In this document: positions 1-64,000 of the stretch, piece by piece | Numbering within the stretch: position 1 is the first letter of the stretch | How the letters are laid out: each line of letters opens with the position of its first letter | From: an uncultured Ignavibacteria bacterium | GTDB lineage: Bacteria; Bacteroidota; Ignavibacteria; SZUA-365 | DNA length: 64,000 nucleotides | Assembly (NCBI GenBank): GCA_913061095.1 | Contig: CAJXVM010000005.1 | Location: forward strand, 62,001-126,000 | Direction of reading: 5' to 3' | Notes under the pieces: generated by a model | The model's database searches: none | Told to the model about the DNA's origin: nothing | Seen by the model: only the letters and a program-made list of their open reading frames with translations | Program-made: the position numbers and the translations under genes

Positions 1-72
1 TGCGAGAAAAAAGAATGTCGCCGTGAGCGCGGATATTTGCAGCGATTGCAGGCGCGGTGGACGAAGCCGCAT
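1..72 (-). CDS. N-terminus of a probable exported protein, cut by the left edge
   Basis: Read on the minus strand from the ATG at 72-70, the frame stays open to the window edge. It encodes a basic start (MRLRPPRLQ) followed by a hydrophobic run (ISALTATFFFLA), which looks like a Sec signal peptide. Only 24 residues are visible, so the mature product is unknown. The Shine-Dalgarno match is weak (GGTGAAATC just before the ATG). It would be transcribed away from pncB. The call rests only on the signal-peptide-like composition and could be chance. Confidence 0.35.
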   Translation of the reverse strand, partial: MRLRPPRLQSLQISALTATFFFLA

Positions 73-326
73 GATTTCACCATGTTCGTGCAGGGAGCAT
101 GTGGTCCGAAGGTGAAAGGATCACAGACATGTTCATCTACGGAATCACGAGTTCAAGGTTGCATAATCGACAATTCAGCCCGGAGTGATGAACGCTGCGT
201 TTTTTCCAGTGCACCACATCGACTCACTCCCCGCGCCTCCGAATACTCCCGGAAAGGAAACCATTACCGGTCCGCATCACGTTGAAATGATATAGGGAAT
301 ACTGTTCCAGGACTGAAAGGAGCCGC
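73..326. other. Intergenic region, probable divergent promoter area
   Basis: This 254-bp stretch separates the left-edge minus-strand stub from pncB. A TTG-started frame covers 37-285, but its composition is unlike a protein and it has no ribosome site. I see no clear hairpin or promoter consensus. The pncB ribosome site (AAAGGAG) lies at its right end, about 5 nt before the ATG at 327. Confidence 0.4.
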
Positions 327-1823
327 ATGACCGACCATTCCCATCTCCGTTCGCGACTGCTCGAAAGACAGGCCGCGTTGTATACCGACAAGTATGAACT
401 GACGATGGCGGAGGCGTATTTCAGGGAAGACGTGCACGAGGCGCCGGCCTGTTTCGACTACAGCTTCCGCTCGAATCCCTTCGACAGCGGATTCGTGGTG
501 TTCGCGGGACTGCAGGACGTGCTCGACGTACTCGCGGAGTACCGTTTCGATGAATACGACATCGCCTTCCTCGCCAATGACGGCTTTGATGAAAGATTTC
601 TTCGATATCTCGAGGAATTCCGTTTCCGCGGCAGCGTGCGGTCGATGCGGGAAGGTGAAATCGTTTTCCCCGTTGAGACGGTGCTGCGCGTAACAGGGAC
701 GCTGCTGGAAACGCAGATCGTCGAAACCATGATTCTCAATATTCTGAATTTTCAGTCTCTCGTCGCGACCAAGGCCGCACGCATGCGCATGGTGGCAGGG
801 GAGCGGGGACTGAGCGATTTCGGACTGCGACGGGCGCACGGACTCGGCGGCATCTCCGCGAGCCGCGCAGCGATCATCGGAGGGTTCGACAGCACATCGA
901 ACATGGTTTCCGCCGAGCGGTATGGACTCCTCGCCGCCGGCACCATGGCGCACTCTTTCGTACAGAGCTACAACGACGAACTGCAGGCCTTCCGCGCCTT
1001 TGCGCGGACACTCCCGGATTCCTGCATTCTCCTCGTCGACACGTACGACACGCTGCGCAGCGGCATCCCCAACGCCATCCGCGTGGCAAAGGAAATGGAA
1101 GAGCGCGGCGAGCGGCTGCGCGGTATCCGCCTCGACAGCGGCGACCTGGCCTGGCTTGCCCGCCGGGCGCGGAAGATGCTCGACGACGAAGGACTCGAAT
1201 ACGTAAAGATTGCCGCTTCCAATCAGCTCGACGAGCACGTCATCCGCAGCCTGCTGCAGCAGGATGCGCCGATCGACCTTTTCGGTGTGGGAACGTCACT
1301 GGTGACCGGCGATCCCGACGGCGCGCTCGACGGCGTCTACAAGCTCTCGGCCGCGCATGGGCAACCGCGCCTGAAGATCTCGGAGACGCGTGCGAAAATC
1401 ACGTTGCCCGGACACAAGACCGTACTCCGATACACCAACGGCCGGAACATGTTCGAGGCCGACGCCGTCATACTGGAAGCCGAACGCAGGGGCAGTATCG
1501 GCAGCAGCGGCACCGACCACCCGCAGGCGCTGGAGTCCTCGCCGATCGAAGAGATGGAACACCCCTTCGAAGAGGAAAAGCACAAATCCCTCCGGCAGTA
1601 TTCCTGCGAGGAACTGCACGGGGAGGTGATGCGCGATGGGAAGATAAGCGGCCAGGACTATTCCATCGAGGATATCGCCGATTACGTACACTCCCGCCTC
1701 GCGCAGCTGCCGATAGAATACAAACGCTTTGAAAATCCGCATGTGTACAAGGTGGGAATCAGCGCAGAGCTTTCGGACCTGCGCACGACACTTGTCGAAC
1801 AGCATCAGGAGAAGGCATCATGA
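327..1823 (+). CDS. pncB: Nicotinate phosphoribosyltransferase
   Basis: It converts nicotinate, PRPP and ATP into nicotinate mononucleotide in the cytoplasm, the committing step of Preiss-Handler NAD salvage. The 498-aa product has the family's N-terminal substrate signature (YTDKYELTMAEAYF), a central barrel with the segments GGFDSTSN and GIRLDSGDLAWLARRAR, and the phosphate-binding region around LFGVGTSLVTG. Length fits the bacterial PncB class. A good AAAGGAG ribosome site precedes the ATG. It overlaps the nicotinamidase gene by four bases (ATGA), so nicotinamide can be deamidated and the nicotinate used by adjacent products of one transcript. Confidence 0.95.
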   Translation: MTDHSHLRSRLLERQAALYTDKYELTMAEAYFREDVHEAPACFDYSFRSNPFDSGFVVFAGLQDVLDVLAEYRFDEYDIAFLANDGFDERFLRYLEEFRFRGSVRSMREGEIVFPVETVLRVTGTLLETQIVETMILNILNFQSLVATKAARMRMVAGERGLSDFGLRRAHGLGGISASRAAIIGGFDSTSNMVSAERYGLLAAGTMAHSFVQSYNDELQAFRAFARTLPDSCILLVDTYDTLRSGIPNAIRVAKEMEERGERLRGIRLDSGDLAWLARRARKMLDDEGLEYVKIAASNQLDEHVIRSLLQQDAPIDLFGVGTSLVTGDPDGALDGVYKLSAAHGQPRLKISETRAKITLPGHKTVLRYTNGRNMFEADAVILEAERRGSIGSSGTDHPQALESSPIEEMEHPFEEEKHKSLRQYSCEELHGEVMRDGKISGQDYSIEDIADYVHSRLAQLPIEYKRFENPHVYKVGISAELSDLRTTLVEQHQEKAS

Positions 1824-2434
1824 TCATGGACGCACTGCTCGTCGTCGACATACAGAATGACTTCCTTCCCGGTGGGTCGCTGCCGGTTCCTCAGGGGGAT
1901 GAAATCATTCCCCTCGTCAATGCCATGCAGCAGAACGCCGGGCTGGTCGTCGCCACGCAGGACTGGCATCCTTCGAACCACAAAAGTTTCGCCTCGGAGC
2001 ATGAGGGGAAGGAGACCTTCGAGACCATCGATCTCGACGGTCTCGAGCAGATCCTCTGGCCCGACCACTGCGTGCAGGGCAGCAAAGGCGCGAAATTCGC
2101 CGCAGCGCTGGATCTGAAGCGCGCGGAGGCGATCATCCGCAAGGGCATGGAGACTGAGATCGATACGTACAGCGGCTTCTTCGACAACGGGCACCGCAAG
2201 GCGACGGGATTGGGGGCGTATCTGGAAGGACGCGATGTCAAGCGCGTGTATGTCGCCGGGCTTGCCGCCGAAGTCTGTGTGTCCTATACGCTGCTCGACG
2301 CGCGCAAGCTCGGATTCGAGGCGGTACTGATCGAAGACGCCACGCGTCCGATCAGAGAGGATGAATTCACCGAGATGAAAAAAAAGCTCAGGGACGCCGG
2401 TGTGGAGTTCATGAAGAGTGCGGATGTGATGTGA
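1820..2434 (+). CDS. pncA: Nicotinamidase (nicotinamide deamidase)
   Basis: It hydrolyses nicotinamide to nicotinate and ammonia, feeding the upstream PncB. The 204-aa isochorismatase-fold protein shows the catalytic triad Asp10 (VVDIQNDF), Lys108 (IIRKGM) and Cys153 (AAEVCVSYT). The metal site is Asp48, His50 and His54 (DWHPSNH). The WPDHCVQG segment is also typical of the family. The start overlaps the pncB stop (ATGA), implying translational coupling; a second in-frame ATG lies two codons later. The end is only 10 bp from the end of the convergent response-regulator gene. Confidence 0.95.
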   Translation: MIMDALLVVDIQNDFLPGGSLPVPQGDEIIPLVNAMQQNAGLVVATQDWHPSNHKSFASEHEGKETFETIDLDGLEQILWPDHCVQGSKGAKFAAALDLKRAEAIIRKGMETEIDTYSGFFDNGHRKATGLGAYLEGRDVKRVYVAGLAAEVCVSYTLLDARKLGFEAVLIEDATRPIREDEFTEMKKKLRDAGVEFMKSADVM

Positions 2435-2444
2435 TACTGAGCAC

Positions 2445-3350
2445 TCAGGTATGTCGCACCTTCCACACCCGCAGGGGATTGCTGATGTTCTTGAGCATTT
2501 GCTCGCCGAGGTCCGTGAATTCGTAGCGGATTTTCCGTGTGATGACATTGTACACGTCGTCCGAGATACAGAGTGCACCGGGCTGTGCGAGTTGCTGTAT
2601 CCGCGCGGCAATATTGACGGTATCGCCCTTGAGATTGTCACCGTAATCGAGCACATCACCGAGATGGATGCCGATGCGTACCTGTATCTGCTCGTGATCG
2701 GGAAGCCCGGCGTTCCGTGCAGCAAGCTGTTCGAGTGCGTGCACTGCGGAATTGACGGCATCCACCGCGCTTTCAAAGCGCGCGAGAAACGCATCGCCGA
2801 TAATCTCCACCACGGTACCCTCATGCTGTTCGATCGCATCGCGCATGATCGTGTTGTGCTCCCTGAGCAGGCGCACGCCGAGGATTTCGTCTTCATGCAT
2901 GATACGGGAGTAGCCGCTGATATCCGTGAACATGACGGCGAGCAGATGGCGGCGCTCACCGCGGGGAGAGCGCGCGGACTGCAGTCGTTCCACGGTGCGC
3001 AGGTGCGCACTGACGCGTGCGGTCAGTTCGCGTCCATTGAAAGGTTTCGTCATGTAATCGTCGGCACCGACTTCGAGTCCCACCACACGATCCACCGGCT
3101 GTGAGCGCGCGCTGAGCATGATTACCGGGTGCACGAAATTCGCGTCCCGCAGGCGGCGGCAGACATCGTAGCCGTTCATGCCGGGAAGCGCGATGTCGAG
3201 CAATATGAGATCCGGCGGCTGGCGGTCCGCTTCGAGCAGAGCGTCCTCCCCGTTCGCGCAATGAACCACATCATGATTTTCTGACTTGAGCAGCTCGACC
3301 AGGCCGAAGGCCACAGCGGGATCGTCTTCAACGACAAGAATGCGGGACAT
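2445..3350 (-). CDS. Response regulator fused to a class III adenylate/guanylate cyclase domain
   Basis: The 301-aa protein has a receiver domain (residues 1-120) with acidic pocket Glu8/Asp9/Asp10, phospho-acceptor Asp52, Ser80 and Lys102 (MTKPF). A class III cyclase domain (about 135-301) follows. The first metal Asp is in VMFTDISGYS and the second in EIIGDAF. The transition-state Asn and Arg are in GDTVNIAAR. The usual adenine-specifying Lys in the VK-IGD motif is replaced by Glu (VVEIIGD), a change seen in guanylate cyclases, so the nucleotide product is uncertain. The ATG at 3350 was preferred over one eight codons upstream because the receiver fold begins there. No histidine kinase is adjacent. 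Confidence 0.9.
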   Translation of the reverse strand: MSRILVVEDDPAVAFGLVELLKSENHDVVHCANGEDALLEADRQPPDLILLDIALPGMNGYDVCRRLRDANFVHPVIMLSARSQPVDRVVGLEVGADDYMTKPFNGRELTARVSAHLRTVERLQSARSPRGERRHLLAVMFTDISGYSRIMHEDEILGVRLLREHNTIMRDAIEQHEGTVVEIIGDAFLARFESAVDAVNSAVHALEQLAARNAGLPDHEQIQVRIGIHLGDVLDYGDNLKGDTVNIAARIQQLAQPGALCISDDVYNVITRKIRYEFTDLGEQMLKNISNPLRVWKVRHT

Positions 3351-3526
3351 GGAACTCCGTTGAAATGTGTGCATCCATGAGTACGAAGAAGCGCACGGAA
3401 AAGCAAGTGGCGGAGCCGTTCATGGAATGGGGTCCGACGCATTCGCACTGTACGTCGAACCTTCCGCCTCGTGTTTCGCGTTATGTATACAGGGAGATGA
3501 AAGATGTATCATGAACGGAAGGCAGC

Positions 3527-4129
3527 ATGAGTGACGCAGACAAACTGAAAGACTACAGGGAAAAGCGCGATTTCCAACAGACATCGGAGCCGTTGGGTGA
3601 AGAGCGCATCGAAAAAGCGGACGGACCGCGATTCGTCATTCAGAAACACGATGCCAGTTCGATGCATTACGATTTCCGCCTTGAGGTCGACGGAGTGCTG
3701 AAGTCCTGGGCAGTCCCGAAAGGGCCGTCCACCGATCCCCGCGAGAAGCGCCTTGCCGTGCAGACGGAGGATCATCCATTGACCTACGGTGATTTCGAGG
3801 GCGTGATTCCCGAGGATAATTACGGCGCCGGCACGGTCATGGTGTGGGATCGCGGGCGCTACCGCAACATCCGCGCCGGGAAAGACGATGACGGCGCGAG
3901 CATGCAGGAGTCGCTCGACGACGGCAAGGTGGAGGTCTGGCTCGAAGGCGAGAAGCTGCGCGGCGGCTATGTGCTCATTCACACTCGCATGGGCGGGGAT
4001 GAGAACTGGCTGCTCAAGAAAATCGATGACGAGGAAGCCGACTCGCGGCGGAATCCTGTCAGCACCGAGCCGGACTCCGTTATTTCGGGCGACTCCATCA
4101 AGGATATCCGCGAGCGGGCGGAGCAGTAG
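3527..4129 (+). CDS. LigD-type 3'-phosphoesterase domain protein
   Basis: This is a stand-alone 200-aa version of the LigD phosphoesterase (PE) module. In the full enzyme this module removes 3' phosphates and 3' ribonucleosides from DNA ends before ligation. The catalytic cluster is complete: His41, His47, Asp49, Arg51 (HDASSMHYDFRLE) and His83 (EDHPLTYGDFEG), with the family segment GVIPEDNYGAG. The gene is followed 63 bp later by a polymerase-domain gene, so the two modules of LigD are encoded separately. No ATP-dependent ligase domain or Ku gene occurs in this window. Confidence 0.9.
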   Translation: MSDADKLKDYREKRDFQQTSEPLGEERIEKADGPRFVIQKHDASSMHYDFRLEVDGVLKSWAVPKGPSTDPREKRLAVQTEDHPLTYGDFEGVIPEDNYGAGTVMVWDRGRYRNIRAGKDDDGASMQESLDDGKVEVWLEGEKLRGGYVLIHTRMGGDENWLLKKIDDEEADSRRNPVSTEPDSVISGDSIKDIRERAEQ

Positions 4130-4192
4130 TATGAGTAAAACCGCCCGGAGGGAGGAGGGGCGCATTCACGAACCACCCGGAGCGCAGGCATC

Positions 4193-5089
4193 ATGAGCAC
4201 GCGGAATTTTGGACGGTATTCATTCGAGGCCTCGAACGAGGACAAGGAGCTTTTTCCCGAGGCCGGAATTACGAAGGGAGAACTGATCGATTACTATACC
4301 GAGATGGCGCAGTACATGCTGCCCCACACGCGGGATCGTGCTCTTTCCATGCAGCGTTTCCCTGAAGGTATTGATGAGGGAGGGTTCTATCAGAAAAATG
4401 CCGCCGATTACTTTCCCTCCTGGATACAGACGGCCACGCTTTCAAAGCATGAGGGCGGAACAACCGATGCGCCGATCGCGCATACGGGGGCAGCACTCGC
4501 GTGGCTGGCGAACCAGGCGATGATCACCCCCCACCTGTGGCTCAGCCGCGTTGACCGGCCGGACATCCCCGATCGCATGCTCTTTGACCTCGACCCTTCA
4601 GGGAAGCGTTTCACCGAAGTCGTCGACGCGGCGCTGGCGCTGCATGATTTCTGCAGGGAGGAATTGAACCTGTCCAGTTTCGTGATGACCACGGGTTCCC
4701 GCGGCATGCATGTCGTAATTCCTCTGCGCAGGGAACGCCCGTTCGATGAAGTGCGGGTGATGGCGATGCGCATCTGTGACGCGGTGGCCGAGCGACATCC
4801 GGAGCGCTTTACGACGGAACAGCGAAAGAACAGGCGCGAGGGACGCCTCTACCTGGATGCGACACGCAATGCGTATGGCATGCACAGCGTCGCGCCATAC
4901 GGAGTGCGCGCGATACCCGGAGCCCCCGTTGCTGCACCGCTTACGTGGGAGGAGGTCCGCAAGCGTCGTCACAGCCTGCATGCTGACACCTATACGGTCC
5001 GGAACATCCGCAGGCGGCTTGCGAAGCGGGAGGATCCCTGGAAGGGCATGCGGAGGCATGCGGTGTCGCTTCCCGACCGGATTGAATAA
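4193..5089 (+). CDS. LigD-type polymerase/primase domain protein
   Basis: A 298-aa stand-alone Pol domain of the archaeo-eukaryotic primase superfamily, as in bacterial NHEJ ligase D. It would fill in or add ribonucleotides at DNA ends. The metal pair Asp132/Asp134 lies in FDLDPSG. TTGSRGMHVVIPL matches the ligand-binding region, and RLYLDATRN with SVAPYGVRAIPGAPVAAPL forms the third acidic residue and C-terminal signature. GGAG lies about 10 nt before the ATG. It probably shares a transcript with the phosphoesterase gene. A 21-codon frame in the gap (4131-4196) overlaps the start by ATGA but looks fortuitous. Confidence 0.9.
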   Translation: MSTRNFGRYSFEASNEDKELFPEAGITKGELIDYYTEMAQYMLPHTRDRALSMQRFPEGIDEGGFYQKNAADYFPSWIQTATLSKHEGGTTDAPIAHTGAALAWLANQAMITPHLWLSRVDRPDIPDRMLFDLDPSGKRFTEVVDAALALHDFCREELNLSSFVMTTGSRGMHVVIPLRRERPFDEVRVMAMRICDAVAERHPERFTTEQRKNRREGRLYLDATRNAYGMHSVAPYGVRAIPGAPVAAPLTWEEVRKRRHSLHADTYTVRNIRRRLAKREDPWKGMRRHAVSLPDRIE

Positions 5090-5481
5090 ACCGTTGCATA
5101 TCACGACAAAAAGAAATATATTTTAAGCTGTATATCACATCGGTATTGATCTCTCTGCCGAAAGATCGCCGCACTCGCTGCAGCATCACGCGTACATCAC
5201 ATCGCGCATTTCCTTTCCCGAGCAGTTTTCGTCCGATTCGATGTGATCGTTCCGTTTCACGATGCAGTCCGTTTTCTTGGCACCACCAGAATTTTCAGTT
5301 CGATCAGCATCCCGCAGAGTATGGAGCGACGGGGGAAATGCTGTGCCGTGCCTTCTCAGACGGTGCATGGAGATAATGCAATTCCCCTGAAACCGAAATG
5401 CGGTTTCACACTGTCGTGTTCTTCGCGTGCTTGATCTTCGACGGTGTATTTTTCTTGCAGCACGCAACTTTGAGGATTACC
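5090..5481 (+). promoter_or_regulatory. Long leader of the RRM gene with an attenuator-like hairpin
   Basis: There is no convincing gene in these 392 bp. The first part is AT-rich (AAATATATTTTAAGC near 5114). A hairpin with a GAAACC/GGTTTC stem occurs near 5388-5406. A second has arms 5408-5416 (ACACTGTCG) and 5439-5447 (CGACGGTGT), eight of nine pairs Watson-Crick plus one G-U. It is followed directly by ATTTTT at 5448-5453. That arrangement resembles an intrinsic terminator 28 nt before the RRM start codon and suggests transcriptional or thermal control of the gene. This is an inference from sequence only. Confidence 0.4.
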
Positions 5482-5736
5482 ATGAATATCTACGTTGGAA
5501 ACCTGAACTACGACGTTACCGACACCATGCTGAAAGAGACCTTCTCCAATTTCGGTGAAGTCTCCGAGGCCAATGTGATCAGTGACCGCGTGACCGGACG
5601 CTCCAAGGGCTTCGGCTTCGTCGAGATGCCGGACCGTGACGAGGCGCAGCAGGCGATGACCGCGCTCAACGGCAGTGAGCTGATGGGACGCACGATGAAG
5701 GTCAACGAAGCGAAGCCGCGCAACGATCGCTGGTAA
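5482..5736 (+). CDS. Small RNA-binding protein with one RRM domain
   Basis: An 84-aa protein consisting of a single RNA recognition motif. RNP2 is IYVGNL at the N-terminus and RNP1 is KGFGFVEM, both with the expected aromatic residues. The C-terminal tail is short and basic (KPRNDRW) and lacks the glycine-rich extension of cyanobacterial cold-induced Rbp proteins. Such proteins bind single-stranded RNA and are often cold-regulated in bacteria. The ATG at 5482 follows GAGGA and matches the domain boundary. A longer upstream in-frame start would add a stretch unlike the family. Two hairpins ending in a T-run close the gene. Confidence 0.93.
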   Translation: MNIYVGNLNYDVTDTMLKETFSNFGEVSEANVISDRVTGRSKGFGFVEMPDRDEAQQAMTALNGSELMGRTMKVNEAKPRNDRW

Positions 5737-5752
5737 GCTCGACCGATGTTTT

Positions 5753-5804
5753 CTGCGGATCTGATCCGCAGTACGAATCGCGGCCCCGTGCCGCGATTTT
5801 TTTT
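5753..5804 (+). terminator. Tandem hairpins with T-run after the RRM gene
   Basis: The first hairpin pairs CTGCGGAT (5753-5760) with ATCCGCAG (5764-5771). The second pairs AATCGCGGC (5776-5784) with GCCGCGATT (5790-5798) perfectly over 9 bp, and is followed by an unbroken T-run to 5804. This is a classical intrinsic terminator 17-60 nt after the RRM stop codon. Confidence 0.9.
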
Positions 5805-5914
5805 GTGCACCGGGATCCCGTTTCGTCGCCTCCCGCATCGAAGCGGAAATTCTTGTCAGGATTTGATTTATTGTCTATGTTCCCGGTGTCCTCTCAACAG
5901 CAGCGGGTGCATAC

Positions 5915-7042
5915 ATGCGTCGCCTCGTTTTTCCCCTTGCAGCTTTTATCCTTTTCGCCGTGCCGCTGTGCCAGGCGCAGCAGGCGATCATCGCCGATCA
6001 CACATGCATTCGAATCACATCCGTGCCGGTGACGTGGATTGAACAGGCAAAGCAGCAGTTTCGCATCGCATACGGGCATACATCACACGGCAGTCAGATT
6101 GTCAGCGGCATGTCTGTGCTGCAGGCACAGGAAGGGTCCACATACGCATTCAACCGCGACGGAGACGGCGGAGCACTGTCTCTTCACGATCGCGTGCCGT
6201 CGGGAGATCTCGGGCACCGCGGCGACCTGACCTGGGAAGCGGCCACACGTGCGCTGCTGAATCGCGGGGACTGCGACCGCAACATGATCATGTGGTCATG
6301 GTGCGGCGGCTGCTCCGACAACACCGTCGAGGGCATCAACACATACCTGCAGGCCATGTATCAGCTCGAACGGGACTATCCCGATGTTACCTTCGTTTAC
6401 ATGACGGGCCATCTCGATGGCACGGGTGAAGAAGGAAACCTGCATCAGCGCAACGAGCAGATTCGCGCATTCTGCCGTGACAACGGAAAGGTGCTTTTCG
6501 ACTTCGCGGACATCGAGAGCTATGACCCCGACGGGAATTATTTCCTGGACCGCTCCGCGAACGACAACTGCGATTATATCGACGGGAACGGTCAGCGCCG
6601 CAACTGGGCGCAGGAGTGGTGCGCCCGCAACCCCGGCGAATGCGAAAGCTGCTCCTGCGCACATTCACAGTGTCTCAACTGCCAGATGAAGGGACGCGCC
6701 TTCTGGTGGATGATGGCGCGTCTCGCGGGCTGGGAAGGTGTGACGGGTATCGGTTCCGGGAATGAGGCGATTCCGACCGGTCTGCGGCTGCAGGCGAATT
6801 ACCCCAATCCCTTTTCCGACGTGACGACATTCTCGTTCGTCCTGCCGCGGCGGGGTGCGGCGACACTGACCGTGCACGATGTGCACGGGCGTGAGCTGAA
6901 AAGAGTGCTCGATCAGGACATCCGGCGCGCGGGAACACACGCTGTGCGTTTCGATGCGGGCGGCTGGTCACCCGGCATGTACATGATCAGACTGCAGTCG
7001 GCTGATGCCGTACTACTTCGTCCGATCCTCATTATGCGATGA
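5915..7042 (+). CDS. Secreted protein with T9SS type A C-terminal sorting domain
   Basis: A 375-aa protein with a Sec signal peptide (about residues 1-21, ending CQAQQ). A globular part of about 250 residues is rich in Trp and Cys, including the clusters WSWCGGCSDN and CESCSCAHSQCLNC. The C-terminal 85 residues begin LQANYPNPFSD and end in the MYMIRLQS...RPILIMR pattern of the T9SS type A sorting domain, so export across the outer membrane and surface attachment or release are expected. I do not recognise the globular domain. The YGHTSHGSQ segment near the N-terminus resembles an active-site loop, but no fold can be assigned. It appears monocistronic. Confidence 0.85.
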   Translation: MRRLVFPLAAFILFAVPLCQAQQAIIADHTCIRITSVPVTWIEQAKQQFRIAYGHTSHGSQIVSGMSVLQAQEGSTYAFNRDGDGGALSLHDRVPSGDLGHRGDLTWEAATRALLNRGDCDRNMIMWSWCGGCSDNTVEGINTYLQAMYQLERDYPDVTFVYMTGHLDGTGEEGNLHQRNEQIRAFCRDNGKVLFDFADIESYDPDGNYFLDRSANDNCDYIDGNGQRRNWAQEWCARNPGECESCSCAHSQCLNCQMKGRAFWWMMARLAGWEGVTGIGSGNEAIPTGLRLQANYPNPFSDVTTFSFVLPRRGAATLTVHDVHGRELKRVLDQDIRRAGTHAVRFDAGGWSPGMYMIRLQSADAVLLRPILIMR

Positions 7043-7128
7043 CCGAGTGTGTCGCATCGTCCGATTTTCGTTCTGCGATGAGGTGCCGGGAACTGCCACG
7101 TAATGAAATCCCCTGAATCCTATTCTTC

Positions 7129-7164
7129 CCAAAAACACCACGGCCCGGCACTGAGGCCGGGCCG
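7129..7164 (-). terminator. Terminator of the fasciclin-domain gene
   Basis: CGGCCCGGC (7141-7149) pairs perfectly with GCCGGGCCG (7156-7164). Read on the minus strand, the stem is followed by GTGGTGTTTTTGG, giving a short T-run. It lies 48 bp past the fasciclin gene stop and may also stop readthrough from the convergent gene ending at 7042. Confidence 0.7.
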
Positions 7165-7211
7165 CTGTGTGTATCGTCAGCTGTAGGTGTGCTTCCTGAG
7201 TGACTTGACGA

Positions 7212-7754
7212 TTATTGACAGCTTCCGGATGAGGAAGACATTTTCTTGGACTTCGATTTCGTCGGGATGAGCACCTCGTCGATGACGTGAATCACGCCGT
7301 TCGATGCGGCGACATCCGCGGTGGTGACCTTCGCGGAGTTGATCATCACGCGTCCGTCATTGATGCTGATGCGGAGATCCTTGCCGGCAAGTGTCGTCGC
7401 CTTGTCAAGGTTCACGACCTGTTTGGAACCGACTTCACCATTCACGACGTGATAGAGGAGAATCTCTTTCAGGGCGTCCTTGTCCTTGAGCAGGCTCTCC
7501 AGCGTACCCTCGGGCAGCTGCTCGAATGCCTTGTCCGTGGGGGCGAAGACAGTGAACGGCCCGTCACCCTGCAGGGCACCGACGAGTCCGGCCTCGGTCA
7601 GCGCCTTGGCAAGAATGGTGAACGATCCGGCCTCGACTGCCACGGCTACAATATCCTTGTCAGCGCCGGGCTTGGAATTTCCGTTGGCCTGCAGCTGTGG
7701 CTGCGCGGCGAAAGCGAGAAGGAAAAGCGGGAGAATATATGCGAGCTTCTTCAT
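7212..7754 (-). CDS. Secreted fasciclin (FAS1) domain protein
   Basis: A 180-aa protein with a signal peptide (KKLAYILPLFLLAFAAQPQ) and one FAS1 domain. The H1 motif is DGPFTVFAPTDKAFEQLP, followed by LYHVVNGEV and, at the C-terminus, NGVIHVIDEVLIP, all standard for beta-Ig-H3/fasciclin adhesins. The tail is basic then Ser-rich and ends in a Cys. FAS1 proteins are extracytoplasmic adhesion or matrix proteins. It lies downstream of a DUF4397 lipoprotein gene on the same strand (84 bp gap), so the two cell-envelope proteins may be co-transcribed from the 8.6 kb promoter region. Confidence 0.92.
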   Translation of the reverse strand: MKKLAYILPLFLLAFAAQPQLQANGNSKPGADKDIVAVAVEAGSFTILAKALTEAGLVGALQGDGPFTVFAPTDKAFEQLPEGTLESLLKDKDALKEILLYHVVNGEVGSKQVVNLDKATTLAGKDLRISINDGRVMINSAKVTTADVAASNGVIHVIDEVLIPTKSKSKKMSSSSGSCQ

Positions 7755-7838
7755 GATGTACTCCTGGATGATTGATGTAGAGAATGAATCTGATCTGCGA
7801 ATTGAATTGTCAGAGCGCTGAATTTACTGAGGCTGTTG

Positions 7839-8588
7839 TCATTCCGTGGGGGTCAGGTCGACAAAGGACTTTCCGTTGCTGTCGTCGATGAAGGTGCGCA
7901 CACCGAAGGAGAACTCATCCATGGGATCGAGCGTGCCCCGCGCAATAACGGTATAGACCTTGCCGTTTTCCAGCGTCACAGCATCAAAAGTGACGAGCTC
8001 GTTCGTTGATCCGTGTGCCGTGACGGCGAGTGTATAGGTTCCGCCGTCAACCTCGATATAGTCCGCAGCAGTGGAGAAATCAACCGCGGTAAAAAGACTG
8101 GCGCCGTCACCGCTGTTCACCTTGATATCAACAGCCGGCGCATCGGAGACCGTGTGAATGAAACGAACTTTCGCCCTGTCGGAAGGCTCTTCGTCCGTGG
8201 CGACGACTGCGCTGATCGATGCGAGTGCGTCCACTGCCAGCACGGAGAGCATCTGATCGGCTGCAATCGGAAGATCTGCTTCGATTACGGCAGGCTCCGT
8301 CTGTCCGGCAGGTACCACAGTGACGCTGCGCGTGCCGGCGGAAACCGGGGCGTAACCGGAACTCTCTCCGTAGGCCAGATTGGAAACAACCTTGCTTCCG
8401 TCGACCCATATGTCGACCGCAGGAGCGTCATAACTCATGTGCAGAACACGGATCATACTATTCTGCTGCGGTTCCGGGGAAACGACATCATCGTCATCGT
8501 CGCTGCAGGCGGCGAGGGTGACCGAGACAGCGAGCATGATGGCAGCGAGCTTCAGGCTGCGTCGGGATACGAAATTCGTGATATTCAT
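7839..8588 (-). CDS. DUF4397 domain lipoprotein
   Basis: A 249-aa protein with a lipoprotein signal (LAVSVTLAACSDDDDD; lipobox Cys at about residue 28). Two related DUF4397-type beta-sandwich halves follow: MIRVLHMSYDAPAVDIWVDG and, later, VRFIHTVSDAPAVDIKVNSG. The Asp run after the Cys may favour surface or outer-membrane retention. The function of DUF4397 is unknown; the proteins are extracytoplasmic. Its start faces that of the CarH-like regulator across 162 bp, so control by that regulator is possible. Confidence 0.88.
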   Translation of the reverse strand: MNITNFVSRRSLKLAAIMLAVSVTLAACSDDDDDVVSPEPQQNSMIRVLHMSYDAPAVDIWVDGSKVVSNLAYGESSGYAPVSAGTRSVTVVPAGQTEPAVIEADLPIAADQMLSVLAVDALASISAVVATDEEPSDRAKVRFIHTVSDAPAVDIKVNSGDGASLFTAVDFSTAADYIEVDGGTYTLAVTAHGSTNELVTFDAVTLENGKVYTVIARGTLDPMDEFSFGVRTFIDDSNGKSFVDLTPTE

Positions 8589-8750
8589 AACGGCTCCTTG
8601 AAAACATTTTCAATTTTTGTTACAAGATGTGCAACGAATGTCTAGAATATTTGGTTCCTTATATGAACATTATTTGAAATTATTTTTTGTGCAGTCAGGT
8701 TTTTTGAAGCATTTTTTGGAAGTTCCTTATACAAAAAGTAAGTTAGTGCC
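8589..8750. promoter_or_regulatory. AT-rich divergent promoter region with repeated GTTCCTTATA element
   Basis: This 162-bp region separates the divergently transcribed DUF4397 and CarH-like genes and is strikingly AT-rich compared with its surroundings. GTTCCTTATA occurs at 8654-8663 and again at 8722-8731. A close form, GTTCCTTTAT, recurs at 9835-9844 before the downstream operon. An imperfect inverted repeat (TTGTTAC...GCAACGAA) spans 8617-8638. These are candidate operators or promoter elements of the regulator; no binding data are implied. Confidence 0.5.
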
Positions 8751-9704
8751 ATGCAGCAGCCAAGATATGTCATGAAAGTCGCGGCCCGTCTTTCGGGTCT
8801 TTCCCCGTACGTGATCCGCTCATGGGAAAAGCGTTACGGTGTCGTGGATCCCGAGAGAACAGACACGAACCGACGCCTCTATTCTGAAGAGGATGTCGAG
8901 CATCTGCGTCTGCTGCGCAGGCTCACGGAGCGGGGACACGCCATCGGCAGTATCGCGGATCTGCCGATCGATGAGCTGCGCAGGATGGTTGAGGAAGAGG
9001 ATCGGCTGCGCAGGCAGCAGGGAACGAACACGAAGCAGGGAGATGCCGCCATCAGTCTTCGGGAAACGCTGCTCGACCATGCGCGCGCCCTTGATCCGCG
9101 TGCGATGGAAGCGGCGCTCCTGCGCGCATCTTCGGACTTTTCCCGGCGTGAATTTCTCGAGCAGGTACTTGTTCCGTTTATCGAGGAAGTCGGTCGGGGA
9201 TGGATGGAGGGACGTCTGCGTATTGCGCATGAACATGTGGCGACGTCCGTTGTGCGGAATTATCTCCTGAATGCGCTCACCACGTCGCAGGCTGCTCACA
9301 CCGCACCCACGGCGATTGTGGCCACGCCGCAGGGACAGGTGCACGAACTCGGTGCACTGATGATCGCAAATGTCGCCGCCATGAGCGGGTGGGATATCAT
9401 CTTCCTCGGGTCTGATCTCCCGGCGGAGGAAATCGCATCTGCAGCACGCGAGCTCGGCGCTTCGATGGTACTGCTCAGCATTGTTTTCCCCCCGAACGAT
9501 CCCCGCATTCAATCCGAGCTGAATTCCCTCGGGCGGCTGCTTCCCGATGCGATTCCTCTCATCGTCGGCGGAAGGGCCGCGGCCGGCTATCTGGATACGC
9601 TGCAGCGCATCGGCGCGGAGTATCTCGAGGATCTCGACACACTGTGGACCATGCTGTCGAAGTCACAATTTCGCAGTCCAGTCAATCCCCAGGGCACCGA
9701 CTGA
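8751..9704 (+). CDS. MerR-family regulator with B12-binding photoreceptor domain (CarH/LitR type)
   Basis: The 317-aa protein has an N-terminal MerR helix-turn-helix (residues 6-75; VAARLSGLSPYVIRSWEKRY) and a cobalamin-binding half (about 100-300). The helical-bundle motif W-x9-EH, characteristic of adenosylcobalamin photoreceptors, is present as Trp151, Glu161 and His162. The lower axial His is His198 in QVHELG, where the usual first acidic residue is Gln. Trp151 is followed by Met; Thermus CarH has a His there that forms the light-state cobalt adduct. Known relatives repress DNA in the dark and release it on light-driven loss of adenosyl. The likely targets are its own promoter and the operon downstream. 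Confidence 0.88.
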   Translation: MQQPRYVMKVAARLSGLSPYVIRSWEKRYGVVDPERTDTNRRLYSEEDVEHLRLLRRLTERGHAIGSIADLPIDELRRMVEEEDRLRRQQGTNTKQGDAAISLRETLLDHARALDPRAMEAALLRASSDFSRREFLEQVLVPFIEEVGRGWMEGRLRIAHEHVATSVVRNYLLNALTTSQAAHTAPTAIVATPQGQVHELGALMIANVAAMSGWDIIFLGSDLPAEEIASAARELGASMVLLSIVFPPNDPRIQSELNSLGRLLPDAIPLIVGGRAAAGYLDTLQRIGAEYLEDLDTLWTMLSKSQFRSPVNPQGTD

Positions 9705-9888
9705 GCCTCCTGACGCGCTGATGGGCCGCTCCCATCTCCTCATTCTACCCGTATCCGCGGTGGAGTCCTCCACGGCGGAGAACCCGAACACCTTTGACGC
9801 AATCATGACAATCCGATGACATTCAGGATGCGCGGTTCCTTTATCCTGCTCTCAGCAACCGAACCATCATTACAACCCGGAGAGCATC
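9705..9888 (+). promoter_or_regulatory. Leader region before the 9.9-14.6 kb operon
   Basis: There is no gene in this 184-bp gap after the CarH-like regulator. GTTCCTTTAT at 9835-9844 nearly matches the two GTTCCTTATA elements upstream of the regulator and lies 45 bp before the first small start codon. This makes a shared operator or promoter element plausible. Confidence 0.35.
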
Positions 9889-10020
9889 ATGGAAACCGCA
9901 AGCATTCTGCAGATCGCCGCCGTGGCCGCCGCTGTCGCCACGCTGGCCGTGTCCGCCGGACTTCTGCTCTGCCGCCTGATCCGTCAGTCCGGTCCCGGGT
10001 CATTCATGTGGCACGACTGA
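9889..10020 (+). CDS. 43-aa single-pass membrane peptide
   Basis: A short frame from ATG 9889 to TGA 10020 preceded by CCGGAGAG, a usable ribosome site. It encodes a 43-residue peptide with one hydrophobic segment (about residues 6-27, ILQIAAVAAAVATLAVSAG) followed by a basic Arg-containing turn and a short polar tail ending in WHD. The orientation suggests a membrane anchor with a cytoplasmic tail. Its stop lies 18 bp before the DUF3108 start, with that gene's AAGGAGG between, so it would be the first gene of the operon. Reality is supported by context and composition only. Confidence 0.5.
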   Translation: METASILQIAAVAAAVATLAVSAGLLLCRLIRQSGPGSFMWHD

Positions 10021-10038
10021 CGAAGCAAGGAGGACATC

Positions 10039-10908
10039 ATGAAACACACACGCACAGTCAACAGCGTATTGCGAAGCATGGGGATCACCGCCGTCATGCT
10101 GGGTATTGTCATCGCGACCGCCGCGGGACAGTCGCAGAACCTTAGCGCGCGCTACAGTTCGGCTCCGTTCACGGAGCGGGAGGTGCTGCGCTACTCGGTC
10201 AGCTGGAGCTTTTTTCATCTCGGAAGTATCGAAGTGCGGCAGTCGCGCATGGAAGGAGACACGCGCAGTCGCGTGCAGCTCCGCGTACGTACGGCTTCAG
10301 GCATTCCGTTCATCGACGTCGACATGCGGGATATTTCCCTGCTGTCGCCCGATGACCCGAGAAGCACTGATTTCATCGTACGGATCGATCATGATCCAAA
10401 AGAATACCGGCATTACACGCACGATCCCGTATCGGGAACCTTTACCATGCTGCTCAAGGAAGGTGAGGGAAATCCCGTTCGAAAGAAGCGAACGGAGCCG
10501 CGGCGATGTTTCGATGCGCTCGGCGTGCTCATGTACATGCGCGGACTCGCCGGCAGCGGTGAGAATCTCGTGATCCCCGTGCTGATGGATTACGAACTTG
10601 CCGATACCCGCATCATCGCGCATCGCGAGCGCGAGGAGGTGGATGTCGATGCGTTCGACGACGAGGTGCCTGCATACCGAATCTCCGTGCGCGCCGGATG
10701 GAAAGAGGAATGCGTCGGTGGAATGGACGGAGATTACGAGCTCTGGTGCCTTGCCGACGGATCGGCGATTCCGCTTCGCGCAAAAATCGATCTTGCCCTC
10801 GGCTCCATATCCATCGAACTCAAGTCATTCAGGCGCAGCGGCTGGAAGCCGGGCGCAAGCACCGCCAGCCTCGAGCGCGGATCCGGAGGGAAAGGAGGTG
10901 TGCGATGA
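10039..10908 (+). CDS. DUF3108 domain exported protein
   Basis: A 289-aa protein with an N-terminal hydrophobic segment ending AAGQSQN, probably a cleaved signal. The DUF3108 pattern follows: FTEREVLRYSVSWSFFHLGSIEV at the start, FDALGVLMYMRGL in the middle and a C-terminal strand region (LADGSAIPLRAKIDLALGSISIELK). DUF3108 proteins are periplasmic or envelope proteins of unknown biochemical role. A strong AAGGAGG precedes the ATG. It overlaps the following SDR gene by ATGA. Confidence 0.88.
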   Translation: MKHTRTVNSVLRSMGITAVMLGIVIATAAGQSQNLSARYSSAPFTEREVLRYSVSWSFFHLGSIEVRQSRMEGDTRSRVQLRVRTASGIPFIDVDMRDISLLSPDDPRSTDFIVRIDHDPKEYRHYTHDPVSGTFTMLLKEGEGNPVRKKRTEPRRCFDALGVLMYMRGLAGSGENLVIPVLMDYELADTRIIAHREREEVDVDAFDDEVPAYRISVRAGWKEECVGGMDGDYELWCLADGSAIPLRAKIDLALGSISIELKSFRRSGWKPGASTASLERGSGGKGGVR

Positions 10909-11906
10909 CAACGCTCGTGACCGGCGCCACAGGATTCATCGGTGCGCGTCTCGTGGAAGAACTGCTTCGGCGCGGTGAGCGCATTCAAGTGCTCTGTCGT
11001 CCGAGCTCCGATACGTCGAACCTGACAGATCCACGCATACGGATATTTCGCGGCGATCTGGCGTCGGCAGAAGATGTGCGTGAGGCCATGCACGGATCTG
11101 ACCGCGTGTATCATCTCGCGGCATTGGCGAAGAACTGGGCGAGAGATGAAGCAGATGTGCGCCGCATCAACATCGAAGCACTGCGCACGGTCCTGGACAT
11201 CGCGCACGAATGCGGAGTGAACCGCGTGGTGTATACCTCCACCATCATGACCTACGGTCCGTCGAATGGTGCCGCCGTTACAGAAGACACGGTGCGCGAA
11301 GTGCCGGCAGAAACCCTGTATGAGCAGTCGAAGCGTGATGGCGAAGAAGTCGTCGAGGACGCGTTGCGTCGCGGACTCGATGTCGTCGTTGTGCATCCGA
11401 CGCGAGTCTTCGGTCCGGGAAAGCTGACAGAGGCGAACTCAACGACGATTCTCATCAGGCAGTATCTGAATGGCACCTGGCGTACCGTTCCCGGCGCCGG
11501 CGACGCTGTGGGGAACTACGTGTACGTGCGAGACGTCGTGCGGGGCTGCATTGCAGCCATGGAGCGTGCCGAACGCGGACGTCATTTCATCCTCGGCGGA
11601 GCGAATCTCACGTATGCTGAGCTGTTCGAGCTGCTCGCGGAAGCTGGCGGAAAGCGGCGCGTGCTTCTGGCGGTACCGCGTACGCTCGCGAAGCTGTTCG
11701 CGCAGCTCGAACTGGCTGTCGGCAAACTCGGGCTGCGCGAACCGGCGATTACTCCCGCCTGGGTGGATGTTTTCTACAGCGACTGGATCTGCAGCCACAC
11801 ACGTGCGTCCAGGGAAATCGGGTATGAACCGATGCCGGTCGAGGATGCCCTCGCGGAAACCGTCGCCTGGATTCGCGGTGTGCGCGCAGGGGAGGCGCTG
11901 TCATGA
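10905..11906 (+). CDS. Extended SDR-family NAD-dependent epimerase/dehydratase
   Basis: A 333-aa Rossmann enzyme. The nucleotide-binding loop is GATGFIG at residues 7-13, acidic and basic residues follow in the second strand, and the catalytic Tyr-x3-Lys is in LYEQSKRDGE, with VYTSTIMTYG providing the Ser/Thr. NAD(P) is the expected cofactor. The substrate is unknown; this branch includes dihydroflavonol-4-reductase-like and HpnA-like enzymes acting on isoprenoid, steroid or sugar substrates. The start (ATG 10905) follows AAAGGAGGTG and overlaps the DUF3108 stop. It also overlaps the CPBP gene by ATGA. A second SDR closes the same operon. Confidence 0.9.
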   Translation: MTTLVTGATGFIGARLVEELLRRGERIQVLCRPSSDTSNLTDPRIRIFRGDLASAEDVREAMHGSDRVYHLAALAKNWARDEADVRRINIEALRTVLDIAHECGVNRVVYTSTIMTYGPSNGAAVTEDTVREVPAETLYEQSKRDGEEVVEDALRRGLDVVVVHPTRVFGPGKLTEANSTTILIRQYLNGTWRTVPGAGDAVGNYVYVRDVVRGCIAAMERAERGRHFILGGANLTYAELFELLAEAGGKRRVLLAVPRTLAKLFAQLELAVGKLGLREPAITPAWVDVFYSDWICSHTRASREIGYEPMPVEDALAETVAWIRGVRAGEALS

Positions 11907-12628
11907 AACCGCTCTCGCTCACACCGCTTCTCGGCCTTCACATGCGTGCCGAAGAACGCCGCGCCGCTGTCGTACTGCTGGTCGGAGTCGTGATCACGAC
12001 CATCCATCGCCAGGCCTGTGGCGTGGACACACTCCCGGCTGTCGGCGTGTTGGTCTCCGAGAGCGCACGCGTCTGGCTGTACTCCGCATGCACGCTGCTG
12101 CTGTTCGCCGCCATTCCTCTGCTGCTCATTCGAGGATCATTCCGCCAGCCGCTCGCGGATTACGGCGTGCGGCTCGGCGACTGGAAGTTCGGTCTTACGG
12201 CCGTCGGAATACTGCTTCCCGTCATTGCAGTCGCAATGCTGCTGCCCGCCGCCGGCATGGATGACATGCGGGCATTTTATCCCGTCGATAAAAGTGCCAT
12301 GGAATCGACCGCGCGTTTCGTGCAGTACGCGGTTGGAAGAGTGTTCCTTTTCTATGTCGGCTGGGAATTTTTCTTCCGGGGATTCATGCTCTTCGGTATC
12401 CGTGACTCCGTCGGGGATGCGGTCGCGATCGCCATCACGACACTCCCCTCGGCACTGTGGCATATCGGGTATCCCACGGGGGAACTCTATGCATCGATCG
12501 GCGCCGGACTGCTGTTCGGCTGGCTTGCCGTCCGCACGCGTTCCATTCTCTGGCCGCTGCTGCTGCATGCCGCCATCGGTCTCATTACGGATCTGTGTAT
12601 CACACTCTCATCCGGAGGTGCATCATGA
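11903..12628 (+). CDS. CPBP-family integral membrane protein (CAAX protease-like)
   Basis: A 241-aa polytopic membrane protein of the CPBP/Rce1-like family (PF02517 type). The family motifs are recognisable: EFFFRG at residues 155-160, the helix with LPSALWHIGYP (His187) and a C-terminal LLLHAAIG. The first motif is normally EExxxR; here its first Glu, catalytic in Rce1-type proteases, is Trp154. Proteolytic activity is therefore doubtful. It overlaps both neighbouring genes by four bases. Other members act in protein maturation, bacteriocin immunity or as pathway partners in membranes. Confidence 0.85.
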   Translation: MKPLSLTPLLGLHMRAEERRAAVVLLVGVVITTIHRQACGVDTLPAVGVLVSESARVWLYSACTLLLFAAIPLLLIRGSFRQPLADYGVRLGDWKFGLTAVGILLPVIAVAMLLPAAGMDDMRAFYPVDKSAMESTARFVQYAVGRVFLFYVGWEFFFRGFMLFGIRDSVGDAVAIAITTLPSALWHIGYPTGELYASIGAGLLFGWLAVRTRSILWPLLLHAAIGLITDLCITLSSGGAS

Positions 12629-13587
12629 ATCTCCGAACGATGAATCGATTCTGGTATGACGTGCTTGCGTCCACGGCGGTAGGAGCACTCCTGACGATCC
12701 TGCTGCTCACTCTCCTGTTTCCCGATCACATCGACGATGCGGTGCAGCTCCGTGTCCGTGTTCTCGGTGCCCTCGGGGTGACGATCGCCGTCATCGTCTT
12801 CTCTCCGCGCATGAAGCGCCCGCTGCGCGCCGCCGTGCGTGCCGCGGGGACGATTGCACTGGCCAGCTTCCTGTTCAGTGCCGTCGCCGGATTGCAGCAC
12901 ATGCTGACAGACGGCTGGAACGACGCCGCGCTGATTGCCTTCGAAACACAGTTCACGGGAATCGAACTCTCACATATGCTTGAACGCATCACCACGCCGG
13001 CACTGACCGAATGGCTGATGGCGTCTTACGTCCTGTATGTGCCGCTCATGCCCTTCACCGCCTGGGTTGTCTACCGCGTGGCAGGTGAGCGCGAAATGTA
13101 CGCCTATCTATTCAGTCTGCTGGCGGTAAACCTGCTCTGTGATCTGGGATTTGTGCTCTATCCTGTCGCGAGCCAGCTGTTCTTCGATCCCGATCAGTAC
13201 ACCGTTCCGCTGACTGGCGGTCTGTTCACCGATGCCGCGAATTGGATTCGCGCGAACGAGCATTATCCGGGAGGCAGCTTTCCCAGTCCGCATAACGCTG
13301 CAGGCACGGTCATGTTCCTGTTTCTCTGGCGAACGCATCGCCGGTGGGCTGCCATCATGACGCCCCTGCTATTGAGCATTCCGCTCGCCACGGTGTACGG
13401 GCGCTTTCATTACCTGTCCGACGCGGTGGTCGGCGTCACCATGGCAGGAATCCTGGTTTATCTGGTACTCCGCGCCGGCGTGCCGCGGCCACAGACGCGC
13501 AGCGCCGTCTCGCCGGCCCAGCCCGCATTCCTGAATCCATTCCCAAGACTTCAATCGGAACAATCATCATCGAGAGGTTCGTCATGA
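12625..13587 (+). CDS. PAP2-superfamily membrane phosphatase/phosphotransferase
   Basis: A 320-aa protein with at least six predicted membrane helices and the PAP2 active-site pattern: FPSPHNAAGTV (second motif) and YGRFHYLSDAVVG (third motif; His nucleophile and Asp). It resembles the inositolphosphotransferase/AUR1-like branch more than short PgpB enzymes, given its long N-terminal helical region. Expected substrates are lipid phosphates or polyprenyl diphosphates. The start (ATG 12625 after GGAGGTG) overlaps the CPBP stop, and the end overlaps the last SDR gene. The C-terminal 45 residues are polar, Pro/Ser-rich and probably disordered. Confidence 0.87.
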   Translation: MNLRTMNRFWYDVLASTAVGALLTILLLTLLFPDHIDDAVQLRVRVLGALGVTIAVIVFSPRMKRPLRAAVRAAGTIALASFLFSAVAGLQHMLTDGWNDAALIAFETQFTGIELSHMLERITTPALTEWLMASYVLYVPLMPFTAWVVYRVAGEREMYAYLFSLLAVNLLCDLGFVLYPVASQLFFDPDQYTVPLTGGLFTDAANWIRANEHYPGGSFPSPHNAAGTVMFLFLWRTHRRWAAIMTPLLLSIPLATVYGRFHYLSDAVVGVTMAGILVYLVLRAGVPRPQTRSAVSPAQPAFLNPFPRLQSEQSSSRGSS

Positions 13588-14555
13588 AAGCCCTGGTCAC
13601 CGGAGGAAGCGGCTTCATCGGAAGCCACCTCGTCGAAACCCTGCTGGCGCGCGGATGGGATGTCTGCGTCGTCGCGAAAGATCACATGTACTGTTCCGAC
13701 CTCCCTGTGCCCGTCACCATCGCTGACCTCCGAGACGAGGAGGCGCTCGCTCCGTTGCTGAGGGATGTGGACATTGTCTATCACCTTGCCGGACTCACGC
13801 GTGCGCGGCGATCCGTTGATTACTACACGGTGAATCACCTCGGAACGCGCAGACTGCTGGGTATCTGCGAGCGTCACTGCACGAAGCTTCAGCGCTTTGT
13901 CTACGTAAGCAGTCTCACGGCTGTGGGACCCCGTCTCGGGGTCGACGAGGTCACGGAAACCACGCACTATCATCCGGTATCTCACTACGGGCGCAGTAAA
14001 ATGCTTGCGGAAATTGAGGTGCTGGATGCTGCTGACCGTGTCCCGGTGACCATTGTGCGTCCCAGCGCTGTGTATGGTCCGCGCGACCGTGATTTCTTCC
14101 GATACTTCAAGATGATTCGCACCGGCATCGAGCCATTGCTCGGATCCGGCCGTCATCAGCTCAACCTCGTTTACGTGGAAGATCTGGTTCGGGGTATTAT
14201 CCAGGCGGGTGAACATCCGTCGGGTGCAGGAGAAGTCTTTTTCATCGGCGGGGAGAATATCAGCACCGAGATGATCTGCCGGATGATCGCGCAGGCGATG
14301 AAGAAGAATCCGCTGGTCTTCCATCTGCCGGAAGGGATCATCTATATCGTCGGAGCCGCCGGGGAAGCCGTGGGACGTCTGCTCCGCAGACAGGTGTTCT
14401 TCAATGTGCAGAAAGTACGCGAGGCCGTGCAGGAAGCATGGACCTGTTCAATCGACAAGGCGCGCAGCCGCATCGGCTTCGAACCGCGCCATTCCATCTC
14501 CGACGGAATGGCGGTGACCTACGATTGGTATCGGTCAGAGGGCTGGCTGGGATAG
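13584..14555 (+). CDS. Extended SDR-family NAD-dependent epimerase/dehydratase (second copy)
   Basis: A 323-aa protein related to the SDR three genes upstream. It has the loop GGSGFIG near the N-terminus, VYVSSLTAVGP, the catalytic pair in HYGRSKMLAE and VRPSAVYGPRDRDF after it. It is most like UDP-sugar or sterol-type epimerase/dehydrogenases; the substrate is unknown. Translational coupling to the PAP2 gene is likely (ATGA overlap, GAGAGG before the ATG). It is the last gene of the operon. No strong terminator follows. Confidence 0.88.
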   Translation: MKALVTGGSGFIGSHLVETLLARGWDVCVVAKDHMYCSDLPVPVTIADLRDEEALAPLLRDVDIVYHLAGLTRARRSVDYYTVNHLGTRRLLGICERHCTKLQRFVYVSSLTAVGPRLGVDEVTETTHYHPVSHYGRSKMLAEIEVLDAADRVPVTIVRPSAVYGPRDRDFFRYFKMIRTGIEPLLGSGRHQLNLVYVEDLVRGIIQAGEHPSGAGEVFFIGGENISTEMICRMIAQAMKKNPLVFHLPEGIIYIVGAAGEAVGRLLRRQVFFNVQKVREAVQEAWTCSIDKARSRIGFEPRHSISDGMAVTYDWYRSEGWLG

Positions 14556-14660
14556 ACGGACATTATTTCAGCTTCCAGCACCGTCTCGGGGGGAGGAGCG
14601 CCCGGGATCATGCCATGCATCTCATGTACGGTCCCGTGACAGGATGAAAAAACATCCCGC

Positions 14661-14695
14661 TTGACATTGGGCAAAAATAGGATCATTATATCCTA
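14661..14695 (+). promoter_or_regulatory. Sigma-70-like promoter with an inverted repeat over the -10
   Basis: TTGACA at 14661-14666 is a perfect -35 hexamer. After 17 bp comes CATTAT at 14684-14689, a plausible -10. The -10 is the loop of a perfect inverted repeat, TAGGAT (14678-14683) and ATCCTA (14690-14695), so a dimeric repressor could occlude it. It sits in the 304-bp gap before the TPR lipoprotein gene, which otherwise contains nothing I recognise. Confidence 0.45.
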
Positions 14696-14859
14696 GTCTC
14701 CTGACGTTTCTCAGCATCTCGTATAACAACACCTCGCCGGTGTGAGGCGCGCACGGTCGCATATCCATTGATGTACCGGCAGTCGCTCTCATGGCGGTGT
14801 GATACACCATTCGCTTCCGTGGTATGAGGCGCATATTTCACTTTCCAAGGAGACTGACG

Positions 14860-16356
14860 ATGAAGCATTTCAGACATCACCACGGAATTCTGTTTCTCGC
14901 CTGTGCGGTGCTGTTCATTGCCGCCTGCGGTCAGCAGAAGGAGTCAACAGACGACGTTCCTGTCACGACGGTATCTGACGAGGCGCGTGAGTATTACCTG
15001 CAGGCACGATACCTTCATGAAGTCGGACGCAATGATGACGCGATCCCGCTGCTCGACAAGGCGATCGCCGCCGACTCGACATTTGCCCTGGCCTACTGTG
15101 ATCGCGGCTATCTCAGCGACAATGCCGTGTTGTGGACGACGTATCGGGATCTCGCGGAGCGGTATGCCGCGGGGTCGAGCGAAGCGGAACAGCTGATCAT
15201 CAGCTCGATGCGGAAATTCGAGGAGAGCGACACAGAGGGCATGCTCGAAATTTGTCGGCAGCTGGCAGAGATGTATCCCCGCAGTGCCCGCGCCCGTCTG
15301 TTCCTGGCAGACGCCTATGATAATCTGGGACAGACCGGTGAATGCCGGAAAGCGGCGGAGGAAGCGGTGAAGCTGGACAGCGAATATCCCGCCGCACATT
15401 CTTTTCTCGCCTATGAGTACACGTTCAACGAACCGATCGACCTCGGGAAGGCTGAACAGTATGCGCGCTCATACGCGGATCTTGCACCCGAGGAATCCGA
15501 GCCGTTCATTCGGCTGGGTGACGTGTATCGAGCACAGGACAAACTTCTCGAGGCGCATGAGGCCTATGCGCGCGCAGTGGAACTTCAGCCAGGCCACACA
15601 ACGGCACATATGAAAAAAGGGCATGCGAACAGCTTCATGGGGCATTATGAAGAAGCCCGGGCGGATTATCGGAGTGCGCTGAATACGGCGGAAGGCCTCG
15701 ATCGGATGTATGCCCTGAATTACTCCGTGATTACCCATGTGATGGATAATGACATCGAGGCAGCGCTCGAAGCAAACCAGGACGAACTGCAGCAGCTCCC
15801 GGAGCTGATCACGGATCCCGGTACACTTCTTCGCGCTCGCTCACTGTGCTGTATTCACAGAATGAACCTGGCGATCTGGACAGGTAAATTCGATATCGCC
15901 CGCGAGGCATTCGAAAACTACGCGTCATCATATCGAAGGATCGCGGAGCAGATGGACAGCCCGGAATTCAACACCATGGCGGAGGCTAATATCCTGCGGT
16001 ATGAATCCGCGCTGCATGCACATATGGGCGAGTATGACAGAGGGCGTGAACTGGCGGATCGTTCAGCGGAGTATTTGAAAGATCTCAAGAATCCGAGGGC
16101 GATGGAAAACGTGCATCTGCTGTGGGGCTTCATCGCACTCAAGCAGGAAAACTACACCAAAGCGCTGGAACATTTCAAGCGGGCTGATCCTGAGAATATC
16201 GTGGTGAAGTTCCGTACCGCGCAGGCAGAGGAGGGGCTGGGCAATACGGAACGCGCGATGAAGCTCTATCGTGAAATCGCGGATTACCGCTTCCTGGATC
16301 TTTCCGTCGCACTAATTCGCGGAAAGGTGCTTGGGCGGCTGGGTACCGTGTCGTAG
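14860..16356 (+). CDS. TPR-repeat lipoprotein
   Basis: A 498-aa protein with a lipoprotein signal (FLACAVLFIAACGQQ). TPR helices run through most of the mature protein, for example the segments starting AREYYLQARYLHEVGR, FIRLGDVYRAQDKLLEAHE and NVHLLWGFIALKQENYTKALE. It probably forms a scaffold on the periplasmic face of the outer membrane, or on the cell surface. The ATG at 14860, behind CCAAGGAG, was chosen over one 12 codons upstream because it gives a canonical lipoprotein signal. A sigma-70-like promoter lies about 165 bp upstream. No partner gene is obvious. Confidence 0.88.
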   Translation: MKHFRHHHGILFLACAVLFIAACGQQKESTDDVPVTTVSDEAREYYLQARYLHEVGRNDDAIPLLDKAIAADSTFALAYCDRGYLSDNAVLWTTYRDLAERYAAGSSEAEQLIISSMRKFEESDTEGMLEICRQLAEMYPRSARARLFLADAYDNLGQTGECRKAAEEAVKLDSEYPAAHSFLAYEYTFNEPIDLGKAEQYARSYADLAPEESEPFIRLGDVYRAQDKLLEAHEAYARAVELQPGHTTAHMKKGHANSFMGHYEEARADYRSALNTAEGLDRMYALNYSVITHVMDNDIEAALEANQDELQQLPELITDPGTLLRARSLCCIHRMNLAIWTGKFDIAREAFENYASSYRRIAEQMDSPEFNTMAEANILRYESALHAHMGEYDRGRELADRSAEYLKDLKNPRAMENVHLLWGFIALKQENYTKALEHFKRADPENIVVKFRTAQAEEGLGNTERAMKLYREIADYRFLDLSVALIRGKVLGRLGTVS

Positions 16357-16544
16357 TGCTGGCTCGATGAACGGGGACGATCGTATCTGGGGATGAATGC
16401 TGCATGCGGTGCATGGGGGCGGGTGTGCAGAGGCGGGCGGTGGATGGCACAGGGTAATTCGCAATCCCTCCGGTATGTTGCCGCAACAAATGATATTCAA
16501 CGCCGTAACTCCTTCGTGCGAGAGCCATCATTCACGAGGGAAAC
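16357..16544. other. Intergenic gap before the receptor gene
   Basis: These 188 bp contain no convincing gene, terminator or promoter. A GAGGG ribosome site lies just before the receptor ATG at 16545. Confidence 0.4.
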
Positions 16545-18974
16545 ATGCGGTATCCACGCCCACTTTTCATCCTGCTTTTCTGCTCATGTATTCTGATGAC
16601 ACCCGATCTCCAGGCGGAAGAAGAAGGGAAATCTCCGTCGATCAAAGGCGTCGTTGTCGATGCCGAGACAAAAGCTCCCCTGATGTATGCCAATATTGTT
16701 CTGCGTCATGAGGGAAACGGCGAAGTCGCTGCCTCCGCCTACAGCGGGGAGACGGGCGAATTCATTCTGCACGCTGTGCCGGCCGGCCGCTACGTGCTGA
16801 CCGTCAGTTATGTCGGATATGCAACGCGGAAGTCAGAAGGTCTCGTCGTCGAGGCAGCGAAGCGCGTACTCGACCTGGGATCCATCGGACTCAGTGAACG
16901 CGCCGTGGAAGTGGATGAAGTGACCGTAGAAGCTGAACGTCCGGCAGAGGAATTTCATCTCGACAGAAAAGTGATCAATGTGGGAAAGTCACTGCAGGCC
17001 AAAGGTGGCAGCGCGCTTGACGTGCTGCGGGAGCAGCCATCGGTGCGCGTCGACGCGAACGACAACGTCACCCTGCGCGGCAGCGAGAATTTCACCGTGC
17101 TCGTGAACGGCCGGCCCTATCCTTTCCAGGGATCGGACGCACTGCGGCAGATCCCCGCCAACCTGATCGAACGGATCGAATTGATGACGAATCCCTCGGC
17201 GAAATACGAGGCCGAGGGATCGGCGGGCATCGTCAACGTGGTCCTGCGCAGGGAAAAGAGCCGGAGCACAAAAGCCATCGTGAACGTCGGCGCAGGGACG
17301 CGCGACAAATACAACACGGATGCTACGGTGAACATGAATCTGGGGTCGACGAAGTTCAGCGGAGGAGTGGACTACCGGAAGATTACCCGCTTCCAGGTAC
17401 AGGATGTCGATCGGCGCACTTTTACGCCGGACGGCGACATCGTCAACACCACGGAAATGCACCGGCGTGACATCCGCGATCAGTTCAACGTCCGTTTGGG
17501 ATTGGAGCATCAGTTCGAAACCGGTCACACCATCTCGGTCAACGGCAGCGGTGGACAGGTACGCATCCCGCGCACATTCGCGTTCGATGTGCGCAACGAG
17601 ACACTCAGCGGCGCATCCTTTCAGCAGATCAACAACGATTTTGACCTGACCGCCACCTTTCTCAACGGCAGTATGTTCTGGGAATACCGCATTGTGCCGG
17701 AGAAACGCCAGCTCACGGCCGAAGCGACGTATACACGGGTTGTGCTGCCGTATACACAGACCACGCGCGAGTATGAATCCGATCCTGCATTCCAGTCGAA
17801 ATCAGCGCAGCCGTGGAGTACCCTGCTCGATTCCGATGCCCACCGGCACGAGGCGCGCGTGAAGCTCAATTTCAAGGATAAGCCGACTCCTGCGGCGACA
17901 CTGGAAACGGGCATCCAGTCGGACTACTCGATCCGCTCGTATGATGTCACACAGGCGGTATACGACTGGGAGACTGAAGCCTGGCTGGGCGATGTGGAAC
18001 TGAGCAACGCGTTTGATCTGACCAATCAGGTGCATGCGGGATTCGTGACCTGGGCGGACAAGCTCTGGGACGTGCAGTATCAACTCGGCATCCGCGCGGA
18101 ATACATGGACCGCGTGCTCGAGCAGAAGACGCTCGGTGAGGATTTCGTATATGACCGGTTGGACTGGTTTCCCTCCGTCAGTCTCGCGCGCAGTTTCGGC
18201 ACCCATCAGCTGCAGTTCAGCTACAGCCGCCGCATCAACCGTCCCAATGAAAATCTCCTGAATCCGTTTCCCTTCTATAATGACAGCTATCTCTCAACGG
18301 CTGGAAATCCGCGTCTGCTGCCGGAGTACACGCATTCTCTCGAACTGAACTATCAGAAGATGTATTCCGGCGTCTACGTTGCGGTGCAGACCTATGCGCG
18401 GATGTCGACCAACACGGTGTGGCAGGCGCAGTCGGCGGATGAAAGCGGGAAGCTCAACATCACCTTCGGCAACTTCGCCGAAACGGCGAACATGGGAGCC
18501 GAACTGTCGGCGAGCTTCCGTCCCGCGCGATGGCTCCGACTGGATCCCAATGTGAATCTGTTTCGCAATGCGGTGAAGGGCACTGCCTTCGGGCGGGATA
18601 TTGATGAGGACGCATTCACCTGGACCGCGCGACTCAACACCATCTGTACGCTTTCCCCGGTGACGCGGCTGCAGATCACCGGCATGTATCTCAGCCGTCA
18701 GATCGGACCGCAGAGCACGACCGAGCCACTGTTCTATCTGAGCGTGTCTGCCCGGCGCGAGTTTTTCAACCGTGCGCTCGCCGTTACGCTGCAGGCCCGC
18801 AATCTTCTGGAAACGACATATTACGACGTCTCGACGACAGGAAGGAATTTCGCCAACAGTTTCCTGATCAAGCCGGAAGTACCTGTCGTCAACCTCACGC
18901 TGACATACAACTTCAACAACTACCAGCCGACGCGTCGGCGTGAGCAGGACGTTGATGTCAATGTCGGGATGTGA
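16545..18974 (+). CDS. TonB-dependent receptor-like outer-membrane protein with carboxypeptidase-regulatory domain
   Basis: An 809-aa outer-membrane protein with a signal peptide to about residue 25. A carboxypeptidase-regulatory-like beta-sandwich (about 32-115; IKGVVVDAETKAPLMYANI) and a plug domain (about 135-235) follow. The plug carries ALDVLREQPSVRVDANDNVTL and IERIELMTNPSAKYEAEGSAGIVNVV. A C-terminal barrel resembles the 'outer membrane beta-barrel family' typical of Bacteroidota. I see no clear TonB box. Such receptors import bulky nutrients or act in envelope maintenance; the substrate is unknown, and no SusD partner is adjacent. Confidence 0.9.
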   Translation: MRYPRPLFILLFCSCILMTPDLQAEEEGKSPSIKGVVVDAETKAPLMYANIVLRHEGNGEVAASAYSGETGEFILHAVPAGRYVLTVSYVGYATRKSEGLVVEAAKRVLDLGSIGLSERAVEVDEVTVEAERPAEEFHLDRKVINVGKSLQAKGGSALDVLREQPSVRVDANDNVTLRGSENFTVLVNGRPYPFQGSDALRQIPANLIERIELMTNPSAKYEAEGSAGIVNVVLRREKSRSTKAIVNVGAGTRDKYNTDATVNMNLGSTKFSGGVDYRKITRFQVQDVDRRTFTPDGDIVNTTEMHRRDIRDQFNVRLGLEHQFETGHTISVNGSGGQVRIPRTFAFDVRNETLSGASFQQINNDFDLTATFLNGSMFWEYRIVPEKRQLTAEATYTRVVLPYTQTTREYESDPAFQSKSAQPWSTLLDSDAHRHEARVKLNFKDKPTPAATLETGIQSDYSIRSYDVTQAVYDWETEAWLGDVELSNAFDLTNQVHAGFVTWADKLWDVQYQLGIRAEYMDRVLEQKTLGEDFVYDRLDWFPSVSLARSFGTHQLQFSYSRRINRPNENLLNPFPFYNDSYLSTAGNPRLLPEYTHSLELNYQKMYSGVYVAVQTYARMSTNTVWQAQSADESGKLNITFGNFAETANMGAELSASFRPARWLRLDPNVNLFRNAVKGTAFGRDIDEDAFTWTARLNTICTLSPVTRLQITGMYLSRQIGPQSTTEPLFYLSVSARREFFNRALAVTLQARNLLETTYYDVSTTGRNFANSFLIKPEVPVVNLTLTYNFNNYQPTRRREQDVDVNVGM

Positions 18975-19104
18975 TTTTCCTCGGGCTCCGTTCATCCCGG
19001 CAATCAACGCGAGGGCCTGATGGTCGGCAGATGGAACTTCTGCGTTGCACAATCCATCCGAGCGGGATACCTTGTCTGCGATGAGCTGAACCACGAGAGG
19101 GTGC

Positions 19105-21240
19105 ATGGCAGGGAAATCCAAGAATGACAGTCCGTCAGTCCTGATAACGGCTGCTCTCACAGCTGCCGTCATCCGGCTTGCCGCACTCGCATTCCCCGGA
19201 GCACGGCTGTGGGGAGTCGACATGCTGCGGTATCACGATCCGCTCCTGGTCGCTCTGTTTACTGCGCTCCCGCTGATCGCCGCACTTCCGTTCTGGCGCG
19301 GTCTGTTGGAGCACGCCTTCGAGCATATCGGCAATACCATCTGGAACCGTCTTTTTGTCGGCAGCGTGGCAGTGTTCATCATCGCTGTCGCTGTGTTCCC
19401 GATGAAGACATTCTTCTATGGGGACGGAGGCTCACTGATCGCCGAGATCTATCGGATGGGCTCCTCACAGGGATACACCAGCACGCTGCTCCTGAATCTG
19501 CAGTCCGCCCCGCTGGCAGGAGTGCTGCTTCACGGACTGGCTTCCGGCATCCCCACCGTCATCAATACCATCGGGATGCCGCTTCCCGAAACAGCGCATT
19601 ATCCGTTTCACGCAGTATCGCTTATCGGCGCGGTAGCGATCGGGTTCATCATTGCCCTTGAGAAGGATCGCGCGGCGCGCCTTCCGCTGCTTCTGCTGAT
19701 CTGGGGAACAGGGGGTGTGCTGCTTTTTTTCGGCTACGTGGAAATGTATCTCCCCGTGTATCTCGCGGTCACCGCATATCTGCTGGCCGCCACCGGCGTC
19801 ATGCGCGATGGGCGTCCGCCATGGCATGCGATTCTGCTTTTCATCCTGGCACTTGCGGCGCATTACATGACGCTGGCTCTGCTGCCGACCTTGCTGTTCC
19901 TTATTCTGCGCCGGCACACCTTCATGCGAGTACTGACTGGATCATGGCGTGCGATACTGCTGTCCGCCGGCGGGATCATCGTGGCGGCCGGACTCGTATA
20001 CCTGGCAGCCGGGTTCGCGCATTCCGACAGCCGCGTCGTCATGCCGCTGCAGCCGGTATCCACCGATGCCGGAACGCTGTCGTACACGCTCCTGTCGTCC
20101 TGGCACCTGCTCGATCTGATCAATCTCGTTCTGCTCGTCGCACTCTTTCCCCTTCTCTATCTCGGCATCCTTTTCATTACACGCAGACACACACTGCAGT
20201 TCGATGACGGCCTCCGGTTGCAGCTCATTGCCGCATTCTTTTTCATGCTCTTCCTGTTGTTTGCAAATACGTCGCTCGGGCTCGCGAGGGACTGGGACAT
20301 CGCCGCGCCGCTGGGTGCGATGGTCGCACTGCTGATATTCGCGGTGCAGAGCGGGGAAGCGCACGCGGTCCGGCTGGCGCGTCTGCTGCAGACAGGCGTC
20401 ACCGCTGCGCTGTTCATGCTTCCCTGGATCGCGGTCAATGTCGATGAGGATGCGTCTGCCGCGCGCTTCGCGGATATCATGCCGCTCGACGACGAACACA
20501 TGTATGGCGACTATGCGCTCAGCGGATACGAGGCATTGCGCAAGCACGCGCTGCACGAATCGGACTACGCGCGGGAGGCGCGCCTGTTGCAGCGCATGAT
20601 CGAGGTCGTGGGATATCCCGAGCAGTATCGTCTCCTCATGACCAATGCGCTGCTGCATGTGCGGACACAGCCGGATGCGTATCTCCGGCTGAACACGTGG
20701 ATGCTCGGTGCGCTCGAATCACAGGCGCGGGAACTGCGGGATAAGAAGACCGACAGGGGCTATGCGATCAGCCTATGGCAGATCGATTCCCTCGGTGCCG
20801 TCGTGGCGGCCGATGCCGTGCAGTACGGAACAGCACGTGACCTGTACCAGCCGATGGAACGGTTCGCCCGGCGGTCGGGATGCAAAAGCGGATACGAGCT
20901 TCTCAGCGCAACGCTGCTCTATGAGGAAGGAAGGATGGCGGAGGCGGCCGCGTGTTTTTCCCATGCGTGGGATGCGGGATTTCACGATCCGCGCATGGAC
21001 GGACTCTACGGCAGCAGCCTGTTCCAGGACGGCCGACGGGAGGCGGCTGATTCCGTTTTCGCGGCAGGACTGCAGCACCATGGTGATGACGCGCAGTTTC
21101 TCTTTATCGCCGCGAGTACATATCTGCGGGATCCGTCACGCCGCGCCGAGGCACTCCGTCTTCTGGAAAAGGCAAGGAAGTGTAATCCTCCCGAACAAGC
21201 GCGGGTGCGCATCGATCAGCTGCTGAAAGCGCTGCGGTAA
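19105..21240 (+). CDS. Polytopic membrane protein with C-terminal TPR-like region
   Basis: A 711-aa protein. Residues 10 to about 450 contain around 11 hydrophobic helices, with periplasmic-type loops resembling PMT/ArnT-like GT-C glycosyltransferases (for example FYGDGGSLIAEIYRMG and LFFGYVEMYLPVYLAVTAYLLA). Residues from about 470 to 711 are soluble and helical, with TPR-like units (YEEGRMAEAAACFSHAWDAG). I cannot assign a reaction. A GT-C fold is inferred from layout only, and the usual acidic pair in the first loop is not evident. It starts 130 bp after the receptor gene. Confidence 0.8.
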   Translation: MAGKSKNDSPSVLITAALTAAVIRLAALAFPGARLWGVDMLRYHDPLLVALFTALPLIAALPFWRGLLEHAFEHIGNTIWNRLFVGSVAVFIIAVAVFPMKTFFYGDGGSLIAEIYRMGSSQGYTSTLLLNLQSAPLAGVLLHGLASGIPTVINTIGMPLPETAHYPFHAVSLIGAVAIGFIIALEKDRAARLPLLLLIWGTGGVLLFFGYVEMYLPVYLAVTAYLLAATGVMRDGRPPWHAILLFILALAAHYMTLALLPTLLFLILRRHTFMRVLTGSWRAILLSAGGIIVAAGLVYLAAGFAHSDSRVVMPLQPVSTDAGTLSYTLLSSWHLLDLINLVLLVALFPLLYLGILFITRRHTLQFDDGLRLQLIAAFFFMLFLLFANTSLGLARDWDIAAPLGAMVALLIFAVQSGEAHAVRLARLLQTGVTAALFMLPWIAVNVDEDASAARFADIMPLDDEHMYGDYALSGYEALRKHALHESDYAREARLLQRMIEVVGYPEQYRLLMTNALLHVRTQPDAYLRLNTWMLGALESQARELRDKKTDRGYAISLWQIDSLGAVVAADAVQYGTARDLYQPMERFARRSGCKSGYELLSATLLYEEGRMAEAAACFSHAWDAGFHDPRMDGLYGSSLFQDGRREAADSVFAAGLQHHGDDAQFLFIAASTYLRDPSRRAEALRLLEKARKCNPPEQARVRIDQLLKALR

Positions 21241-21289
21241 TGCAGCACGTCAGCTGCCAGACCGTAAACGCGAATCCCCTATTGAAATC

Positions 21290-23161
21290 TCAGTTGTCCA
21301 CGGAAAAGGCCGTGATGGAATTTTCGCGCAGGGACGGAATCACAAGAAGGCGCAGCTCCGGCACCCATGCGAAGTCCGCACAGAAACGCCTTGTTGTCCG
21401 CCGGTCCAGCAGCGGATGGACCTCACCCTCCGGTAAAATCTCGAACACGCGTCCCTCGTGAGCGGAGACCAGAAGCCGCCCGCCGCTCATGCCCGTCAGT
21501 CCGTCGAGGATGCTTCCGGGATCCAGCTGTGCCACCGTCCGCATGCGTTCGTCTTCAATCCGGATGGCCCGGATGGTCGCGTCACCTGAATTCCCGAAAT
21601 ACAGTTCACCGTCACGGTAGTAGAGTCCATTCGGATTCGCGATGCCATCGCCGGAGCGCCAGCATGAGAGCGTTTCTTCCGTCATGCGGAAAATGCAGCT
21701 GGCGCGTGAATCGGTGACGTAGCCGATGCCAGTGTCATCGAAGGTGATGTCATTGAGGAAGCGCGGATTGTCTGCCTCGATGCGCCGCGCAATCATTCCG
21801 GTCGCGGGATCAATCTCCGCAACACCCGTGCGGGTGACGGCATAGAGCATGCCGTTGTGCAGAGCGAGTCCGGTCGGACGTTCAAGTCCGCTCACCCACC
21901 GACGAGCGAGCAGATCGCCGTCCGCGGAGATTTTCGAAAGAAATCCGTCACCTTCGGGAAAGAGGTTGGAGGCATAGAATACCTCGCGCTCTGCATCCCA
22001 GATGACCGCTTCCGGAAAGCGAAGTTCGCGGGTGATTTCCCACGCTGGCTCCAGGCGCGGATCCCGCGGTTCGGCATCTCCGTCCCGGCACATGAATCCC
22101 CAGCCTCCCGAGAGCTCGGCGACGCAGAAGATCAGCTCATTCTCCCCATCCTCCAGCGTCAGGTACACGGCATCGTTATATCCGGCGACGCCGAGAAACG
22201 ACGGATCGCGCTGACTGCGGGCACTGCTCCCGGAATACAGCAGGCGGCCGTTACAGAACACCGCGATGGCATCGCTGTAGCCGAAACGAAACTCCCGCAC
22301 CTCATCGTCATCCGCACGGATGACGGTGCGCGCGAAAACGCAGTCCGGGGCATTGCCGCTTCGCTTCCGGTAGCGTGCGATATTCACCAATCCGTCTGCT
22401 TCGCTTTCGACTGCCAGCCACTGTAAGTCGCGGATGCCCTGCTGCTTCGGCGTGCGTTCGAGATCGATTTCATTGAGCGGGAAGACACGTGACAGCGACC
22501 AGCGCGTGACGGTGCCGGGCAGAATGATCTGCGGAGGAGGGGAAGGGAAAGTGAGTGTTTCGTCCTGCCGGTAGTGGAAGCGCGAGAAAAAGGCGCTGCC
22601 GTCTGTGGGCGCGTCGAGTCCGATGGTCCCGCGCGCGGCTGCGTGCTTGAGATCATGAACGACCAGTGCGGGTGACTTCGATCCGCCAACGAACAGCCGC
22701 GCCTGCGACCCGCTGAACTCCAGGCGGAGGCGGGTCCAGCGATCCGCGGGGATGGATGCCTCGCCCGTGTATCCCGGACCGTAATACAGCTGCCACGATT
22801 CGATGTCGTTGAAAACGGGGGTGTATTGCACCGCGTCGGGGTACAGTCCGGAACGATGGGGACGCAGTGAGATGCGTTCGTATGCATCGTCTTCAGTGCG
22901 GCGGAAGATGATGCCCGGACGTGATTCCGCGCCGGTGACATAAACATCCACCTCGACCACACCGTCCTTGACCATGACATCCCTAAGGAATGCCATGCCT
23001 GAGAGGCTGCTTCGTCCCTCGTGGTACTGCACGCTGGCGCGCTCGAGATTCCAGCGCGCGGCATCGAACTCCACGGTCTGGGATGCTGCCGCGTTCGAGA
23101 GAACGAGGATGGAAATAAGCGTGAGCATGCCGTCCCACCCGATACCGGACCTGCGCCGCAT
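21290..23161 (-). CDS. Exported SMP-30/gluconolactonase-like beta-propeller protein
   Basis: A 623-aa protein with a signal peptide (MLTLISILVLSNAAASQ). A concanavalin/LamG-like domain covers about residues 25-200 (VEVDVYVTGAESRPGIIFRR, DRWTRLRLEFSGSQARLFV). A middle beta-domain follows, and the C-terminal third is an SMP-30/NHL-type propeller (FPEAVIWDAEREVFYASNLF, GLERPTGLALHNGMLY, NPNGLYYRDGELYFGN). It probably acts in the periplasm or outside the cell; lactonase activity is possible but the metal ligands cannot be verified by eye. It is convergent with the membrane/TPR gene (49 bp apart) and lacks a T9SS tail. Confidence 0.83.
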   Translation of the reverse strand: MRRRSGIGWDGMLTLISILVLSNAAASQTVEFDAARWNLERASVQYHEGRSSLSGMAFLRDVMVKDGVVEVDVYVTGAESRPGIIFRRTEDDAYERISLRPHRSGLYPDAVQYTPVFNDIESWQLYYGPGYTGEASIPADRWTRLRLEFSGSQARLFVGGSKSPALVVHDLKHAAARGTIGLDAPTDGSAFFSRFHYRQDETLTFPSPPPQIILPGTVTRWSLSRVFPLNEIDLERTPKQQGIRDLQWLAVESEADGLVNIARYRKRSGNAPDCVFARTVIRADDDEVREFRFGYSDAIAVFCNGRLLYSGSSARSQRDPSFLGVAGYNDAVYLTLEDGENELIFCVAELSGGWGFMCRDGDAEPRDPRLEPAWEITRELRFPEAVIWDAEREVFYASNLFPEGDGFLSKISADGDLLARRWVSGLERPTGLALHNGMLYAVTRTGVAEIDPATGMIARRIEADNPRFLNDITFDDTGIGYVTDSRASCIFRMTEETLSCWRSGDGIANPNGLYYRDGELYFGNSGDATIRAIRIEDERMRTVAQLDPGSILDGLTGMSGGRLLVSAHEGRVFEILPEGEVHPLLDRRTTRRFCADFAWVPELRLLVIPSLRENSITAFSVDN

Positions 23162-23246
23162 GACTGCCTCCGAAGCTGTGAAACAGGAGCTGTGTGTTTG
23201 CTGTATCGCAACAGCACATTACGAAGAATCGCTTACCATGTCAACG

Positions 23247-23281
23247 CACACGCCCCTCCCGGGAAGCGAGAGGGGCGTGTG
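23247..23281 (-). terminator. Strong 12-bp hairpin after the giant surface-protein gene
   Basis: CACACGCCCCTC (23247-23258) pairs perfectly with GAGGGGCGTGTG (23270-23281) around an 11-nt loop. It lies 69 bp past the stop of the 1495-aa gene on the minus strand. No clear T-run follows on either strand, so it may be a factor-assisted terminator or an mRNA-stabilising element. Confidence 0.45.
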
Positions 23282-23349
23282 TCTGAAGGTTGCTCTTGTA
23301 ATTGCCGCCGGTGCGGGCGCGGGCAGGCGGCAAATTGCAGCGATGGTCG

Positions 23350-26300
23350 TCAGTGCACGATCACCAGTGGTTTGATGACGTGACGACCGCCGGAGGAGAG
23401 TTTGATGTAGTAGCTCCCTGCCGGCAGATGTGAGGTTGAGTGGTGCAGCGATCGTCTGCCGCTCCAGTGAAAACCGTCATCGATCGATTCGACGAACTGT
23501 CCGAGACGATCGTACAGCTCGAGCCGGACGTGCATGTCGCGGTCGAGTTCGTACTCGATGGTCGCCGCGTCGCGCACCGGATTCGGGTAGGAATTCAGCA
23601 GGCGGAAGTCGCCGGGAGCGGGAGTCGCGCCGTCACCGCGGATTGACAGGACAGGCGTGGTGATACGAATCGTGTCGGTGGCGATGGCGTTCCCGTCCTC
23701 GTCGAACGTCGTCCACCGGATTTTCGGAGGTCCCGGCAGCGTGGAATCCTGCGCGACCACAAGATTGAAGTAATCCGAGAACGCATTCGGCGCGACGGGC
23801 GTCTCGAAGCTGAACAACGCCTCGAGCCGTCCCTGTTCGTAACCGTCGAGCAAGGCATCACCGGCGTTGAGCGCGGTGCCCTCCCAGTGATCGCCGGAGC
23901 CGGCAATGATGACGGAGCTGTCGCTTTCGACATTGACGGCAACCCATTTGACAGAAGCGGTGTTGCTCGTGTTTTCGACACGGAGCCGGTTGGCATAGAC
24001 CTTCGAGTCCATGCCGGTGGTCACCACGACACCGCCGCCGGTCAGCGGAGGATCGGCATCCCACGGGCCGTAGGTGTACAGACAGCTGTCACCATCGGCA
24101 TGATGGACGACGAGATTGATCACGCCCGTCCAGTTGCAGGTGTAATCCACACCGAGGTTGAACTTCACCTGCGTATTGGCGCTGATGAAGCCCGTGGCGG
24201 GAATCCGCGTGTACGGTACCGACCATGCAGTCGGCGTAAAGTCGACCTTGAGTCCGCCGCCCTGCAGGAAGCAAGGCACCGGCACGGGATCGATGTCGAT
24301 GTGCGTGATCGGTGAGGCGGGGACCTTGGTGTTGCTCACGACGAAGGTGCGGCCGGAGAGATTGAGTCCGGTGAAATGGAAGGGCTTGACCTTCACCTTG
24401 TCGCAGACCTTCGGTTCCGTGTGCGGATCTTTCTCGCAGGCGTAGGAGAAACGCAGGCGGCAGGAATCCTTCTGGCCGTGATACACCATGAGTTCCACGG
24501 TGACGGTGCCGCCCGGCGTCGACGGCGTTGCCTGGATGCTGAAGCCGAGGCTGCCGGCGCAGGGCGGACTGTAGGTCAGCACGCCGCTGCTGCTGCCCGG
24601 CAGAGCAGGCGTCACCGGAGCGCACGGCGCGGTGTTGATGACATCAACGGTACCGCCGCTGATGGTGTAGGCGATCGATGTGATCGGTGAGCCGACCGCG
24701 TTGACGATGGTAACGTCGTATTCGCAGCAGCTCGTGTCGAGTGTGCCGTTGATCAGCGAGTCGCACGGAGTCTCTTCACACGGCGGGATGTCGAAGCAGA
24801 GGCTGTCGCAGAGCACACGCTGTCCGACGGCATCCATATACCCGTAGCGCAGGCAGATGAAGCTGTCCGCGGGTGGTGTGTCGGTGAAGGTCAGTGTCTG
24901 CGTACTCGTGCCGATTGGGACACTGATCATCGCAGGTGTTACCGAACCCGCAAGCGTCTCGAACCACATGTCGCTCGTCGTGCTGTCTGCATTGTCGATT
25001 GAAAGTTCGATCTCGTACGTGCAATCGCCGGTGGCATTGACGCCGGTCGGTGTGACCGAGGCCTGTTTGACGGCCAGCGAATCGCAGGGATTCTCCTCGT
25101 CGCAGGGCGGGAGATCGAAACAGACACTGTCGCACAGAACGCGCTGCTGGTCGGCGATCACGCCGAAGCGGATGCACGCGAAGGTATCGGTTGGCGGGTC
25201 GTCAGTAAAGGTCAGCGTCTGCGTGCTGGTGCCCGAGGGGATGGAGAGCGATGACGGTGTCACCGTTCCCTGGTCGGATGCAAACCAGCCGGTCACCGCG
25301 GAAAACGCCGGGTTGGTGACGGTGAAGACGACGGTGTATTCACAGTCGCCCTGAGGATTCGTACCGGCGGCGGTGACGGATTTCAGCTGCGCGGTGAAGC
25401 AGGTGTCTTTGGAGCCCTGCCCCTCTTCGATGAAAACACAGGCGTGGTTGGACTCCAGTGAGCCGGTCTGCTGATCGCTGATGATGGCGCTGTTGATCAG
25501 GTGCCGCACCGCGGCATTGGCGGCGAAGGTATTGCAGGCGCTGTCAGCGACCTGTGCGGATGCCGCGACGCTGGCATTGAACACTGACGTCGCCGTGCTT
25601 CCCGCGCCGATTGGTGCCGCACCGAAGTACCAGCCGAGATTCATGTCACCGGCGCTCAGGCCGCTCGACCAGCTGCCGGCCGCACCGCAGCCGCCGGTGA
25701 ACATGGCGCCCGGCGCACCCGCGGGAGCGAAGGTGTTGACATTCGACAATCCCAGCGGATTGGCGTAGGGAGCCGCTGCCGGAGTGGTCGTGATGGTGGA
25801 TGCGTATCCGAGGTCGAACATGCTGCCCCGCGGACCGCAGGGACCGAGTATGAAGCTGTCGTTCGTGCCATCGTTGCGCGGCAGCAGGTCTGCGAACGTT
25901 ACGTGCCGCAGTCCCACACTGCCCGGTGCGACGGTGAGCTGCAGCCGATAATTGACGTTCGATCCCGCCGTCGTGGCCGTCGACGGCGCCCAGCTCGACG
26001 TGTCGGGTGCCACCGCCTTATCGAGCAGGAAGCCTGCGGTGCCGACCACGTTGACGTACTCGGTATTGGACGTCGTGGGAGCTGTCAGATTTCCGCCGTC
26101 GATGGTGAAATGGTTCGGGATGTTGCCAAGGGCCGACGTGTCGGTGACCATGACATCAAACTCGATGAAGTAGAACGGGATGCCGAACGTGCCGTACAGA
26201 CCGCAGTTGTTGTAGAAGATGTCCTGGCATTCCGCCGGGATTGTCGGCAGTGAGAAGTTCAGCGTGTTGCCTGACTGCGAGAGTGTCACACCGCTCCAGT

Positions 26301-27837
26301 TGGATGTCGTCTGGCACGGAGCGTTCCAGGAGGATGCCGTGTAGTAGGAAGGATTCCCGGCGTATTGCAGGTTCGGGTCGAGCACGTCAGTGATCGAGGC
26401 ACCGGTGATGGGCTGTCCCCCGATGTTCTGGATGCGCAGCCGGTACCGGAACACGTCACCCGGTTCGTAGGAGGCTTGCTCGTTGCAGATTTCCTTCCAG
26501 ACGCAGGGATCCGGCGCGGGAGCATTTACCGTGAACGATGCACAGGCCTGCTGCGGCGCGATGCCGGGGATCTGCAGCCACGCGCAGTTGGTGATGGTCG
26601 AGTTCGGTGCAGCCGTGGAAGGAATGATGAATTCGATGTCCACGTAACGGCACTGCGTTGGCATGAGGGGGGAGGTGAGGGTGACCGTCACGATACCGCC
26701 GCTGATGGAGGTGTTGAGTCCGGTCGAAGACGAACCGAGGGTTATCCCGCTGAGCGAGGACGGAATGGTGTCGGTGACGAGCAGCGTGTCGATCGGCAGG
26801 CTGCCGTTGTTGCACAGCCAGATGCGGTAGCGTCCCGCGCAACCCGGCTGTCCGTTTGTATAGACATATTTGCTGAACGTCGCGCTGGTCACCTGCTTGA
26901 TCTCCACGCAGGTTTCATTGCTCTGGTGCACAGCGGGACCGCAGGAAGCGTTCGGACTGCCCAGATCCCCGACCAGTGTCGCCTGGTTCTGTATCTGTGA
27001 CCCTGTCGGGAAGCTCGCCGATGGATACAACACGTCGAATGTGCAGCACTGCGTGTTATACATCGGCAGTGCCGACAGCGAACCGATCGTCCAGGTGATC
27101 ACATTGCCCGATTGCGACATGCTGCCGCAGCTCGCGCTGCCCGGCACGAGCGTCGCGCCCGGCGGCAGCGTATCAGTGACGACGGCGTTTTCGAGATTGA
27201 GCTGTCCCGTCGTACCGACGTCCTTCCACACGCAGATGCGGTATGTGACGACCGAGTCGGCGGTGACCTTGCTGCAGGGTCCCGGCTGCGAACCGGCCCC
27301 GAGTATCCACTTCCCGACATTCCACGGATCATCCGCAATGGCACGCGTGATGACGTAGCCCGTGCAGAAATCTGCACCCGTCGGGCCGAGTTCGCCCGCC
27401 ATGCACACACGGTTGCGTGCGGTGGTGCCGTCACAGGTGACGCCGTTGGGGAAATTGACCGTGATGACAAAGGACCCCGAGCAGCCCGAGGGAACTGTCG
27501 CCCAGTTCAGCGATACCGTTCCGCCGGTGCTTCCCACAGTTGGCGTGTTCACCGTGGGTGAACCGCAGGCCGCGGTGACGCTGATGGACTGAAACGACAC
27601 CGCCGGCGGAAGCACGTCGGTGATCGTCACCGAGCTGGCGCCAGCGGGGATGGAAAAATAAATCGTGTATGAGAAATTCTGCCCTGTCGCGATGGCCGTA
27701 TCACTGACCACTTTCTTCAGCGTGAAGCCGTTGGATGCGGCCTCGCTGACATACGACTGCGAACGGGCGGGTGTCCACAGCGCGGCGCACAGGATACCTG
27801 CGCAGAGCAGGACGGAAAACATGTATCGATGTTTCAT
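23350..27837 (-). CDS. Giant secreted surface protein with DUF11-like repeats and T9SS sorting domain
   Basis: A 1495-aa protein with a signal peptide (MFSVLLCAGILCAALWTPARSQ). A long series of DUF11/CNA-B-like beta-sandwich units follows, recognised by recurring phrases such as ITDVLPPAVSFQSISV, VVTDTLPPGATLVPGSASCG and TGASITDVLDPNLQYAG. Two Cys-rich modules are near-duplicates (see repeat entry). The C-terminus (LLNSYPNPVRDAATIEYEL... IKPLVIVH) is a T9SS type A sorting domain. A stalk-like cell-surface or matrix role is likely. The ATG at 27837, after GGAAGGAGT, is preferred to one 10 codons upstream. Many Cys suggest disulfide cross-linking. Confidence 0.88.
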   Translation of the reverse strand: MKHRYMFSVLLCAGILCAALWTPARSQSYVSEAASNGFTLKKVVSDTAIATGQNFSYTIYFSIPAGASSVTITDVLPPAVSFQSISVTAACGSPTVNTPTVGSTGGTVSLNWATVPSGCSGSFVITVNFPNGVTCDGTTARNRVCMAGELGPTGADFCTGYVITRAIADDPWNVGKWILGAGSQPGPCSKVTADSVVTYRICVWKDVGTTGQLNLENAVVTDTLPPGATLVPGSASCGSMSQSGNVITWTIGSLSALPMYNTQCCTFDVLYPSASFPTGSQIQNQATLVGDLGSPNASCGPAVHQSNETCVEIKQVTSATFSKYVYTNGQPGCAGRYRIWLCNNGSLPIDTLLVTDTIPSSLSGITLGSSSTGLNTSISGGIVTVTLTSPLMPTQCRYVDIEFIIPSTAAPNSTITNCAWLQIPGIAPQQACASFTVNAPAPDPCVWKEICNEQASYEPGDVFRYRLRIQNIGGQPITGASITDVLDPNLQYAGNPSYYTASSWNAPCQTTSNWSGVTLSQSGNTLNFSLPTIPAECQDIFYNNCGLYGTFGIPFYFIEFDVMVTDTSALGNIPNHFTIDGGNLTAPTTSNTEYVNVVGTAGFLLDKAVAPDTSSWAPSTATTAGSNVNYRLQLTVAPGSVGLRHVTFADLLPRNDGTNDSFILGPCGPRGSMFDLGYASTITTTPAAAPYANPLGLSNVNTFAPAGAPGAMFTGGCGAAGSWSSGLSAGDMNLGWYFGAAPIGAGSTATSVFNASVAASAQVADSACNTFAANAAVRHLINSAIISDQQTGSLESNHACVFIEEGQGSKDTCFTAQLKSVTAAGTNPQGDCEYTVVFTVTNPAFSAVTGWFASDQGTVTPSSLSIPSGTSTQTLTFTDDPPTDTFACIRFGVIADQQRVLCDSVCFDLPPCDEENPCDSLAVKQASVTPTGVNATGDCTYEIELSIDNADSTTSDMWFETLAGSVTPAMISVPIGTSTQTLTFTDTPPADSFICLRYGYMDAVGQRVLCDSLCFDIPPCEETPCDSLINGTLDTSCCEYDVTIVNAVGSPITSIAYTISGGTVDVINTAPCAPVTPALPGSSSGVLTYSPPCAGSLGFSIQATPSTPGGTVTVELMVYHGQKDSCRLRFSYACEKDPHTEPKVCDKVKVKPFHFTGLNLSGRTFVVSNTKVPASPITHIDIDPVPVPCFLQGGGLKVDFTPTAWSVPYTRIPATGFISANTQVKFNLGVDYTCNWTGVINLVVHHADGDSCLYTYGPWDADPPLTGGGVVVTTGMDSKVYANRLRVENTSNTASVKWVAVNVESDSSVIIAGSGDHWEGTALNAGDALLDGYEQGRLEALFSFETPVAPNAFSDYFNLVVAQDSTLPGPPKIRWTTFDEDGNAIATDTIRITTPVLSIRGDGATPAPGDFRLLNSYPNPVRDAATIEYELDRDMHVRLELYDRLGQFVESIDDGFHWSGRRSLHHSTSHLPAGSYYIKLSSGGRHVIKPLVIVH
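24766..25401 (-). repeat. Two tandem Cys-rich modules inside the giant surface protein
   Basis: Modules of about 105 aa (25087-25401) and 107 aa (24766-25086) share the order T-A/V-x-Q/K-x-x-V-T, GDC-Y-, GTSTQTLTFTD-PP-D-F-C-R-G, QRVLCDS-CFD-PPC-E-PCDSL. Nucleotide similarity is high in the GTSTQTLTFTD and VLCDS segments. This points to internal tandem duplication of a disulfide-bonded domain. Confidence 0.8.
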
Positions 27838-28088
27838 GGGGATACTCCTTCCACTTTTAACATTCACTCAGCTGGACGACAAGCGGGAATCATCGTTGTG
27901 TGATTCACGAATGAGTTCTTTCGAATTGTATGCGATGTTGGGTGCTGTCGTGAAAGGTGACATTTAATATGGATAAATGCAATCCCTATTATCCATTATT
28001 ATTTCGCCGTCATGTTACCGGGCATGACCACCGGTCTCCCTCCTTCCCTGTAGGCCTGCAGGCGTGCAATCATCATCCTGCATCAGCA
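27838..28088. promoter_or_regulatory. AT-rich upstream region of the giant surface-protein gene
   Basis: There is no gene here. GGATAA (27971-27976) and TTATCC (27989-27994) form an inverted repeat with a 12-nt spacer in an AT-rich tract. Similar GGAT/ATCC inverted repeats occur at 14678-14695 and 60229-60251. The promoter of the minus-strand surface-protein gene probably lies here. Confidence 0.35.
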
Positions 28089-29126
28089 TCAGGGTGCGGA
28101 ATGGGTATCTTCCGATACGGCGGACGGACGGGCTTCAATGACGGCAAGTTCCGGGGAAATCGAAGTGATTGCAATATCCCTGAATCCACCCTGTGCCAGC
28201 AGTCTCCGGAATTCTTGTTCGCTTCGTTCTTTTCCTCCTCCCATGACGAGTACTTCGAGGTCGAGCAGCTTTGCGGGTGAAAAGTCATTTCCCGGTGGAA
28301 TCACCGCCTCGGCGATCATCAGGATGCCCTGTTCGGCCAGGGCAGTGCGGCAGGACCGCAGGATACGCAGGCAGTCATCGTCGGACCAGTCATGAAGGAC
28401 GTGTGACAGCATGATGGCGTCTCCGCCGGGCGGAACGGCGGTGAGGATGTCGCAGGCAACGGCATCCATGCGATCGCTCAGATCGTGCCGCGCAATGTTT
28501 GCTTTGATTTCAGGAAGCAGATCCTCGCGTTCCGCGACGGTGCCATGCAGGGATGGATAGCGCCTGAGGATGCGAATGAGCAGATCGCCGAGTCCGCCCC
28601 CCGCATCGATGACGTGCTCGAATCTGCTGAAATCCACCTGGTCGAGCAGTGCGCTCTGGACGCGCAGGGATTGCATGGCGTTTGTCTGATTGAACAGTTT
28701 CGCGTCATTCGGATGTGTGGCGAACCAGTCGAAGGCGTCTGCTCCGTGTGCGAGTTCGAAACCCGGCGTCCCGCTGCGCAGAGTTTCCGTCAGATGTGCC
28801 CATGCAGCATCATGCCACGTGGCATGAAACATCATCGCTGCGGAGCGGAGACATCCTTCCTGCAGCGATTCACTCAATGGTGTCTGTTCGAAGATTCCGT
28901 CTTCGGTCTCCCGGAAAATGCCAACGGAGGCCAGCGCGCGCAAAAGACGGCAGAGCAGTTCGGGTTTTGTCCCCGTGCGTTCTGCAAGCGTGTTGACGTG
29001 CTGCGGTCCCTCGATCAGCAGATCCGCGATGCGGAGCTCGGCGGCGGTGTGCACGGGACGGCTGATCCATTTCCCGAGGATGAACTGCATCATCTGTGCG
29101 TCAGGCGGTGGGGAAGGCGCAGTCAT
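28089..29126 (-). CDS. SAM-dependent O-methyltransferase (CrtF/acetylserotonin OMT-like)
   Basis: A 345-aa protein with the two-part structure of this family. An N-terminal winged-helix dimerisation domain covers about 15-100 (VHTAAELRIADLLIEGP, LLCRLLRALASVGIF). A Rossmann methyltransferase domain follows, with SAM loop IDAGGGLGDLL, catalytic-region HVLHDWSDDDCLRIL and C-terminal LLDLEVLVMGGGKERSEQEF. Relatives methylate hydroxyls of carotenoids, polyketides or indoles; the substrate here is unknown. The ATG follows GGAG. A degraded relative of its C-terminus lies at 36325-36582. The gene follows the sensor gene by 35 bp and may be read from the same transcript. Confidence 0.9.
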   Translation of the reverse strand: MTAPSPPPDAQMMQFILGKWISRPVHTAAELRIADLLIEGPQHVNTLAERTGTKPELLCRLLRALASVGIFRETEDGIFEQTPLSESLQEGCLRSAAMMFHATWHDAAWAHLTETLRSGTPGFELAHGADAFDWFATHPNDAKLFNQTNAMQSLRVQSALLDQVDFSRFEHVIDAGGGLGDLLIRILRRYPSLHGTVAEREDLLPEIKANIARHDLSDRMDAVACDILTAVPPGGDAIMLSHVLHDWSDDDCLRILRSCRTALAEQGILMIAEAVIPPGNDFSPAKLLDLEVLVMGGGKERSEQEFRRLLAQGGFRDIAITSISPELAVIEARPSAVSEDTHSAP

Positions 29127-29161
29127 GGTTTACTCCGAGCATAAGAATGAAAACAATGTAC

Positions 29162-32053
29162 TTACATCGATCCCCGGAAATCCACGCTGAGCTTGCTCTG
29201 GAATGTTTCGATATGCGTGAAGGCGCGACGCAATGACGCTCTGTCGATGTCGGACATCGATGCAGTGCCGATGATGTTGTTCACAGAGGCATTTGCCAGC
29301 AGGGCACGGGCCTGATGCCGGAAGCGCAACGAGAGCAGAAGCTCATAGGACTGTGCGATGTCGCGATATCCGGTCGTGGAAAAGACACCTTTCTCGTGGA
29401 GCCGTTCGAGCCGCTCTGATGTGTTGGTTGCGCGGATGCGGTTGAACAGAGCATAGATACGGGCGAGGTCCACGATGGGAAGCATGGCGAGCTTGATATC
29501 AGTCGTCTCCGCGGCTTTGAACTGCCAGGACGGAGGCTTGATGCGCAGCGCGTTCTGTGCGAGGTACGCGAAGAAGGAATGGTAACCGCTGGCGACACTG
29601 TATACGTGATCACGCAGATGATCTCCAAGGGACCGCTCACCATATATGCAGCGGAAATCGAAGAAAATGCTGATGTCGAGCAGATCCTGTGGATTCGAGG
29701 TCGTGATCCAGTCCGTGAAGTATTGCTTCCAAACGGACAGAGGCTGACACCACTTCGGATTCATGGCCATTACGTCACCGGGACAGAAGGCGTACCCGGC
29801 CTCATTGAGTGCGCGGCAGGTGTATTCACCGAGCTGCCGGAAATACATTTCCGCGGTCGCGGCATCTGCATCGCCGACATCAGCGTATATGATGGCATTG
29901 TCCTGGTCGGTCGCCAGTGTCTGCTCACTCCGTCCTTCGCTGCCAAGAGCGAGAAAGGTGAATTCGCAGGGAGGGGGCCCAAGCGATTCGATGGCGAGGA
30001 CGAGCACGCGACGGATTGCAGCATCGTTGATCGCTGTGAGCAGCCGCGTGATATGCGAAACGCCCGCGTCCTTCTCGATGAGGGAAGCGGAGACGTGAAG
30101 CAGCTGTCTGCGCTCGTAAGCGATCTCGGCGGCTGAATCGGCGCTCCGCAGCTGGCGGAGCATATGCTGGTAGGACTGCAGTGAGGAGCGGTGAAGATCC
30201 TCAAGCTGCAGCACGCCGATCACTTCGCCCTGAGGGTCGGTCACCGCGATAACGTTCATTCGCATATCGGTCATCAGCGTCAGCGCCTCCTGCACGGTGG
30301 CCGTCTCGGGCAAGCGGAGAATTGGGGAGCGCATGATCTCGTATGCAGTGAGATCGGTGATATTGCCGCGCAGGAGCAGCGTGTCCCGCAGTTCATCCGT
30401 GCCCAGCAGTCCGATGATGACGCCGGCATCGTCTCTCAGCAGGACCGTCCTGCTGTCGATGCGTGCCATGAGCTGCACCACGCTTTGCACCGTATCCCGG
30501 GCTCCGCAGACAGCCAGGTCGCGCATCAATGTCCGCACGGGCTGGGAAAGAAACAGCAGCGGGGTCTGCAGATCCGAGAGCAATCGACGCCGCCGTTCTT
30601 CCTCGTCCCGATCTCCGCTTCGGTCCTCAGCAAGCACATCGCAATATCGTGGGATACCCTCTTCATCGCGGACGAGGGCGATGGAAAGAGAAAGCGTGAT
30701 GCGATGGCTGTCAGCGCGCTGGAATCGCAGGATGCGATGTGATATTGATCCGGCTTCGGAGAGTTCATCGAACAGAGCATCGAATGTGGCCGCGTCCGCT
30801 GCAAGCGAGGAGAATGCAACACCGAGCAGGCCGGGAATGGAACCATATCCGAACAGCTCGGCCGCTGCAGCATTCGCCTCCAGAATACGCATCTCCTTCC
30901 CGGCATCGGTGCGAAACACCGCCAGCGGAAGCTGGCTGGTAAGAGAGAGGAAGCGCTCACGCGTCTCAAGCAGCTCGTTGAACATCTCCTTGTGTGTCCC
31001 GATGTCACGGACAATCACCACCAGCCCGGTGTTCCCGAACACCTGCACCTCCGACGTCGTCAGCAGCACATCGATCGTACGTCCGTCGCTCCGTCGCAGC
31101 CGTGTTTCAATCTGCGTCCCGCCATCCGCATCCATGGCGGACTGGCGCACATCGTCGCGGCTCACATCGGGAAAGATATCCTCCCAGACAAGGTTTCCGA
31201 CCTGTGTATCCGTATAATGCGTCATTTCGAGAAGCGTGGCATTCATGTACGGAGCGACACCGTCGAGCTGCATCAGCAGCCCTTCGGTACTGGCCTCGGC
31301 GAGCGCCTGGTACTTCTCTTTCGCCTCGCGCAGCTCGTCTTCGGCCTGCTGTCGCTTTCGTTCGCTTCGCAGATTCTGCAGCACGATGATGGTGAGCAGC
31401 AGCGAGATCGCGAGCGTGATCCAGAGGGATATGCGGATGATGCCCTGCTCAAGAGATTCAATCTGTGCGCGGACATCCTCGAGGTAAATGCCCGTGCCGA
31501 TGATCCAATTCCATGGTTCGAAGGATTTGACATATGACAGCTTGGGGACGATGCGCGTGGAATCGTCCTTCCACTGCCAGGTGTAATCGACAAAGCCGTC
31601 GCCGCCTTGCCGCACTGCCTCGACCATCTCGACGAACAGCCGCTTGCCTCGTGAGTCCGTGAAGTTTGAGAGATCGGTGCCGTTCAGGTCCTCGCGGAAC
31701 GGGTGGTCAATCATGAACGGACGATCGTCGGTAATCCAGAAATAATCTTTTCCCTGGTCACCGTAGCGAAGACGGTGCACCTGTGTGACCGCCGCCGTTT
31801 TCGCCTCCGCCTCGGTCATCCGTCCCGCCATCTGCTCCCGGTGATAGCCGTCGAGCACATGCCAGGCCGATGTTGTAAGCTCGCGGATCATCTCGCGCTT
31901 GCGGTCGAGGATGATGTTTTCGAACTGTGGAATGACGAATTGGTAGAGGGATATCACGAACAGCGCCAGCGCAAGAACGGCCGGCAGAAGGATTTTCAGG
32001 ATGAACATCCTGCTGCGGGGTGTGGCGGAGGGTATCATCAGATTCCCGGTCAT
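29162..32053 (-). CDS. Membrane sensor: Cache-PAS-PAS-CBS-CBS-DUF294 nucleotidyltransferase
   Basis: The 963-aa protein has TM1 (about 17-40), an extracytoplasmic single-Cache domain (about 45-200; GKDYFWITDDRPFMIDHPF, WNWIIGTGIYLEDV), TM2 (about 205-226) and a short coiled coil. Two PAS domains (about 245-355 and 365-480), a CBS pair (about 500-625), and a DUF294 nucleotidyltransferase with its C-terminal partner (about 640-960) follow. The nucleotidyltransferase signature is GSEGRSEQTLATDQD at 704-718. CBS-DUF294 proteins usually carry an N-terminal cyclic-nucleotide domain and sit beside acetate permeases. Here a Cache/PAS sensor replaces that domain, and an ActP-type symporter gene is close by. 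The start overlaps the phosphatase stop by ATGA. Confidence 0.9.
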   Translation of the reverse strand: MTGNLMIPSATPRSRMFILKILLPAVLALALFVISLYQFVIPQFENIILDRKREMIRELTTSAWHVLDGYHREQMAGRMTEAEAKTAAVTQVHRLRYGDQGKDYFWITDDRPFMIDHPFREDLNGTDLSNFTDSRGKRLFVEMVEAVRQGGDGFVDYTWQWKDDSTRIVPKLSYVKSFEPWNWIIGTGIYLEDVRAQIESLEQGIIRISLWITLAISLLLTIIVLQNLRSERKRQQAEDELREAKEKYQALAEASTEGLLMQLDGVAPYMNATLLEMTHYTDTQVGNLVWEDIFPDVSRDDVRQSAMDADGGTQIETRLRRSDGRTIDVLLTTSEVQVFGNTGLVVIVRDIGTHKEMFNELLETRERFLSLTSQLPLAVFRTDAGKEMRILEANAAAAELFGYGSIPGLLGVAFSSLAADAATFDALFDELSEAGSISHRILRFQRADSHRITLSLSIALVRDEEGIPRYCDVLAEDRSGDRDEEERRRRLLSDLQTPLLFLSQPVRTLMRDLAVCGARDTVQSVVQLMARIDSRTVLLRDDAGVIIGLLGTDELRDTLLLRGNITDLTAYEIMRSPILRLPETATVQEALTLMTDMRMNVIAVTDPQGEVIGVLQLEDLHRSSLQSYQHMLRQLRSADSAAEIAYERRQLLHVSASLIEKDAGVSHITRLLTAINDAAIRRVLVLAIESLGPPPCEFTFLALGSEGRSEQTLATDQDNAIIYADVGDADAATAEMYFRQLGEYTCRALNEAGYAFCPGDVMAMNPKWCQPLSVWKQYFTDWITTSNPQDLLDISIFFDFRCIYGERSLGDHLRDHVYSVASGYHSFFAYLAQNALRIKPPSWQFKAAETTDIKLAMLPIVDLARIYALFNRIRATNTSERLERLHEKGVFSTTGYRDIAQSYELLLSLRFRHQARALLANASVNNIIGTASMSDIDRASLRRAFTHIETFQSKLSVDFRGSM

Positions 32054-32802
32054 GGAACATGCACCGCGATCGCTTCAAGATCGAACGTACGCGTGTCAAA
32101 AGCCAGTGCGCCGCTGGCACGTCCGCTGCGAGCCACTCCCGGTACGACGATCCACTGTTCATCACGAGGCAGCGTGTGCGATCCAAACCCGCTGAAACAC
32201 AGCCTGTTCCGTTCCGTGCGCGCGAATCCTTCGGGATGTCCGTGACCGGAAAAGCTGAGCTTGCAGTCCTGCGACCGAACGAAGGCGAAATGCTCGTGGA
32301 GATGATCCGACCGGAGGGAACGGACGAGCGATCCGGAGAGATCGGGAAAGCGGAAATGGGATATGAAGAAGGGGGAATCGCCGATCGCGACTATCCTGTA
32401 CTCGGGAAGTGCCCGGAGATACGCCTGTGCCTCGGCGCTCAGATGCTGCGGGAGATCGAAGTCTTCGTATCCCCACAGCCGTTTCCGCGCTTTCCGGCGG
32501 CGGGTGCGTTCATCGTGCGCATACCAGTCCGTGCCATAGCGGAATCCTGCCGCGTACTGTGGAACGCGCCGGACAGCGAAGAGGTCATGGTTTCCCGCAA
32601 CAGCGGCAAAGCACTGTTCGCGAATCAGCGCGATGCAGGCCTCGGCGTCCCGCTGCGAGTACTGCCGCTGGTACGGGTAGGAAAAGCCGACAATGTCACC
32701 GAGGCAGATCAGCTGGTCGCACTGTGCCTTCTCGAGGAGATTCACCGCGGCGCACAGCGCGGTGTAATCCTCATGGATATCGGACAGGAAGCCGACTTTC
32801 AC
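32050..32802 (-). CDS. Calcineurin-like metallophosphoesterase
   Basis: A 250-aa cytosolic protein with the five-block metallophosphoesterase pattern: Asp8 and His10 (FLSDIHEDY), GDIVGF, GNHDLF, a His further on (FFISHF) and GHGH near the C-terminus (LSFSGHGHPEGF). It is most like YfcE/MJ0936-type phosphodiesterases; the substrate is unknown. The start codon is GTG (32802) and begins directly at the first strand. It overlaps the sensor gene by four bases, so the two products are probably functionally linked, perhaps by turnover of a nucleotide made or bound by the sensor. Confidence 0.88.
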   Translation of the reverse strand: MKVGFLSDIHEDYTALCAAVNLLEKAQCDQLICLGDIVGFSYPYQRQYSQRDAEACIALIREQCFAAVAGNHDLFAVRRVPQYAAGFRYGTDWYAHDERTRRRKARKRLWGYEDFDLPQHLSAEAQAYLRALPEYRIVAIGDSPFFISHFRFPDLSGSLVRSLRSDHLHEHFAFVRSQDCKLSFSGHGHPEGFARTERNRLCFSGFGSHTLPRDEQWIVVPGVARSGRASGALAFDTRTFDLEAIAVHVP

Positions 32803-32836
32803 GAAAACTGCCGGGGCGTGAATGGAAAAGTTGAGA

Positions 32837-32869
32837 CCGCTCCGGACAGCGCAAGGCGGCCCGGAGCGG
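32837..32869 (-). terminator. Hairpin between the porin and phosphatase genes
   Basis: CCGCTCCGG (32837-32845) pairs perfectly with CCGGAGCGG (32861-32869). On the minus strand it is followed after about 9 nt by a short T-run (ACTTTTCC). It lies just past the porin stop and probably reduces readthrough into the phosphatase-sensor pair. Confidence 0.5.
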
Positions 32870-32878
32870 CCGCGACGA

Positions 32879-34120
32879 TCAGAAAAAGTAGAACACCGCG
32901 ATCAGCACACGCGTGTTTGCGACGGAGACAGTCTCTTCGACGAGTCCCTTGTTGTCGGGATTCGGCGTACCGTAGTCGGCGGACGTGTATTCGAACTCCG
33001 TCGCCAGACGCAGTTTGCCTGTCGTATACTGAACGCGGGGAGACACGCGGAACACGTTTGCGATATTCGCTCCTCGCGCATACAAGGTACCAACGAGATT
33101 CTCAGAGGCGCCAAGGTTTTCAGAGTACCCGCCGAACAGCGCAACCTGGAAGTCCTGACCGTAAATGATCTCGCCCCAGGCCGAGAAGCTCGAGAGCGGG
33201 GCATACTCCATTGTGCCGCTCTCCGTGTCAACGGCACGTACCGCATACCCGCCGAGCTGCAGAAGGTCGGCCAGGTTCTCACCGAGCGTGGCCTCTGCTT
33301 TCACGCGAAGCGGGGACAGGTCGAGATTCGCGTAGCCGAGAAAAGAGAAACCGCCGATGCGCTCATCCGCGACGGTATTCTGCAGCGTGACGAGCCGCGG
33401 ACGCAGCTGCTTGTAATCAACACCTGCACCGAAGATGTGCGTTCCGACCGCGTACTGGGCCTGGAGGTGAAGGTTCGGCAGAACGGCGTTGCGCAGGAAT
33501 CGCGAGCTGACCGCCGGACTGCCATCCGGGTCGGGACCGAAGCTCTGAAAGTCCCGCTGCGTCGCCGCGACACCGATCAGACGCAGTCCGCCGAACGACT
33601 GTGTCAGACGGATCTGCGGATTACGCGAAAACGGCTGAAACGGCACACCGGTATTGAAGGAAACAACGCCGGGGAAGCAGTTGGTCACGAACATCGGGTG
33701 CCAGGTCTGACCGACAAGCAGGGACGTTGAGCCCCAGTCAAGGCTGACGAACGCATGCCGCAGGCGGAACCCGTCGATGTCGCTGTTGGTGGTGCCGAAG
33801 AACTCGCCTTCGATGCGTCCCGATGTCTTTGCACCCAGGGCGTCGGGGGCGCTGATATTTCCGGTCAGGCGTGTCTGTATCGAAAGGATGTTCAGCGACG
33901 GTGCGGCGTTGAGGTCCTCCCCGTCGGCGCCGGTCATCTCCGCCGCGGGATACAGCAGGAAATGACCCTCGCGGACATTCACCGTCTGCCGCGAATCATA
34001 CATCACGTCTGTTTTCACAAATCCCGAAAAGGAGATGCCGAAGGATTCCTGTTCGTCCTGTGCCTGCATGTCCGGCGCAAGCAGGAAGACGGCAAGCAGT
34101 GAAATGATAAAGTATCTCAT
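32879..34120 (-). CDS. Outer-membrane porin-like beta-barrel
   Basis: A 413-aa protein with a signal peptide (FIISLLAVFLLAPDMQAQ) and a continuous amphipathic-strand pattern ending in the C-terminal aromatic YFF expected for barrel insertion. Segments such as GRIEGEFFGTTNSDIDGFRLRHAF, SLLVGQTWHPMF and FGGYSENLGA resemble DcaP/OprB-like substrate porins. It lies 70 bp after the symporter stop with no terminator between, so it is likely to be the outer-membrane gate of the same uptake system. The ATG at 34120 gives a proper signal sequence; the frame is open further upstream without similarity. Confidence 0.83.
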   Translation of the reverse strand: MRYFIISLLAVFLLAPDMQAQDEQESFGISFSGFVKTDVMYDSRQTVNVREGHFLLYPAAEMTGADGEDLNAAPSLNILSIQTRLTGNISAPDALGAKTSGRIEGEFFGTTNSDIDGFRLRHAFVSLDWGSTSLLVGQTWHPMFVTNCFPGVVSFNTGVPFQPFSRNPQIRLTQSFGGLRLIGVAATQRDFQSFGPDPDGSPAVSSRFLRNAVLPNLHLQAQYAVGTHIFGAGVDYKQLRPRLVTLQNTVADERIGGFSFLGYANLDLSPLRVKAEATLGENLADLLQLGGYAVRAVDTESGTMEYAPLSSFSAWGEIIYGQDFQVALFGGYSENLGASENLVGTLYARGANIANVFRVSPRVQYTTGKLRLATEFEYTSADYGTPNPDNKGLVEETVSVANTRVLIAVFYFF

Positions 34121-34190
34121 GTACACTCCGGATAAATCAAAAGCAATGAAATCGTTTTCTTCTGTCGGCAGCCATGTTCTTATCCACAGG

Positions 34191-35738
34191 TCATTCCGCG
34201 CCGATTCCGAGATAGGTGCGCACCTTCTCGTCCTCGAATTTCGCCAGTGCAGCCGGCTCCGGCTTGAGCAGCGATACGATGATCCCGACAATGAATGCCG
34301 CAGCCATGGAAATGAGCGCCGGATTCTTCAGCGGGAAGACTGCTTCCGGATTGCCGAGAATGTCGACCCAGACAGTCGGACTGAGCACGATGAGGATGAC
34401 GGCAAGACCGGCACCGGTGACGATGCTCCATACCGCGCCAATCGTGGTATATCGCTTCCAGACGATGGAAAGCAGCAGCGAGGGGAAATTCGCGCTGGCA
34501 GCAATGGCGAACGCGAGACCGACAGTGAAGGCGACATTCTGTCCCTTGAATGCGAATCCGAGAGCGATCGCAAGTACCCCGATGCACAGCGTGGAGATCC
34601 TAGCCACGCGCACCTCACCGGCTTCGTCCGTTTTCCCGCTTTTGAAGACGTTCACATAAAGATCGTGCGAGAGCGTCGATGCCCCGGAGAGCGTCAGTCC
34701 CGCCACGACGGCGAGAATGGTCGCGAACGCGACAGCCGCGATGAAACCGAGGAACAGCTGTCCGCCGATGGCCTCGGAGAGCAGCAGTGCAGCCATGTTG
34801 CCGCCTTTGTCGACACTGGCAATGAGGTCCTGTCCGACAAACACCATCGCACCAAACCCGATGACGAATGTGAGGATGTAGAAATAGCCGATGAAGCCTG
34901 TTGCCACGAAGACAGACTTCCGCGCCTGTTTCGCATCCGGGACCGTGAAGAAACGCATGAGGATATGCGGGAGTCCGGCCGTTCCGAGAATCAGTGCGAT
35001 GCCGAGCGAGATGGCGTCCCATGGATTCGTCACGAACCCGCCGGGGACGAGCACGGCGCCGGAATATTTCTCCACTGCCTGTTCGAAAAGCGTGATCACG
35101 TTGAAATCGAAATGCAGGAGTGTAAGGAACACCAGCACCGTTGCGCCGCTGAGCAGGAGCACGGCCTTGATGATCTGCACCCAGGTCGTGGCGAGCATGC
35201 CGCCGAAGAGAACATAGGCGATCATGACGCAGCCAACGATGATGACCGCCGCTTCGTACGGAAGACCGAAGAGGATCTGTATGAGCGCGCCCGCGCCGAC
35301 CATCTGTGCGATGAGATAGAAGATGATGGTCATCAGCGATCCGACGGATGAGGCGACGCGCACCGGTTTCTGGCGCAACCGGAATGCGACCACGTCGGCG
35401 AAGGTGAACTTCCCGAGGTTGCGCAACGGTTCGGCGATCAGGAACATGACCAGCGGCCAGCCGACCAGAAAGCCGATGGAATAGATCAGCCCGTCATAGC
35501 CGTTGAGCGCGACCATTCCTGCGATACCGAGGAAGGAGGCCGCGCTCATGTAGTCGCCGGAAAGCGCGAGGCCGTTCTGGAAGCCGCTGATACCGCGGTC
35601 GGCAGCGTAAAATTCGGAGGTGGTTTTTGTTTTCTTCGCCGCCCAGTAGGTGATTCCCAGAGTAATCGCGACGAAGACAAAGAAAATGATGATCGAGGCG
35701 ATATTCGCCTGGCCCAGTGTCGTTTGGAAAGTTTCCAT
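34191..35738 (-). CDS. Sodium:solute symporter, cation/acetate (ActP) type
   Basis: A 515-aa inner-membrane SSS-family symporter with about 13 helices. Typical segments are [46 protein letters not shown] and the central [25 protein letters not shown], which is characteristic of the ActP monocarboxylate branch. It would import acetate, propionate or a similar short acid with Na+ or H+. The small DUF485 gene 35 bp upstream is the usual partner of ActP. A symbol is withheld because substrate specificity cannot be read from sequence. Confidence 0.92.
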
Positions 35739-35773
35739 GGAAGACTCCGTTCTGCTGTGATTCGGCGATGAGA

Positions 35774-36088
35774 CTATTGGTTCAGGATCTGATTGCGGAG
35801 GCTGCGCACACTCCTGTCATAGCGGCTGTTGGCCCAGCGTGTGTACACGCCGGTGAGCAGCCAGGCAAAGACGATAATGCCGATGCCGATGGGCAATCCG
35901 ATCGTGATGGTCTCGCCGATTTTCGCGGCAAGGAGTTCCTTGTTGAAAGCGATGATGAGGATGAAACCGAAATACACGGCCAGCATGATGACCGTGAGCG
36001 TCAGTGAAACGGACATGCGTTTCCTGACCAGGGATTTGAATTCCTCGGATTCGAGGATTTCCCGGACGTCACGTTGATTGAGACTCAT
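35774..36088 (-). CDS. DUF485 small membrane protein (YjcH-like)
   Basis: A 104-aa protein with two hydrophobic helices ([20 protein letters not shown] and [22 protein letters not shown]) and the DUF485 start pattern [19 protein letters not shown]. In proteobacteria yjcH is co-transcribed with actP; the exact role is unknown but is probably as a symporter subunit or stabiliser. It is the first gene of this minus-strand unit, with the symporter 35 bp downstream. Confidence 0.92.
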
Positions 36089-36324
36089 GGCACTCCAGCG
36101 ATCTTATGTGAGAAATGGTGGGACTCACAGGAACGGGATGCAGGGCATTCGTTCATTGACAACACACAGTGTGCATGTCGGGAGGTGCTGGCGGGGTGTA
36201 ACTCTGTCGAACCGGCAGGAAGTGGGGCATGAAAGTCACCGGACTTTGTTCCCACTGCAAATAATAATAAGGTCCTATATTCTCTTTTAGAAAACCAAAA
36301 AAAATTCGCCGGCTGCTTCAACGA
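36089..36324. promoter_or_regulatory. Promoter region of the DUF485-symporter unit
   Basis: There is no gene here. A CACAC-A-GTGTG palindrome (36163-36173) lies 75 bp upstream of the DUF485 start and is a candidate operator. The distal part (36258-36300) is AT-rich (AAATAATAATAAGG). The degraded methyltransferase fragment ends at its right edge. Confidence 0.4.
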
Positions 36325-36582
36325 TTAACGCCCATAATACGGACTTCCTTTTCCCATTGCAATAGTTTGGGCGCAAATTCGCGCATTTTTTCTCGAAAGT
36401 GATTGTCCGTCATCTGTACTCAATAAGATGCTTTTATCACTGCGAGTTCTGGTGAGATCTGCGTACATGGCTTTGATCGTGAGTCCAGCGGCGGCGAGCA
36501 GCGGTCGGAATTCCTTTTCGCTCCGTTCTTCTGTTCCTCCTCCCATCACGAGCACTTCAAAGTCGGGCAGCGTTCGACCGAT
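36325..36582 (-). pseudogene. Remnant of an O-methyltransferase C-terminus
   Basis: The minus-strand frame encodes LPDFEVLVMGGGTEERSEKEFRPLLAAAGL, which matches LLDLEVLVMGGGKERSEQEFRRLLAQGGF of the intact O-methyltransferase at 28089-29126. The similarity fades towards the C-terminal end. Only the last domain segment is left: no SAM-binding loop, no N-terminal domain and no ribosome site exist, and the frame begins just 35 bp past the end of the BNR-repeat gene. It is best explained as the tail of a second methyltransferase gene whose body was lost by deletion or insertion of the flanking gene. Confidence 0.75.
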
Positions 36583-36617
36583 ATGCGTGTGGTATTGTCG
36601 TGATCAAGCAACCAGGC

Positions 36618-38114
36618 TCAGCGGAATACGGTAAGAAGTCGCGTCCGCTGTGCGCCGCCACTGCTGAGACGAATGAGATAACTGCCGGCCGGCATCCGGT
36701 CAGCCTCGATGCGGGCGTGATGCGTCCCGGCCTGATATTCCGCGTCAAGGACCGTCGCGACCTGCCTGCCGAGGAGATCGTGAAGTGTCAGCACAACCTG
36801 TCCGCGCACCGGGAGGGTGAAGCGGATGCTGCTGGAACGGCGAAAGGGATTGGGATAATTCTGCTCGAGCGTGAGGTCTGCAGGAAGCGCGGCGGCGCCG
36901 TTTCCTGCGGAGACCGGGTTGCCGGTCGGATTGCGGCGGTAGTAGACTTCCCCCGCGCCGTCACGGTAATCCGTCCACAGAACATGCACGGTGGAACCGT
37001 TAAGTGCGACCGATGGCCAGTTCGCTCCGGTAGGAAGTGGTGAAATGTCTGTGCTTTCTTCCCAGCTCTCTCCGGCGTCGGTCGAACAGGTGTACCGTAT
37101 CATCCCGAAACCATTCATGTCGTCCTTCCAGACAAGATGAATTGTCGTCCCCGTAACGGAACAGGAAAAATACAGGTAATCCAATTGCTGCAGGCGGAGC
37201 GACATTTCCGGCTTCCAGCGGAGTCCGGCGTCCGCGGAATAACGGTAATGCAGGTTCCACATGTCGGAGGTCTTTTCCGCCCAGAAATAGTAGAGGTATG
37301 GATTGGATTGCCGCACGGTGAGTCCGTCGGTATCCTCCGGATCGTCTGCGGGATTGTTCTCATCCCACCAGGTGTCTCCTCCGTCCACGGACACCCGGTA
37401 ACTCGCATTCCATCTTCCCAGCATCCAGTAATGCCAGGTGACATACAGACGGGCGTCGGAAACGTTCACTCTCGGCGATTGCGCATGCCCGGGGGTACTG
37501 TTGCCGGACAATCTCCGGGCCTCGCTCCAGGAATACCCGTCATCCGTTGATCGCTTGTAGTACAGTGTGAAGAAGTTTCCATCCCGGCGATCGGACCAGG
37601 CGAGATGCACGGTACTCCCGAGCACCGCGATCGAGGGCACCCACGACCAGATCATATCGTACGAAAGACATTCCTCCGCACTCCATGTGTCTCCCCCGTC
37701 CATCGAGCGGCGGTAATAGAGTTCGTAATTTCCCGTCCTGTCGTTGTGCCAGACGACATGCACCGTCGCACCGGATACGGCGAGCGAAGGGAGTGATCTG
37801 TACGGAAGCCTATTCGGGCCGTTTGCGGACAGGAGGACTTCTTCTCCCCAGTGCACGCCGTCATCAACGGATCGCCTGTAGTAGATTTCCCAGTTGCCGC
37901 TGCGCTTATCTGCCCAGACGATATGGACCGTATCTCCACTGACGGCAAGAGAGTTGAAATGACCAGATGTCTGACTGCTGTCGGGCGCTTCCGTCAGACG
38001 GAGCTCCGGTTCCCACTGAGCTGCGGCAGGATCTGTTGTCATCCACATCAGGACAGTGATTCCCAGCGTGACCACGAACAGTTTGCGTCTGGAAGAGCGA
38101 GTGACAGTGCGCAT
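36618..38114 (-). CDS. Secreted BNR/sialidase-like propeller with T9SS sorting domain
   Basis: A 498-aa protein with a signal peptide (residues about 8-33, ending DPAAAQ). Six or seven BNR-type blades are visible from the repeating pattern VHIVWADKRSGNWEIYYRRS, VHVVWHNDRTGNYELYYRRS and VHLAWSDRRDGNFFTLYYKR, with Asp-box-like SxDGGxTW units. The C-terminal T9SS type A domain starts LEQNYPNPFRRSSSI. Sialidase activity is not implied, since no Arg triad or FRIP motif is visible; it may be a glycan-binding or structural surface protein. The ATG at 38114 is 8 nt after GGAGGA; an upstream start would spoil the signal peptide. Confidence 0.87.
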   Translation of the reverse strand: MRTVTRSSRRKLFVVTLGITVLMWMTTDPAAAQWEPELRLTEAPDSSQTSGHFNSLAVSGDTVHIVWADKRSGNWEIYYRRSVDDGVHWGEEVLLSANGPNRLPYRSLPSLAVSGATVHVVWHNDRTGNYELYYRRSMDGGDTWSAEECLSYDMIWSWVPSIAVLGSTVHLAWSDRRDGNFFTLYYKRSTDDGYSWSEARRLSGNSTPGHAQSPRVNVSDARLYVTWHYWMLGRWNASYRVSVDGGDTWWDENNPADDPEDTDGLTVRQSNPYLYYFWAEKTSDMWNLHYRYSADAGLRWKPEMSLRLQQLDYLYFSCSVTGTTIHLVWKDDMNGFGMIRYTCSTDAGESWEESTDISPLPTGANWPSVALNGSTVHVLWTDYRDGAGEVYYRRNPTGNPVSAGNGAAALPADLTLEQNYPNPFRRSSSIRFTLPVRGQVVLTLHDLLGRQVATVLDAEYQAGTHHARIEADRMPAGSYLIRLSSGGAQRTRLLTVFR

Positions 38115-38253
38115 GGATTCCTCCGATCGATGTTCCGCAGGTGTGACGCATAATACAATGCGGACGGAATACATGCATCGGTAGAGCTACTGATTTCGAG
38201 TCAATAATGTGAAACCGACTCTGCGCACCTGCAGTCAGCCATGACGCGTTCCC

Positions 38254-38279
38254 AAAAAAAACCCCGCTTTTCGCGGGGC
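38254..38279 (-). terminator. Intrinsic terminator of tRNA-Ser
   Basis: CCCCGC (38262-38267) pairs with GCGGGG (38273-38278) around a TTTTC loop. On the minus strand a run of eight T residues follows. It lies about 10 bp after the tRNA 3' end. Confidence 0.85.
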
Positions 38280-38287
38280 TATTTCTT

Positions 38288-38375
<88 letters not shown>

Positions 38376-38649
38376 GGTGATATGTCCGGACCATCGCGTC
38401 AACCTGACTCGAGACCATCCCGGCGATGCCGGAATGCAGCAGGCAACCCTGCAATGATCACGAATCCCCCGCCGCAGCGGGAAGAGACTATAAATCTACG
38501 CAAAATTCGGGATTCGCCAAACCGCATCACCCGTGCAGCGCAGAACGTGGACGGGAATCCGGCAGGGAAATGCGATCAGGGACAAATATCGGTGAATGAT
38601 CAAATGCGCGCTGTTGGATGTATTGCCCCTCCGTGGCTAGATTAGTCCC
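38376..38649. other. Gap between tRNA-Ser and the Mpl gene
   Basis: No gene is supported in these 274 bp. It should hold the divergent promoters of tRNA-Ser and mpl. I see no clear hexamers and no ribosome site directly before the mpl ATG (GATTAGTCCC), so mpl may be translated from a nearly leaderless mRNA. Confidence 0.3.
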
Positions 38650-40059
38650 ATGAAGGATTTCTACTATATCGGTATCGCGGGATCGGCGATGGCCAACGCC
38701 GCCGCGGCAATGAAGGAGGAGGGACATCACATCAGCGGATCGGACGACGGAGTCTATCCTCCCATGAGCAGCTTTCTCGAAGCACAGCGGATTCCGTATC
38801 ACGGCACATTCGACGCAGCGCATGTGACGGCGTTGCCCGATGAAACGGTGGTCGTCATCGGCAACGCCCTCAGCCGCGGCAATCCCGAGGTGGAAGCCGT
38901 GCTCAACCGGAAGCTGCACTATACGTCACTCGCCGCGCTCGTAGGAGATGAGATGATCGCGGGACGCACATCCCTGGTCATTGCCGGCACGCATGGCAAA
39001 TCAACAACGAGTGCGCTGGCGGCGTGGGTGCTGGAGTCGGCCGGACACCGGCCCGGCTTTCTCATCGGCGGCATCCCGGAAAATTTCGGGTGCGGCTGCC
39101 GTCCCGCTGCTCCCGGCGGCGTGTTCGTGACCGAAGGCGACGAATACGACACCGCCTTTTTCGACAAGCGCTCGAAGTTCGTGCACTACCATCCCGACAT
39201 CGCGGTGATCAACAACGTGGAATTCGATCACGCCGATATCTTCGATTCGCTCGATCACGTCAAGCGCTCGTTTCGCCAGTTCGTCAATCTGATCCCGGGC
39301 AATGGATTGCTCCTCGTCAATGGTGACGACCCCAATGCCATGGAAATTGCGGCCGGCGCGCACTGCCGTGTGCGCACATTCGGGGTGGGACAGCTGTGTG
39401 ACATGCAGGCGCGGGATATCCGTCTCGCGGATGGCCGCACGGCGTTTACTGTCTTCAGCAGGCGGGAAGAAAGCGAACAGCGCTACGCCATTCCCATGGC
39501 GGGAGAATTCAACGTGCGTAACGCGCTGGCCGTGATCGCCTCTGCGCTCGAACTGGGACTCTCGGATGCACAGATTCAGCAGGGGTTCGATTCCTTCCGC
39601 AGCATCAAGCGCCGCATGGAGGTGATCGCCGAGTCGAACGGCATCACGCTGATCGACGATTTCGCGCATCATCCGACGGCGCTGCAGCTCACGCTGACGG
39701 CGCTGCGTGAACGCTATCCGGGGCGGCGCCTCATCGCCTGCTTCGAACCGCGTTCGAACACGACGACGCGGAATATCTATCAGAAGGAAATCACCGACGC
39801 GCTGGCACTGGCCGACGTGGCCGTCATCGGTGCCATTGATCGTCCCCATCGCTACAGCGAGGACGAACGGCTCTCACCGCCACGCATCGCCGAACAGCTC
39901 ACACTGCTCGGACGCACGGCACGCGCCATTCCCGATCCCGCCGAGATGGTAGAGTGGGTCGCCTCGGTCATGCAGTCCGGAGACGTCATCGCGCTCTGCA
40001 GCAACGGTAAATTCGGCGGAGCGCACCAACAGCTCACGGCCCGCATCCTCGATACATGA
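38650..40059 (+). CDS. mpl: UDP-MurNAc:L-Ala-gamma-D-Glu-meso-Dap tripeptide ligase
   Basis: A 469-aa Mur-ligase-family enzyme that reattaches recycled murein tripeptide to UDP-MurNAc in the cytoplasm. The N-terminal domain starts with YYIGIAGSAMANAA. The ATP loop is GTHGKST (113-119). EGDEYDTAFFDKRSKFVHY is the segment that distinguishes Mpl from MurC, and the C-terminal domain has DDFAHHPTALQLTL and FEPRSNTTTRN. Length and motif order fit Mpl throughout. It is monocistronic as far as seen. Its presence implies a meso-diaminopimelate wall with recycling. Confidence 0.94.
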   Translation: MKDFYYIGIAGSAMANAAAAMKEEGHHISGSDDGVYPPMSSFLEAQRIPYHGTFDAAHVTALPDETVVVIGNALSRGNPEVEAVLNRKLHYTSLAALVGDEMIAGRTSLVIAGTHGKSTTSALAAWVLESAGHRPGFLIGGIPENFGCGCRPAAPGGVFVTEGDEYDTAFFDKRSKFVHYHPDIAVINNVEFDHADIFDSLDHVKRSFRQFVNLIPGNGLLLVNGDDPNAMEIAAGAHCRVRTFGVGQLCDMQARDIRLADGRTAFTVFSRREESEQRYAIPMAGEFNVRNALAVIASALELGLSDAQIQQGFDSFRSIKRRMEVIAESNGITLIDDFAHHPTALQLTLTALRERYPGRRLIACFEPRSNTTTRNIYQKEITDALALADVAVIGAIDRPHRYSEDERLSPPRIAEQLTLLGRTARAIPDPAEMVEWVASVMQSGDVIALCSNGKFGGAHQQLTARILDT

Positions 40060-40190
40060 TTGGAACGCTGAAGCTGACCAAAGAAGCGTAGGACTTCAAC
40101 CGTTTGGCCGTTTCCTGTTCAAGGAACGGAGACATTATCGTTCACGTTGAACAGTTATACGCCTGATTCTCTTCACAACTGAGGTCCATC

Positions 40191-40757
40191 ATGACTCCCT
40201 CCACGAGAAGCGCTTCCCTGAACAAGCAGGGTGGACGCTCGATCGTCATTTCTCTCATCACCATCCTGCTTACCGTTATCCTGTCCACCCCTCTCAATGC
40301 CCAGGGTCCGCAGGGCAAATCATTCGGCATCGGCTTTTCGATCGGTGAACCTACAGCTGTCAGCGCCCGGATCTGGACCAGCCGTCAGAACTCCTGGGAC
40401 ATCGGGGTCGGGTCTTCATGGATTGGGAATCCCCATGTTCACGCCGACTATCTCTGGCACTTCAACGATGCATTCAATTCCCGCATCGTCAGTCTGTACG
40501 CGGGCGTTGGAGGTGTGCTGGGAGCCGGAGACCGGGATGACGGATGGTTTGTAGTTTACAAGCGGGGGAAGAAAGAGGAGCGCTGGTATAATGGAGATGA
40601 CGACTTCGCAATCGCAGCCAAGGGAGTGTTCGGACTGAACATCATTCCGCGCAATACACCGCTCGACATTTTTCTCGAGATCGATCCCGTCATCGGCCTC
40701 TCCCCCGGATTCGGATTCGATATCATGCCCGCCCTCGGCATTCGCTTTTACCCGTAA
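40191..40757 (+). CDS. Small exported, probable outer-membrane protein
   Basis: A 188-aa protein with a signal peptide (ISLITILLTVILSTPLNAQ). About 150 residues of alternating strands follow (FGIGFSIGEPTAVSARIW, SLYAGVGGVLGAG, ILGL-type strands), ending IRFYP, like a small eight-stranded barrel. I do not recognise a family with certainty; comparable short proteins are annotated as hypothetical in Bacteroidota. A 131-bp gap separates it from mpl and contains an 8-bp inverted repeat (CTGTTCAA at 40115, TTGAACAG at 40147). Confidence 0.75.
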   Translation: MTPSTRSASLNKQGGRSIVISLITILLTVILSTPLNAQGPQGKSFGIGFSIGEPTAVSARIWTSRQNSWDIGVGSSWIGNPHVHADYLWHFNDAFNSRIVSLYAGVGGVLGAGDRDDGWFVVYKRGKKEERWYNGDDDFAIAAKGVFGLNIIPRNTPLDIFLEIDPVIGLSPGFGFDIMPALGIRFYP

Positions 40758-40821
40758 TGCACGTGTTCACAATGTGGCATCAGCAAAACGGGTCCAGCGA
40801 ATGGTATTCGCTTCTCCCCTA

Positions 40822-43800
40822 TCACAACTGCATGATGACCTGTAGCTGCGCATCTGGTTCGGTACCGGTGAACAGGCTGCTGCTGGATTCAAACCACCGT
40901 ACGGAATAGCGCAGACGGATCGATAGAACCGCGTGCGGATACCAGTCGACCGATAGCGTGTTGCGCAGGTCCCGAGCGTATACGGTCTCCTGGAAAGAGA
41001 ATGCATGCTCCCGGTATGTGAAGGTAAGATCTTCACGCAGTTCCAGCCTGCGCAGAACCGGCAGGTCGTGCAGCGTCGCCGTCATGTTGATGCCTGGAGT
41101 AATTTCCCGAGTCGTGCTGTTTCCGGTATACCATTGCAGGTCGCTGTATCGGGCATTGAGGGTCAGCCGAAAGAGCAGTTCCCGGGAGAGACGCCGTTCC
41201 GCCCACGCCGATGGTGCGTACTCCTGCAGGCGGCGCAGCTGGCGGAGATCGTTACTTGTGAGCATTGTCAGCTGAAGCGCATATAATGATCTGCTGTCGG
41301 GACGATAATCCGCTCTCTGTATCATCTCGCGCTGCAGCCTGCGGTAGTTTGAGTCCCACGTACTGCTGTTGTGTTCCGTGAGCCGGCCGGTAACGGAGTA
41401 CAGTACTTCCGGCATGGGACGCCATTCGATCCGTGACTCGAACAGTCGGGATATGGATTCGGATTCAGTACGTCCGGAGCCGGATTCGAGAAGACCTGCA
41501 ATGAGCCGGTCCGCGGAAGTGACCGCACTGCGGTAGGCTGACCTGTTCTCGGATGCTGTCACATACAGCGTCAGGGGAGAGAGCGGTGCCACCCATATTC
41601 CCGGCGCGAGTCGGAGGCTGGCCTGCAGGCTCCCGCGCCGATGCTGATTGTCGTTCCCACCCGAAACGTCGAACTGCTGAAGACGCTGTGTCAGACGTCC
41701 GCTGAGTGAAATCCCGCGCAATTCCTCCATGATGACATCCACATACAGACGGTCTTCGCTGCGATCGTCTGTCCATGCCGTACCTGCGCCGCCGCGTCGT
41801 TCCCTCGTGTCGGCCTGGTAATACGCATTGATGGTGAAAAGCGGTCGCGGTGCCAGCACGGTGCGCAGGAAGTAATTCTGCACACGGTAATCACCCGGAT
41901 TCACTCCGCCGTCGATGCGTTCCTCCGCCATACGTGCGTAGCCCGTGATGCGGGCGCTGCTGAAGGACGCGGATTCGAGCAGTTTTGTATCCGGCACCCA
42001 GGTCATGTCGATGCGTCCGCCGCTGCGGCTGCGCTCCGAGTTCGCGAGCGATTCGCGCGACCGTTCACCGCGCAGGGTGATCGATGGAAGTCCCGATGTC
42101 ACATACTGCAGACCGCCGTATGCATACATGTCATCGGTGGCGATGCCGGTCAGCGTGTCGAACCCGTCTCGTTTTGTCCAGGTCGCGAAGGCACGCAGTT
42201 CCGGAACCAGATCGTATTCGCCGTGGATGCGATGTTCGTCCAACAGTCGCCCATGGGAGAAACTGCGCTCCTGTGGTGTGAGGAAATTCCGGTCGCTCAT
42301 TGTGGATCGCAGCGACAGCCGCGCCTCCGGCGTGCTCACCGTGGCCGTGATGCCAGCGGCCTGTCCCCTGGAAGTATCAGACCAGGTCGTGGTATACTCG
42401 GGTTGCACACGCACGTCGAGCGCCTCCGACTGCCAGCGCACTTCGGCCCGGGCTCGCGTAAATGTCACGACATCCGCGTCCCCGGTCGGATGGAAACGAC
42501 CGGCCGAGATACCGGCATGGGCGAAGTCGGACGGTGAGACGGTGACGCCAACGCGCGTCACACGTTCTTCCGACACGGACCGCACGTATTCATATTGCAC
42601 TTCGATGCGGCTGTCATCCTGCACCGCGCCGTCGCGTGTGAACAGCAGGAAACCGCTGCTGTAATCGAGGATGTAATCCTCACCGGCTCGCATCTCAAGC
42701 CCGTCGACCAGCACACGCTCTGTGCCGCGGATGATGCGATTGCGGCTGAGCTGATATCCCGTGCTGAACGCCTCAAACCTGATGTGCATGGTGTACGTCG
42801 TTATCGGGTCGTCTGCATAGGCCTCGTCGGGAAAGGGCTGCTCCTGCGGAAAATGCAGGATGCCGGTGTGATAGTCGATGAAATCCGCATCCACGCTCCC
42901 ATTGCTGTCGCGATCGAGGTCAAAGCGGGATAGGGGGATGTCCGCTCCCGCCGCATCGGTGATGCGCAGCGTGAAGGAGGACGGGATGATGTCATATCCC
43001 CCCACGAAATACCGGTTGCGGATGAGCAGCGGGCGTGCGTCGCTGCTCTGCAAAAGGAGGTCAACGGTCGCGTCAGCCGCACCGATGCGGGCGACAAGCT
43101 GTGCGTATTGCGCGGGTTCGGCCAGCTGCAGGATGCTTCGTTGGTGATCAACGAAATAATCCACGCCTTCGACAAGCGGAATCCAGTCGTCGCGGATGCC
43201 GGCGAGTACGGCATCGCGCAGGAGCAGCGGGCTTGACTGCTCGTCGGGACGGGCGCTCCGGAACATGGCAACTCTCGATGCATCGAGCGGCAGCAACCGT
43301 CGATCCTCACGGAGATGGTACCAGCGAAAACGCTGCCATGCCCCGTCGGGGATGGTGAATTCCGTGCTGCGCGTGCGGCCGTAATACGCATCGGTGGCCA
43401 GCGCGGTGGTCTTGTGGCCGCTCAGTCCGGCGACTTCGAGAAAGGACCTGCCATATCGCTCGGTGCGCGGTCCGTATTCCGCGCGTCCCCCGACCCCGAA
43501 TACACCGTAGGACTGCTCGAGCAACTGCCTTCCCTCCTCGATGCGGATGTCGCCCCATTGCAGGGACTGCAGAATGTCAGCGCGTGCGCCGCGGTACTCC
43601 GCACCGTAGGTGACGTCCTCGAAATCCGCGTCATTGTACATCGCGCTGATGCCTCTTCCGTCACCGAGATCCAGCCGCGCCTTGAGGTCGTTCCGACGCG
43701 CGATGTCGCCGCCGTCCTCGTTCCCGAAGGGATCTTCGATCAGCCAGGAGGAACGGCTGCCGCTCAGATCCAGCCGAATCCCGTCGCCGAAGTCGGCAAA

Positions 43801-44943
43801 ACTTCCATCGGCTGGATCGAGGGAAAAGCGTGTGCCTGCGGCGCGCTCCGGCTGCAGCAGCGGAAATGTATACCAGCGGTCCTGATCACTGCGGTAGTAG
43901 ACGAGCGAGGTATCCGAAAAGGCAACCACGCCGTCGCCCAGTGCAAAGAGCGCATGAATGGCAACCTCGGGCAGACCGCTTGCCGTGGTGAAATACGTCC
44001 ATCCTCCCGTTGCGCGATCGTAGCGCGTGAGCCCTGACGCCGTGCTGAACCACAGCGTGCGGCTGTCAGCGGAAAGGGTGACTGCTCGGAGATCGTTGTC
44101 GGGAAGCTGTGTGAGTTCGAGAAACGGACGCAGCGCATCGGCGGAGGCGTCGTACTGCCAGAGATCGTTTGCGGTGAGCATCCAGAATCCGCTGCCGCTG
44201 ATAATGATTTCACGGATATCGCTCCCGCGAAATCCCTTCAGCGCATACGGTGAGAATACACGGGCATCCGTGTCGAATCGGTACAGCGCGGTTTCTCCCA
44301 GAAGCCAGAGCCACGGTCCCGCCGCGAAGGCGTCACGGATACCCGCTGCGGCAGGAGCGTCGTAGTAGCGCCAGCGCTCATAGCGGGGATCGTATTCTTC
44401 CACACCGGCTTCTGTGGCAAGAAAGACGCGATCATCCTCCGGCACGACGGCATGCACGGCGGAGCCGCGAAGTCCCTGCTCCGGTCCGATACGCTGCCAC
44501 TCCTCTATGAGCTCGTCGTAGCGTGCCGCGCCGCTGCTGCCCCCGGTCCACACGTAATCATCCTCGAAGGCGATCGTGCGAACGCGGCCGACGGGCAGAC
44601 CGCTGCTGCTGTCGAAATGCAGCATGGTATTGCTTCGAAGATCGAACGTCGTCAGCGCATCCTGCTGCCCGATCCATATTACGTCGCTCCGTCGATCGAG
44701 CGTCGTGATTTCAGCCGAGGGCAGTCCGTTCTGCGGACCGTATGCCGACCAGACGTTATCTTCGAAGCGGTAGCGGTAGAGTCCGCGGGGAGTGCCCACC
44801 CACAGTGACGTACCGGAAGCAAGTGTCGAATATAAGCGGTCGGGGAAATGCACGCGCACCTGTGCCCGCAGATCCGGCGTGGAGATCAGCGGAATGCAGA
44901 TGAGCAGAAGGAGGGCGAACGACGCCCCGCGGTGCGCGGACAT
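40822..44943 (-). CDS. Sensor-type beta-propeller fused to a giant SprA-like outer-membrane barrel
   Basis: A 1373-aa protein with a signal peptide to about residue 28. A propeller of two-component-regulator-propeller blades covers about 30-365 (LWVGTPRGLYRYRFEDNVWSAY, LWFSTASGLTRYDRATGGW). Strand-rich segments (about 580-790) contain SprA-like phrases: VEGVDYFVDHQRSILQL, FIDYHTGILHFP and LVDGLEMRAGEDYILDY. About 580 residues of long amphipathic strands follow. There is no kinase or DNA-binding domain. The protein may gate or sense at the outer membrane. The start is ATG 44943, 8 bp downstream of the preceding DUF362 gene on this strand. Confidence 0.75.
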   Translation of the reverse strand: MSAHRGASFALLLLICIPLISTPDLRAQVRVHFPDRLYSTLASGTSLWVGTPRGLYRYRFEDNVWSAYGPQNGLPSAEITTLDRRSDVIWIGQQDALTTFDLRSNTMLHFDSSSGLPVGRVRTIAFEDDYVWTGGSSGAARYDELIEEWQRIGPEQGLRGSAVHAVVPEDDRVFLATEAGVEEYDPRYERWRYYDAPAAAGIRDAFAAGPWLWLLGETALYRFDTDARVFSPYALKGFRGSDIREIIISGSGFWMLTANDLWQYDASADALRPFLELTQLPDNDLRAVTLSADSRTLWFSTASGLTRYDRATGGWTYFTTASGLPEVAIHALFALGDGVVAFSDTSLVYYRSDQDRWYTFPLLQPERAAGTRFSLDPADGSFADFGDGIRLDLSGSRSSWLIEDPFGNEDGGDIARRNDLKARLDLGDGRGISAMYNDADFEDVTYGAEYRGARADILQSLQWGDIRIEEGRQLLEQSYGVFGVGGRAEYGPRTERYGRSFLEVAGLSGHKTTALATDAYYGRTRSTEFTIPDGAWQRFRWYHLREDRRLLPLDASRVAMFRSARPDEQSSPLLLRDAVLAGIRDDWIPLVEGVDYFVDHQRSILQLAEPAQYAQLVARIGAADATVDLLLQSSDARPLLIRNRYFVGGYDIIPSSFTLRITDAAGADIPLSRFDLDRDSNGSVDADFIDYHTGILHFPQEQPFPDEAYADDPITTYTMHIRFEAFSTGYQLSRNRIIRGTERVLVDGLEMRAGEDYILDYSSGFLLFTRDGAVQDDSRIEVQYEYVRSVSEERVTRVGVTVSPSDFAHAGISAGRFHPTGDADVVTFTRARAEVRWQSEALDVRVQPEYTTTWSDTSRGQAAGITATVSTPEARLSLRSTMSDRNFLTPQERSFSHGRLLDEHRIHGEYDLVPELRAFATWTKRDGFDTLTGIATDDMYAYGGLQYVTSGLPSITLRGERSRESLANSERSRSGGRIDMTWVPDTKLLESASFSSARITGYARMAEERIDGGVNPGDYRVQNYFLRTVLAPRPLFTINAYYQADTRERRGGAGTAWTDDRSEDRLYVDVIMEELRGISLSGRLTQRLQQFDVSGGNDNQHRRGSLQASLRLAPGIWVAPLSPLTLYVTASENRSAYRSAVTSADRLIAGLLESGSGRTESESISRLFESRIEWRPMPEVLYSVTGRLTEHNSSTWDSNYRRLQREMIQRADYRPDSRSLYALQLTMLTSNDLRQLRRLQEYAPSAWAERRLSRELLFRLTLNARYSDLQWYTGNSTTREITPGINMTATLHDLPVLRRLELREDLTFTYREHAFSFQETVYARDLRNTLSVDWYPHAVLSIRLRYSVRWFESSSSLFTGTEPDAQLQVIMQL

Positions 44944-44951
44944 TACGGATG

Positions 44952-45890
44952 TTACCCAAGGTTTGTGCGGACGATCTGCTCTTCCGGGATGTGCAACGTT
45001 CCAATACCGCGTTCCGCGGCAATCGCCAGGTGACGGATCTGTGCCGGATCACCTGCACGGTTGTTCCACTCGGCCAGCCGCACGCCCGCGGCATCCACCG
45101 CGACCGGATCGATTCCTGCGATGATCGTATCCAGCTGTTCGGTCTGACCCGGTCCACCCGGTCCGTTGGTCAGCAGGACGTGGTGTGCGTCGAGAATGGT
45201 CAGCTGCGGACGAATGACGCCAGCGAGATCGGCCACGGCGGTGTGCAGATCGTAGTCTCCGTGGAACGAACTCCGGTCATGAATCAGACCCATGAGGTTT
45301 TTCAATCCCATGCTGATTGTGGTCCCACGATGGCTTTTTGCGGAAGGAAGATTGATGAACACATCGGCTTTACGCAGCAGGCGTGCCACGGCGATCTCCC
45401 GGAATTCGGAGGCTTTCGGGGCGGCAACGGTTTCAAAGTCACGTTCTTCGCCGAGCTGCTTGAAGGTGAGCTGCGGCATCGACCCGGCGAGCGCCGTCAT
45501 GCCGCTTTTCTCGAAGCAGCGCTCCGCGCCCCGCATGGGGAAGTCCGCGGCGATGATACGCTTCGCGCCGGCCTCTTCGCACATTGTCACGACGGCGCGG
45601 ATGACCTCAGGATGCGTGGTTGATCCCCACTCCGGTGGATTGGGGAAGGACACGTTGGGCTTGAGAAATACGATGTCGCCGGGACGGACGAAGGTGCCGA
45701 TCCCGCCCAGGGCATCAACGGCTGCGCGAACACCTGCGGCGATATCCGTTCCCTTGACCATCGACAGAGCCGGTTCGGTGAAGGCGTCCGATGTCGCTGC
45801 CGCACGCGCAGTGCCGAGTCCCGGCAGACGCATTGTCTGCAGTGCGGCCGCACCCAGCAGTCCGGTGAGAAAAAACTCTCTTCGCTTCAT
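44952..45890 (-). CDS. DUF362 domain protein with Tat-like signal
   Basis: A 312-aa protein with a twin-arginine-type leader (KRREFFLTGLLGAAAL) and a DUF362 domain (about 45-300): FVRPGDIVFLKPNVSFPNPPEWGSTTHPEVI, FINLPSAKSHRGTTISMGLKNLMGL and PQLTILDAHHVLLTNGPGGPG. DUF362 proteins are of unknown function, often linked to redox cofactors; this one lacks the ferredoxin-like Cys clusters found in some relatives. It overlaps the lipoprotein gene before it by ATGA and is followed after 8 bp by the giant propeller/barrel gene. Confidence 0.9.
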   Translation of the reverse strand: MKRREFFLTGLLGAAALQTMRLPGLGTARAAATSDAFTEPALSMVKGTDIAAGVRAAVDALGGIGTFVRPGDIVFLKPNVSFPNPPEWGSTTHPEVIRAVVTMCEEAGAKRIIAADFPMRGAERCFEKSGMTALAGSMPQLTFKQLGEERDFETVAAPKASEFREIAVARLLRKADVFINLPSAKSHRGTTISMGLKNLMGLIHDRSSFHGDYDLHTAVADLAGVIRPQLTILDAHHVLLTNGPGGPGQTEQLDTIIAGIDPVAVDAAGVRLAEWNNRAGDPAQIRHLAIAAERGIGTLHIPEEQIVRTNLG

Positions 45891-46522
45891 TGTATCCTTG
45901 CCGCGACATTGTTGGCGAATACCTCGAGCACTTCCTGTCCCTTATCCTCGCTCGTGATGATGCTGATCAGCACATAGTAACGGTCCTTGACGAACTTCAT
46001 CGTCCATGAGAAGAGATCTTTCCGTATCTGTGCTCTTGTCGCGGGGGGATTGGCGGGAGCGATGGGACTGGCAAATACGTTGTTGGGATCGTCAAATACT
46101 TCATCGGCATTTTCCGCAGTACCCTGATCGTACACCTGTATCTCGCAGACGACGCCGGACTGTGCATTGACCTTACCCGTATAACTCTGCATTGCCGCCT
46201 CCACGAAACCGTGGTTTGTGTACAGCTCGGAACCGCCGTTGATCTGTTCCTGCAGTTCGGAAGGATTGACGGCCTGCCAGCTCCCGCCGCTTCCGCCGCT
46301 TTGGGACCAGCCGCTGATTTCGTTGTCGCGCGGCATCAGGTCGGCGATAGTCACGATGTCGGGTTCGGTGCCTGAATCGGACTTGTCACACGCCGGCAGC
46401 ATACCGAGCATCGTCAGCGCGATGCCGGCCATCAGCAGTCTGCTCCACCGCTGCCGTGCACGGCTCCCTCGCGTCTCTATCGAGCTGCGGTTGTGATCAT
46501 TCGAAATGCATGATTCCATCAT
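45887..46522 (-). CDS. Lipoprotein resembling DUF6599-type proteins
   Basis: A 211-aa protein with an unusually long N-terminal region before the lipoprotein signal (MAGIALTMLGMLPACDKS). The mature part starts TIADLMPRDNEISGWSQSG and ends in a helix-strand pattern (YYVLISIITSEDKGQEVLEVFANNV). This 'LxP-xx-xxxGW' start is what I recall from DUF6599 proteins, which are often encoded beside DUF362 genes. GGAAGGA precedes the ATG. A shorter start nearer the signal cannot be excluded. Coupled by ATGA to the DUF362 gene. Confidence 0.75.
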   Translation of the reverse strand: MMESCISNDHNRSSIETRGSRARQRWSRLLMAGIALTMLGMLPACDKSDSGTEPDIVTIADLMPRDNEISGWSQSGGSGGSWQAVNPSELQEQINGGSELYTNHGFVEAAMQSYTGKVNAQSGVVCEIQVYDQGTAENADEVFDDPNNVFASPIAPANPPATRAQIRKDLFSWTMKFVKDRYYVLISIITSEDKGQEVLEVFANNVAARIQ

Positions 46523-46622
46523 ATTTGTCCTTCCGTTGTTTCATTCATTTCTCTGCATCCTTTTTTCTTCATCAGAACAAAGCCCGCGCCCGTCTCGACA
46601 TTCTTGCCGCGCTCCCAGCACA

Positions 46623-48227
46623 TCACCGTACGCGCAGCATCCTGATTTCCTGTGTCACACCCTCCGCAGCTGCCCGGGCAATGTACGTTCCTGCGGGCAG
46701 TGCCGATGCATCAAACTGGAAATAGTGCATTCCCTCCGGCATACTCCCGCTGCACAGTGTAGCCACGCGTGCGCCGGTCAGATCAAAGACTTCGAGTGAG
46801 AGCCGCGCGTCGCGCGGGAGTGAGACCGGCAATTCGGTCTCACCGGTAAACGGGTTGGGGTAGTTCTGCTCGAGCGTCCACGCAAGCGGATTGAACTGCA
46901 GCGTTACCTCAGTCGCGGCGGAATATTCGGTTGTGCCGTCACTGTCAATCTGGCGGAGACGATAGAACAGGCTGCGATGCCGCGAATGTGTTTCCCGGTC
47001 TCGGTCGGTGAAACGGTAGTCGCGCGTCGCACTGGTGCTTCCAGCTCCAGCCACGAAACCGATTTCCGTCCAGTCGTCCTGCCCGTTGGCACTGCGTTCG
47101 ATTGCGAAACCGTGATTGTTCGTTTCTCCCTCAGTGCGCCAGCGGAGCACGACGACGCCCTGCTCGAGTGCGGCGGTGTACAGCGCGAGAGACACCGGCA
47201 GCGCGACACTGATGATGTTCATCTTCTGTGGATCGGCGATACCGAGACTGAAGGGCGGGGCGGCGGCCTGGTCGATGTAGGTGCCGCTTTTTGCACTCAG
47301 TCCGTTGGCGCTGCGCAGGCTGTTGATCAGGATGCGTCCCTGCGCGTCGATGGCGACGGGATCCTGCGAGAGCAGGATTTTCTGCGGTGTCGCCTGGGGA
47401 TTGCCGCCCGGACCGCCGTTGTAAATGGCATAGAGCGCATCGAGGATAACAAGCCGCTGCTTTGACATCATGACGCTGCTTGCCATGATGTCCAGCACCG
47501 CATCCTTGTTGCAGTGAATGCCCAGCGATCCGCCCGGGTTCACTGTTCCCATATGGTTCTTGAATGACAGCGTCAGGTTCAGTCCGCCGCCGCAGTTGTG
47601 GTCTTTCAATACGGGCATGTTGATGAGATAGTCCGCTTCGTACAGGCTTTTGCTGTACGGACGGTCCTTGCCGTCGCAGTGAATGGTGTATCCCAGGTCC
47701 GGGAAGCTCGCATCCCTGACGAGATTGACATTGTGCCCGAAATACGATGTCGTGTAGCCCTTGTTCGAAAAGCTGTGCCGCTCGTATATCGTGATGTTCG
47801 AGGCGGGGAAGCCACCCAGCATGTCAGTCAGCCGGTTGATGACGGCCTTGACGAGTTCCTTGCGTGTGGGGACACTCCCGTTGATCAGGTTCGGCTTGAT
47901 GGCGATTTTTTTGCTTTTCGTCAGACCGGGGAACAATGACGCAAGCGCGGCCGCCGGCGATGTGTAAATGCCTGCCAGCTGCATGATGCCCTGATCGAAC
48001 ATCCCCTGTACATGTGTCTCATCCACATTATTGTATCCGAGCACCACGCTGGGGTGTTCCGCGATGACGATGCGTCCCGGATTGGGATACGCATATGTCT
48101 GCTCCGGCTCGGGAGTGGGAAGGGACGCTTTCGAGTGGGAAAGGAGCGGGGCAGGGAGGATGGATGCGCCGGCAAGTGCGGATCCGGCTTTCAGGAAAAA
48201 GCGGCGTGAGAGGGTCCGGCCGGACAT
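46623..48227 (-). CDS. DUF362 protein with Tat-type signal and T9SS sorting domain
   Basis: A 534-aa protein. The N-terminus has a Tat-type leader (SRRFFLKAGSALAGASIL). A DUF362 domain covers about 55-345 (IAIKPNLINGS, YLINMPVLKDHNCGGGLNLTLSFKNHMG, LVILDALYAIYNGGPGGNP). A fibronectin-like strand region follows (VVLRWRTEGETNNHGFAIERS), and a T9SS type A domain (LEQNYPNPFTGETELPVSLP) ends the protein. T9SS cargo is normally exported by Sec, so a folded, Tat-exported enzyme then passed through T9SS would be unusual. GAGGAGG precedes the ATG. Confidence 0.88.
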   Translation of the reverse strand: MSGRTLSRRFFLKAGSALAGASILPAPLLSHSKASLPTPEPEQTYAYPNPGRIVIAEHPSVVLGYNNVDETHVQGMFDQGIMQLAGIYTSPAAALASLFPGLTKSKKIAIKPNLINGSVPTRKELVKAVINRLTDMLGGFPASNITIYERHSFSNKGYTTSYFGHNVNLVRDASFPDLGYTIHCDGKDRPYSKSLYEADYLINMPVLKDHNCGGGLNLTLSFKNHMGTVNPGGSLGIHCNKDAVLDIMASSVMMSKQRLVILDALYAIYNGGPGGNPQATPQKILLSQDPVAIDAQGRILINSLRSANGLSAKSGTYIDQAAAPPFSLGIADPQKMNIISVALPVSLALYTAALEQGVVVLRWRTEGETNNHGFAIERSANGQDDWTEIGFVAGAGSTSATRDYRFTDRDRETHSRHRSLFYRLRQIDSDGTTEYSAATEVTLQFNPLAWTLEQNYPNPFTGETELPVSLPRDARLSLEVFDLTGARVATLCSGSMPEGMHYFQFDASALPAGTYIARAAAEGVTQEIRMLRVR

Positions 48228-48401
48228 GAGGCCTCCTCGGGATGATGACGCTACGGTGGATGTATCCCGCTCATCACGGGGCGACGGAGATTGCTGCAGG
48301 CAAAGTAGGAAACACCCGGCGTATTTTCAATATCCGGACCGTCAACTCCGAGTAAAAATCAGTGAATAACCCTCCGAATTGGCATCAGGATTGCGCTGTG
48401 C

Positions 48402-49535
48402 TCAGGATGGCTTCATGTGATGGCTGAACGTAATGTCTCGCTGATGCAGCCCATCCATCAAGGCATCGAATACCGGCTGTTCGGCACCGAGATACTCCGG
48501 TGGAGAAATCCCCGCGTGCCGGTAGCTGCCGTCGGCGACGAGACGGGCCGCCACGGCACAGGTGTATCCCGTTGTCCGCGCCATGGACGTGACCCCCTTT
48601 GCTCGGTCGTAGCGGTCGAGCAGATCAAAGGTGTGTGTCTCCTGCATACCGTCCTTCTCTCCCTTGATGATGACACGCATCACGGATAGATCTTCTTCTC
48701 CCTCCACCATCTGCCATGCAGGAAACAGCAATCGCGCTGTCAGGTCGAGCGGTGCGACGGAGACACCGTCCACGTCAATTTCTTTTTTATCGAAGAAGCC
48801 CGTGTCACGGAACACTTTCATCAGCGCCGCGTGGCCGGGATAGCGCATGGTTTTTTCCTTCATGTTCGGCGCATCCATGGTGACCGCAAGGGTGCGCAGT
48901 CCGTCGGTGTTGAATGCTTCAAGTGTACCGACATCGGGGAAGGTGATTTCCTCGATGTCGCTGAGTGCCGGACGCACGATTTCCTCGCCCCGTTCGATGT
49001 AGCGAGCGGGACGCGTGTATTCCTCGATGACGTCGATGGGAGAAAACACGGCACCGTATTCATAGGGCTTCTTGCGCGCGACGGGCAGTCCGCCGACATA
49101 ACAGAGGAAGCGCTCGATGCGGTCCATGTCGGCGTTCATGCGTCCCATGAGCACGTTTCCCAGTCCGGGTGCCAGGCCGCAGTCCATCACGGCCGTCACG
49201 TCTTGTTCCTTTGCGAGATCGTCGAGTGTGAAAGGATCCTCCGGGAAGAATGAAATGTCCACGACATTTTTCCCCGCTTCGATCACGTGCCGCAGGGTTT
49301 CATATCCCATGAATCCCGGTACCGCGCCGATCACCAGTTCCGCATCGCGTATGACATCTGCAAGCAGCTCGGGATCGGCGAGATCCGCCTGTCGGGTTTC
49401 CATGTTCGGTGCGGTGCAGCGCCGCAGCGCGGCCTCGTCGCGGTCGGCAACGGTGACGCGGAATGCGCTTTCGTGGGAGAGGTCGTGCGCGATGGCGGAA
49501 CCGATGAGTCCGCCGCCGAGGACGGTGATGTTCAT
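48402..49535 (-). CDS. Saccharopine dehydrogenase-like oxidoreductase
   Basis: A 377-aa protein with an N-terminal NAD(P) fold (VLGGGLIGSAIAHDLS, VTVADRDEAALRR, DAELVIGAVPGFMG). The saccharopine-dehydrogenase/lysine-6-dehydrogenase C-terminal domain has MDCGLAPGLGNVLMGRM, MRYPGHAALMKVFRD and TTGYTCAVAARLVADG. It probably acts on an amino acid in the cytosol; lysine 6-dehydrogenase or a carboxynorspermidine-type role are both possible. GGAG lies just before the ATG. The next gene upstream ends 12 bp before its start, so co-transcription with the YCF48-like gene is possible. Confidence 0.87.
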   Translation of the reverse strand: MNITVLGGGLIGSAIAHDLSHESAFRVTVADRDEAALRRCTAPNMETRQADLADPELLADVIRDAELVIGAVPGFMGYETLRHVIEAGKNVVDISFFPEDPFTLDDLAKEQDVTAVMDCGLAPGLGNVLMGRMNADMDRIERFLCYVGGLPVARKKPYEYGAVFSPIDVIEEYTRPARYIERGEEIVRPALSDIEEITFPDVGTLEAFNTDGLRTLAVTMDAPNMKEKTMRYPGHAALMKVFRDTGFFDKKEIDVDGVSVAPLDLTARLLFPAWQMVEGEEDLSVMRVIIKGEKDGMQETHTFDLLDRYDRAKGVTSMARTTGYTCAVAARLVADGSYRHAGISPPEYLGAEQPVFDALMDGLHQRDITFSHHMKPS

Positions 49536-49547
49536 GTGTTCTCCGGA

Positions 49548-50528
49548 TTATTCATTCACCTGCTCTTCAGCACCGGGAGCAAGGGTGGGGGGATAGACTT
49601 CCGAAAGGCGATAGATTGCACCGGCAGCCCCAACGGCGACGGCGGTATTGTTGGGAAGAAACGTGATTGCGTGCAGGGAAGCGGCGGCAGTCAGATCGTG
49701 CAGACGCCAGCTCATATTTCCTTCAGCAGCGTGGACGACAGCGCCACGGTCACCCACTGCCCAGCCGCGGCCACGGGTGTCGAAGGTGAGGTCGACGTAG
49801 TCGGTCCTGTACGCGTCGATCTCCGACCATGTGATACCACCATCCATGCTTCGCATGACCAGTCCGTGATATCCTGCCATCCAGCATTCCTCAGCCGATC
49901 GCGCATGCAGGGCGGTCACTGCCGTGAAAAAATCGACGGGGATTTTCTCCCAGGTCTCGCCGGCATCAGTCGTGCGGAGAAGCAAACGCTGTACGGATGA
50001 TGCCCAGCCGTGTCGCGCATCTGCGAATGAAATGGCATCGAGCATGCGGTCGGTTCCGCTGTTCAGTGATTGCCAGGTCAGTCCGTGGTCTGTGGATTTG
50101 AGTATCGTCCCATCCTCGCCAGAAAGCCAGACGGTGGAACCCACGACCGCCATGCCGGGAAGTGTGGCCTCGGTGCCGAGGGCAATGCTTTCCCAGTTCT
50201 CGCCGGCGTCGGTGGTGCGAAAACATGTGCCGTAGAAACCAGACGCGATGCCCGTACTGTCATCGAAGAAATGAACATTGCGGAAAGCGAGCTGCCGTGC
50301 CGACAGCTGCTGCGACCAGCTGCTGCCGCCGTCGGTGGTGCGGAGAATCACGCCATAATCGCCCACGGCATATCCCCGCAGACTGTCGGTGAACGTCACA
50401 TCCCACAGGGTGAACGTCGAACGGTGTTCGACGCGCTCCCAGCTCCCGAGCGTCTGTGCCGGTGCGTGAAATCCGAAGAAGATGGTGATGACCACGCTGA
50501 GAAAAGCCGTTGTGCGGAAGATGTTCAT
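49548..50528 (-). CDS. Exported YCF48/BNR-like beta-propeller
   Basis: A 326-aa protein with a signal peptide (FLSVVITIFFGFHAPAQ). Seven blades of the 'photosystem II stability/assembly factor-like' type follow, with repeats such as YAVGDYGVILRTTDGGSSWSQ, TAGENW-type turns and GWAVGDRGAVVHAAEGNMSW. There is no T9SS tail. Proteins of this kind in non-photosynthetic bacteria are of unknown role and sit in the envelope. The ATG at 50528 gives a clean signal peptide; ATGs 8 and 17 codons upstream are possible. Confidence 0.83.
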   Translation of the reverse strand: MNIFRTTAFLSVVITIFFGFHAPAQTLGSWERVEHRSTFTLWDVTFTDSLRGYAVGDYGVILRTTDGGSSWSQQLSARQLAFRNVHFFDDSTGIASGFYGTCFRTTDAGENWESIALGTEATLPGMAVVGSTVWLSGEDGTILKSTDHGLTWQSLNSGTDRMLDAISFADARHGWASSVQRLLLRTTDAGETWEKIPVDFFTAVTALHARSAEECWMAGYHGLVMRSMDGGITWSEIDAYRTDYVDLTFDTRGRGWAVGDRGAVVHAAEGNMSWRLHDLTAAASLHAITFLPNNTAVAVGAAGAIYRLSEVYPPTLAPGAEEQVNE

Positions 50529-50602
50529 GGCTGCGATACTGCACGTCTGCATATGATAGGGAAGGGATGCCTGCGGCATTGCTTCTCAAATTACTGCATC
50601 AA

Positions 50603-50625
50603 CAGGCGGGAAAGCAAACCGCCTG
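50603..50625 (-). terminator. Hairpin after the methyltransferase gene
   Basis: CAGGCGG (50603-50609) pairs with CCGCCTG (50619-50625) around a 9-nt loop, 20 bp past the stop of the minus-strand methyltransferase gene. No good T-run follows, so this is a weak call. Confidence 0.35.
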
Positions 50626-50644
50626 GTGCGGTGAAGCGATTCGT

Positions 50645-51241
50645 TCAGTGCCTGCGCATCAGGAGCCGGATGACTTCGGCGTCACCGGTGTGATAGGGTC
50701 CCTCATGCACAGGGGCCGTTCCGGCATACCGATGAATGATCTCCATGCCGGTAAAGTCGGCGAGAAGATCATCGAGATCGTACAGCATCTCGGGTGTGCG
50801 CGGTCCGCCCGTGTCGCGCTCGAGCTGTTCGATGGAGAACGCTTCGAGTATGAGCATACCCCCGGATTTCAGGCTGCGCATGACGGATGCGTGGACGGCG
50901 TGTCGCAGTGGAACGGGGAGATGTACGAAGATGAGCGCGGCGGCATCAAAGTGCTCGGCGGGAGGAATGTATTCAGCGAGATCGGCGACATCGTAATGGA
51001 TGGTGACATCCTGCTCTGCCGCAAGTGCCAGTGCTTTCTGTCTGCCTGCTTCGCTGAAATCCACCCCGTGCACTTCCCATCCCCGCAGGGCCGCATGCAC
51101 AGCATTGCGTCCCTCACCCTCACCGGGCAGAAAGAGTTTTCCCGGATTCAGATGCTCGAGTGACTGGCGCAGGAAGGTATTGGCTTCGGTGCCGTAGGCA
51201 TATTGTGTTTCGCTGTATCGCTGATTCCAGAAATCCTTCAT
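50645..51241 (-). CDS. Small class I SAM-dependent methyltransferase
   Basis: A 198-aa protein of the TehB/thiopurine-methyltransferase-like class. It has FWNQRYSETQYAYG at the N-terminus, a SAM loop LPGEGEGRNAVHAALRGW, the acidic end of strand 2 (VHGVDFSEAG) and ALIFVHLPVPLR after the fourth strand. Substrate unknown; relatives methylate small thiols, tellurite or polyketides. It is divergent from the SpoIIE-type phosphatase (130-bp gap). Confidence 0.88.
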   Translation of the reverse strand: MKDFWNQRYSETQYAYGTEANTFLRQSLEHLNPGKLFLPGEGEGRNAVHAALRGWEVHGVDFSEAGRQKALALAAEQDVTIHYDVADLAEYIPPAEHFDAAALIFVHLPVPLRHAVHASVMRSLKSGGMLILEAFSIEQLERDTGGPRTPEMLYDLDDLLADFTGMEIIHRYAGTAPVHEGPYHTGDAEVIRLLMRRH

Positions 51242-51371
51242 AACCGACCGGTGCTGTGATTCAGGCAGTACAACTCCGCAAATTCTTCGACGGTTCCCGC
51301 AGGATGTCTGTTACGAATCCGCCTCTGATTTTGTATGTTGCGCTATTATTCTGTGATCCGATGCTCCGGGT

Positions 51372-53900
51372 ATGAAGCGTCCACTGATCGAATCCCGCGC
51401 CATTTATGTGATCCTGCTCATCGCGGGTGGCGTCGTGCTGTTTCTGGCGCTCGTACAGTTGCCGGTGAGTATTTTCATCCAGTATTCGCGTCCCAGTCTG
51501 CCCTGGTTCCCGGTGGAGTTTGTTCCCGAGGGTATCCGTGTTGTTCCTGTCATTTCGCGTGACAACAAGCCGGTTGGAGACTTCGAGGCCAGTGACATCC
51601 TGACCGAGATCAATGGGGTGCAGTTGGACTCTGCACATCGTGACAACGGGGCATGGGATCAGATGGTCGCTGGTTTTCGTATCGGTGACACCCTGCAGGT
51701 ACGACTGCTGCGCGGGGAGCGTGAGGTGGCGTTTTCACTGATTCTCGATCAATCGATCAGCGAGATCCGCGGAAAAGAGATATCCATGATCTCGCTGATC
51801 ATTCAGAATATTTCTCCGGTGATCATGCTGCTGGTGGGCTACGTCGTGCTTGTCCGTCGACCGCGCCGAAGAGCGTCAGTCCTTTTCTTCTCCACGCTCT
51901 TCTGCTACGCACTGTACTTACTGGTCGCGGTGCAGGTCGCGATGTACATGCCGTGGTGGTCCCTGCTCGGAGAGGCACGGGCGGTGATCAGTGAACTCGC
52001 GTTCATGCTTTTCCTTCCGCTGCTGCTGCATTTCCTGCTCGTATTTCCGAATGAATGGTTCATGCGCGGCCACCGGCGATGGCGTATGCTGCTGGTGTAT
52101 GGTCCTTTTATTGCGGTGTCTGCTTCCGTGTACATCCTTCTCTACCATCTCCAGCTGCCCATTGTCAGGACCATGGCGACGATTGCCGATGCGGCGTACA
52201 TCCTGGCGCCGTTCGTCGGCCTGTGGATACTGCGCGTGTCATACCGGCACACGCGCACGCCGATTCATCGCCGTCTTCTGAATGTGATCGCAACCGGAAT
52301 GCTGTTTTTCAGCATCGGGTTTTTCGTGACCATCCTGGTCAACCATCTCTATGTCTATCATGACTATCTCATCCCCGCCGCAATTTCCATCCGTCTGGGT
52401 GCACTGCTCCTGATCACGCTCTCCCTGCCGCTGACGTTCGGATACGCACTGCTGCGATACGGATTTCTCGACATCCAGGTCATCTTCCGGCGTACCACGC
52501 TCTATGTCATCCTCTCCGCATTCATCATTCTGGTGTTCATTCTGCTCGACATCTCCCTTGCGTCGCTGTTCGATTCGTTCACGACGACGGATGTTCTGCT
52601 GGTCGCCATCATCGTCACGGTGGTTGTGGCCATATTCGTCGGCATCGGCAAGGATCAAATCCAGCAGTATCTTGACCGCCGCCTGTTTCGTGAGGAATGG
52701 GAGATGCGCGAACTCATGCAGGGGCTGTCACGCAGCATGCTGAACATGCTCGAACATGTGCAGATCCTGCAGGCCCTGAGCAGCCATGTGCCCGAAATTC
52801 TTGACGTGGAGTATGCAGCTGTCGTCGCGCTGCGCGAAGATGGAAGATCCAGTCTCCTGGCGGGATCCACCCTTCAGGAGGATGTGGTTGATCTTCTTCT
52901 CCGGGAGCCTGGCCTGTTCCCACGACTCCGGGAGGGTGAAGTGATCGACACGCACTCCCTGCCGGGGGGGAGTCAGCTGCACGGACTGAATGCCATTGTC
53001 GGGATCGCGGAGCAGGACGGGGAGTATATCTGCCTTATGCTGGGTACGAAACGCAGCGGCCGCAGCCTGAGTGCCGAAGAGTTGACCGCGCTTCGCGGGA
53101 TTGCGGAGCATGCCATGCTCGGCTGGCGGAACGCTTCGCTTTCCGAGCAGCTCCGCGAACAGGAGCGGATGAAACATGAGGTGCAGATAGCGAAGCAGAT
53201 TCAGACGGCGATGATGCCCGCGGGCACGCCATCGAGTCCGGTATTCGATATCGCCGCAGTGTCGGTGCCCGCGCGGGAAGTGGGCGGCGATTTCTACGAT
53301 TTTATGCGGCTCGAGAACGGCCGGCTCGGCGTCGTGGTCGGGGATGTTTCAGACAAGGGTGTTTCCGCTGCCATGATCATGTCGTCGACGATCAGCACAC
53401 TGCGTTTTGCCGCGGAACGTTTTGACTCTCCCCGTGATATCCTTGCCGTCGCGAATCGCCGGCTGTTTCAGGATACATTCCGGCAGATGTTTTCCGCCGT
53501 ATGCATGGCGGTGCTCGATGAGGCGCGACTGCATATGACGTTCACGAATGCGGGACTCCCCAAGCCACTGCTGCTCCGCGGTGGGGAGTCTTTCCTGATC
53601 GAATGGTCTGATGACGGGACGCATTTTCCGCTGGGCATGGTGGAGGAGACGGTGTATCATGAGGAGGAACTGCCGTTGCAGCGCGGCGACGTACTGGTGT
53701 TTTACAGCGACGGCGTGACGGAAAGCGTGGACAGCAGCGGCGAGGAATTTGGTATACGCCGGCTGCGCGACAGCGTTCGCTCCGCTTCGGCGGATTCGTC
53801 GCACGTACTCCTCGAGCACATCATCTCCGATGTGCAGCACCACCGCGGCGACACCGCGCTGTTCGACGATCTGACCCTCCTGGTGTTGCGCGTGCGGTGA
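51372..53900 (+). CDS. Membrane PDZ-7TM-GAF-SpoIIE (PP2C-type) phosphatase
   Basis: The 842-aa protein has TM1 (about 10-34), an extracytoplasmic PDZ-like region (about 45-130; GVQLDSAHRDNGAWDQMV, IGDTLQVRLLRGEREV) and seven to eight further helices (about 140-420). A GAF-like domain covers about 450-600 and a coiled linker follows. The C-terminal SpoIIE/RsbU serine phosphatase has the metal sites VGGDFYDF, VVGDVSDKGVSAAM and DVLVFYSDGVTESVDS. Family members dephosphorylate anti-anti-sigma proteins in partner-switching control. No STAS or RsbW gene is adjacent. Its stop is 2 bp from the convergent glycosyltransferase stop. Confidence 0.92.
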   Translation: MKRPLIESRAIYVILLIAGGVVLFLALVQLPVSIFIQYSRPSLPWFPVEFVPEGIRVVPVISRDNKPVGDFEASDILTEINGVQLDSAHRDNGAWDQMVAGFRIGDTLQVRLLRGEREVAFSLILDQSISEIRGKEISMISLIIQNISPVIMLLVGYVVLVRRPRRRASVLFFSTLFCYALYLLVAVQVAMYMPWWSLLGEARAVISELAFMLFLPLLLHFLLVFPNEWFMRGHRRWRMLLVYGPFIAVSASVYILLYHLQLPIVRTMATIADAAYILAPFVGLWILRVSYRHTRTPIHRRLLNVIATGMLFFSIGFFVTILVNHLYVYHDYLIPAAISIRLGALLLITLSLPLTFGYALLRYGFLDIQVIFRRTTLYVILSAFIILVFILLDISLASLFDSFTTTDVLLVAIIVTVVVAIFVGIGKDQIQQYLDRRLFREEWEMRELMQGLSRSMLNMLEHVQILQALSSHVPEILDVEYAAVVALREDGRSSLLAGSTLQEDVVDLLLREPGLFPRLREGEVIDTHSLPGGSQLHGLNAIVGIAEQDGEYICLMLGTKRSGRSLSAEELTALRGIAEHAMLGWRNASLSEQLREQERMKHEVQIAKQIQTAMMPAGTPSSPVFDIAAVSVPAREVGGDFYDFMRLENGRLGVVVGDVSDKGVSAAMIMSSTISTLRFAAERFDSPRDILAVANRRLFQDTFRQMFSAVCMAVLDEARLHMTFTNAGLPKPLLLRGGESFLIEWSDDGTHFPLGMVEETVYHEEELPLQRGDVLVFYSDGVTESVDSSGEEFGIRRLRDSVRSASADSSHVLLEHIISDVQHHRGDTALFDDLTLLVLRVR

Positions 53901-53902
53901 GG

Positions 53903-54847
53903 TCAGGGTGGTGAAAGAGACCGTCGGGGGAAGAGGTGGCGTGTTATCTGACCGGGTAATCTCGCGAAGCCGCTGTTCCGAAATCTGGTAAACAGGCGCT
54001 CACCCAGAAGTGTCGGGATGAAAAATCGCCAGTATCGTGGAGTGAGCGGAGAACGCCGGAGAAGCCGTGCAAGCAGTTTGCGAGCTGTTCGTAACTCACC
54101 ATGATAGTATTCCACTCTCGCACACCCGAACGTCCGCTGCTCGACATTGTACATCTCTGATTTCTCGAAAAACGACCGAGCAAGTGTCAGAGTCTCGCGC
54201 CGGGCTGTTTCAGCATGTTTTTGTGCGAGCGAGTCAGCGCTGATACGGTATTGCAGCAGCGGTTCCGGAAGATTGTGGAAACGGCTTTGCGGGAGAAGAC
54301 GAAGCCAGAAATCCAGATCGTGCGCGACGAGATATGAGCTGTTGAACGGATTTTCACTCGTGATAATGCTGCGTCGAAACATCGAGCCCGGAAACGCGAC
54401 GGAGCAGGCGTACGGCATTGTATCGGCAATCAACGAAGGCTCCGTTGGATATTTTCTCAGAAGAACGTCGTTTCCCTCGCGATCAATGACCTGAACCCAT
54501 GATCCTACAACATCACAGTCTGGATATCGCTCGAAATGACGCAGCTGCATTGAGAGCCGGTCAGGATGGGAAATATCATCGGCATCCGCAATGGCGATGA
54601 ACATCCCTTCAGCGATGCGGCAGGCTTTATTCAGGGACGCCACACGTCCCCGGTGTTCACTGCGCAGGTAGCGGATTCGCGAATCCCGGAATTCCCGGAT
54701 TATTTCAATGGAGGCATCGGTCGAACCATCATCGATGATTACGAACTCGAAATCCTCATAGCTCTGTGCGAGGATGCTGCCGATACTTTGCCGCAGGAAG
54801 GGTGCCGCGTTGTATACGGTCATGATGATTGAGAGGCGCGCATCCAT
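53903..54847 (-). CDS. Family 2 glycosyltransferase
   Basis: A 314-aa GT-A enzyme: SIIMTVYNAAPFLRQSIGSIL at the N-terminus, DFEFVIIDDGSTDASIEII (nucleotide-binding Asp), the metal motif as IADADD and a conserved LVAHDLDFWLRLL. It has no membrane segment of its own and probably adds a hexose in the cytoplasm during surface glycan assembly. It is the last gene of the five-gene minus-strand glycan unit, 3 bp after the preceding glycosyltransferase. Confidence 0.9.
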   Translation of the reverse strand: MDARLSIIMTVYNAAPFLRQSIGSILAQSYEDFEFVIIDDGSTDASIEIIREFRDSRIRYLRSEHRGRVASLNKACRIAEGMFIAIADADDISHPDRLSMQLRHFERYPDCDVVGSWVQVIDREGNDVLLRKYPTEPSLIADTMPYACSVAFPGSMFRRSIITSENPFNSSYLVAHDLDFWLRLLPQSRFHNLPEPLLQYRISADSLAQKHAETARRETLTLARSFFEKSEMYNVEQRTFGCARVEYYHGELRTARKLLARLLRRSPLTPRYWRFFIPTLLGERLFTRFRNSGFARLPGQITRHLFPRRSLSPP

Positions 54848-54850
54848 TTC

Positions 54851-55825
54851 TCAATGCGAGTCAGATGGAGTGTTTCGTGAAGTCGGACTGTACGTGATCC
54901 CCTCCAGAAATTTCGGTCGCCGGAGCCTGTAAGCGGGATCTTCGAAGAAGAAGCCTCCGGCGTACATGCCGTAGCCGTACCATTGTTGAATTTCTTCCCG
55001 AAGAAGGTTTTTCTTCTGACGTTCGCGAATTCCATGATAGATGCCAGATAACAGGGCGGGAGCAATCTGTCGCCCACAGCCTGCCGTTATCCCTCCAACC
55101 AGTCTGCCGAGAAATACCCTGAACGCTCGAAACAGGATGTTCCCCATGGAGTAGTGTTTCATGAAAACGTACATGGTATTTCGTGCAGTGAAATATACTC
55201 GCCGACAGTCTTTTTTTCTTTGCACTCCACGGTTTTTCTGTGATGCGCGATGACGCACCTTCGCACCGGGAACATAATCAACACGGAAGCCTGCGTTCCA
55301 GACACGCATCGAGAATTCCACTTCATGCTCATAGAGGAAGATGAATTCATCGAACATACCGGTTGCTTCGAGCACGCTTCTTCGAATCATCGCACCGCAG
55401 CCGGTGAACATCATTTCTGGTCCGGAATTAAAAACGCTGGTTTCCTCCAGGTGCAGACGTTCATTATACACCCGAAATCCCGCGACACCGCAGTGGGGAT
55501 GCGTTTCCATATAGTTCACGCCGGCGGTCACCGCGCCGGATTCGGGATAACTGTCGTCATCGAGCACCAGTATGTACCGGCCGCGTGCGACCTCGAACCC
55601 GGCGTTCCATCCCGCGATGCCGACGTTCTCCGGGAGTTCAATCAAACGCACACCGGAAAACTCCCCGCGCACCATGTCTGGAGTTCCGTCCGTCGATGCG
55701 TTGTCGACGACGATGATCTCGAGCCGGGGGTAGGGATCCCTGCGCAGCGTATCCAGCGTGAACCGCAGGTCTTCAATGCGGTTCCAGCTGAGAATGACCA
55801 CGGATACCAGGGGTGTCTCACTCAT
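54851..55825 (-). CDS. Family 2 glycosyltransferase, rhamnosyl/galactofuranosyl-type
   Basis: A 324-aa GT2 enzyme. It has VVILSWNRIEDLRFTLDTL, LEIIVVDNASTDGT, the metal motif LVLDDDSYPE, then FTGCGAMIRRSVLEATGMFDE and FLYEHEVEFSMRVWNAGF, which are typical of the GT2 branch containing rhamnosyl- and galactofuranosyltransferases. The four-base overlap with the UDP-galactopyranose mutase gene makes UDP-galactofuranose a plausible donor. Confidence 0.9.
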   Translation of the reverse strand: MSETPLVSVVILSWNRIEDLRFTLDTLRRDPYPRLEIIVVDNASTDGTPDMVRGEFSGVRLIELPENVGIAGWNAGFEVARGRYILVLDDDSYPESGAVTAGVNYMETHPHCGVAGFRVYNERLHLEETSVFNSGPEMMFTGCGAMIRRSVLEATGMFDEFIFLYEHEVEFSMRVWNAGFRVDYVPGAKVRHRASQKNRGVQRKKDCRRVYFTARNTMYVFMKHYSMGNILFRAFRVFLGRLVGGITAGCGRQIAPALLSGIYHGIRERQKKNLLREEIQQWYGYGMYAGGFFFEDPAYRLRRPKFLEGITYSPTSRNTPSDSH

Positions 55826-56925
55826 TTCGCATGCTCCGCGGCGATCTGGCGGAACAGCGCCAGCGACTGACCGGCCACCTGGTCCATGTTGAGATACTTG
55901 TACGTGCCGAGCCGCCCGGTGAAATAGGTGTCCGAAATCTCCTCCGCCGCAGCGTGATACCGCATGTACAGACGACGACTTTCAGCTGAGGGCACCGGGT
56001 AAAACGGCTCGCCTTCATCGAGCGGATATTCCGTTGCCACGGTCGTGACAGGGGCTCGCTGTCCGGTGATGTATTTGAATTCGATCGAGCGCGTGTACTC
56101 GTGGTCGTTGGGATAGTTGATCTGTGCCACCGGCTGCACAAATTCACGCTCGAACGTTTCATAGCGAAAGTACAGCGACCGGTACGGCAGACGCCCGAAT
56201 TTCCAGTCGAAGTATTCATCGATTGGACCGGTGTAGACCAGCTTGCGATACTGGATCTCACCGATGTCCCTGAAATCGGTTTCCAGCAGAACATCGATGC
56301 GCGGGTGCGTGAGCATGTTCCTGAACATCGCTGTGTAGCCGTCCCGTGGAATCGCCTGGTAGCGGTCGCTGAAATACCGGTCGTCATCATCGAGGCGAAC
56401 GGGCAGTCTTCCGCAGACCACCGGTGACAGCTCCCGCGGCTCCACGCCCCAGTGCTTCGTGCTGTATCCCCGGTACAGCAGCTCGTACAGCCGCCGCCCG
56501 GCACGGGCGAGAACAAAATCTTCGGAATTCAGAATATGAGCGACGGATTCGCGTTCCGTTTCCAGAAAGGTCTCCACCTCATCTTCGCGTGTAAAGGATG
56601 TACCGAACAGCATGTTGATCGTCGTGCGGTTGACAGGCATGGGAACGAGCTGCTCGCCGACCTTCGCACGCACACGGTGTTCGTAGGGACGCCATGCGGT
56701 GAACTTCGACAGGTAGGAGAAAATGTTACGATCGTTTGTGTGGAACAGATGGGGACCGTAATGATGGATGCGGATGCCGTGCTCGTCGACCGAATCGTAT
56801 GCGTTGCCGGCAATGTGCGGCCGGCGGTCGATGACAAGGACGCGCATGCCGAGCTGCGATGCGAGACGCTCGGCGAGCACACAGCCGGCGAAACCGGCAC
56901 CCGTTATGAGAAAGTCGTACTGCAA
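55822..56925 (-). CDS. glf: UDP-galactopyranose mutase
   Basis: A 367-aa flavoenzyme that interconverts UDP-galactopyranose and UDP-galactofuranose. FAD loop GAGFAG at residues 9-14, VIDRRPHIAGNAYD, HHYGPHLFHTNDRN, YSTKHWGV and VYTGPIDEYFDWKFGRLPYRSL are all hallmark segments. The C-terminus matches RLGTYKYLNMDQVAGQSL. The start is a TTG immediately after the flippase TAA, with no alternative ATG before the FAD fold, so translation is probably coupled. It provides UDP-Galf for the adjacent glycosyltransferases. Confidence 0.95.
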   Translation of the reverse strand: MQYDFLITGAGFAGCVLAERLASQLGMRVLVIDRRPHIAGNAYDSVDEHGIRIHHYGPHLFHTNDRNIFSYLSKFTAWRPYEHRVRAKVGEQLVPMPVNRTTINMLFGTSFTREDEVETFLETERESVAHILNSEDFVLARAGRRLYELLYRGYSTKHWGVEPRELSPVVCGRLPVRLDDDDRYFSDRYQAIPRDGYTAMFRNMLTHPRIDVLLETDFRDIGEIQYRKLVYTGPIDEYFDWKFGRLPYRSLYFRYETFEREFVQPVAQINYPNDHEYTRSIEFKYITGQRAPVTTVATEYPLDEGEPFYPVPSAESRRLYMRYHAAAEEISDTYFTGRLGTYKYLNMDQVAGQSLALFRQIAAEHAK

Positions 56926-58167
56926 TTACTCTTCAGTTTGCCTCAGGGATGTTTCCCGCGGGTGGCGCAGCTGCGTCCGCAGCGCGAGCAGCAGCACCAG
57001 CGCTTCGGCGGCCGCCGTTGCCCACGCTGCACCGGCGATGCCCGCCATGGGTATGAGCATCGCATTGAGTGCGAGATTGAGCACCGCGCCGCTTAGCACA
57101 ATGAACAAGTACTCGCGGTCGCGTTTCCACGCCAGCAGCGGATTCGCCAGGGCCATGTTTACGAAGACGAATCCCGCACTGAGAAAGAGGATGCGCAGGG
57201 CGGTGCTTCCGTCAAGATACGAGTTTCCGAACACTATGCTGAGGACGGTCGGCGCGAAGAACGCGCCACCGGCGGCAATCACAATCCCCGGCACGATCAT
57301 CACACGGGCAAAACGGCGGAGCACGTCTCGCCGCTGCTGTGCGTCGGATGCGCGCGAAAGTTCCGGCATCCATGCCTGAAGGAGGATCAGAGGCAGCAGC
57401 GTCACTGCAGCGATGATGCGCTGGGCGGCCGTGTAGAATCCAACCTGTTCGGCAGGGAGGAGATAGCCGCACATCACGAGATCGATCTGCAGGTACAGGA
57501 GAATCAGCAGCTGCGAGCTGCCGACGAGGAGAGCCGCGCGCAGAACATCCGGGACGGCCTGGAAGGTGGCACGATCGAAACGCAGGATGGGTTCCCGCAG
57601 AAAGACCGGCTGCAGAACAAGCGAGAGCAGGGATGCGAGGACGAGAACCAGCGGAACGATAACGAGGTCGGAGGGACCGGAAACCAGCAGCACGATTGCG
57701 GCAAGGTAGAGCGCGGCCTGCACGGATTTTCTTGCTGCCACGATACCCATCCGCTCGGTGCCCACGAAATAGAAATCAAGCGTCAGCGGCTGCAGCAGGA
57801 GCAGCAGTCCGAAAGCCAGGTAGACGCTCCGAACCTCCGCGGGGAATGACGAGAGCAGAAGAATGATCAGAAACAGCAGCGCCGCCGGCAGCAGCAGTAT
57901 TGTGCGCGCAGTCAGAATCGCGGAAACTGTCCGTGGTGCGCGTTCCGGCTCGGCGGCGATGCTGCGAATACCGATGGTGTCGAGGCCGGGATTGACGAGC
58001 AAAGTCAGATAGGCGAGAACGGCCGTGGTAAATCCGATGATGCCAAATCCCGCGCTGCCGAGCATCCTGCCGAGGTATATCGTCGTGGCAAAGCCGAGCA
58101 CCTTGGCAATGAATTCCCCCGAACCGAGGGATATCACGTTTTTCATGATGGGATGCAGTATTCGCAT
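56926..58167 (-). CDS. Oligosaccharide flippase (Wzx/MATE-like polysaccharide transporter)
   Basis: A 413-aa protein with about 12 membrane helices and the N-terminal signature of the polysaccharide transporter family (NVISLGSGEFIAKVLGFATTIYLGRMLGSAGFGIIGF). It would flip undecaprenyl-linked repeat units to the periplasm. Possible starts are GTG 58173, ATG 58167 and ATG 58146; none has a strong ribosome site. It lies between the T9SS plug-like gene and glf, suggesting a surface polysaccharide unit containing galactofuranose. No Wzy polymerase is visible. Confidence 0.9.
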   Translation of the reverse strand: MRILHPIMKNVISLGSGEFIAKVLGFATTIYLGRMLGSAGFGIIGFTTAVLAYLTLLVNPGLDTIGIRSIAAEPERAPRTVSAILTARTILLLPAALLFLIILLLSSFPAEVRSVYLAFGLLLLLQPLTLDFYFVGTERMGIVAARKSVQAALYLAAIVLLVSGPSDLVIVPLVLVLASLLSLVLQPVFLREPILRFDRATFQAVPDVLRAALLVGSSQLLILLYLQIDLVMCGYLLPAEQVGFYTAAQRIIAAVTLLPLILLQAWMPELSRASDAQQRRDVLRRFARVMIVPGIVIAAGGAFFAPTVLSIVFGNSYLDGSTALRILFLSAGFVFVNMALANPLLAWKRDREYLFIVLSGAVLNLALNAMLIPMAGIAGAAWATAAAEALVLLLALRTQLRHPRETSLRQTEE

Positions 58168-58224
58168 AAACACCAGCCGGAAACTCAGGGATCAGGCGGA
58201 GCATTCACCGGAGAGTGCCGATCA

Positions 58225-59505
58225 TCAGCGCCCGGCAACGACCGTGGCAAAACCGACGGCGCGATGGATACCGCCGAATTCGTCGTCATCGTAATAGATG
58301 ATGGCCCAGTAGAGATTGTTGGCTCCCCAGGTGTTACCCGCGATGGAAGTCCAGTCCTGCTCAACCACATATCCCAGTTCTTCATCGTATCGGCCGAGGA
58401 TGTACTGGTAGTCATAGGCTCCACGCAGGAGCATGTGGTCAACAATGTAATGGCCTGTTTCAGCGTCGTATGCAAGCCGGTCTTCGGGCTGTGGATCCCA
58501 GTGATTGAAGATGCCGGCAACAAAGACGTCCCGGTTTTTCATGAACGGATGCTCCAGTTCGAAACGCACGCAGAGATACTCGGCATCAAACGAGCGAAGT
58601 GGCGGCGTTTCCGCGGCACCGTAGTATCGGCTGGCATCCGCGCCGAAACGGTATCGGGTAAAATCCGGTCCCTCGAACTTGGTGGCGAGGTGCTGTTCAG
58701 GATACACGGCCGGTCTGCGTAGATCATAAAGACGGTAACCGTTGCCCGGCAACACATTCTCATACGTGAATGTCTTCTCCCTCAGCCCGATGCCTTCGAC
58801 GAAAGTATTGGGTTGGCGATCGTAGCTGTCGACGCGGTACTGCCTGTACAGGTTGAAATTCTTGTAGAAATCGACGGAGCGAACGTAATCAGCAAAAAGT
58901 GCGTCGGGGACGCGTATCTGGAGCCGCAGGCGGTGAACCTCGTCCAGCGGAGGATTGTAGTCCGTCCAGTAGTCATTCGTCACACGCAGATTGCTGCGAA
59001 CGATATTCTCCACGACGATGAATCGTCCGGAGGCATATATGTTTTCCTCGTCGTTTTCATCGACGATGTCGAAGATCCAGTTACCCGAATAGAGAAAGCG
59101 CACGAAGGAGTGCTGTTCACTCGGGAATGTGTTGATGAAGCGCCAACGGTAGTGCTGCACACCGGTTGGGGCGTGCTCGTAAAACAGCTCCCGGGTATAG
59201 GTGAAAAAATCATCACGCACGAAAAAATCCGTGTCGATATTCCAATCCTTGTCACAATGATGGAAGCGAATCATCAGCCGCGGTGGCATGTCCTCATTGA
59301 CATCGAAGCGGATCGTGATTCTTGTCGGTAGCGAGGTTTCAGCTGCTGACCGGGCGGTATCCGTTTTCACAATAACGGGCAGATTTGTTTCATCGCTCCC
59401 GCCATATACACGCAGTCCGCGAATAAACGGCATTTCCGGGCAGGGATTCTGGGCAAGCAGGGCGACAGGAAGGAGGAGAAATGTCAGCAGGGATGAAATC
59501 TTCAT
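58225..59505 (-). CDS. DUF5103 / T9SS plug-like protein
   Basis: A 426-aa protein with a signal peptide (LLTFLLLPVALLAQ). Its length and segments are typical of DUF5103: IRGLRVYGGSDETNLPVI, LMIRFHHCDKDW, FTYTRELFYEHAPTGVQHYRWRF and FVAGIFNHWDPQPEDRLAYD. DUF5103 includes the Plug subunit that closes the periplasmic side of the SprA translocon in the type IX system. That assignment agrees with the T9SS cargo seen elsewhere in the window. It precedes the flippase by 57 bp. A role as a free-standing envelope protein cannot be excluded. Confidence 0.88.
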   Translation of the reverse strand: MKISSLLTFLLLPVALLAQNPCPEMPFIRGLRVYGGSDETNLPVIVKTDTARSAAETSLPTRITIRFDVNEDMPPRLMIRFHHCDKDWNIDTDFFVRDDFFTYTRELFYEHAPTGVQHYRWRFINTFPSEQHSFVRFLYSGNWIFDIVDENDEENIYASGRFIVVENIVRSNLRVTNDYWTDYNPPLDEVHRLRLQIRVPDALFADYVRSVDFYKNFNLYRQYRVDSYDRQPNTFVEGIGLREKTFTYENVLPGNGYRLYDLRRPAVYPEQHLATKFEGPDFTRYRFGADASRYYGAAETPPLRSFDAEYLCVRFELEHPFMKNRDVFVAGIFNHWDPQPEDRLAYDAETGHYIVDHMLLRGAYDYQYILGRYDEELGYVVEQDWTSIAGNTWGANNLYWAIIYYDDDEFGGIHRAVGFATVVAGR

Positions 59506-60356
59506 GGCGCAAAACTACATGTCGCATCAATAACAAGCAACGCAGAACTGCGGTTACAGTCATCCGATGACCGGGAAATGGACCTTCGCCAATGTGGTGG
59601 AAAATAACCAAACTCAGACAGTCAATTCCATATCGGACGAAAGCAGTTCCTGGCTTCAGAGACAGAAAACCGCTGTTTTGAACAGTGGACTGAAAACAAA
59701 GCGCCGCATGAAGCAAATTTCAGAAGATACATGAGTTTTGTTATGGATTTAATCTGATCATTTTCTCGACGATCGGGAAAAAAAGCAGAAAAATATGGTG
59801 TGCAATACATATTTTTAGTGAAAATGTAATTTGGATTTCTGTATATTGGGCCTACAGCGTATATTCCGGACATCTAGATCGGAAATGTCGCTCGGAAACA
59901 GTGGCGGCCGAACGGCCGCAGCCACTGTCTTGGAAGAGGTGGTTGTTTGAAAAGCTGAGGAGGAATCCATTTTCGGTGCTCGGCCCGATTCAGGGCGTCG
60001 GCGTAGTCGGCGTTTCCGCTCAGGGCTGCTTCCGGCATCGACACATTCATCAGAAAACTTTCATCGACTGTTCCGCGCGCGGTGAGCTCAGGCTGATGAG
60101 CCTGCGTATCTCACCGTCCGGCAGTCTGCCACAGACGATACATACCGCTCTTTGAAATACGCAATAGCTGCAGTCGGATATCTGTTCTGAATCCGTGCAA
60201 AGAGCACCTTAAGTTAAATAATAATAACGGATATTGTCATCTATTATATCCTATTTATATCAATATGTTTTTGTGATGTTTAGCGCGAAAGGACAACAGT
60301 TAAGATAGAATGTAATTCTACCATCAAGTATCATTTTTCAATTCAAGGAGTACATC
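59506..60356. other. 851-bp intergenic region with structured, AT-rich leader
   Basis: No gene is convincingly supported. 59740-59870 is strongly AT-rich. A long hairpin (ACAGTGGC...GCCACTGT, 59899-59929) and a second hairpin at 60082-60114 (outer GTGAG/CTCAC, inner CAGGCT/AGCCTG) flank a GAGGAGG at 59957-59963, a strong ribosome-like site with no ATG behind it. 60210-60340 is AT-rich with two inverted repeats, GGATAT(11 nt)ATATCC at 60229-60251 and a 15-bp palindrome at 60306-60320. A long 5' leader or a small RNA upstream of the triplicated gene family is likely. Confidence 0.45.
60306..60320 (+). promoter_or_regulatory. Perfect palindrome upstream of the triplicated gene cluster
   Basis: TAGAAT-GTA-ATTCTA is a perfect 15-bp inverted repeat centred 44 bp before the first start codon and 22 bp before its AAGGAG ribosome site. 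It is a candidate operator for a dimeric regulator, possibly a response regulator of the kinase encoded downstream. Confidence 0.45.
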
Positions 60357-60785
60357 ATGGAAACCGTGAATGCAGCCATTTCCAATCGTACTGTTACCCA
60401 GGACCTGAATGTCGATGCCCCCGTCGCCCCCGTTGCACCGGCACAGCCGGAAGTGCGCGAGCGCAGGCGTCCGGTGTTCACCGGACTCGAGGATCACACG
60501 ATTTCGATCGACGATGCCAGCGAGCTGACGCGCAACTACCGCAAGAGCGCCGGCAAAGGCGCGATCAAGGGAGGCTTTTTCGGACGTGCCGCCATCGAGC
60601 AGGTGCTCGCGCAGGAAGGTGTGGTCGGTATCCGGTACTACTACGCGCAGGAGAATAACGGTCGTCCCGTGCTGATCCTCGTCGGTGTCGATGAGAACGG
60701 CCGCGACCTGATCGACGGATTCGTCGCCGAGCGCGCAATGCCCTGTCCGCCGTTCTGCGACATCTGGAATCCCCTCAACAGCTGA
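60357..60785 (+). CDS. Unassigned ~142-aa paralogue 1 (triplicated family)
   Basis: A 142-aa soluble protein preceded by AAGGAG. Residues 1-15 are unique; then comes a Pro/Ala-rich linker (DLNVDAPVAPVAPAQPEV), a basic motif RERRRPVFTG and a globular domain of about 95 residues: DHTISIDDASELTRNYRKS, GFFGRAAIEQVLAQEGVVGI, RYYYAQENNGRPVLILVGVD. The C-terminal signature is PCPPFCDIWNPLNS. There is no signal peptide or membrane segment. I recall short Bacteroidota proteins ending in a similar CP-x-C...PL tail but cannot name a function. From residue 16 it is almost identical in DNA to paralogue 2. Confidence 0.85.
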   Translation: METVNAAISNRTVTQDLNVDAPVAPVAPAQPEVRERRRPVFTGLEDHTISIDDASELTRNYRKSAGKGAIKGGFFGRAAIEQVLAQEGVVGIRYYYAQENNGRPVLILVGVDENGRDLIDGFVAERAMPCPPFCDIWNPLNS

Positions 60786-60787
60786 GC
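60402..60787 (+). repeat. 386-bp near-identical repeat, copy 1
   Basis: 60402-60787 matches 60959-61344 with two differences that I can find (60404 C/T, and T/C in the Val codon of the PVAPVAP linker). The repeat starts at codon 16 of the gene and ends two bases after the stop. The first 15 codons and the flanks are unrelated, so the boundary is sharp on both sides. Confidence 0.95.
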
Positions 60788-60913
60788 CCGGATCCGGAGA
60801 AACGGCCGGCGTACGGAGAACGCCGACCGGTCAGAGGAGACCCCCGTTCGACCCAGATAAAAAACACAGTGAATGCAGCCTTTTCAGGAAACAGTGAATT
60901 ACAGGAGAAAAAC

Positions 60914-61342
60914 ATGAAGACCCAGGAAACCACGCTGACCGTCAATGCCCCCGTCAAAGATCTGAATGTCGATGCCCCCGTCGCCCCCGTCGCACCGGCA
61001 CAGCCGGAAGTGCGCGAGCGCAGGCGTCCGGTGTTCACCGGACTCGAGGATCACACGATTTCGATCGACGATGCCAGCGAGCTGACGCGCAACTACCGCA
61101 AGAGCGCCGGCAAAGGCGCGATCAAGGGAGGCTTTTTCGGACGTGCCGCCATCGAGCAGGTGCTCGCGCAGGAAGGTGTGGTCGGTATCCGGTACTACTA
61201 CGCGCAGGAGAATAACGGTCGTCCCGTGCTGATCCTCGTCGGTGTCGATGAGAACGGCCGCGACCTGATCGACGGATTCGTCGCCGAGCGCGCAATGCCC
61301 TGTCCGCCGTTCTGCGACATCTGGAATCCCCTCAACAGCTGA
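60914..61342 (+). CDS. Unassigned ~142-aa paralogue 2 (triplicated family)
   Basis: A 142-aa protein identical to paralogue 1 from residue 16 to the end, with a different N-terminus (MKTQETTLTVNAPVK). AGGAG at 60903-60907 sets the ATG at 60914, although the frame is open back to 60869. The spacer from gene 1 (128 bp) is unrelated to that before gene 3. The identical core with an exchanged N-terminal peptide suggests recent duplication or gene conversion limited to the functional domain, with the N-terminus free to vary or under selection to differ. It probably shares a transcript with both neighbours. Confidence 0.85.
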   Translation: MKTQETTLTVNAPVKDLNVDAPVAPVAPAQPEVRERRRPVFTGLEDHTISIDDASELTRNYRKSAGKGAIKGGFFGRAAIEQVLAQEGVVGIRYYYAQENNGRPVLILVGVDENGRDLIDGFVAERAMPCPPFCDIWNPLNS

Positions 61343-61344
61343 GC
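60959..61344 (+). repeat. 386-bp near-identical repeat, copy 2
   Basis: Second copy of the 60402-60787 segment, offset by 557 bp, within paralogue 2. Synonymous divergence is almost nil, so the two copies are very young or are kept alike by conversion. Confidence 0.95.
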
Positions 61345-61392
61345 AGCGACAGAAACGAGTACAGAGTTATTTTCACGTGATATTTCAAAGGT

Positions 61393-61824
61393 ATGACATC
61401 AATGAATGATCAGAACAAGACACAGGCGACTCAGACGAACGACACGCGCACGCTGAACCAGGACATGCCGATTGCCCCGGTAATGCCTCCTGTTCGCGAG
61501 CGCCGCCGTCCGGTGTTCACCGGTTTCGAAGATCACACGATCACCGTGGAGGAGGCCGGAACACTGACCCGAAATTATCGCATGGCGGCTGGACGCGGTG
61601 CGGTAAAGGGCCGGTACTTCAGTCGAAGCGGTATCGAGCAGCTGCTGATGCAGGAAGACGTCGTCGGAATTCGGTACTACTATGCCGAAGACAGCGAGGG
61701 TCGTCCGCAGATGGTGCTGGTTGGTGTTGATGCCAACGGCAAGGATATGACGGAAGGCTTTGTCATCGGCAACGGTCTGCCGGTTTCGCGGTTCCACGAA
61801 CACGTCAATCCGCTGAACTCGTAG
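61393..61824 (+). CDS. Unassigned 143-aa paralogue 3 (diverged member)
   Basis: A 143-aa protein with the same plan as paralogues 1 and 2 but only about 60 percent like them in the core. Shared blocks are RERRRPVFTG-EDHTI, LTRNYR, VVGIRYYYAED, LVGVDANGKD and the final NPLNS. The C-terminal Cys pair (PCPPFC) is replaced by LPVSRFHEH, so the cysteines are not essential to the whole family. The N-terminus is polar, Thr/Gln-rich, then MPIAPVMPP. The start is at 61393 or 61402. Hairpins follow before the membrane-protein gene. Confidence 0.83.
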   Translation: MTSMNDQNKTQATQTNDTRTLNQDMPIAPVMPPVRERRRPVFTGFEDHTITVEEAGTLTRNYRMAAGRGAVKGRYFSRSGIEQLLMQEDVVGIRYYYAEDSEGRPQMVLVGVDANGKDMTEGFVIGNGLPVSRFHEHVNPLNS

Positions 61825-61832
61825 ATGCCGTT

Positions 61833-61943
61833 GATGCGGTCTGCCCGCATCTTCCGATGGCGACGGGTTTTTGTGAAAGATATGCGGAGTCGTATATTTG
61901 GCTGTACATGAGAGGGTTGTCCTTTTCCGGGACACCCTCCCAT
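61833..61943 (+). promoter_or_regulatory. Two hairpins between paralogue 3 and the membrane-protein gene
   Basis: GATGCGG/CCGCATC (7-bp stem, about 61833-61851) is followed by a T-rich GGGTTTTTG at 61865. A larger imperfect hairpin at 61907-61943 pairs CATGAGAGGGTTGTCC with GGGACACCCTCCCATG. The first could act as a weak terminator, letting the small proteins be made in excess over the membrane protein and kinase; the second could stabilise or attenuate the downstream message. Confidence 0.4.
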
Positions 61944-61975
61944 GTAGGTTGCCATCTTTCCCACCTCATGCAAGG

Positions 61976-62800
61976 ATGACTGTGTTTTCAGCTGTATTCA
62001 GTCAGATCCCTTTTCTTCTGCATAGCCTTCCTGGCGATTTTCAGGTTGCGTTCGGTGCGATTGCCGGTGCTGCTCACGACCTCGGTTTCATGACAAACGC
62101 TGCCGAGAAATTAATCGCCCGCATTGCCTTCTTTTCAGCCTTTACATGTATCATCCCTCTCATCATCGGCGCGAAAAAGTATAGGGAGCTCGATCAGGGT
62201 GCAAGGCTTCTTACGATAAATCTGCTGATCGTACTCTGTGCAGAAATCATCAGCTATATCCTGCTGGTGGGTTATCGAACGTTTGCAATCAGCACGCAGA
62301 TTGTGTACAGCATTTATACCCCGATCGAATTCGTTCTTTTCATCCTCATGTTCAGGCACTGGCATGACGGGAAGACGGTCCGCAAACTTCTGACAATAAG
62401 TATTCCGGTTTTCCTTTTTCTCTGGATCGCCGGTCAGGCCTGGCTTTCATACCAGGGGCAATTCATGGAAGGGCAGGTCGATTTCGCAGACGTCCTGCTT
62501 CCGGTCGAAAGTCTCATCCTGATCATTGTCGCGATCGGAACCCTGATGAAGATCATCAGAGATGAAACAACACCTGTTGTCAGCAGTCCCGTGTTCTGGA
62601 TCACTGCCGCAATTCTGTTCTACTTCACCGGTAATCTGTTCGTTTTCACCTTCCAGAGCATTATCCTGGAAGTATCCGATATGAAGCAGTTCTGGTATCT
62701 CCATTCAACCATGACTTTCGTCAAATACGGATTGTTCGCCGTCGGGCTTTATTTCGCCGGAAAAAAAGCGAAGCAGACTCCCACTCCTCATTCGACCTGA
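61976..62800 (+). CDS. Seven-helix membrane protein of unknown function
   Basis: A protein of about 274 aa with seven predicted membrane helices: IAFFSAFTCIIPLIIGA, LLTINLLIVLCAEIISYILL, IVYSIYTPIEFVLFILMF, LLTISIPVFLFLWIAGQAW, LLPVESLILIIVAIGTLM, VFWITAAILFYFTGNLFVF and TFVKYGLFAVGLYFAG. The C-terminal tail is short and basic. No transporter motif is visible; the layout is that of 7TM sensory or adaptor proteins. The start is uncertain: ATG 61976, GTG 61982 (better spaced from AAGGA) or ATG 62090, at the first helix. It lies between the triplicated family and a histidine kinase on the same strand. Confidence 0.7.
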   Translation: MTVFSAVFSQIPFLLHSLPGDFQVAFGAIAGAAHDLGFMTNAAEKLIARIAFFSAFTCIIPLIIGAKKYRELDQGARLLTINLLIVLCAEIISYILLVGYRTFAISTQIVYSIYTPIEFVLFILMFRHWHDGKTVRKLLTISIPVFLFLWIAGQAWLSYQGQFMEGQVDFADVLLPVESLILIIVAIGTLMKIIRDETTPVVSSPVFWITAAILFYFTGNLFVFTFQSIILEVSDMKQFWYLHSTMTFVKYGLFAVGLYFAGKKAKQTPTPHST

Positions 62801-63000
62801 ACGCTGTTGTGACGTACCGGAATTGCACAGGGCGGAGGTCACCACAGGAATCGGCTATTGAGAAGAAGTATTTTCTTTCCTATTTTGACCGTATGCAGCA
62901 CCATCTCAGGTGTCTTTGTCTTTAGCTCCCGATGAGGCGCCGTGTGCGTGCCGTTTCAGCAACGGCATGAGCGTTCTTTCTGCAACAGACTGCGCAAGAC

Positions 63001-64000
63001 GTGACTGAATTGAATTCCATCTGGCTGGTCATCGTTCTCGGAACGGTTGTCCTTCTGAGCCTCGCCGTGGGAATCATCGCGATCATTATTTTCCAGCAGC
63101 GGAAAATGTTCGCGATGCAGCAGAAGAACCTCGAGCAGCTCGCCGAAAGCGAGAAACGCTATCGGCGCCTGGTGAAGCTTTCCCCGTTGCCCATGGTCGT
63201 CGCCATCGCCGAGCGCATCGTCTATGTGAACGATGCGGGGATCAAACTCTTCAGCGCTTCCGGGGAGGACGAAGTCTACCAACGCTCCCTTTACGAGTAT
63301 CTCACCACCGATTTCGAGCACCCGGAGCAGAACCGCTTCCCGGCCATGCTCGAGCGCGAGGAGGAACTCTACAATGTCAAGGGACAACTGGAAAAGCTGG
63401 ACGGCCAGATCATTGACATCGAGCTGACCGCCATCAACATTTCTTTCGATGAACAGGAAGCGAAGCACATCGTTCTGCGCGATATCACGCAGGAAGAGCG
63501 GCACAAGGCTGAGCTGATTGCCGCAAAGGAGCGTGCCGAGCAGTCCGACAAGCTGAAGGACGCCTTCATCGCGAATATTTCCCATGAGATTCGCACGCCG
63601 CTGCATATCATTATCGGGTACAGCAACCTGATTACCAATGAACTGGTCGGCAACCTGTACCCGGAAATGGAATCCTACTTCCAGGCGATACGGCGCGGCA
63701 GCCAGCGCCTGATGCGCACGGTCGAGCATATCCTGAATATCTCCAGCATCCAGGTCGGCACGTTCTCCGTTCGACCCGAGGAAATCCGCGTTTCGGATCG
63801 CGTTGCGGAACTGGTTCATGAGATGACCTCGCTCGCGAAGAAAAAGGGTCTCGAGCTCACGTTTACTTCCGAATGTCCCGCGGCCATTCTCTATGCCGAC
63901 CGCTACTGCATCGATCAGGCCGTGTCAAACGTTATCGACAACGCGATCAAGTTCACCAAGAAAGGTGAGGTCAGCACACGCGTCTACTGCGTTGACCGCC
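63001..64000 (+). CDS. Sensor histidine kinase with PAS domain (cut by the right edge)
   Basis: The first 333 residues are visible. One N-terminal helix (WLVIVLGTVVLLSLAVGIIAIIIF) is followed by a coiled coil and a PAS domain (about 52-170; RYRRLVKLSPLPMVVAIAERIVYVNDAG). A linker and the dimerisation domain follow, with phospho-acceptor His in FIANISHEIRTPL and the start of the ATPase domain (NVIDNAIKFTKKG, N box). The G boxes lie beyond the window. The start is GTG 63001, since the frame is closed at 62968-62970 and no ATG precedes the membrane helix. There is a 200-bp gap from the 7TM gene; a 13-codon frame (62967-63008) overlaps the start and could be a leader. Confidence 0.9.
   Translation, partial: MTELNSIWLVIVLGTVVLLSLAVGIIAIIIFQQRKMFAMQQKNLEQLAESEKRYRRLVKLSPLPMVVAIAERIVYVNDAGIKLFSASGEDEVYQRSLYEYLTTDFEHPEQNRFPAMLEREEELYNVKGQLEKLDGQIIDIELTAINISFDEQEAKHIVLRDITQEERHKAELIAAKERAEQSDKLKDAFIANISHEIRTPLHIIIGYSNLITNELVGNLYPEMESYFQAIRRGSQRLMRTVEHILNISSIQVGTFSVRPEEIRVSDRVAELVHEMTSLAKKKGLELTFTSECPAAILYADRYCIDQAVSNVIDNAIKFTKKGEVSTRVYCVDR

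Follow-up and report, generated by a model that had tools for sequence, protein, structure and literature searches.

The window, by which we mean the whole stretch of DNA analysed (64,000 nucleotides), carries the gene of a MerR-B12 regulator followed by an operon, and this arrangement raises the question of whether the regulator controls the operon, as the first-pass annotation had proposed, or whether the two belong to different units. A second question is what the operon makes. All regulatory statements made below rest on sequence.

Gene layout of the locus

The genes of the locus are the following, in window coordinates:

7212..7754, minus strand: fasciclin-domain secreted protein (Pfam PF02469, E 1.3e-42)
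7839..8588, minus strand: DUF4397 lipoprotein-like gene, the first divergent from carH (Pfam PF14344, E 1.6e-44)
8751-9704, plus strand: MerR-B12 regulator gene carH (Pfam MerR_1, B12-binding, B12-binding_2)
9889-10020, plus strand: 43-aa small membrane protein, conserved tail SGPGS(F/L)MWH(D/E)
10039-10908, plus strand: DUF3108 exported protein, predicted DUF1849/LolA-like fold (Pfam PF11306; AF2 model)
10905-11906, plus strand: SDR1, an extended SDR resembling HpnA but scoring under its cut-off (NCBIfam)
11903-12628, plus strand: CPBP/Rce1-like membrane protein (invariant E155, H187, H222)
12625-13587, plus strand: PAP2_3 protein, predicted AUR1-like fold (PSxH and RxHY...D motif residues invariant)
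13584-14555, plus strand: SDR2, in a clade of SDRs encoded beside serine palmitoyltransferase (tree)

The regulator and operon genes were found where the first-pass annotation had placed them, and the operon is coupled as described there, with 4-nt overlaps at the DUF3108/SDR1, SDR1/CPBP, CPBP/PAP2 and PAP2/SDR2 junctions. Across the sequences analysed, several picks of the ORF caller turned out to be shadow ORFs, and frames with BLAST or HMM matches were used in their place. The conserved genes neighbouring the operon (peptidases, amidohydrolase, argininosuccinate-lyase-type and Yip1 genes) were considered as a clue to its function and set aside, as they showed no consistent link.

Operon proteins and their probable chemistry

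Orthologues of the 43-aa peptide precede DUF3108 in G296, G298 and G300, a more diverged one does so in G303, and a tblastn match was obtained in G301; the tail, common to four genomes, indicates that the peptide is a real, conserved small membrane protein. The AF2 model of the DUF3108 protein (pLDDT 82) matches DUF1849 with Z 16.3 and LolA/RseB with Z 8-10 (LolA up to 9.6). The predicted half-barrel resembles the DUF1849 and LolA-RseB-LprG fold, although DUF3108 is a separate Pfam family and the LolA match is middling.

Concerning the PAP2 protein, its model fits the AUR1 inositol-phosphorylceramide synthase over the full length (Z 18.9 and 18.6, with 261-267 residues aligned), whereas PAP2 phosphatases are matched with Z of at most 15.8 over about 165 residues, that is, about half of it. 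The predicted whole-chain fold and the PAP2 catalytic motifs are shared with AUR1 and with bacterial inositol-phosphorylceramide synthases (BT_1522), but by sequence the match to AUR1 is weak (E 0.38) and the NCBIfam model PhinosDhcerSyn gives 15.6 bits against a cut-off of 480, so that the relation is proposed only in the sense that the protein may work like AUR1.

The best NCBIfam match of both SDRs is HpnA, at 228 bits for SDR1 and 152 for SDR2 against a cut-off of 367.65, and neither NCBIfam nor phmmer identified their substrates. In the tree, SDR2 clusters with SDRs encoded beside serine palmitoyltransferase (SPT) in other bacteria (support 97/95). It is through these SDRs that we liken it to CerR; it differs from the CerR type in being a paralogue (37% identity) of the SPT-near SDR of its own genome.

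Elsewhere in the same genome an SPT-like gene is followed by a GNAT acyltransferase-like gene. According to published work, bacterial ceramide is made with the participation of SPT, a bacterial ceramide synthase and CerR, and we infer that this GNAT is the ceramide synthase in question. Since a ceramide-synthase-like GNAT is present in 60 of 61 relatives, co-occurrence of the operon with sphingolipid genes is uninformative. As for a supply of inositol, inositol-phosphate synthase (MIPS) was found in 2 of the 10 operon-bearing relatives, which does not fit an operon dependent on it; within the family the presence of MIPS and that of the operon even tend to be mutually exclusive (Fisher p 0.045 among 12 related genomes, uncorrected for kinship). 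An inositol head group is thus disfavoured. A separate cluster elsewhere in the genome (G000; L220, 5063-8624) joins MIPS to a CDP-alcohol-transferase-like and a PAP2-like gene and is a candidate inositol-lipid cluster.

Taken in this way, the most likely role of the operon is to modify an envelope lipid of the ceramide type and to carry it; we would give an even chance of being right to the best reading of its chemistry, a ceramide-type lipid to which no head group is assigned. The envelope-lipid operon, unstudied, of the first-pass annotation is supported by these data, while the polyprenoid that it had also offered as product fits less well than a ceramide-type lipid. In a rival reading the operon would belong to hopanoid, sterol or other polyprenoid metabolism, with HpnA-like SDRs and a PAP2 protein acting as prenyl-phosphate phosphatase. 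HpnA is indeed the top match of both SDRs, and the genome possesses an adjacent SQS_PSY pair as well as a phytoene-synthase-like gene beside a phytoene-desaturase-like one. However, both SDRs stay well below the HpnA cut-off, the SQS_PSY genes are on other contigs, SDR2 groups with SDRs found beside SPT, and the PAP2 protein fits AUR1 along its whole length better than it fits PgpB-type phosphatases; we consider this alternative unlikely.

Two other arrangements were observed in more distant lineages. In Aminicenantes and some Acidobacteria (L094, L100, L104 and similar) the gene order is SDR2-PAP2-third SDR-CPBP-SDR1. In a Syntrophobacteraceae MAG (L128, 1000-12944) homologues of SDR2 and PAP2 lie beside a phospholipase-D-like gene, the GNAT and a 2323-aa PKS-like protein, possibly a polyketide-type sphingolipid cluster.

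The CarH-type regulator

The regulator matches Thermus CarH (5c8d) with a phmmer E of 2e-32 (about 116 bits), and its W-x9-EH stretch (GRGWMEGRLRIAHEH) and cobalamin histidine (GQVHELG) align with that protein. A MerR DNA-binding domain is followed by two B12-binding domains, with Pfam MerR_1, B12-binding_2 and B12-binding all above cut-off. Four elements, GxxW, EH, GxxH and GxxxP, have been tied to the light response (PMC11796333), and the window protein carries all four, as GRGW, EH, GQVH and GSDLP; so do the full-length carH orthologues, apart from the one in G303, where the GxxH pattern failed. The NCBIfam CarH equivalog NF052513, a narrow naming model, gives 140 bits against a curated cut-off of 400, and the regulator is therefore filed as CarH-type and not as that equivalog. 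By sequence, the product of 8751-9704 is a genuine CarH-type B12 photoreceptor, and on this point the earlier description, based on W-x9-EH and the cobalamin histidine, holds.

With the known CarH/LitR regulators (Thermus TtCarH, 5c8d) it has in common the MerR and B12-binding domains, the four elements and a TnnACA site core. Two differences should be noted: the putative operator is here a spaced palindrome, whereas theirs consists of tandem 11-bp repeats, and the partner gene encodes a fasciclin, whereas theirs are carotenoid genes.

A single conserved, putative operator upstream of carH

The sequence features upstream of carH are these:

8633..8658, minus strand: possible ECF-sigma promoter for DUF4397/fasciclin, GGAACC-N16-CGTT (aligned sequences)
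8638..8670, plus strand: degenerate copy of the conserved carH operator, ATGTCTAGAATATTTGGTTCCTTATATGAACAT, agreeing with the consensus at 17 of 21 positions (alignment and pattern search)
8722..8737, plus strand: second GTTCCTTATA copy, close to the start of carH; it overlaps TATACAA, a degenerate form of the TAGACAA half-site (alignment)

By aligning the carH upstream regions of eight family genomes, a palindromic site, TTGTCTAG-N7-GGTTCC-N5-TAGACAA, was found; it lies just upstream of carH in all nine family genomes that possess this gene. The match reached 17-21 of 21 positions in each of the eight genomes tested, and none of 1000 shuffles of each was as high. When 12 family genomes were searched with up to three mismatches, eight carH relatives gave one operator per genome, only just upstream of carH, and at this threshold the pattern was absent from G300, G302 and G306, in which no full-length carH orthologue was found either. 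No other copy in the family is as degenerate as that of the window, which has four mismatches in the 20-position pattern and for this reason was missed by that search; with a relaxed pattern, 8638-8670 is the sole exact match in its genome. The known CarH repeat, nAnnTnnACAn (PMC8156234), and the operator described here have TnnACA in common. CarH may also bind weaker sites that the patterns used would miss.

The first-pass annotation had drawn attention to a near-identical element occurring twice before the regulator and once before the operon. The copies are real, with GTTCCTTATA at 8654 and 8722 and GTTCCTTTAT at 9835, but they do not form one conserved element. Copy 1 (8654) is the centre of the conserved carH operator. 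Copy 2 overlaps the half-site listed above; in G298, G303 and G296 a TAGACAA stands in a comparable position. Copy 3 (9835-9844) falls in the spacer of the operon promoter and is not conserved in relatives. The pattern GTTCCTTWWW, picked after the fact, occurs four times in the window, where shuffles predict 0.27 occurrences; the fourth (19896) lies within a gene.

Fasciclin as partner gene of carH

A fasciclin gene is divergent from carH in eight of the nine family genomes (window, G297, G298, G299, G301, G303, G304 and G305), with DUF4397 between the two in the window and G303. The ninth, G296, has carH, operator and operon, and no fasciclin gene within the 20 kb read. On the minus strand of the operator region, GGAAC(C/T)-N16-(C/G)GTT is present in all eight aligned genomes, and the divergent genes may accordingly be served by an ECF-sigma promoter. 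In Rhodobacter, the fasciclin RSP_1409 is induced by singlet oxygen and lies within the RpoE regulon (PMC7074977). No paper linking CarH to fasciclin was found in the literature searched. Operator and partner gene together point to fasciclin and autoregulation as the role of CarH.

In a more distant relative (G333) the carH homologue and a phytoene-desaturase-like gene are divergently arranged, and TTGTCTA sites lie in the interval that separates them. A carotenoid or hopanoid target of CarH was also considered and rejected: the carotenoid-like and SQS_PSY genes of the window genome are on other contigs, and no TTGTCTA was present in the stretches read.

Does CarH control the operon?

The proposal to be weighed is that in the dark CarH keeps the operon repressed, acting through the GTTCC copy at 9835 or by way of read-through from the carH promoter, so that a light-protective lipid would be made in the light. 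The arrangement in the window lends itself to this: carH and the operon are on the same strand, 184 nt apart, and the search for an intrinsic terminator in the gap gave none (the hairpin after carH, with z -0.53 and no T-run, is not a clear one). Transcription from carH may read through into the operon in the window genome or its genus. Moreover, carH and operon are neighbours in all three operon-bearing members of the genus (window, G296 and G298), which makes some functional link within the genus possible; their closeness seems to be a genus-level trait, because in G298 too the SDR2 end is near carH, about 8 kb before it.

Beyond the genus the two were not found close together. We collected 47 distinct operon loci from several phyla, defined by the presence of SDR1, CPBP and PAP2, and carH was within the stretch read at two of them, the window and G296. 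It was absent from the other 45 and, among the 35 loci with at least 3 kb read upstream, from 33. The first-pass annotation itself had counted operons that mostly lack the regulator as evidence against its proposal, and the regulator's absence from 45 of 47 loci leaves CarH control of the operon unsupported; the operon is a separate, widespread, unstudied gene set. Within the family, G300 has the operon and no full-length carH orthologue (best match E 3.7e-14, against 1e-75 or better elsewhere), G297, G299 and G305 have carH with no operon detected, and about 606 kb separate the two in G303.

The operon appears to have a promoter of its own:

9806..9843, plus strand: putative operon promoter/control element TGACA-N6-TGACA-N20-TA, containing most of the third GTTCC copy (conserved spacing)

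This element precedes the operon with identical spacing in five genomes (window, G296, G298, G303 and G300), among them relatives without linked carH, and the third GTTCC was not found in the promoter spacer of G296, G298, G303 or G300. None of the five operon upstream regions scored gave a value like that of the CarH operator. With no operator at the operon, a conserved promoter in front of it, and the operator and partner of carH elsewhere, control of the operon by CarH, the central claim of the first-pass annotation, is in our judgement quite unlikely.

In the genome, TGACA-N6-TGACA-N20-TA has nine exact sites, where the base count predicts about 0.55; when one mismatch is tolerated the number rises to 22, and the reversed control gives 10. 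Most sites stand 70-150 nt ahead of genes whose products are exported or lipid-related, and the element resembles an 11-bp tandem repeat for a regulator of the OmpR/PhoB type. Genes downstream of the other eight exact sites (L189, L191-L197) include a UshA-like 5'-nucleotidase and an SDR, and one-mismatch sites precede a second gene for a GNAT and one encoding an Omp85 domain. Despite the UshA-like gene in this set, a Pho box was rejected, as the 3.8-kb PstS locus read contains no such repeats.

Proposed model

We hold it to be probable that carH and the operon are two neighbouring yet separate units, a CarH-fasciclin photoswitch and a ceramide-type lipid operon. In the dark, AdoCbl-dependent CarH would bind the one palindromic operator (8638-8670), repressing itself and the divergent DUF4397-fasciclin genes; in the light, AdoCbl would be photolysed and both carH and DUF4397-fasciclin released. 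The sensor residues, the conservation and position of the operator and the fasciclin partnership are observed, and from them we infer AdoCbl binding, the effect of light and repression by CarH.

The operon would be driven from its own TGACA promoter. SDR2, as a ceramide-reductase-like enzyme, and SDR1 may act on the lipid, the AUR1-like PAP2 protein would transfer or exchange a phospho-head group, DUF3108 with its LolA-like fold may carry or bind the product in the periplasm, and CPBP and the 43-aa peptide would be membrane accessories. Behind this substrate and these reactions, which are deduced, stand the conserved gene set, the predicted folds, the SDR2 phylogeny and the separate pair of SPT-like and ceramide-synthase-like genes, which are observed. 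That CPBP is instead a sorting or intramembrane protease, and that the operon processes envelope proteins and not lipids, is very unlikely, for although E155, H187 and H222 are invariant in eight orthologues and the best NCBIfam match is the archaeomyxosortase MrtA (72 bits, where the cut-off is 200), the frequent partners of CPBP are two SDRs and an AUR1-like PAP2 protein.

A bolder version of the ceramide-type reading, quite improbable in its full form, would be that of a widespread, unrecognised pathway for an envelope lipid that is based on ceramide and has a head group other than inositol, built by means of a transferase of the AUR1 kind, two SDRs of which one is CerR-like, CPBP and a LolA-like DUF3108 carrier. 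It would operate in Ignavibacteria and other Bacteroidota, Aminicenantes, Acidobacteria, Zixibacteria and a Myxococcales MAG, and in one genus, where it stands beside CarH, it would be partly light-controlled by read-through.

The analysis defines a conserved, uncharacterised operon and puts DUF3108 into a likely sphingolipid context. In this family CarH appears to have a single-site regulon, which is amenable to test, and the fasciclin gene would be its likely light-induced target.

Follow-up and report, generated by a model that had tools for sequence, protein, structure and literature searches.

A DUF362 protein encoded in the window, as we refer to the whole stretch of 64,000 nucleotides analyzed here, carries a Tat-type leader at its N-terminus and a T9SS type A C-terminal sorting domain (CTD) at its opposite end. 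This combination of signals is real, is conserved among related bacteria, and is not confined to one gene. The retention of both address labels in related species suggests that Tat and the T9SS act in relay and, judging from the sequences, the protein is likely to be cargo of the T9SS that crosses the inner membrane by way of Tat, with folded cargo being handed from one system to the other, a reading to which we assign a probability of about 0.7.

Tat moves proteins that are already folded, and gingipain-type proteins of Porphyromonas gingivalis exemplify cargo with type A CTDs. In the accessible text of two reviews, T9SS cargo is described as passing the outer membrane in the folded form and as entering the periplasm via Sec (PMC9251779, PMC5449463); the accessible part of one of these assigns Tat to the T2SS only (PMC5449463), and that of a third mentions in passing, without an example, Sec and Tat as the routes on which the T2SS and the T9SS depend (PMC8714846). 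No published Tat-led T9SS cargo was found in the literature searched, where subscription papers were thinly covered. A preliminary description of the window had held that a folded Tat substrate passing through the T9SS would extend the known export routes; as far as the accessible text of these sources goes, folded passage through the T9SS is already known, and the unusual part is the Tat feeding step.

Gene structure and domain architecture

The window gene (positions 46623..48227, minus strand, as are its parts and its DUF6599 and DUF362 neighbors described below) is a single clean frame of 534 codons, delineated by open reading frame analysis and domain searches. Its ATG is the sole start codon ahead of the twin-arginine motif within an open stretch of 33 codons and lies 4 nt downstream of a Shine-Dalgarno-like GAGGAGG that is read directly from the sequence (48232..48238). 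From the N- to the C-terminus, the encoded protein consists of the SRRFFLK leader, the DUF362 domain, an Ig/FnIII-like beta sandwich, and the T9SS type A tail. The predicted structure has a mean pLDDT of 77.5 and a pTM of 0.59.

The leader, MSGRTLSRRFFLK, was delimited by sequence, HMM, and comparison with homologs to residues 1-35 (48123..48227), with its end placed provisionally between SKA and S. The motif SRRFFLK (residues 7-13, 48189..48209) agrees with S-R-R-x-F-L-K, the Tat consensus; in MSGRTLSRRFFLKAGSALAGASILPAPLLSHSKAS, this match is followed by a stretch of weak hydrophobicity, with a Lys ahead of the likely cleavage site. Thus, the features of a Tat substrate, a twin-arginine motif in the n-region and a weak hydrophobic core, are both present, with an HMM score barely above the cut-off: in a genome-wide search, TIGR01409 (TAT_signal_seq) reaches 16.8 bits against a cut-off of 16.7, and the model is absent from an hmmscan of the full-length protein even at E 10. 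The score being borderline, it is conservation that carries the case for Tat.

The DUF362 domain was identified with PF04015, which scores 82.1 bits (gathering score 24) over residues 108-295 (47343..47906); the racemase-like fold discussed below covers residues 57-306. The beta sandwich that follows (residues 345-444, 46896..47195) was recognized in the predicted structure (for example, 2ibg_B, Z 9.7). The sorting domain occupies residues 456-526 (46650..46862), reaching almost to the last residue, where TIGR04183 scores 26.2 bits (cut-off 23), and its fold matches the CTD region of PorU (6za2). The corresponding Pfam model, PF18962, yields 25.0 bits, slightly under its cut-off of 27, and FlgD_ig is an additional weak Pfam match, so the fold of the tail alone is unspecific. 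The host encodes SprA and PorU, and the sorting domain belongs to the same family as that of known type A cargo, which differs in using Sec at the inner membrane. In the window protein, the Tat-type leader replaces the usual Sec-type signal peptide, and we therefore class it as a variant of T9SS type A cargo, predicted to use Tat.

Conservation and recurrence of the two signals

Among 197 genomes of the class, full-length relatives were detected only within the same order, where 12 of 16 genomes, counting our own, carry one; there was none in the 181 others. The gene is missing from one same-genus genome that is 100% complete (G001); the other three order genomes without it are 74-88% complete. 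A shorter tandem relative is present in 5 of the 12 carrier genomes; the one in L042 is cut by a contig end, and the other four were aligned. Alignment A1 (n=16) comprises the window protein, 11 orthologs, and four tandem copies, with 15 readable N-termini. At E <= 0.01, TIGR04183 matches all 16 members, TIGR01409 six, and PF10518 five. One ortholog (L040:248-1849) exceeds both curated cut-offs, with 24.0 against 16.7 bits for the Tat model and 24.5 against 23 for the T9SS model; orthologs L036 (17.1) and L043 (18.4) fall below the TIGR04183 cut-off.

Our own genome assembly (4.61 Mb, 42 contigs) encodes the Tat system, on the presence of which the original proposal depended, in the form of TatC (239 bits) and one TatA/B-type protein (66 bits), as well as the T9SS components SprA (1003 bits) and PorU (974 bits).

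One alternative takes the Tat leader at face value and leaves the tail unused, as an ordinary Ig-like domain of a protein that would be periplasmic or anchored by its uncut leader. The modest CTD score, with the shortfall in Pfam and the weak FlgD_ig match, would fit such a protein, as would the lack, by eye, of a clear AxA site in some leaders, such as that of L043, and the presence next door of another DUF362 protein, which has a Tat-like leader but is tail-less. We consider this explanation unlikely, given that TIGR04183 is found in 16/16 members of A1, that the domain sits at the extreme C-terminus and shows YPNPF and G-x-Y, as type A CTDs do, and that the tail is retained in the shortened tandem copies, which have no Ig-like domain. 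The presence in the same genome of at least 150 other CTD proteins, along with SprA and PorU, also argues against an unused tail.

A second alternative concerns the leader, which might work via Sec; the twin Arg would then be relictual or decorative, and the protein would be exported unfolded like other T9SS cargo. As a background, we decoded the N-termini of the best-scoring 150 of 289 candidate CTD proteins in the genome, a set that excludes the window protein and a Tat-led DUF1501 protein (see below) and hence under-samples weaker CTDs. Start codons were picked by a script that favors hydrophobic leaders, and 144 of the 150 frames were closed upstream. These best 150 proteins have Sec-type leaders, and 25 of them contain RR within the first 25 residues, so that RR alone is weak evidence; together with the Sec-type leaders on 6 of 18 related DUF362 proteins, this is what can be said for export of the window protein via Sec.

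The full motif behaves differently. R8, R9, F11, and L12 (RRxFL) are invariant in 15/15 readable leaders of A1, and Ser precedes the Arg pair in 14 of these, while codons and neighboring residues drift: the pair is encoded by nine different codon pairs, and the mean majority identity of the other leader columns is 0.46 versus 0.78 in the DUF362 part. By contrast, RRxF occurs in none of the best 150 CTD proteins of the genome, and RRx[FL] directly before a hydrophobic residue is seen in just two, whose cores are strongly hydrophobic, of the Sec type, and terminate in AQ. The best 12-residue hydrophobicity is 1.16-1.92 in the 15 DUF362 leaders, compared to a median of 2.64 in the 150 CTD proteins, and the window protein has a Lys near the cleavage site. 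Taken together with the motif, these features make a Sec-dependent leader rather improbable. The preliminary description thus identified both signals correctly, the closeness of SRRFFLK to the Tat consensus and the type A domain alike, the marginal TIGR01409 score notwithstanding.

A chance or annotation artefact, namely, a wrong start codon or a fusion of two genes, has no supporting point that we could find and is of negligible probability in view of the single start codon with a Shine-Dalgarno sequence ahead of the motif and the maintenance of the architecture across 12 genomes at 60-79% identity.

At the DNA level, the strict pattern [ST]RRxFL[KR] is itself unenriched, with 50 matches in the genome versus 74 for a reversed control. 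Among the 35 matches that were decoded (30, and 5 of the other 20), three are true leaders, one belonging to the window gene and the other two to an asparaginase-like protein (C6:129206) and to a NusG-II protein (C21:79895). The HMM survey provides a better count of Tat leaders: TIGR01409 at E <= 10 hits 13 places in the genome, of which 11 lie at, or close to, the start of a gene and are leaders, while the other two are not. The 11 proteins are five DUF362 proteins, NusG-II, a molybdopterin/Fe-S protein, a superoxide dismutase, an asparaginase, a TldD-like protein, and a DUF1501 protein. Three of them bear a CTD-like tail: the window protein; another DUF362 protein of 554 aa, in which the tail scores 16.7 bits, under the cut-off (G000:C3, L287:655-2316); and the DUF1501 protein, in which TIGR04183 reaches 28.7 bits (G000:C3:4540-6132, L288:541-2133).

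When the DUF1501 protein was searched against 395 genomes of the phylum, matches were obtained in 280, many of which, to judge by their E-values, probably involve the tail alone; most of the best matches listed extend from leader to tail. In 27 of 30 aligned DUF1501 proteins, RRxF[LIVMF] is present within the first 40 residues, the remaining three being two with RK instead of RR and one with a badly chosen start, and TIGR04183 is detected in all 30 at E <= 0.05. These proteins have the same signal combination as the window protein around an unrelated central domain; with DUF362 and DUF1501 both bearing a Tat leader and a CTD, at least two unrelated families share the combination. The window protein is accordingly no isolated curiosity, as DUF1501 proteins bear both signals across the phylum.

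A putative relay of folded cargo

The combined evidence is best explained by the following proposed route. The window protein would fold in the cytoplasm, and its SRRFFLK leader would take the folded protein to the Tat translocase and into the periplasm, where the leader would be cut. The folded C-terminal beta-sandwich would then be recognized by the T9SS, the protein would exit via SprA, and PorU would remove or exchange the tail, resulting in surface attachment or release. At the end of this route, the DUF362 part would act outside the cytoplasm as a protein with a LarA-like fold. In evolutionary terms, the Tat leader would go back to DUF362 ancestors that had no tail, and the sorting tail would be an acquisition of this T9SS-bearing order.

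A close known parallel is that of Tat substrates of the type II system, which, in the accessible text of two sources, likewise take two steps, Tat being followed by another machine at the outer membrane (PMC5449463, PMC13162877); in the window protein, the second step is predicted to be the T9SS instead, with the CTD as the signal.

If the proposed relay exists, a natural set of Tat-led cargo would mean that folding in the cytoplasm does not bar a protein from the T9SS. Surface display would then be feasible for enzymes with cofactors inserted in the cytoplasm, and CTD recognition after Tat passage would become testable. Furthermore, DUF362 and DUF1501, both named as domains of unknown function, would gain a predicted location. 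It is tempting, though doubtful, to extend this to a general Tat-to-T9SS relay of the phylum, which would serve DUF362, DUF1501, and perhaps more families; folded, possibly cofactor-loaded proteins would be exported by Tat and pass through SprA to the surface, placing a LarA-like, possibly nickel-pincer enzyme outside the cell.

Fold, origin, and neighborhood of the DUF362 part

In the predicted structure, the DUF362 part resembles malate racemase Mar2 (7s91; Z 14.2 over 204 residues, 3.2 A) and lactate racemase LarA (6c1w; Z 13.5), nickel-pincer racemases of the DUF2088 family; the racemases came first only on a second ranking, the top list of Foldseek itself being dominated by C-terminal sandwiches. 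According to the accessible text of one source, Pfam clan CL0471 contains both DUF362 and DUF2088 (PMC11770544). At the sequence level, Lar_N is absent from the Pfam list of the window protein at E <= 1, phmmer of the DUF362 part against the PDB retrieved nothing at E <= 10, and a comparison of A1, a shallow profile, with the genome's own LarA showed no relation in the racemase domain. The genome encodes LarC as well as LarA, and the nickel-pincer cofactor may accordingly be made in the host. The modeled fold makes a LarA-like pocket in the DUF362 part possible; it does not show the cofactor itself. By eye, a K-D-H and a K-N-H motif are invariant in A1, and their spacing resembles that of His and Lys in LarA, a resemblance that we treat as a lead only. 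The description of the protein as cofactor-bearing is thus unproven, and six of the 18 decoded DUF362 homologs are Sec-led.

These 18 homologs come from elsewhere in the phylum, where 21 of 30 DUF362 loci were taken (three were not decoded); 12 have Tat-type and six Sec-type leaders, which indicates that the DUF362 domain does not always need Tat, and no T9SS tail was seen by eye on any of the 18. The close relatives amount to a natural leader swap, with Sec in L237, L239, L240, L241, L243, and L245 and Tat in L238, L242, L246, L247, L249, and L250. Among 28 loci from named genomes, the readable DUF362 leaders outside the order (Acidobacteria, Zipacnadia, Thermodesulfobacteriota, and others) are mostly Tat-type and the proteins tail-less; several further loci there are leaderless or were decoded out of frame. 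Such proteins, also encoded in our own genome (C9, C6, and C4), share the leader and the DUF362 domain with the window protein but have neither the Ig-like domain nor the CTD. The simplest history suggested by these sequences has an ancient Tat leader in DUF362 and a gain of the tail in this order.

The window gene is followed by a gene for a DUF6599 protein with a lipobox-like ..MLPAC sequence (45887..46522), which shares 4 nt with the next gene. The latter encodes the second DUF362 protein, identified by open reading frame and Pfam analysis, with the Tat-like leader MKRREFFLTG and without a T9SS tail (44952..45890). By tblastn, DUF6599 was recovered as a neighbor in 10 of the other 11 genomes, and for the second DUF362 gene the figure is 8 of 11; the misses are contig or locus ends or weak matches. 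A DUF6599-like sequence also adjoins DUF362 in the Acidobacteria-type loci L226 and L233. Farther along, at 40822-44943, the window encodes a 1373-aa protein with no Pfam match (E <= 0.01) that is conserved after the DUF362 cluster in seven named-genome loci. In two other loci, the DUF362 gene is adjoined by AmmeMemoRadiSam radical SAM enzymes (L221:3085-4245 and L223:4885-6045; TIGR04337, 371 and 367 bits, respectively) that bear a twin-arginine-like leader; for such an enzyme, export would be odd.

Follow-up and report, generated by a model that had tools for sequence, protein, structure and literature searches.

The window, a stretch of 64,000 nucleotides from an uncultured Ignavibacteria bacterium, carries five genes on the + strand in the order SP1, SP2, SP3, 7TM and PAS histidine kinase (HK), where SP denotes a small protein and 7TM a seven-helix membrane protein. 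The five co-directional genes that the original prediction had listed, three tandem small-protein genes with a 7TM and a PAS kinase gene, are all present:

60357-60785, + strand: SP1 (copy A1), 142 aa; core at residues 41-142, with an FTGxEDHxI start, CPPFC and an NPLNS end
60405-60787, + strand: tract shared with 60962-61344 (383 bp, 1 mismatch)
60914-61342, + strand: SP2 (copy A2), 142 aa; core identical to that of A1
61393 or 61402 to 61824, + strand: SP3 (copy B), diverged; CPPFC replaced by VSRFH
61976-62800, + strand: 7TM protein; start codon uncertain (ATG 61976, possibly 62091)
63001-64000, + strand: histidine kinase, start GTG 63001; runs beyond the window edge

The start of SP2 is placed at an ATG following AGGAG, and a longer ORF from GTG 60869 is less likely. 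In the host contig the kinase gene ends at G000:C5:126704 and encodes 567 aa in full (L034:7001-8704). Because the intergenic gaps up to the kinase measure 151 and 200 bp, co-transcription in the window is left open; a scan of the window alone for promoter- and terminator-like sequences gave no more matches than chance. Upstream of the SP array, on the opposite strand, lies a gene for a type IX secretion plug protein (58225-59505, -), and such a gene, identified by sequence, also adjoins the SP array of a single-contig relative (L140).

The small-protein genes had been described as three paralogues. Their kinship indeed exceeds chance, but they are really two homogenised A copies and one diverged B copy. 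SP1 and SP2 agree at all but one of 383 bp although their 5' ends and spacers differ, which, as far as sequence alone can tell, points to gene conversion or a recent duplication, while SP3 has 58% identity to SP1/SP2 over the 102-aa core. Close relatives keep the same order, A(n)-B-7TM-kinase, with two to four near-identical A copies and one diverged B copy, which is single and always the last before the 7TM gene. Within a genome, core DNA identity among A copies is 100% in two genomes, 98.7-99.7% in a third and 88.6% in a fourth, whereas the median between genomes is 79%; judging by these identities, the A copies are held alike by gene conversion or repeated duplication. The multiplied, homogenised copies suggest, by inference, that SP dose matters. 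SP copies in tandem are special to the window clade and do not characterise the system as a whole, and the RERRRPVFTG motif named in the original prediction is real but confined to this clade, where it also appears as RERTRPVFTG. In the single-contig relative (G008, L140:5163-7566) the array comprises four A copies, one of them frameshifted and the other three intact, and a single B copy.

Sequence and predicted structure of SP and 7TM

SP relatives in most lineages have only about 104 aa, begin directly with MxFTGxEDHxI and end with CPPxCxxxNPLNS. The NPLNS end, put forward earlier as common to the small proteins, is conserved far beyond the window clade, as is the FTGxEDHxI start of the domain. 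Q86, G91 and Y95 are invariant in the family, and the C-terminal CPxxC...NPLNS tail is conserved up to its final residues. AlphaFold2 modelled SP (pLDDT 83, pTM 0.64) as a compact alpha/beta domain that begins near residue 45; the C-terminal tail is packed, not free. Since SP is soluble without a signal peptide in most loci and a lipoprotein or signal-bearing protein in others, its side of the membrane is unclear. Two loci contain one ORF that fuses two SP domains (L068:5518-6306 and L124:2935-3684).

None of 64 SP relatives scored above the cut-off against Pfam or NCBIfam, and SP and 7TM together gave nothing above the cut-off in Pfam, NCBIfam and PADLOC. A clear match to a known family with an unrelated role would have spoken against the original prediction, and no family match was found in Pfam or NCBIfam for either protein. 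PDB sequence searches found no relative of SP, and nothing in the PDB matched its modelled fold credibly (Foldseek E 0.38 and Z 3.5 at best). We rejected DUF5501, a chance-level match to the low-complexity N-terminus (E 0.023), and CopG as a fold relative (Z 3.5 over 51 residues, not credible). Searches of plasmids by tblastn returned no match. A role in anti-phage defence was also set aside, as there was no PADLOC match and no defence neighbours were seen.

The conserved cysteines and histidine of SP raise the question of a cytoplasmic redox or metal sensor, in which CPxxC and the His of EDH would bind metal or form a disulphide and the change would be relayed via 7TM and kinase. The Cys residues of CPxxC are conserved in 81-83% of the family, the His in 72% and a third Cys (QxxCVG) in 70%, in keeping with such a role. 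However, B copies and several lipoprotein versions lack the cysteines while the operon is kept, and no known metal protein matched the fold above Z 3.5, which makes this explanation highly unlikely.

For the membrane protein, the seven helices originally proposed were confirmed by AlphaFold2 (pLDDT 88, pTM 0.82). Its predicted topology is N-out/C-in, with N-out given by the positive-inside rule in 50/50 sequences, and no Pfam or NCBIfam family was above the cut-off for any of 50 relatives. The best fold matches were to designed GPCR-like folds, to GPCRs and to microbial rhodopsins (Z 12-15; Foldseek best E 0.018); the top score was Z 14.9, for a designed fold, and a class T GPCR reached Z 13.4. 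On the evidence of the model, this likeness shows seven-helix topology but does not establish kinship, since Z values of 12-15 are usual for helical bundles. No sequence relation to a solved GPCR was detected, a 50-sequence profile having no PDB match at E up to 1. A microbial rhodopsin identity was rejected: the seven-helix bundle is present, but the conserved TM7 lysine of the retinal Schiff base is missing, with Lys reaching at most 22% in any TM7 column and that column lying at the helix end. The conserved 7TM columns include no Cys or His. At L125:2891-5702 and L129:3013-5728, one SP gene is followed by three tandem 7TM genes.

Conservation of the gene order and make-up of the kinases

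Within the window alone, the link between these genes rests only on gene order, which would also be compatible with chance or ordinary adjacency of unrelated genes. We therefore turn to other genomes. In 198 evenly sampled Bacteroidota genomes (completeness at least 90%), SP was found in 21 genomes and 7TM in 44, and 28/28 SP places outside the window's genome had a same-strand 7TM gene directly downstream. A scan of named genomes yielded 58 SP loci in MAGs and isolates, spanning Bacteroidota, Ignavibacteria, Calditrichota, Neomarinimicrobiota, Zixibacteria and Eisenbacteria. With the order kept at every sampled place and across several phyla, mere adjacency can be dismissed for practical purposes; the system is real and much wider than the window. 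Whether SP, 7TM and a histidine kinase stay together in several lineages had been set beforehand as the check on the original prediction, and this check was passed; the outcome that would have refuted it, SP homologues occurring mostly without 7TM or kinase genes, does not hold.

The recurrent order in the 58 named loci is SP-7TM-HK-response regulator, with genes often overlapping. Counting the named loci and the window, SP is followed by 7TM 54 times, 7TM by a kinase 46 times (38 separate and 8 fused to a receiver), and the kinase by a separate regulator 36 times. Over all fetched loci, the median gap was 11 nt at 74 SP-7TM junctions, -22 nt at 82 7TM-HK junctions and -4 nt at 65 junctions between kinase and receiver (REC). 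Where a locus has no 7TM, SP either sits at a contig end, or a few dozen bases from it at most, or belongs to a truncated array, except in two MAGs from Calditrichota and Eisenbacteria (L070 and L076), where no 7TM was found in the remaining 300-340 bp of the contig. In the Eisenbacteria locus a signal-peptide protein follows SP instead of 7TM (L076:3786-4562), a possible exception.

The window kinase is a hybrid, with one N-terminal membrane helix followed by PAS, HisKA, HATPase_c and a C-terminal receiver. HATPase_c was identified in 43/45 kinases, HisKA_3 in 34/45 and HisKA in 10/45, and the regulators carry a LuxR-type GerE domain in 33/36 cases. The receiver is encoded in the same operon or, as in the window clade, in the same protein as the kinase. 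By its domain make-up the SP-7TM operon is a two-component system, in which phosphotransfer itself is inferred. Of the kinases, 59/62 have a single hydrophobic segment that starts no more than about 40 residues from the N-terminus, with no further helix, and so lack an extracytoplasmic sensor domain. At L091:8510-10366, in Neomarinimicrobiota, a gene for a phage tail sheath-like protein follows the kinase gene.

Variation at the SP slot and proposed mechanism

We examined 20 7TM places without a recognised SP and found a small gene immediately upstream at 18 of them and a downstream kinase at 19. The upstream genes often encode lipobox lipoproteins, usually with a CPxxC or PP tail. One group consists of distant SP homologues (profile score 36.3 vs at most 21.2 in 200 column-shuffled controls), while a second has only a C-terminal CPP in common with SP. 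The SP slot is accordingly filled either way, by a soluble SP in some lineages and by lipoprotein or exported proteins in others, and this mixture is the main puzzle for any mechanism.

Two Hymenobacter loci (L092, L093) carry a duplication of the whole SP-7TM pair, and in a Zixibacteria MAG (L077:6001-8755) SP-7TM is kept while a one-helix protein with PAS and LuxR-HTH replaces the kinase. Pairwise divergence of SP correlates with that of 7TM at a partial r of 0.36 (bootstrap 0.20-0.51), with that of the kinase at 0.21 and with that of the regulator at -0.28; the value for kinase versus regulator is 0.73. The SP-7TM signal is modest, exceeding SP-kinase in only 84% of bootstraps, and shared history is not fully controlled. 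Taken together, the co-divergence, the paired duplication and the Zixibacteria swap point to SP-7TM as an input unit with an exchangeable output.

We consider it probable, though far from settled, that SP and 7TM of the conserved SP-7TM-HK-response regulator operon form the input module of a two-component pathway, with SP acting on 7TM; the contacts and the direction of the signal are inferred. 7TM would be the membrane receptor or transducer for the kinase and would supply the receptor that the kinase, with one short helix and no outside domain, lacks. SP may serve as a dedicated partner that binds 7TM and sets its state, probably through its folded alpha/beta domain and the CPxxC/PP tail, whose role, like the contact itself, is inferred; it could be a ligand-carrying sensor subunit or a stoichiometric modulator. 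7TM would then relay to the kinase within the membrane by a presumed contact, and the kinase would phosphorylate the LuxR-type response regulator or, in the window clade, signal through the receiver fused to it in place of a separate regulator. This mechanism is the best fit to the observed gene order, conservation and domain make-up and to the predicted topology; it is inferred from anatomy, and there is no direct evidence of contact or function. The reading of the locus as a signalling module is supported, whereas whether SP is the signal of a receptor/signal pair, as also suggested in the original prediction, is not settled.

The relation could run the other way, with SP as a product or target of the pathway: 7TM, kinase and regulator would sense something else and mainly control SP as an abundant effector. 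The place of SP as first gene fits this, and the near-identical A copies with one diverged copy in the window clade are as expected for a highly expressed product. Most lineages, however, have a single SP gene tightly packed or overlapping with 7TM, SP is duplicated along with 7TM in Hymenobacter, and its divergence follows 7TM and not the regulator, so that we find this rather unlikely.

The tail conserved to its final residues, the homologous versions that are lipoproteins or bear signal peptides, and an order of small protein, membrane protein, kinase and regulator that resembles agr would all suit a secreted protein signal, a pheromone with an active tail for which 7TM is receptor or exporter. 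Against this, a signal peptide is absent from most SPs, the model places the tail inside the folded domain and does not show it as a flexible leader, and 7TM lacks a conserved Cys/His pair of the AgrB kind; we judge it improbable.

Returning to SP and 7TM as the input module, we raise only tentatively, as a possibility that we doubt, a split GPCR-shaped receptor with its own encoded protein ligand or co-receptor. The SP domain and tail would act on the free-standing 7TM, which would switch the separate kinase, with SP cytosolic in some lineages and a periplasmic lipoprotein in others.

Comparison with known signalling systems

We found no description of the SP-7TM module in the open-access literature, subscription papers not being covered, and the operon is apparently undescribed: a new variety of two-component system whose input side comprises two unclassified families. 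Tying SP and 7TM to kinase-regulator pairs across Bacteroidota and neighbouring phyla would give a function class to many 'hypothetical proteins' and explain where a large set of kinases that lack sensor domains get their input, in a bacterial system whose seven-helix receptor and kinase are separate genes. The system has members in named strains of Hymenobacter, Chitinophaga and Mucilaginibacter, which are presumably cultured, and this makes the idea testable.

The agr operon likewise encodes a small protein, a polytopic membrane protein, a kinase and a regulator. AgrD, however, is a short precursor peptide and AgrB functions as a cysteine protease; SP, by contrast, forms a folded domain of some 100 aa, and a catalytic Cys/His pair is not conserved in 7TM. 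In 7TMR-DISM and MASE proteins, multi-helix membrane domains fused to an output domain feed signalling enzymes; the corresponding Pfam models matched none of 50 7TM sequences. With GPCRs and microbial rhodopsins 7TM shares seven-helix topology, but neither sequence similarity nor the TM7 retinal lysine.

The UhpC-UhpB-UhpA system of E. coli, whose regulator is of the LuxR/NarL type, is alike in that the stimulus is sensed by a membrane protein distinct from the membrane kinase that it drives. UhpC contacts UhpB, which has eight predicted helices (PMC7607045). Unlike 7TM, UhpC is an MFS transporter homologue, and Uhp has no small-protein partner. Such a partner sets kinase activity in the case of MgrB, a 47-aa membrane protein that acts directly on the kinase PhoQ (PMC10576120, PMC8404706), whereas SP is a folded domain, soluble or lipidated, whose gene lies beside that for 7TM. 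In the LytS-type BtsS, a seven-helix receptor is coupled to a kinase (PMC10653868), but receptor and kinase are one protein there, while the SP operon encodes them as separate genes, with a different 7TM family and the added SP.

Follow-up and report, generated by a model that had tools for sequence, protein, structure and literature searches.

The tandem genes A1 and A2 near the end of the 64,000-nucleotide stretch of Ignavibacteria DNA analysed here (the window) are most probably old paralogues in concerted evolution, a reading that we put at a probability of about 0.8. What their products partner or signal is graded separately below. Comparison with relatives shows that the two gene starts, N1 and N2, and parts of the spacers predate the species splits and have been kept by position, while the core has been overwritten repeatedly, synonymous sites included. 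Homologous recombination between the cores, by gene conversion, unequal crossing-over or both, would homogenise the copies. The conclusion that recombination is at work is itself strong. The third gene of the array, B, has escaped homogenisation.

All features described here lie on the forward strand. A1 (paralogue 1, 60357..60785) and A2 (paralogue 2, 60914..61342) each encode 142 aa behind an AGGAG ribosome site, and B (paralogue 3, 61402..61824) encodes 140 aa. A whole-genome search found only these three members of the family, here called F, in the source genome. From codon 16 to 2 nt beyond the stop, A1 and A2 share a 386-bp core (60402..60787 and 60959..61344) with two mismatches, C/T at 60404/60961 and T/C at 60434/60991; the exact base differences are provisional, as a short-read consensus may mask a few differences within the repeat. 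Both mismatches fall at third-codon positions and are synonymous, so the 127 encoded residues are identical. The initial annotation had described a 386-bp block repeated with two differences, which the coordinates match exactly, between genes with unrelated starts and spacers. The starts are indeed dissimilar: N1 (60357..60401, METVNAAISNRTVTQ) and N2 (60914..60958, MKTQETTLTVNAPVK), the first 15 codons of each gene, match at 18 of 45 bases, little above unrelated DNA. At species-level divergence (about 16% of DNA), the chance that 386 bp would show at most two differences is about 1e-26. B is 57–59% identical to A1 and A2 in protein and about 66% in DNA.

An assembly error could in principle have placed a single core twice or merged two slightly differing cores into one consensus. 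Such an error would be consistent with both mismatches lying no more than 33 bp from the repeat's left edge, and with contigs of relatives breaking at this locus. However, G001, a congener assembled in about 30 contigs, shows this pattern too, as does G008, a one-contig genome from another genus whose core copies differ at 3–4 sites, and N2 has orthologues elsewhere, which makes the second gene real. We regard the artefact as very improbable. Contigs of six draft relatives break inside A genes, and in three of these genomes the contig ends overlap exactly, by 97, 88 and 31 bp; neighbouring genes of near-identical sequence would have this effect.

Family F is present in every examined member of the window's taxonomic family, mostly as single-locus arrays (60 related genomes searched), and the flanking genes are syntenic within that family. 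The usual order is an N1 gene, one or more N2 genes, B, a membrane protein and a kinase. Copy number varies: two A genes plus B in the source genome and G004, three plus B in G001, four plus B in G008, one plus B in G002 (possibly collapsed) and one without B in G007. The fourth A copy of G008 (locus L041) is frame-shifted by deletions of 1 nt and 3 nt and is either a pseudogene or a sequencing error. In L047 (G014) and L065 a single protein contains two fused F domains, which raises the amount of F per locus by an independent route.

We compared starts over the first 45 nt, expressed as z scores, and cores over the last 327 nt, using one genome per species. Start 1 follows the pattern METVNA... 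and start 2 the pattern MKxQExT..VNAP, and orthologues of each are found at the matching array position in other species. Genes at the position of A1 occur in G001, G002, G003, G004, G009, G010 and G011; the start of A2 resembles those of the position-2 genes of G001, G004, G006 and G010. N1 against N1 gives z of about 6–18 among the source genome, G001, G002, G003, G004 and G011, and 3–4 between the source genome and G010. N2 against N2 gives about 6–15 among the source genome, G001, G004 and G006, with the source-genome N2 scoring about 9–12 against the other three. Comparing N1 with N2 inside a genome gives z under 4 in the source genome, G001 and G004 (about 2 for the source genome's N1 against its own N2). 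G008 is an exception, its two starts resembling one another. Since N1 and N2 each have orthologues in other species, both starts are older than the splits of those species. Furthermore, the source genome and G004 have in common N2 together with the 49 bp 5' of it (score 79, against a maximum of 31 in 1000 shuffles), which places the origin of copy 2 before their split.

This shared segment also bears on a history in which each lineage duplicated the gene recently and independently, acquiring a fresh start each time. Identical cores within a genome would follow from that history too, and genes 2 and 3 of G001 are a recent whole-unit duplication. A second copy older than the split from G004 contradicts it, and N2 orthology in at least three genomes is a strong counter-argument; we consider it very unlikely.

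The cores behave in the opposite way to the starts. Within a genome they are 100% identical in the source genome, 100% in G001 (three copies), 99–100% in G008 (three intact copies) and 88% in G004, and the source genome is 80–85% identical to its congeners. In a phylogenetic tree, A and B form separate clades (100/100), and the A copies group by genome: the G004 pair are sisters (99/96), the three G008 copies group together (100/100), and the rows are identical within the source genome and within G001. The B copies of nine genomes form a single clade (100/100). Synonymous divergence (dS) is 0 within the source genome and within G001 but 0.61–0.76 between the source genome and its congeners, so selection at the protein level alone is insufficient to account for core identity. 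Selection may nonetheless contribute by holding the cores alike, if every A copy has to supply one common partner at high dose. Homogenisation is not constant, since 38 of 327 sites differ between the two G004 copies. F combines identity that is higher within a genome than between species, identity at synonymous sites, and a duplication older than the species compared.

The initial annotation had offered two explanations, gene conversion of the core and the joining of a new N-terminus to a fixed domain by recombination. The first is borne out: N1 and N2 are orthologous by position across species, and cores cluster by genome. The second is not supported, given the age and fixed positions of N1 and N2. 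The starts depart from fixed positions where a tract reaches further 5' (G003 gene 1) and where a whole unit has been duplicated (G001 genes 2 and 3). In the related form of modular diversification, new N-termini are joined to a fixed core and the N-terminus is the changing, selected part. In its favour, the starts differ within a single genome and the core is constant. Across species the reverse is seen, with starts conserved by position and cores differing, and the genome holds only three members and no separate donor copies. We therefore think modular or antigenic variation of the N-terminus highly unlikely. Variable copy number together with changing N-termini on a constant core had been suggested as its signature in relatives; copy number is variable, but it is the starts that are fixed by position and the cores that vary between species.

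The limits of the homogenised tract suggest how recombination may act. In the source genome, mismatches counted per 30 nt drop from background level to none where the core begins, and reappear just past the stop. Recombination would halt where homology ends: its left limit is codon 16, and its right limit lies 2 nt past the stop. The left limit is similar in G001 and lies further 5' in G003, where the start of gene 1 is a hybrid, METV joined to an N2-like ...LTVSAPATTDL (METVYAPLTVSAPATTDL), the expected product of a longer conversion tract. Identity between genes 1 and 2 of G001 runs on into the 3' spacer, and its genes 2 and 3 are identical throughout, spacer and N2 included, as expected from unequal crossing-over in the core. 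The data fit either process, gene conversion or unequal crossing-over within the core. Crossing-over could also be the only process, with whole N2-core units gained and lost and no non-reciprocal conversion. The order in G001 and G008 (one first gene, identical repeat units, then B) is what crossovers within the core would make. On the other hand, the G003 hybrid is more simply a conversion tract, and two-copy genomes must have had three-copy states earlier. We judge exclusive crossing-over to be a serious candidate but on the improbable side.

The spacer upstream of gene 2 seems to preserve a trace of the old duplication. Positions 60866..60885 (ACAGTGAATGCAGCCTTTTC) match 60363-60382 at the start of gene 1 at 18 of 20 bases (alignment score 30; best of 1000 shuffles 22), so the spacers are not wholly unrelated as first described. 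Decayed copies of the gene 1 start occur in the spacer 5' of gene 2 in the source genome, G001 and G004, each with a score that none of 1000 shuffles reached. The old duplication thus probably included the 5' end, and gene 2 probably then took a new start downstream. The argument that simple tandem duplication would copy the flanks accordingly needs qualification: the flank was probably copied once, leaving a decayed relic of 20 bp. Alternatively, the spacer match may be a conserved regulatory element common to both places. GAAACMGTGAAT occurs just 4 times in the genome, two of them at the F locus. The same spacer carries a second GAAACAGTGAAT at 60888-60899.

Two other candidate features of the array were rejected. 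An origin of N2 by a 27-bp internal duplication (LTVNAPV resembling LNVDAPV) is significant in the source genome only, and not in G001, G004 or G006. An intercistronic hairpin after the A stops is strong in G006, G009 and G010 and moderate in G001, but does not exceed shuffles in the source genome, G004 or G008, and so is not a general feature. An Rfam scan of 59500-63100 gave no match.

The recombination pattern is of a known kind, and F is a clear part-gene example of it. Wang and Chen (2018) described full-length concerted evolution of 26 bacterial genes and deferred part-gene cases to future work (PMC6053082). As with tufA/tufB (PMC6053082), the F paralogues are closer to each other within a genome than to their orthologues, at synonymous sites as well, and the pattern recurs in several lineages. 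Unlike the genes of that survey, F forms a tandem array, only its core is homogenised, and the starts provide an internal clock.

The F protein itself has no family above cut-off in Pfam, NCBIfam or PHROGs and no clear PDB match by sequence or by fold. A CopG fold was considered and rejected, the best VIA-align Z of 3.6 being taken as chance. In a structural model built with 48 relatives, pLDDT exceeds 90 through much of the core, and residues 1–21 are disordered. The C-terminus reads CPPxC-x3-NxLNS or nearly so in most phyla, and conservation extends to its final residue. The B copies (61402-61824 and those of G001–G010) have both CPPxC cysteines replaced and keep the terminal NPLNS or a close variant. 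A hydrophobic segment or lipobox at the N-terminus of F in four loci (L051, L075, L100, L102) makes export probable in some lineages.

Codon adaptation was computed with 16 ribosomal and elongation genes from the source genome as the reference set, whose own scores are 0.63–0.76. A1 scores 0.75, A2 0.79 and B 0.68; A1 and A2 exceed each of the 39 window ORFs that are 200 aa or longer (maximum 0.73). GC3 is alike in A, B and the kinase. With ribosomal-like codon use as a proxy for expression, this suggests that A1 and A2 are strongly expressed and may have a dosage role.

The F array is the first element of a conserved module comprising F, a seven-helix membrane protein (T), a histidine kinase and a receiver or response regulator. 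We surveyed 51 loci (L053–L103) in named records of Bacteroidota, Ignavibacteria, Calditrichota, Marinimicrobia, KSB1 and Zixibacteria. T follows F in all 44 loci with enough sequence, often after a gap of 2 nt. Further along come a histidine kinase (40 of 41 loci) and a regulator of the receiver or LuxR type (31 of 32). In the window, T (61976..62800, 274 aa) is the next gene after F. The gap between B and T contains, at 61860..61945, a TTTG...TATATTT element resembling a promoter, together with a hairpin leader (GAGGGTTGTCC...GGACACCCTC), conserved in a six-genome alignment, which suggests separate transcription of T and the F array in the window's taxonomic family. In L133 and L146, T itself is present in tandem (two and three genes), flanked by F and the kinase.

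The predicted structure of T has seven helices (pLDDT 87.6) in a bundle that may be GPCR/rhodopsin-like. Matches to GPCR and rhodopsin folds reach Z 11.8–14.5 over about 200–230 residues, with a best Foldseek E of 0.028, and helical bundles score high by chance. Searches of 41 T members against Pfam and NCBIfam returned single weak unrelated matches only, with no curated family, no peptidase or prenyltransferase family, and no 7TMR-DISM or other 7TMR-type Pfam match at E 0.01. Bacterial seven-helix membrane sensors such as 7TMR-DISM and 7TMR-HD work with signalling proteins. T likewise is a seven-helix membrane protein alongside signalling proteins, but it is a separate gene without a soluble domain.

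The two-component kinase adjoining the array (63001..64000, extending past the window; 567 aa) is a PAS-HisKA-HATPase-receiver hybrid with both DHp and ATPase domains (Pfam HisKA 8.8e-16, HATPase_c 1.9e-25, Response_reg 4.9e-22); the whole gene is seen in locus L128. Outside the window's taxonomic family, the genes immediately downstream in the F-T loci examined with Pfam encode a kinase of the HisKA_3 or a related type and a LuxR-type regulator, as in HisKA_3/LuxR-type (NarL class) systems. These loci differ from that class in adding a seven-helix protein and a small protein before the kinase, and the source-genome kinase differs in being a HisKA hybrid with a fused receiver. The peptide quorum-sensing clusters agr and ComQXPA have the order small protein, membrane protein, kinase, regulator. 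The F module has the same gene order; its small protein, however, is a folded domain of about 100 aa, and T has no peptidase or prenyltransferase match.

Judging from gene order, codon use and conservation, F may be a dedicated protein partner or signal of a T-kinase receptor, with the disordered tails and separate ribosome sites setting expression or localisation and not the choice of target. We hold this as a working proposal at slightly less than even odds. F could instead be the precursor of a peptide signal, its C-terminal CPPxC-x3-NxLNS being released and read by T and the kinase. The conservation of the tail to its last residue across Bacteroidota and relatives fits such a precursor, as does the CPxxC or PP ending of most small proteins found 5' of T where F has no clear match, although a PP ending by itself is weak evidence, being present in 45 of 550 long ORFs of the same loci. 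Against a precursor, the whole domain of 100 aa is conserved beyond the tail, the source lineage has no signal peptide, and T lacks a peptidase family match. A released peptide thus seems to us rather unlikely. The T genes without a clear F match are those of L132 and L137–L145, mostly preceded by a diverged small protein; several of these proteins are lipoprotein-like, and no such small protein was found 5' of T in L134 and L135.

The partner or signal proposal extends, more speculatively, to a module of Bacteroidota and related phyla, not previously described, in which a small protein with a CPPxC...NxLNS tail signals to a GPCR-like seven-helix receptor, and in which one family has turned the signal gene into a dose-amplified, self-homogenising array with position-specific starts. 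In this full form we think the idea doubtful. A literature search for the F-T-kinase-regulator module found no description, though one may exist, and the module is apparently undescribed and widespread.

The array is a clean bacterial case of concerted evolution limited to part of a gene. Because the unconverted starts date the duplication, homogenisation can be demonstrated without guessing the history. The F-T-kinase-regulator module is the more interesting result. It points to a conserved sensor cluster in which neither of the first two members belongs to a Pfam or NCBIfam family, and which could be tested in cultivable Bacteroidota with a single-copy module, such as Flavobacterium or Hymenobacter.
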